From assembly GCA_036939755.1 (NCBI GenBank), contig JALLAZ010001090.1:1-13451 (forward strand): DNA of 13,451 bases. Direction: 5' to 3'. The stretch comes from Stephanodiscus triporus (taxonomy: Eukaryota > Bacillariophyta > Thalassiosirophyceae > Thalassiosirales > Thalassiosiraceae). The translations under genes and the position numbers were made by a program. The stretch's first letter is position 1. The number at the start of each line of letters is the position of its first letter. Of this stretch, positions 1 to 13,451 are shown piece after piece. The notes under the pieces are model-generated. The model was not told the origin of the DNA and did no database searches. It saw only the letters and a list, made by a program, of their open reading frames with translations.

Positions 1-19
1 CACAAGAAAGTGAGTGGTC

Positions 20-70
20 GCGCCAAAAAAGCGGGGGCGCCCTGTATATTCCCCCTTTTTGGCGCCCAAT
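20..70. promoter_or_regulatory. Inverted pair of E2F-like sites with CCAAT, upstream of the ITPase gene
   Basis: GCGCCAAAAA at 20-29 is perfectly repeated in inverse orientation as TTTTTGGCGC at 56-65, with 26 nt between. Each arm contains the TTTSGCGC-like core recognised by E2F/DP factors in plants, animals and algae. A CCAAT pentamer follows directly at 66-70. The pair lies about 115-165 nt before the proposed start codon at 184. The inverted repeat is seen directly; E2F binding is inference from the motif. Confidence 0.4.
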
Positions 71-183
71 CCAGTGTCTTCCAGAAGCCACACACAGCTC
101 ACTGCTCTGCTCACTTCTCTCTCTGCGCCCGACAGAACTACCTAATCGTAGAGATTCTTTACCGACCCCCCAGAAAAGCTATC

Positions 184-1509
184 ATGGCGAGGGCCTGCCT
201 TGTTGTAATCCACTCCATATTATTGTTCGCAGGTTTCGCATGCGGGTTTTCCAGCGGTTCTCTCGGTTGGCGAGTACGGCATCCGTTGTCCGCTGCCAAG
301 GATGATATCGATGTCGGATCGTCGAGTGGTGGCGCTGGTTCATGGCGGTCCAAAGCCAAGGAATTTCAGGAAAATCCGACGAAATCATTTGGTCGGAAAA
401 GGCTAAACATTGCATTTGTAGTGAGTTGTAATGTGATGCAGATTTCTACGCGTGCAGCCCGACCCAGGCAATGAAAAAGCCTTTCGTCGACTAAAACGAC
501 TTCTTCTTTGATCTCCGACAGACCGGGAATGCGATGAAGCAAAAGGAAATTAATCTGATACTCTCGAATAATGCGGCAACTTCAGACGGTGGCGAAAGTT
601 TTGTTAATTTGCGGATTCTTGACGTTGGTGAGTTAGACACAACAATCGGCTACTTGTAAAATGTATCCTCATTTTTATTGGAGTGTCAACTCAAGTGTAA
701 TGAAACGCAATGTATTGCACAGATCTACCAGAAATACAAGGTGAGCTTATTGCATGTTCCTAATTATTTCTAATTTATATCGGTCAACCAATATCTGGGT
801 CTTATAAATTACAGAAATAAGCACAGAAGCTGTTGCAAAGAATAAAGCCATTCAAGGAGCACAGTTAGCGGGTGGGGCATGCGTTGTAGAAGACACAAGC
901 CTGGAGTTCAATGCGTTGGGTGGGATGCCTGGTCCATTTATTAAGTGGTTTCAGGACAAGTTAGGTTCCGATGTGAGTACATCGTAGTATTTTGTATGGA
1001 CTGAACTTTATTCTTTCGTTTAATGTCTTCGGTGCACTTTTCCCTCGCAGGGCCTTTACAAAATTTTGATCGGCTATGAGGACAAAAGTGCAACAGTAAG
1101 AGCCATTGATGATATACCACGTTATATGATTAAATACCATTTATTTCATTTACGCCGCGTTCGCTCGTGTCGCCTTCGCCCCGCTCAGGCGGTTTGTACA
1201 TTGGCTTTTTGTCCTTACCCGCATGCGGATCCTATAGTCTTCACTGGAAGATGTACGGGCACCATTGTTGAGCCTGTGGAGGGTAGAGGGTTTGGATGGG
1301 ACTCCATTTTTGTTCCAGATGGCCAGACTGTACCGTTTTCGTGCATGGAGACGGAAAAGAAATGCATGGTAAGCCATCGTAGCAAGGCTGTAATTAAATG
1401 GGCAGATTGGTTGGGAAATAATATCGACGAGCTTTGGGAACGGCAATATGGGCGCCCGGCTATTGGGCACAAAGGTCTGGACTTCAAACCATCAAGTAGC
1501 GAGCAATAG
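184..1509 (+). CDS. Inosine/xanthosine triphosphate pyrophosphatase (ITPase/HAM1), plastid-targeted, six exons
   Basis: Exons 184-420, 522-627, 723-740, 815-972, 1051-1095 and 1189-1509 join to 294 codons; every intron is GT-AG. The family hydrolyses non-canonical purine NTPs (ITP, dITP, XTP) to the monophosphate and PPi, keeping them out of nucleic acids. Family motifs in order: [12 protein letters not shown] (78-89), the LPEIQ-EIS segment (116-123), [23 protein letters not shown] (144-166), GYEDKSA (181-187), [24 protein letters not shown] (223-234) and VSHRSKA (249-255). Homologues are about 190-200 residues; here about 77 residues precede the core: a hydrophobic signal segment (5-20) ending ACG, then Phe22 and a Ser/Arg/Lys-rich stretch, which resembles an ASAFAP-type plastid presequence. 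About 30 extra residues follow the core. An AATAAA lies at 1522-1527. Family and exon model are secure; plastid location is inferred. Confidence 0.93.
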
Positions 1510-1650
1510 TATTGCATCGCGAATAAATCAGTAGAAATTCGAGATTCGGTAAAATATTACAGTAAGTTATGATGGACATTATTCAATGCCTTTTCCTTTA
1601 TCTTGGATTGACTACAGAAGGAATGGCACAGGTCCGCACCACATTGCTCA

Positions 1651-2415
1651 TTATTTGCGTTGACCGCGGTGACAACAAAAGAAGTCCCTCAGCTCATCAT
1701 CTACGGGATCGACAACAAACAGTAATCCAATGAGACCGACATAGATAGCATTCAATGCTACTGCGAACCACTCGTATGCATAGTTCTCGTTTAGGTTCGA
1801 AGCGTAAATGATAGACGATAGAATCGCAGCGGAAGAAACCATGGTGAATGCTATCTTGCAAAACATAGGGTACTGTGTTTGTTTGCATAGGAGGTACATG
1901 TGTAGTAGTCCATACAACCCACCAAGGGCAAAATACAAAGTAGCGCCAACGTAGTGGTTGCGCCGTTCGTCGTCAGACCCATCCACATCATACACAGCAA
2001 GAATTATGAATCCAACGTAAGCAAAGATGTTGCACGTGGCTGCGACGAAATTCAATACTTTCATTGCTATAGATTCGCTCCTCTGACGTCGATGATATAC
2101 GTTGATTTGAATATTACGCATAACAGACGCCAGGGACATTAATGTAGCACCAACGGATATCCCCGCAAGCACTAATCCCTTTGGATCATGATTGGAAAAG
2201 CATTCTGAGATTGAGATCTCCGTTATTTTCACCTCAGGACGATACGCAAGTAGGTAAAGGGCCACTATAATGAAGGAGCAGCCTAGCATTGGAATGAGGG
2301 CCAACACGAGACGGCCGCATCCACCGCATCGTCCGGATTTGCCTTCAACAGATATGGGCAGGAGTGGATCCGCCTTCTTCGTGCTTTGACTCCTTGTAAC
2401 TTTAGTGGAACCCAT
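1651..2415 (-). CDS. Six-span membrane protein, DRAM/TMEM150/Frag1-like
   Basis: Intronless 254-residue protein. Six hydrophobic spans lie at about 36-58, 81-99, 120-142, 155-176, 186-204 and 215-235. The layout matches the Frag1/DRAM/Sfk1 family: a first span followed by a short lumenal loop (ITEISISECFSNHDPKG), a second span containing GISVGATLMSLASVMR, a basic cytosolic loop (YHRRQRSE), then NFVAATCNIFAYVGFIILA. Members reside in lysosomal, Golgi or plasma membranes and affect autophagy or phosphoinositide signalling. The N-terminus has a CGGCGR cluster and the C-terminus a CCHRGQRK tail, possible palmitoylation sites (inference). The start is the first ATG of the frame. The gene is convergent with the ITPase gene (141 bp between stops) and divergent from the next gene. 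The family call rests on topology and loop resemblance. Confidence 0.7.
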   Translation of the reverse strand: MGSTKVTRSQSTKKADPLLPISVEGKSGRCGGCGRLVLALIPMLGCSFIIVALYLLAYRPEVKITEISISECFSNHDPKGLVLAGISVGATLMSLASVMRNIQINVYHRRQRSESIAMKVLNFVAATCNIFAYVGFIILAVYDVDGSDDERRNHYVGATLYFALGGLYGLLHMYLLCKQTQYPMFCKIAFTMVSSAAILSSIIYASNLNENYAYEWFAVALNAIYVGLIGLLFVVDPVDDELRDFFCCHRGQRK

Positions 2416-2787
2416 AGTTTAGAAAATGCAATTGTAATAAAATGGAATAATATGATATTATGTCGAGTATTGAGGTGTGTGTTGGGGTTGGGGATGGCAC
2501 GTACGTAGCGGAGGGGAAGGAAAAGAAAGAGCCGACCGGCTCCGAATTGTACGATACTCTTTTCTGAGATTTACTCAGCACATTACCAATTCCAACATGA
2601 AGAGGCGGTTGTTGTGGTTTCTCACAAATAACTGAAGCCCTTAAGTAAGCCCCATCTCTTGGTAGTAAAAAGGCAACAAGATGTCCGACCGTCCAATCGG
2701 TTGACGGACGCCGCCCAGCAGGTGGCAGCTTTTGGGTTCCCGCCGGGAGAAATGCGTCTCTGAACGGAGAAGGACGCCACTTAGCGC
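2416..2787. other. Divergent intergenic region, probable shared promoter
   Basis: This stretch of 372 bp separates the start codons of the membrane-protein gene (-) and the CxxC/Ser-repeat gene (+), so it should hold both promoters. The left part is AT-rich (2430-2465) and the right part GC-rich. I see a palindromic ACGTACGT near 2500 but no convincing TATA box, RNA gene or coding exon. The frame of the + gene is closed by stops at 2761 and 2782. Confidence 0.5.
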
Positions 2788-4104
2788 ATGAAGGCGTCAT
2801 CCTCGTCCGCCGCGACGGCATTGGCCGCCCTGTACGCAAAGGACGCTCCCTTCCTCGAGCGTTCGTTCGACCATCTGACCCCATGCGCCCTGCGTGAACT
2901 GGATCGACGATTGCTCCAGGAATCCTCGTCCGACGATTCATCATCGCGAATGGCGCGGGCGAAAATTGTGGACGGGACCCATCACTCGATACTCGCTCGA
3001 GCTTGCATACGACGGAAGGCGCATCGCTGCCTCCACAAGTACGCGAGCGCGTCCAAGTATCCGCCCGCTGAGGTGGAGGACGCGTTGAAATTTCACGATC
3101 TGCCATCCGAGTTGCGGGAGCGACTCGCTTCGTCGACCCACGACGGCGGCGTCGCATCCCCCCCGACCAATTGGCACGAGGAGTTGGAACGACTGAAAAA
3201 AACGTCCGACGGGGACCGGGGCGGCCTGTGGCGACTCGTGTGCGATCACCCCATGACGTCTTACGTGCCCGTCCAATGCCGGGCGTGCGGACGGGTCGTG
3301 CCGGACCAGTATCCCGCCGAACGGTCCGATGCCGAGGTGGGCCTGGAGGAGACGCCCCCAACGGGTGAAGAATTGGAACTGCGATCCGGTTGGTTCCGCG
3401 GACCCCGCGGCGCCGTCGTTTTCAGGGTGACATGCCCCGATTGCGCGCGCGTGACCCAGTGGTACCGGTCGGGACATCCCCGGATCATGCTGAATCCCAA
3501 CAGACACGGTCGGCTGTGCGGAGAGCAGGAGGATTTGCGCTTGATCCTCGCGGGTTATCTGAACGTTTCAGTCCGAATGGTCGTTCCGTTGGATTGGGAT
3601 CACGTTTGGAGCGAGTATAACGAATCGTCATCTTCGGCGTCGTCGTCTTCGGCATCGTCGTCTTCGGCATCGTCGTCTTCGGCATCGTCGTCTTCGGCAT
3701 CGTCGGCATGGCAAGTCCACGACGGCGATGCGCGTAACTTTTGCCGTCGGCTGGACGAGGGGATCGGGAGTTGGACGGGGGTCTGGGCCATCCACCCAGA
3801 CCCCGATCTTTGCGAGGACGTCACCCCGAACTACCTGACGTGTCGCCGAGATGGAGGAAGAGCGGATGACGTTTATGAAGACGATGATAACATGAAACGA
3901 TACGAGGATGCGGTCCGGGCGGCGAGGGAGGATCCGTCGGGCGGGACTACCCAAAGTAAGACGGTAAATGGCTATCTTCTGTCGCGGGCGGGACTTTCGC
4001 GCGAAGATATAACTTTGGAGCTCAAACTCGCCGCACGTGATTATGGATCGAAAGGATGGTGGCAACTGCATGATTCGCGAGCAGATCTTCTAGATCCCGA
4101 ATGA
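2788..4104 (+). CDS. Hypothetical protein with two CxxC pairs and a Ser-rich repeat
   Basis: A single 438-residue open frame. The start is fixed by in-frame stops at 2761 and 2782, so ATG 2788 is the first possible unless an unseen upstream exon exists. I do not recognise the family. Visible features: a Ser/Ala-rich N-terminus; an HxxL/RxRL-rich middle; paired cysteines C164-x2-C167 (PVQCRACGRV) and C216-x2-C219 (VTCPDCARV) that could form one zinc ribbon with a 48-residue loop; a Ser/Ala tract at 280-307 encoded by a minisatellite; then a Trp- and Asp-rich segment (SWTGVWAIHPDPDLCEDV, 328-345) and an acidic stretch (DDVYEDDDN). No signal peptide or membrane span is evident. It ends 276 bp from the stop of the convergent selenoprotein T gene. 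The balanced, domain-like composition outside the repeat favours a real gene. Confidence 0.65.
   Translation: MKASSSSAATALAALYAKDAPFLERSFDHLTPCALRELDRRLLQESSSDDSSSRMARAKIVDGTHHSILARACIRRKAHRCLHKYASASKYPPAEVEDALKFHDLPSELRERLASSTHDGGVASPPTNWHEELERLKKTSDGDRGGLWRLVCDHPMTSYVPVQCRACGRVVPDQYPAERSDAEVGLEETPPTGEELELRSGWFRGPRGAVVFRVTCPDCARVTQWYRSGHPRIMLNPNRHGRLCGEQEDLRLILAGYLNVSVRMVVPLDWDHVWSEYNESSSSASSSSASSSSASSSSASSSSASSAWQVHDGDARNFCRRLDEGIGSWTGVWAIHPDPDLCEDVTPNYLTCRRDGGRADDVYEDDDNMKRYEDAVRAAREDPSGGTTQSKTVNGYLLSRAGLSREDITLELKLAARDYGSKGWWQLHDSRADLLDPE
3625..3708 (+). repeat. 15-bp in-frame minisatellite (about 5.6 copies) encoding SSSSA
   Basis: Five 15-bp units at 3625-3639, 3640-3654, 3655-3669, 3670-3684 and 3685-3699, then a partial 9-bp unit to 3708. 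Units 2-5 are identical (TCGTCGTCTTCGGCA) apart from the last base of unit 2 against the first unit's variants; unit 1 carries TCA for TCG and GCG for GCA. Each unit encodes Ser-Ser-Ser-Ser-Ala, so changes in copy number keep the reading frame. Confidence 0.93.
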
Positions 4105-4236
4105 TTAAATTGACGTCTTATCTAGTTATTAAGATGTCAATCGAACAAATCTACCCCCCCCCTACAAAATTGGCCACGACATCCCGTGACTTGACCGTGC
4201 CGCACATCTCGCACATCTAGACTAACATTCTCAATA

Positions 4237-4299
4237 CAGCTGTTTCTTTTTCGGAGATAAGAGGAGTAGACATCACAGTTACCTCGTCATTCACAGCCA
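4237..4299 (-). promoter_or_regulatory. Candidate SECIS element of the selenoprotein T mRNA
   Basis: Located 82-144 nt after the stop codon of the selenoprotein T gene, on its strand. Lower helix: UGGCUGU (4299-4293) with ACAGCUG (4243-4237), 7 bp. Then unpaired GAA, followed by UGAC (4289-4286) opposite CGAA (4253-4250), which gives the tandem G-A/A-G core with the usual preceding A (AUGA). Upper helix: GAGGUAA (4285-4279) with UUAUCUC (4260-4254), 7 bp. The apical loop is 18 nt and pyrimidine-rich. Against it: no unpaired AA at the usual distance in the loop, and the upper helix is short. It is the only one of four UGA sites in this tail that folds this way. Confidence 0.4.
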
Positions 4300-4380
4300 A
4301 TTCCGAAAACACCTGTCCAGAAATGATATTTGTTTAGGCTCCCACGTATCTATCCGCCTAACTGTACACATGAACACCTT

Positions 4381-5341
4381 TTATGCCCGCCTCTTCAAGC
4401 CAACACTTTCCAAAGCCCTGACAACCTCGGCAAGGTTCGGCATTCTTCCAGTCTCCAATTTCGAAAAAATCTTTTTGTAGTCCACACGCCATGTTCAAGT
4501 GCATTGAATTTATCAAATCAATGACCAATAGGATACTTAGTGAAAAAGTATAGTTGACAAAAATAACGACCAGAAATATCTCCTGACTTACCAATTTTTC
4601 ATCAACGTATATTTCAAACGCTCCAGTATTGGCAAACGATTGAACATAAGAGGGTATCACCAAGAATACAACGATGAACGTTAAAGCCGGATTGTCTTTC
4701 ATCTTGTAATAAAACTCCGGTGGTCGCCGCAATCCGGGGACGTACGTCCAAAGAGACTCCCCCACCATAACGAGCACCATCGCGAACAGCTGCACGGCAG
4801 ATATCAAGGCACCCGCATAACCGGTCCAATCCGGCGCCGGGTAGTTCTCCCCGTGAATGCTATTCCACTGTCCCGGGAACTCGCTTTGGAGGACTTCCCG
4901 TAGACGGAGGAAGTTGGCCTTCATGCCTCAGGAGGTACAGAATTGGACGAACGCACGGTGAAGATTTTCCGCATCTACGTGGGGCGTCTGTTGTTGGGGT
5001 AAATTTCAAAGGGTCAGGAACGCGAAGAGAAGGGGGGGGGGCGGCGAGGCCAAGGAACGCGAGCATTAAAAAAAAAAAAAAAAAGATCGCGCCAATCGAC
5101 GCCCAGGTCCAATCCCTCGGAATATCGCATCCATCGCTGCGTCGGGTTTGGTACATTAAATAATAATATCGCCACTCCGCCGTTTCTCCGATGATCGACT
5201 GTAAGCGACGATGCCGCGACCCTAGAAAAGTCAGTGCATTGTTGTGCGCAATAGTGTGGAAATGACTGTTATACTCACGGCCGATGCAGAGCTAATCACA
5301 GCAACCATTACCAGCACGATGAAGCTCGTCATCGTGTTCAT
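4381..5341 (-). CDS. Selenoprotein T (Rdx family, thioredoxin-like ER oxidoreductase), three exons, Sec at UGA
   Basis: Exons 5341-5279 (21 codons), 4987-4592 (132) and 4470-4381 (29 plus TAA) join in phase 0 to 182 residues, close to the 195 of human SELENOT. Introns 5278-4988 (GTGAGT...CAG) and 4591-4471 (GTAAGT...AAG) are GT-AG. Exon 1 is a signal peptide ending ISSASA. Exon 2 holds the redox motif CTSUG, with Sec41 encoded by TGA 4930-4928, then GENYPAPDW, a membrane-associated hydrophobic stretch (ISAVQLFAMVLVMVGESLW), and SFANTGAFEIYVDEKL, which matches the family's STGAFEI segment. Exon 3 gives IFSKLETGRMPNLAEVV, matching the family's SKLESG region. SelT proteins are ER-membrane thiol-disulfide oxidoreductases linked to calcium and redox control. 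ATG 5332 is an alternative start three codons in; a TAA lies in frame upstream of 5341. The gene shares a 179-bp divergent promoter with the next gene. Confidence 0.93.
4928..4930 (-). other. In-frame TGA selenocysteine codon (Sec41)
   Basis: On the minus strand the codons TGT ACC TCC TGA GGC read Cys-Thr-Ser-Sec-Gly, the CxxU-G redox motif of selenoprotein T. The frame remains open and homologous on both sides, back to the splice acceptor at 4988 and forward through the whole of exon 2. The next codon but one is an ATG (4924) that a standard gene finder would wrongly take as the start. Confidence 0.92.
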
Positions 5342-5520
5342 CGTCGTTGTCGTTCTTTTTTACAAACACCCCTTCCTGTTCCTGTGTTATGTGGTGGTAC
5401 GATACGATATTTACGATAAGTACCTTCATTTATGTATTTTATGGTGGTTGGGACGAGATTGATACGGTTTCATTTTTTTGTGGCGGGAGCCAAAAAAATG
5501 AGTAAGAGGAGCTACGAAGC
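5342..5520. promoter_or_regulatory. Short divergent promoter region between selenoprotein T and the Asp-rich protein gene
   Basis: Only 179 bp separate the two start codons, so core promoters and 5' UTRs must be compact or overlapping. It contains a stem-like GGTAC (5396-5400) / GTACC (5420-5424) pair enclosing three ACGAT copies. No TATA box is convincing. Shared control is inference. Confidence 0.45.
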
Positions 5521-7524
5521 ATGAACGTGATGGCGAGGACGAGACCGACCCGCCTACCGGCCATCGCGGCGGCGATGCTCGCCGCCTCCGCCTCGTCGTC
5601 GTCTTCCGCTGCCGCTTCCGCCTCCGCACCGCAGTGCGTCGCGTCCGCCGCAGCCTTCGCCGCGGCGCATCTCCCCTCCCGCCATCGGGGTCATCGCGGT
5701 CGTCATCTTCGCGTTCGAACGTTATCGCCGTGCGACGGTGGCTGCTCGGGAGGAGGGCTCCCGTCGTCGTCGTCGTCGTCGTCGTCCGTCCGCGACGACG
5801 ATGACTACGACGACGACCTCGATTCGACTCGAGGGAACGACGACGGCGAGGACGATCGCGATGCCGATGATCATCATCGCGATGATTACAAGGCGTTCGT
5901 GGACGACGTCGTCTCGTTCCTCGACGGGGACGGCGTGACCCATCGTCCCATGTCGCGGGAGGAGCTCCGGCGAGTCCTCGAACGTCATTTTTCATTCGAC
6001 GACGATGACGGCGGAGGAGGAGGAAGCGGCGCCGTCGTCGTCGAGTCGCGTTCGAAGGAGGGGAGGGGGGGGGGGGCGGTGGACGAGACGTTGGCCCTGC
6101 TGGGACGGGACGTCTTCCTCGTCGTCGGCGACGCGGCGTCGGCGCCCGCGTCGAACGGGGAGGGGGCACGACGACATTCCTTCGCTTTGCACCTGTGTCC
6201 CATCCCTGACCTCGAGGCGATGCTGACGTCGCATCGGAGGCATCTCCGTCGTCGTCGTCATTATCCCGAAGAAGCAGACGAAGACGACGGCGACGATTAC
6301 GACGAAGAGGACGATCCCTCGACGACGACGTCCAGGGCGGTGGCGGCGCACGCCTGGCTGAACGCGCGTGTCACCAACGCCTTCTCCTCGGGCCGTCGTC
6401 TCGGCGACGGCGGCGACGACGACAACGACGGCGGAAGGACCCCGACGTCCGTCGTGCACTTGCACCGGGACGTCTGGCAAAGGTCTCGATCGATCGTCAT
6501 ATCGCGATTGAGGGGAAAGTGCGGGATGCACCGTCGTCGGTACTACGCGCGTCGGACAGATGCGAGGAGGATCGATAAATCGGAATACGCGCCGTTCCTC
6601 GCGGAACACCACCTCTGGGGAGCGATTGGGGCGAAGTACGCGTACGGCCTCTTCGCGAGGGATCGTCGACGCGACAACGACGACAACGACGACGGGGGGA
6701 TAACGATGCCGGGACCTGGGGACATCATCGCGGCCGCGACGTTTTCGTCCGGACGGACGATAACAAGATCCGGTCGCGTGTTCCGATCGTTCGAGCTGCT
6801 GCGCTTCTGCACGGCCAAGGACGTGACGGTGGTGGGGGGACTGACGAAGTTGATCTCGGCGTTCGCGAAGGACGTCAGGAGGAGGGGCAATGGGGACCAG
6901 GACGATCAGGCTGCAACGGGGATGGACGTTGTGACGTCGATCGATCGTGATTTCGGTTGCGGCGACGCTTGGCCGAACTTCGTGAGCGTGGATGTTGTGG
7001 ACCCGGTGCCGATGTTCGTCGGGGACGTCGATGGCGCGAGGCGACACGCGGTGGGAGCGGGGCTGACGCCGCTGGAACAGCCGCGACAACGACGGAGGAT
7101 GGGAGATGACGGTGATCGTTCAACTAAGACGTTGTCGGTGACGATCGCATCGTCCGGGGTTCTGCGCGCGGGACTTCCGGATTCGTTATTGCGGGAGCTG
7201 GGGGAGGGAGGAGGGGGCGCTCTCGGCACTGAAGGTGTGTGCGATCGGAACGATCGACGAGATGATCCTTGGCGGATCGCCGCCCGACGCGGTTTCCATC
7301 CGGTGTTTGACGCCGGCGTCGAGCGTTTGATGTCGGTTGTGGTGTATGGCGGTGGAGGGACCGTTGTCGTTGACGGCGACGACGACGACGGAACTAAGAG
7401 CGGCCCGTCGCCGGTGGAGCTGTGGCTTGCATCGACGCCACGTTACGCGAGGGATCATTATTCTTCGAATTCGGGAGTTCGGGATATGCTGGGTTGCATT
7501 AGATCCGCTCGACTCAAAAAGTAA
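5521..7524 (+). CDS. Large Asp-rich protein of unknown function with plastid-like leader; possible GNAT-like core
   Basis: A single 667-residue frame ending at TAA 7522. The N-terminus is an Ala/Ser-rich hydrophobic leader with ASAAAFAAAH (41-50), close to the ASAFAP plastid motif, so plastid import is plausible. Several Asp/Gly runs (about 92-122, 160-170, 252-266, 297-305, 383-392) are encoded by GAC/GAT triplet repeats and look like unstructured inserts. Between them is ordered sequence: RRYYARRTDARRIDKSEY, FLAEHHLWGAIGAKYAYGLF (359-378), AAATFSSGR (404-412), RSFELLRFC (422-430), VTVVGGLTKLISAFAKDV (435-452) and DVVTSIDRDFGCGDAW (469-484). The order ATFSSGR, RSxELxRFC, VxGGxxKLxxxF, DRDxGxG recalls a GNAT-like module found in some phage proteins; this is from memory and unverified. 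PWRIAARRGFHPVFDAGVERL follows near the C-terminus. GC is much higher than in its neighbours. Confidence 0.65.
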   Translation: MNVMARTRPTRLPAIAAAMLAASASSSSSAAASASAPQCVASAAAFAAAHLPSRHRGHRGRHLRVRTLSPCDGGCSGGGLPSSSSSSSSVRDDDDYDDDLDSTRGNDDGEDDRDADDHHRDDYKAFVDDVVSFLDGDGVTHRPMSREELRRVLERHFSFDDDDGGGGGSGAVVVESRSKEGRGGGAVDETLALLGRDVFLVVGDAASAPASNGEGARRHSFALHLCPIPDLEAMLTSHRRHLRRRRHYPEEADEDDGDDYDEEDDPSTTTSRAVAAHAWLNARVTNAFSSGRRLGDGGDDDNDGGRTPTSVVHLHRDVWQRSRSIVISRLRGKCGMHRRRYYARRTDARRIDKSEYAPFLAEHHLWGAIGAKYAYGLFARDRRRDNDDNDDGGITMPGPGDIIAAATFSSGRTITRSGRVFRSFELLRFCTAKDVTVVGGLTKLISAFAKDVRRRGNGDQDDQAATGMDVVTSIDRDFGCGDAWPNFVSVDVVDPVPMFVGDVDGARRHAVGAGLTPLEQPRQRRRMGDDGDRSTKTLSVTIASSGVLRAGLPDSLLRELGEGGGGALGTEGVCDRNDRRDDPWRIAARRGFHPVFDAGVERLMSVVVYGGGGTVVVDGDDDDGTKSGPSPVELWLASTPRYARDHYSSNSGVRDMLGCIRSARLKK

Positions 7525-8093
7525 TCCGTTCCTCTCTTGGTATCTTACAACCTCTGATGGAGGCTTTCGTGTAACTTCCCACGACTCCTGTTTTTGAGAA
7601 CGCCACTCTGGATGACCTCTTCACTTTTTGTTTGTCGTACGGTCGTCGAGCTCGTCCGTCGTCTTTGCCATTGTGGTCCACCGCCGTTTTGCTATTCCTC
7701 AAGGACGATTCCGATCGTCTCTCGACCCGAAAACATCATTCAACCGCGCCGCTGACGTTCGCTCACAAAAAGCAAGGGGGCCACCACTATTACTCCCCCT
7801 TTTGACTTTTACCTACCGTAGAACACGCAGCCATCCACTCACGCAGCCATACACTTCGCGAGAAAGTCTGAGCCTATGTACAAGCGGTATTCTCGTTTTG
7901 ACGCAGATCCTACATAAGTAAGTGATTTGAACAGCAGGATCGTTTTCCTATTTTCAACACGATTCTAACGATATGTTGGTTGCCTATGTTGCGCGGTGAT
8001 GTGTGTGCGTACTATTATGCACCATCTAGTAAATACGCTAACAAAATTCACTAACAAAAATAGTACGGTAACCGTACTATAAACCCCCCGACC
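7525..8093. other. Intergenic region before the RanBP2 zinc-finger gene
   Basis: 569 bp between two + strand genes. I see no supportable exon or RNA gene. Minor structures: CACGCAGCCAT occurs twice in direct orientation (7824-7834 and 7840-7850); CTAACAAAA is repeated near 8039 and 8051; a perfect palindrome lies at 8060-8080. AAGTAAGTG at 7917-7925 resembles a 5' splice site, so an upstream untranslated exon is possible, but nothing confirms it. Confidence 0.45.
8060..8080. repeat. Perfect 10-bp inverted repeat (ATAGTACGGT / ACCGTACTAT)
   Basis: The arms 8060-8069 and 8071-8080 are exact reverse complements around one A, 14 nt before the ATG at 8094. It could be a dimeric transcription-factor site or a hairpin in the 5' UTR. 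A related palindrome with the same AGTACG/CGTACT core lies at 13210-13226. Function is not known. Confidence 0.75.
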
Positions 8094-8765
8094 ATGGCCT
8101 CTCCTTCCGAGATGATAGGATGGGAATGCGGCGCGTGCACGTACACCAACGACGATTGCACGCGCCGCGACTGTTTGATGTGCATGTCGGAGCGCCCCAA
8201 GCGCTACTTCGTCGTGCCTGGTGCGGGTGTGACAGCGACCGCCAGGACGACTACGGTCGATCGACGCGAGCAGGCGCGTCTCGCCGCCTTACGCGACGTG
8301 GACGCGGATGACGCCCCCCCTCCAGTGGATGAGGAGCCCATTGCCGAGGGGGTCCCTGTGCTTCCTGTGCGGGGGGAAGGCGCCAGCCGTCGTGGCATTG
8401 CGCTAGAGCGTTTGGTGGGTACGCTCGTTGATGTAGTCGGGACGACGGCGAACAACAGGGGCCGCTCTTGTCCCCGCCACTCCTGCTGCGGATCGCAGGT
8501 GGTCGAGCGATCCACAGTGGCGTTTCGTCGCGAGCAGCTTGTCTTTCGCGACCAGGGAGAGGAGGACGTCGTCGCCGTCTACCTCGTTTTGCACGGTGTG
8601 ATGACGTGCAGCAAGGTCGGGTTTTTACCCGCGCACCTAAATCATCACGCGCATGACTACGATGGTCTAGTCGCGCGCGTAATGTTGGTGTATAATGTGG
8701 TGAAGCGGCAGAAGTTTAGGTGCAACTTTGGGTGCTGCGCCGCAAAAGTCATCGGGAAGAAATAA
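8094..8765 (+). CDS. RanBP2-type zinc-finger protein with possible HIRAN-like C-terminal region
   Basis: 223 residues, starting at an ATG in good context (ACCATGGCC). Residues 10-30 (W-x-C-x2-C-T-x2-N, then C-x2-C) are the RanBP2/NZF zinc-finger signature: W10, C12, C15, T16, N19, C27, C30. Such fingers bind ubiquitin or single-stranded RNA. A low-complexity linker (about 45-100) follows. The C-terminal half contains FRREQLVFRDQGEEDVVAVY, then KVGFLPAHLNHHAHDYDGLVARVMLVY. The order 'D-x-AVAVY ... VGfLP ... ARV' resembles a HIRAN domain, which binds DNA 3' ends in HLTF/Rad5-type proteins; this is a tentative reading. A basic Cys tail (RCNFGCC) ends the protein. It is convergent with the transposase pseudogene, 72 bp away, but no transposon ends were found that would tie them together. 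Confidence 0.65.
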   Translation: MASPSEMIGWECGACTYTNDDCTRRDCLMCMSERPKRYFVVPGAGVTATARTTTVDRREQARLAALRDVDADDAPPPVDEEPIAEGVPVLPVRGEGASRRGIALERLVGTLVDVVGTTANNRGRSCPRHSCCGSQVVERSTVAFRREQLVFRDQGEEDVVAVYLVLHGVMTCSKVGFLPAHLNHHAHDYDGLVARVMLVYNVVKRQKFRCNFGCCAAKVIGKK

Positions 8766-8837
8766 CAATTAAGATGAATATTAAGATGAAAATGTATCGA
8801 TTAATTTAATAACATATAGATGCAAATGTCTCCCCCC

Positions 8838-10167
8838 CTAGTCCGAAAAATACGCAAAGCCGGTCTTGCGCCAGGTGTTGCGGCGCATCTCAATGGAGAT
8901 GTTTTCCTCGGCGGCGAGGATCTATCCCACGACGTCGCGTTGCGTCGTTTTAGCGATTGGCGCATCTGGATCCTGTGCCATCAACCAGTTCAAATACTGG
9001 TCCTTGAGCCTCGCCTTGAACGCCTTGTTATAGCTCATGTCAACGGGCTGCACAAGGCCAGTGCATCCGGGGGGGATGAACTCCACCTCGACGCCGATCG
9101 CCTGGATTGCGGCGATGACGGAGCCCATCATATGGACTCGGAACGAGTCCAGGTACAAGAGGGGGACGATTCCTGGGGGGGCCGTCGCGACGTATGGCGC
9201 GAGGACATCGCTCACCCACTCGAGCATGATGTCCTCTGAAAACCACGCCTTCGGCTGGCATTTGTAGACAGCGCCCGCCGGATACGTCGCGAGTTCGCGG
9301 CGTTCGATCGTCCCCCCCCTCTTCGCTGCAGACAGAAGAACGAGCGACACGATGCAAAGAACAATGGTGAGTATTTCTGTTTTACTTCAACACGATAAAT
9401 ACAAACTCACCTTTGAACACCACCATGGACGGAATCCTCCTTCCCGATGCCGCGATGGTCACCGCGACAGTGACGCGCTGACTGTCGTTTGCCGCCGAAC
9501 GCAAATTGATCGTCCGCGCGCCCACGAAGTCAATGGTATCGCGCGGATCCATCGCCATGTAGGCGGGCGTTTGATCCATATTCAAGACATAGTCTTGATG
9601 ACGCGAGGGATCGTTCGCTCGAGGTACCTGCACCTCAAGATGAGCAAGGGCCTCGGCGCGCACCTCGCCTGGTTCCCGCTGCGCCTTGTGGGTCGCCACG
9701 CGGTGCGTCAAGCCATTTTTCGCAAGAAAGCGAGAAATCGCCATCAAGCGCGCAGAGTAACTCCTCTGTAAGAACTCCGGCTTCAACTTACCAATCTTCC
9801 GCATAAGACCCATTCTTGTGACAGGGAATCCCTTGGACCTCCAATGCTCCACAAAACCTATGAGTTCCTCTTCAACATCCGCAACAATGCTTGTAGGTCC
9901 TTCGTGTAGAATTAGCTTGCTGTCAACAGAGGAATCAGAAAGGGCAACTGCATTCCTCCTCCAAGTCCTAATACTTGACGGTGATACCCCATGCCTTGAC
10001 GCAACCACATTGAGAGGGAGGTTGTCTGTGGCCATCATAGCGTCCACCGCACGAACAATCTTCATTTTCTCGCTTGAGGTGTACATGCGCTTCGGCTGAG
10101 TCCTTTTCTCGATGCGCTCAGCAGCACGGGCATGGTTGATGCCACATGGGTTGTAGATGAGTCTCAT
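8838..10167 (-). pseudogene. Pogo/Tigger-type DDE transposase, interrupted by a nonsense codon
   Basis: Exons 10167-9411 and 9325-8838 flank an 85-nt GT-AG intron (AAAG|GTGAGT ... TCTGCAG|CG); joined length is 414 residues. N-terminal helix-turn-helix at about 29-75 (YTSSEKMKIVRAV ... VASRHGVSPSSIRTWRR) is the Psq/CENP-B-like DNA-binding part. The catalytic DDE_1 domain carries Asp198 (VLNMDQTP), Asp312 (LLYLDSFRVH) and Asp348 (LVQPVDMSYNKAFK), so the triad is intact. Codon 387 is TAG (8924-8922); the frame then continues for 27 family-like residues (ILAAEENIS ... WRKTGFAYF) to a second TAG at 8840-8838. The simplest reading is a Trp TGG changed to TAG. The upstream part of the frame beyond 10167 has no ATG. 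A 386-residue product could still be made. I found no terminal inverted repeats or TA duplication, so element borders are not set. Confidence 0.85.
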
Positions 10168-10285
10168 TGTTGTTTGTCGGAAGGTGAATGTGAGAGAATT
10201 GTGAGGGTTTGTGTTTTGTGTCACGTGGCCAAGGGAGCAAAGGAGGGAATTCTACCCAACCGGTCAGCCATCTGGGTCCTGAAAT

Positions 10286-10315
10286 TACGTAGAAACTGGT
10301 ACATGTCTCTACGTA
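10286..10315. repeat. 8-bp inverted repeat with 14-nt loop
   Basis: TACGTAGA (10286-10293) and TCTACGTA (10308-10315) are exact reverse complements. The structure lies in the 298-bp divergent region between the transposase start and the trigger-factor start. It could be a regulatory palindrome or a remnant of the transposon's subterminal sequence; neither can be shown here. The rest of that region (10168-10465) shows only GC-rich tracts near 10370-10390 and no supportable gene. Confidence 0.6.
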
Positions 10316-10465
10316 CAACCCAGGAGGCAGACTAAACTCGTACAGTCGCTGGCCTGGTTTGCAGATATGGGTGGGCCGCCCCGCCGCCCCCAAAACACTA
10401 AAGAAGAGGCTACCATACGAACTCAATAACTCCTCTGTCTGTTAAGTCCTGACCGTCCTGGAAGT

Positions 10466-11226
10466 ATGACGGAGTGTCGCCAGATCCTCCTCCTAGTAGC
10501 AGCTTCCGCCATTGCATTGTGCGTTGAAGCTTTCCAGCCACCTGCGTTGACGCATGCTTCGGTATTGAGGGCGGAGGGAGAATGGACTGGCGAGGTGGTT
10601 GCAGATGGTCGCATCAGGGGTTGTGAAATCACTCCTGGTTCTTCTGAAACCGACTTCACAATTCAAATCGATGGAAATGAGGCAGACCTTGGGAATTTCG
10701 GCGCTGCAATATATAAAAAAATCACTGCTGATGCCAAAACCCAGCGATTTCAGGGGTTCCGTCCAGGAACGATACCGCCTCATCTCATCCCAGCCTACAT
10801 GACCTTTGCTATGGACGAAGTGGCTCGTGAGACAGTTTTGGAAGCCATGCAGCAAAACAATATTCGCCCATTCGACAGTGCTAGAGTAGATATGTTGATT
10901 GAGCAGGTATCTATCCCATCGAAGCCAAAGAAAGGACAGAAAAAGGATAAGAAGAAAAACACAGATGCCGATTCGCAGCAAGAGGATGATACACCTGAAA
11001 CATGGCAGACATTCGACACAATGAAGGATGCCATGAAGGCAGGATGGGAGGTATGTTTGTAGTCATGATGAGCATTTTATTCCCATCGCATCAAATCTAT
11101 TCTCATCCATGAATTTTCTTGCAGCCAGGCCAAAGTTTCAGCTTTGTTGCCAAGAATTGCAAGGGTCAAAAAGTCAAGCCTGTGGAAACGGAGCGAAGTG
11201 TACTTCAGAGTCTGTCGGATAAATGA
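10466..11226 (+). CDS. Plastid-targeted trigger-factor-like protein, ribosome-binding domain only, two exons
   Basis: Exons 10466-11050 and 11125-11226 flank a 74-nt GT-AG intron (GAG|GTATGT ... TTGCAG|CCA); the join is in phase and gives 228 residues. Residues 1-22 are a signal segment ending CVEA, followed by Phe23-Gln-Pro-Pro, a good ASAFAP-type plastid junction. The mature part matches the N-terminal domain of bacterial trigger factor, with the ribosome-contacting signature GFRPGTIP at 97-104. Bacterial trigger factor is about 430 residues with PPIase and chaperone arms; both are absent. A Lys-rich linker (SKPKKGQKKDKKKN) and an acidic patch follow. Exon 2 adds FSFVAKNCKGQKVKPVETE. Short plastid trigger-factor-like proteins also occur in plants. 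Likely role: binding plastid ribosomes near the exit tunnel. Without exon 2 the last 33 residues would be lost. Confidence 0.87.
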
Positions 11227-11515
11227 CTTAAATTTAGATAAAATTAGACTGAATGGTTGACTGCTATATATCAGTGAACACGAATGATCAGATGATTCTG
11301 ATGCATTGTCGAGTAGCGGTCAATGACTTAAGAAAATATCTTTATTACGACCTAGCCATTATAACACAGGCACAGGAGAAGAGTCTATCATACCAACTTG
11401 GGCAGGAGGCGCATTGGCATCATTAATCCACTCTAAGACAAAAAATTAGTCCCTGACAATATCTTCATTGATGGCAGATTCAACACAGTCATTTACTTCA
11501 CCTCAACAACAAACA

Positions 11516-13079
11516 TCACAACCGGCAGACATACGAACTGCTTTGAGTGACATACCGCACCCAACGGTACGGCGCGTATCCCGGCATATTTTCTGCTATC
11601 CTTAGATATCGAACCTGCAAACTGGACACGTTGTACATGGGTATCTCAAAATTCATGTTGATTGGCCCAATCTCCCTCCTGATTTGTGACGTGCATGGGC
11701 CGCTCAGTGTAACCTTCGCTCGCATGGTCTGCTCGGTACACCCGGGAAACTTTTTCAGTGTCCAAAGAAGTTTCTTCTCATGAGATACGTATTCCGCGTT
11801 GACGCCGTTCGCTCCAGGGGAGCTGACAACGCTGCATGTTGCAACGGTTGTAGACTGCGGCAGAGGCACCTCTATCGAGACATTGGCCCCAAAGTGATTG
11901 TCCGGTATTTCCGCTCGCACATGAACTGAGATCTCTAACTTGTTCGGTTCAACCTCTTCAATCGACGGGAAAATTCGAAACGGCGTTTTGAATTCCCCCG
12001 TCATTCGGTAGTTGAGCACGATAAACTCACCATCGGGAGGATAGAAGGAAAGTGTTCGCCCGTGTTCCCACTCTGATAGATTGACACAGTCATTGAAGTT
12101 AATATCATCCACAGTTACCGACCCGTAAGTGGTGTTCGCACTTCTCCCAATTGCAAGATCCTCATTCAATGCCAAGCGAAGTTGAGGACTGCCAGCCAAG
12201 TAGCTTTTCATTTGAATACAACCGTCAATTGTGCTGTTAAGGACATAACCATTGTTGGAAAACATCACACTCAGCCGCTCTAATATGTCAACGAAAATCT
12301 CATTCTTTTGATTGGCGCTCAAGCTCGTTTTCTTCCCGTCAGAATCAACGGAACCAATTACAGGTTTATGCACAGCGGTGGCGCTGGCAGTCTTAGGATT
12401 AATCATCTTTCCAGTATCCGCAACGGAAGTGACAACAATTGGCTCGTTGTAGACAAAGGCCTTGAGATTTTCTGTTTGCGTTACCTGCGGATAGCCGTAG
12501 TCGAGGATCTCATCTAGGAGCTCGTAGAGAAGGATGAAGTTTTTGCGAATCGACTCCTCCGATAGCGTACCGCAATAATCCTTGAAGACCTTGGCAATCT
12601 TCGAAAGGAGCTGTGGGGGTGGATTCGTAAGTGTTGCAGGTCCAATGTTAGCAAACATACTGAGGGGACATAACAAGAATTAAAACGATGGACAAAAAAA
12701 ACCTCACCTCGATAACAGCAACAGGGCTCACGTTCTTCTCCGTGGCACATCCAAAAATCAACCCATTCCGCTTCACGTGCATGTAGCTGTACCCGTCCGG
12801 CATAACGAAGACGGGAGGGGCATCGCCGAACCGTTTCACCGACTCCTTCGAGGTCTCTATTCCCTCCCCCTCGGCCGACGAGGTAATTTTACCACTACCC
12901 AACCCGAGGGTGGTATCCATGCCGGGAGTCCCGGGTGCAACGCCATCCCAAAACTTAACCTTGCGAAAGAATGCCTCGGTGTGCGAACGCTCGTGTGCGC
13001 CTACCCCAGATTTGGATCGATAAGTTTTGGCAATGACGGTGTCTCCACGGGGGGATAGGACGAAGAAATTGGTAATCAT
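11516..13079 (-). CDS. AP4M1: AP-4 adaptor complex subunit mu, two exons
   Basis: Exons 13079-12708 (124 codons) and 12610-11516 (364 plus TGA) flank a 97-nt GT-AG intron (GAG|GTGAGG ... CCCACAG|CTC), giving 488 residues against about 453 in human. The N-terminal longin-type domain begins MITNFFVLSPRGD, continues through ENVSPVAVIE, and crosses the junction to LLSKIAKVFKDYCGTLSE and NFILLYELLDEILDYGYPQVTQTE, which match AP-4 mu more closely than AP-1/2/3. The mu-homology domain starts near NEIFVDILERLSV and includes CVNLSEWEHGRTLSFYPPDGEF and the end YRWVRYVTQSSSYVCRL. The subunit recognises tyrosine-based cargo signals at the trans-Golgi network. Two Gly/Ser/Glu-rich loops enlarge the N-domain (about residues 45-85). 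An acceptor at 12659 would give a wrong frame and a premature stop, so 12611 is preferred. Confidence 0.93.
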
Positions 13080-13451
13080 GGCCGACGCGTGCTGCGGCGC
13101 TGATGGTGCCGCGTGGCGTTGATGACGGACTTCGGAGGATGTATCGTATTATGGAAGTGACTTTCGATCCCATCCAGTCGATCGTTGGATTTATTTTTAG
13201 AGATATCTAGAGTACGTATCGTACTCGCTCTCTTTGTTGTAGAGTACATATTTTATTATGGTAGAATTTTATCTACCTACACAAGTCAACGGACTTTTCT
13301 CTGTGAGGTGAGTGCATATCTACCTAGAGTAGCTACATATCCTCTAGTAGCTACTTACTGCCCTAATCCAGAGGGAAGCAAGCGCCGCGCTGGTATGCTG
13401 ACCTCAGGAAAAATATATTGGTTATTTATTGGAATTATTTTTTGCTTCCAA
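13080..13451. other. Upstream region of the AP-4 mu gene, with short repeats
   Basis: No gene is visible. It contains an inverted repeat at 13210-13226, two direct copies of AGTAGCTAC (13328-13336 and 13346-13354), and two copies of ATCTACCTA (13271-13279 and 13318-13326). TAGAGTAC also recurs near 13208 and 13239. The region is AT-rich and likely carries the AP-4 mu promoter near its left end. Confidence 0.5.
13210..13226. repeat. 7-bp inverted repeat GAGTACG-TAT-CGTACTC
   Basis: The arms 13210-13216 and 13220-13226 are exact reverse complements around TAT, 131 nt before the AP-4 mu start codon. The AGTACG/CGTACT half-sites are shared with the palindrome at 8060-8080, also just upstream of a gene. 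A regulatory role is inference. Confidence 0.65.

Follow-up and report, generated by a model that had tools for sequence, protein, structure and literature searches.

Selenoprotein T and its host lineage

Selenoprotein T (SelT, SELENOT) is described, in the portion available of one source, as a thioredoxin-like member of the Rdx family that carries a conserved Cys-x-x-Sec motif and is located mainly in the ER membrane (PMC10650576); the accessible part of another attributes to it an oxidoreductase activity in the ER (PMC8395235). Concerning the diatoms, a 2007 report, as far as its consulted sections go, lists SelT as one of 16 selenoproteins in Thalassiosira pseudonana (PMC2375036); a 2020 survey counts, in its available excerpt, over 1000 selenoprotein genes across 137 algae, with 20 to 44 in diatoms (PMC7539508). 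No paper on both Stephanodiscus and selenoproteins was found in the literature searched, and the word selenocysteine is absent from the part examined of the text of a 49-diatom annotation paper. Within the literature searched, the selenocysteine (Sec) form of the Stephanodiscus triporus gene described here may not yet have been listed in print. The underlying biology is known: the gene is ordinary, belongs to a selenoprotein family already described, and is truncated in its public annotation.

We analysed a stretch of 13,451 bases, referred to as the window. It very probably carries, on the minus strand, the selenoprotein T gene of a Stephanodiscus-like centric diatom, in which the UGA at 4930-4928 is decoded as Sec by means of a SECIS element in the 3' UTR. 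Directly established are the gene structure, the homology, the placement of the UGA at the redox site and the presence, in the same assembly, of much of the machinery for decoding it.

Exons, introns and splice junctions

Three exons, at the coordinates given by the original prediction, join on the minus strand in phase 0 into 182 codons followed by a TAA stop; the sole internal stop is the UGA at codon 41, and both introns are of the GT...AG type. Exon 1 (5341-5279, 63 bases) opens with the start codon at 5341 and encodes the N-terminus MNTMTSFIVLVMVAVISSASA, which, judged by eye, resembles a signal peptide, with a hydrophobic start and the ending SASA. Upstream of this ATG an in-frame TAA is found at 21 bases, with no in-frame ATG between the two. 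Intron 1 (5278-4988, 291 bases; GTGAGT...CAACAG) has the first base of its donor at 5278 and the last base of its acceptor at 4988, and contains in-frame stops. Junction 1 (5279/4987) is predicted only from the consensus sites, the phase and the signal-like exon.

Exon 2 (4987-4592, 396 bases) contains the CTSUG redox motif, the hydrophobic insert and the TGAFE strand. It is followed by intron 2 (4591-4471, 121 bases; GTAAGT...AAAAAG; first donor base 4591, last acceptor base 4471), which stays open in the exon 2 frame and, if unspliced, results in a false ORF at 4927-4358. Exon 3 (4470-4381, 90 bases) supplies the C-terminus IFSKLETGRMP... and the TAA stop at 4383-4381.

Looking at junction 2 separately, a motif count shows the joined form (KL followed directly by IFSKLE) in 24 of the 88 relatives, including the S. 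triporus protein P0001, and in all five relatives with an MMETSP source (P0004, P0008, P0013, P0020 and P0024); MMETSP is a transcriptome collection. Intron 2 is read through in 43 of the 88, six of which come back out in frame, and 21 show neither motif. The expected false C-terminus past the intron at 4591 is thus found in many relatives; the 24 others, S. triporus P0001 among them, show the proposed join.

Relatives of the joined protein and public annotation

The joined protein matches Pfam Rdx (PF10262; E 1.7e-15, 57.4 bits, cut-off 22.6) over residues 35-173 and NCBIfam CXXU_selWTH (TIGR02174, SelT/SelW/SelH; E 7.2e-17, 61.4 bits, cut-off 34.2), and a protein search at E <= 1e-3 gave 88 relatives. 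The best of these, P0001 (Stephanodiscus triporus ACHAW5_004922, 140 residues), is named Selenoprotein T in UniRef and is 100% identical to residues 43-182; it is encoded on a different contig (57,233 vs 13,451 bases). Judged by this one protein, the host is very probably a Stephanodiscus or a close relative of that genus. The E values of 1e-15 to 1e-17 together with the complete identity of residues 43-182 rule out chance. Other named relatives come from Thalassiosira, Discostella, Cyclotella and Skeletonema. Two relatives with solved structures, C17orf37 (2ljk) and selenoprotein W (2npb), both align through the C-x-x-C/U site. The viral contigs and phage records searched yielded no relative of SelT.

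Positions 4-72 of the Rdx profile are stretched over residues 35-173, which reveals a hydrophobic insert of about 70 residues; such an insert, placed after the redox helix and ahead of the TGAFE strand, is the hallmark of SelT, and P0001 is identical in this part. Three features by which SELENOT is recognised are found together here: the Rdx / SelT-SelW-SelH domain, Cys-x-x-Sec (residues 38-41) with UGA at the Sec position, and the hydrophobic insert. The signal-like start of exon 1, the redox site at 38-41 and the insert fit the role of an ER oxidoreductase.

A gene model starting at ATG 4924, without the signal peptide and the active site, had been foreseen, and P0001 begins at that ATG and corresponds exactly to residues 43-182. 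The locus is a concrete case of diatom gene sets trimming selenoproteins, with the loss of a signal-like N-terminus and of the redox residues; comparisons of diatom redox proteins built on such models would miss the SelT active site.

Other features are found on both strands of the window. Transposase remains occupy 8922-10251 (minus strand) in separate frames, with a helix-turn-helix part at 9382-10251, whose score falls slightly short of the Pfam cut-off, and a DDE_1 part at 8922-9386. A trigger factor N-terminal domain protein, possibly plastid-targeted, is located at 10430-11062 (plus strand). The stretch 8064-8765 (plus strand) carries WECGACTYTNDDCTRRDCLMC, with no Pfam match at 1e-3; WECGACTYTNDDCTRRDCLMC looks like a RanBP2-type zinc finger. 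A 439-residue ORF at 2785-4104 (plus strand), with SSSSA repeats and no Pfam family, is convergent with the SelT gene, and a long SelT 3' UTR would overlap it.

Decoding machinery and other Sec-type genes in the assembly

The assembly searched, of which the window is one contig, comprises 21.65 Mb in 1,324 contigs. It looks partial; the S. triporus assembly is given as 58 Mbp in a table row of PMC12159174. Both Sec-tRNA and EFSec, which the original prediction had proposed to look for in the same genome, are present. Two tRNA-Sec matches exceed the Rfam cut-off of 47 (83.7 and 71.1 bits), with the anticodon loop CUUCAAA and the anticodon UCA. These matches (L004:1501-1586 and L005:1501-1589) are clearly different from each other within one assembly; the second (L005) carries one additional base where the anticodon stem meets the loop, and is located immediately downstream of an RNase MRP RNA match. 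Three weaker tRNA-Sec matches are better explained as ordinary tRNAs. Concerning the proteins, eEFSec is recognised by its domain III (PF21208, E 1.5e-31), which none of 14 control genomes matches, and its GTPase part is visible in the same frame. SPS2 matches TIGR00476 above the cut-off (E 8.7e-61) and has a single in-frame TGA, at LKGUACK. A match to the KTI12 family may represent PSTK or KTI12. SepSecS has no match in the 21.65 Mb assembly and matches in 3 of the 14 control genomes; its absence is weak evidence, given the assembly size of 21.65 Mb vs the 58 Mbp published.

Five genes other than SelT, namely SPS2, GPx, MsrA, thioredoxin reductase and a SelW-like gene, have a UGA at the Sec position usual in their family. 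In GPx the UGA lies in NVASKUG; the match also crosses a TAG, which stands behind a GTGAG donor after GAQEP and is presumably intronic. The UGA of MsrA is at the catalytic position, in GUFW (L017, about 1333, plus strand); MsrA has five matches in all, and the remaining four are Cys forms. The SelW-like exon YCGGUGYGRH (L002:1385-1411, plus strand) is followed by a GT donor, with the Rdx match on the next exon. The likely last exon of thioredoxin reductase (L021, C1322, minus strand) ends in GGCUG-stop, in a frame which differs from that of the match. Sep15/SelM gave no match in the assembly, but none of the control genomes matches either. SelU-type sequences gave two matches, one with two TGA codons, and a Sec site is recognisable in neither.

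SECIS candidates

A hairpin at 4320-4215 (minus strand), 93 nt after the SelT stop, is tentatively considered the SECIS candidate of the gene; the original prediction mentions neither a SECIS nor the selenoprotein status already known for diatom SelT. It consists of a helix I with its 5' arm at 4299-4293, an AUGA at 4290-4287, a 7-bp helix II and a CGA with its GA at 4252-4251; AUGA and GA face each other across an internal loop, and the apical AA does not occupy its usual position. The published SECIS pattern has the AA 10-13 nt from the quartet (PMC2375036), a spacing that is missing from the SelT hairpin. The fold of the hairpin has a z of -1.0, with a fold at least as good in 30 of 200 shuffles. 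A canonical scan (NTGA, 8-14 nt, AA/CC, then GA) gave no candidates in the 1,381 nt after SelT and 0-9 in 20 shuffles, and an energy-ranked scan placed the SelT candidate first of four, with an energy weaker than the best in each of 30 shuffles. The hairpin has no Rfam SECIS match, and Rfam SECIS_1 has none at E <= 10 over the whole genome, where 133 of 363 first-look candidates were scored; this model is no yardstick here, since the textbook element of thioredoxin reductase is missed too.

The elements of SPS2, SelT, MsrA and GPx share a common core geometry and are located at +84, +93, +96 and +101 from the stop, respectively. An ad hoc rule (AUGA, 1 nt, at least 6 bp, a loop of 8-45, 1 nt, GA) was set after viewing these four. 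When the initial 300 nt of each 3' region, that of SelT included, were shuffled, 2 of 1000 shuffles did as well under it; under a looser rule the SelT score is reached by 54 of 300. The element occurs once on the two strands of the window. The rule selects the four genes and none of seven comparison regions of 600 nt, of which L020 begins elsewhere than at a stop codon, two come after family-less ORFs and one after a SelU-type gene, possibly a Sec gene. When applied to L001-L020 and the window (155,566 strand-bases, overlaps counted twice), it returns 13 elements; seven score at least 14.5, namely those of the four Sec genes, one duplicate of the window element and two unrelated ones.

As proof of a SECIS the rule was rejected, because it fails on both genes which were not used to build it, the SelW-like gene and thioredoxin reductase. 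In the former, an AUGA hairpin found by eye at +66 has a broken helix, and the best score of the region is reached by 101 of 300 shuffles. The latter has a textbook SECIS (AUGA-C-9 bp-AAAAA-stem-9 bp-C-GA) 185 nt after the stop, with a score reached by 4 of 300 shuffles; its loop of 47 nt exceeds the 45 of the rule, and +185 is outside the predicted 50-150 nt. Based on this textbook element, the genome uses the standard SECIS signal. MAFFT gave no useful alignment of the four hairpins in a run with a wrongly chosen SPS2 stretch. It is conceivable, though we consider it rather doubtful, that the diatom has two styles of SECIS, the textbook form of thioredoxin reductase and a reduced form in SelT, MsrA, SPS2 and perhaps SelW. 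In the reduced style the core would be AUGA/NGA, helix II would be short or plain, and no apical AA would stand at the usual distance; if real, this style would be missed by standard SECIS searches.

The in-frame UGA and its possible readings

The UGA at 4930-4928, the proposed Sec codon of residue 41, is the U of CTSUG exactly to the base, as the note that led to this work had placed it, and is separated from ATG 4924 by GGC. The reading frame is homologous both upstream and downstream of it; this had also been claimed, and it agrees with the Rdx match and with the aligned relatives. P0082 has Cys aligned to the UGA position, as do the SelW and C17orf37 chains. P0038 has Trp there, with VQFCSS conserved upstream, and the shared pattern is VQFC[TS]S[U/W]GMKANF; this Trp presumably reflects a UGA translated under a code in which UGA=Trp. 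A motif count places the start of 62 of the 88 relatives at the Met that lies two codons past the UGA position, which is expected if those relatives (with enough upstream DNA) also have a stop codon there.

Were the UGA a real stop, only the 140-residue protein from ATG 4924 would be produced, either a SelT shortened to the point of losing its redox site or the product of a decaying copy. The public model P0001 is exactly that protein, and a convincing SECIS was not found for the SelT gene; however, the reading frame ahead of the UGA is conserved and follows an in-phase exon that resembles a signal peptide, truncation removes both redox residues of Cys-x-x-Sec, and the SelT of T. pseudonana is, according to the available sections, published as a selenoprotein (PMC2375036). 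A real stop is therefore very unlikely. A sequencing error or chance mutation of a Cys codon (TGC/TGT), which would make the gene a Cys-form SelT, has a precedent in the Cys-form relative P0082, but we regard it as extremely improbable: a Cys codon would let gene models extend upstream, and the starts just past the site, in the S. triporus model from the other, 57,233-base contig and in 62 of the 88 relatives, speak against it, as does the W of P0038, which a UGA under another code would give. That same W is in favour of UGA being read as tryptophan genome-wide, under another genetic code; we give this next to no credence, since UGA serves as a normal stop too, the adaptor mu-type gene of the window ending in TGA at its Pfam domain end (profile position 258 of 259, residue 386 of 387), and since the UGA-containing genes are known Sec families with the UGA at the usual Sec position.

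In the preferred reading, that of a SELENOT gene with the UGA decoded as Sec, a nuclear transcript would be spliced from the three exons, and eEFSec and Sec-tRNA(UCA) would decode the codon under the direction of a 3' UTR SECIS. The resulting protein would be a signal-peptide-bearing, membrane-anchored oxidoreductase of the thioredoxin fold with a Cys-x-x-Sec redox site. We infer actual Sec insertion, ER location and redox activity in this diatom from the features of the gene and its family.

Comparison with known systems

The protein nearest to the one described here, P0001, has the same residues 43-182 and the same join at intron 2, but is missing exon 1, the UGA codon and the redox motif, all of which are present in this gene. 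SelW and Rdx12 (C17orf37) have in common with it an Rdx-type sequence and the C-x-x-C/U position, but lack the hydrophobic insert of about 70 residues. T. pseudonana, also a centric diatom, belongs to the same order as the host. While the gene described here has a SECIS candidate only, the SelT of T. pseudonana, compared by its published description, is a member of the same family and, in the sections consulted, a published selenoprotein in the set of 16 (PMC2375036).
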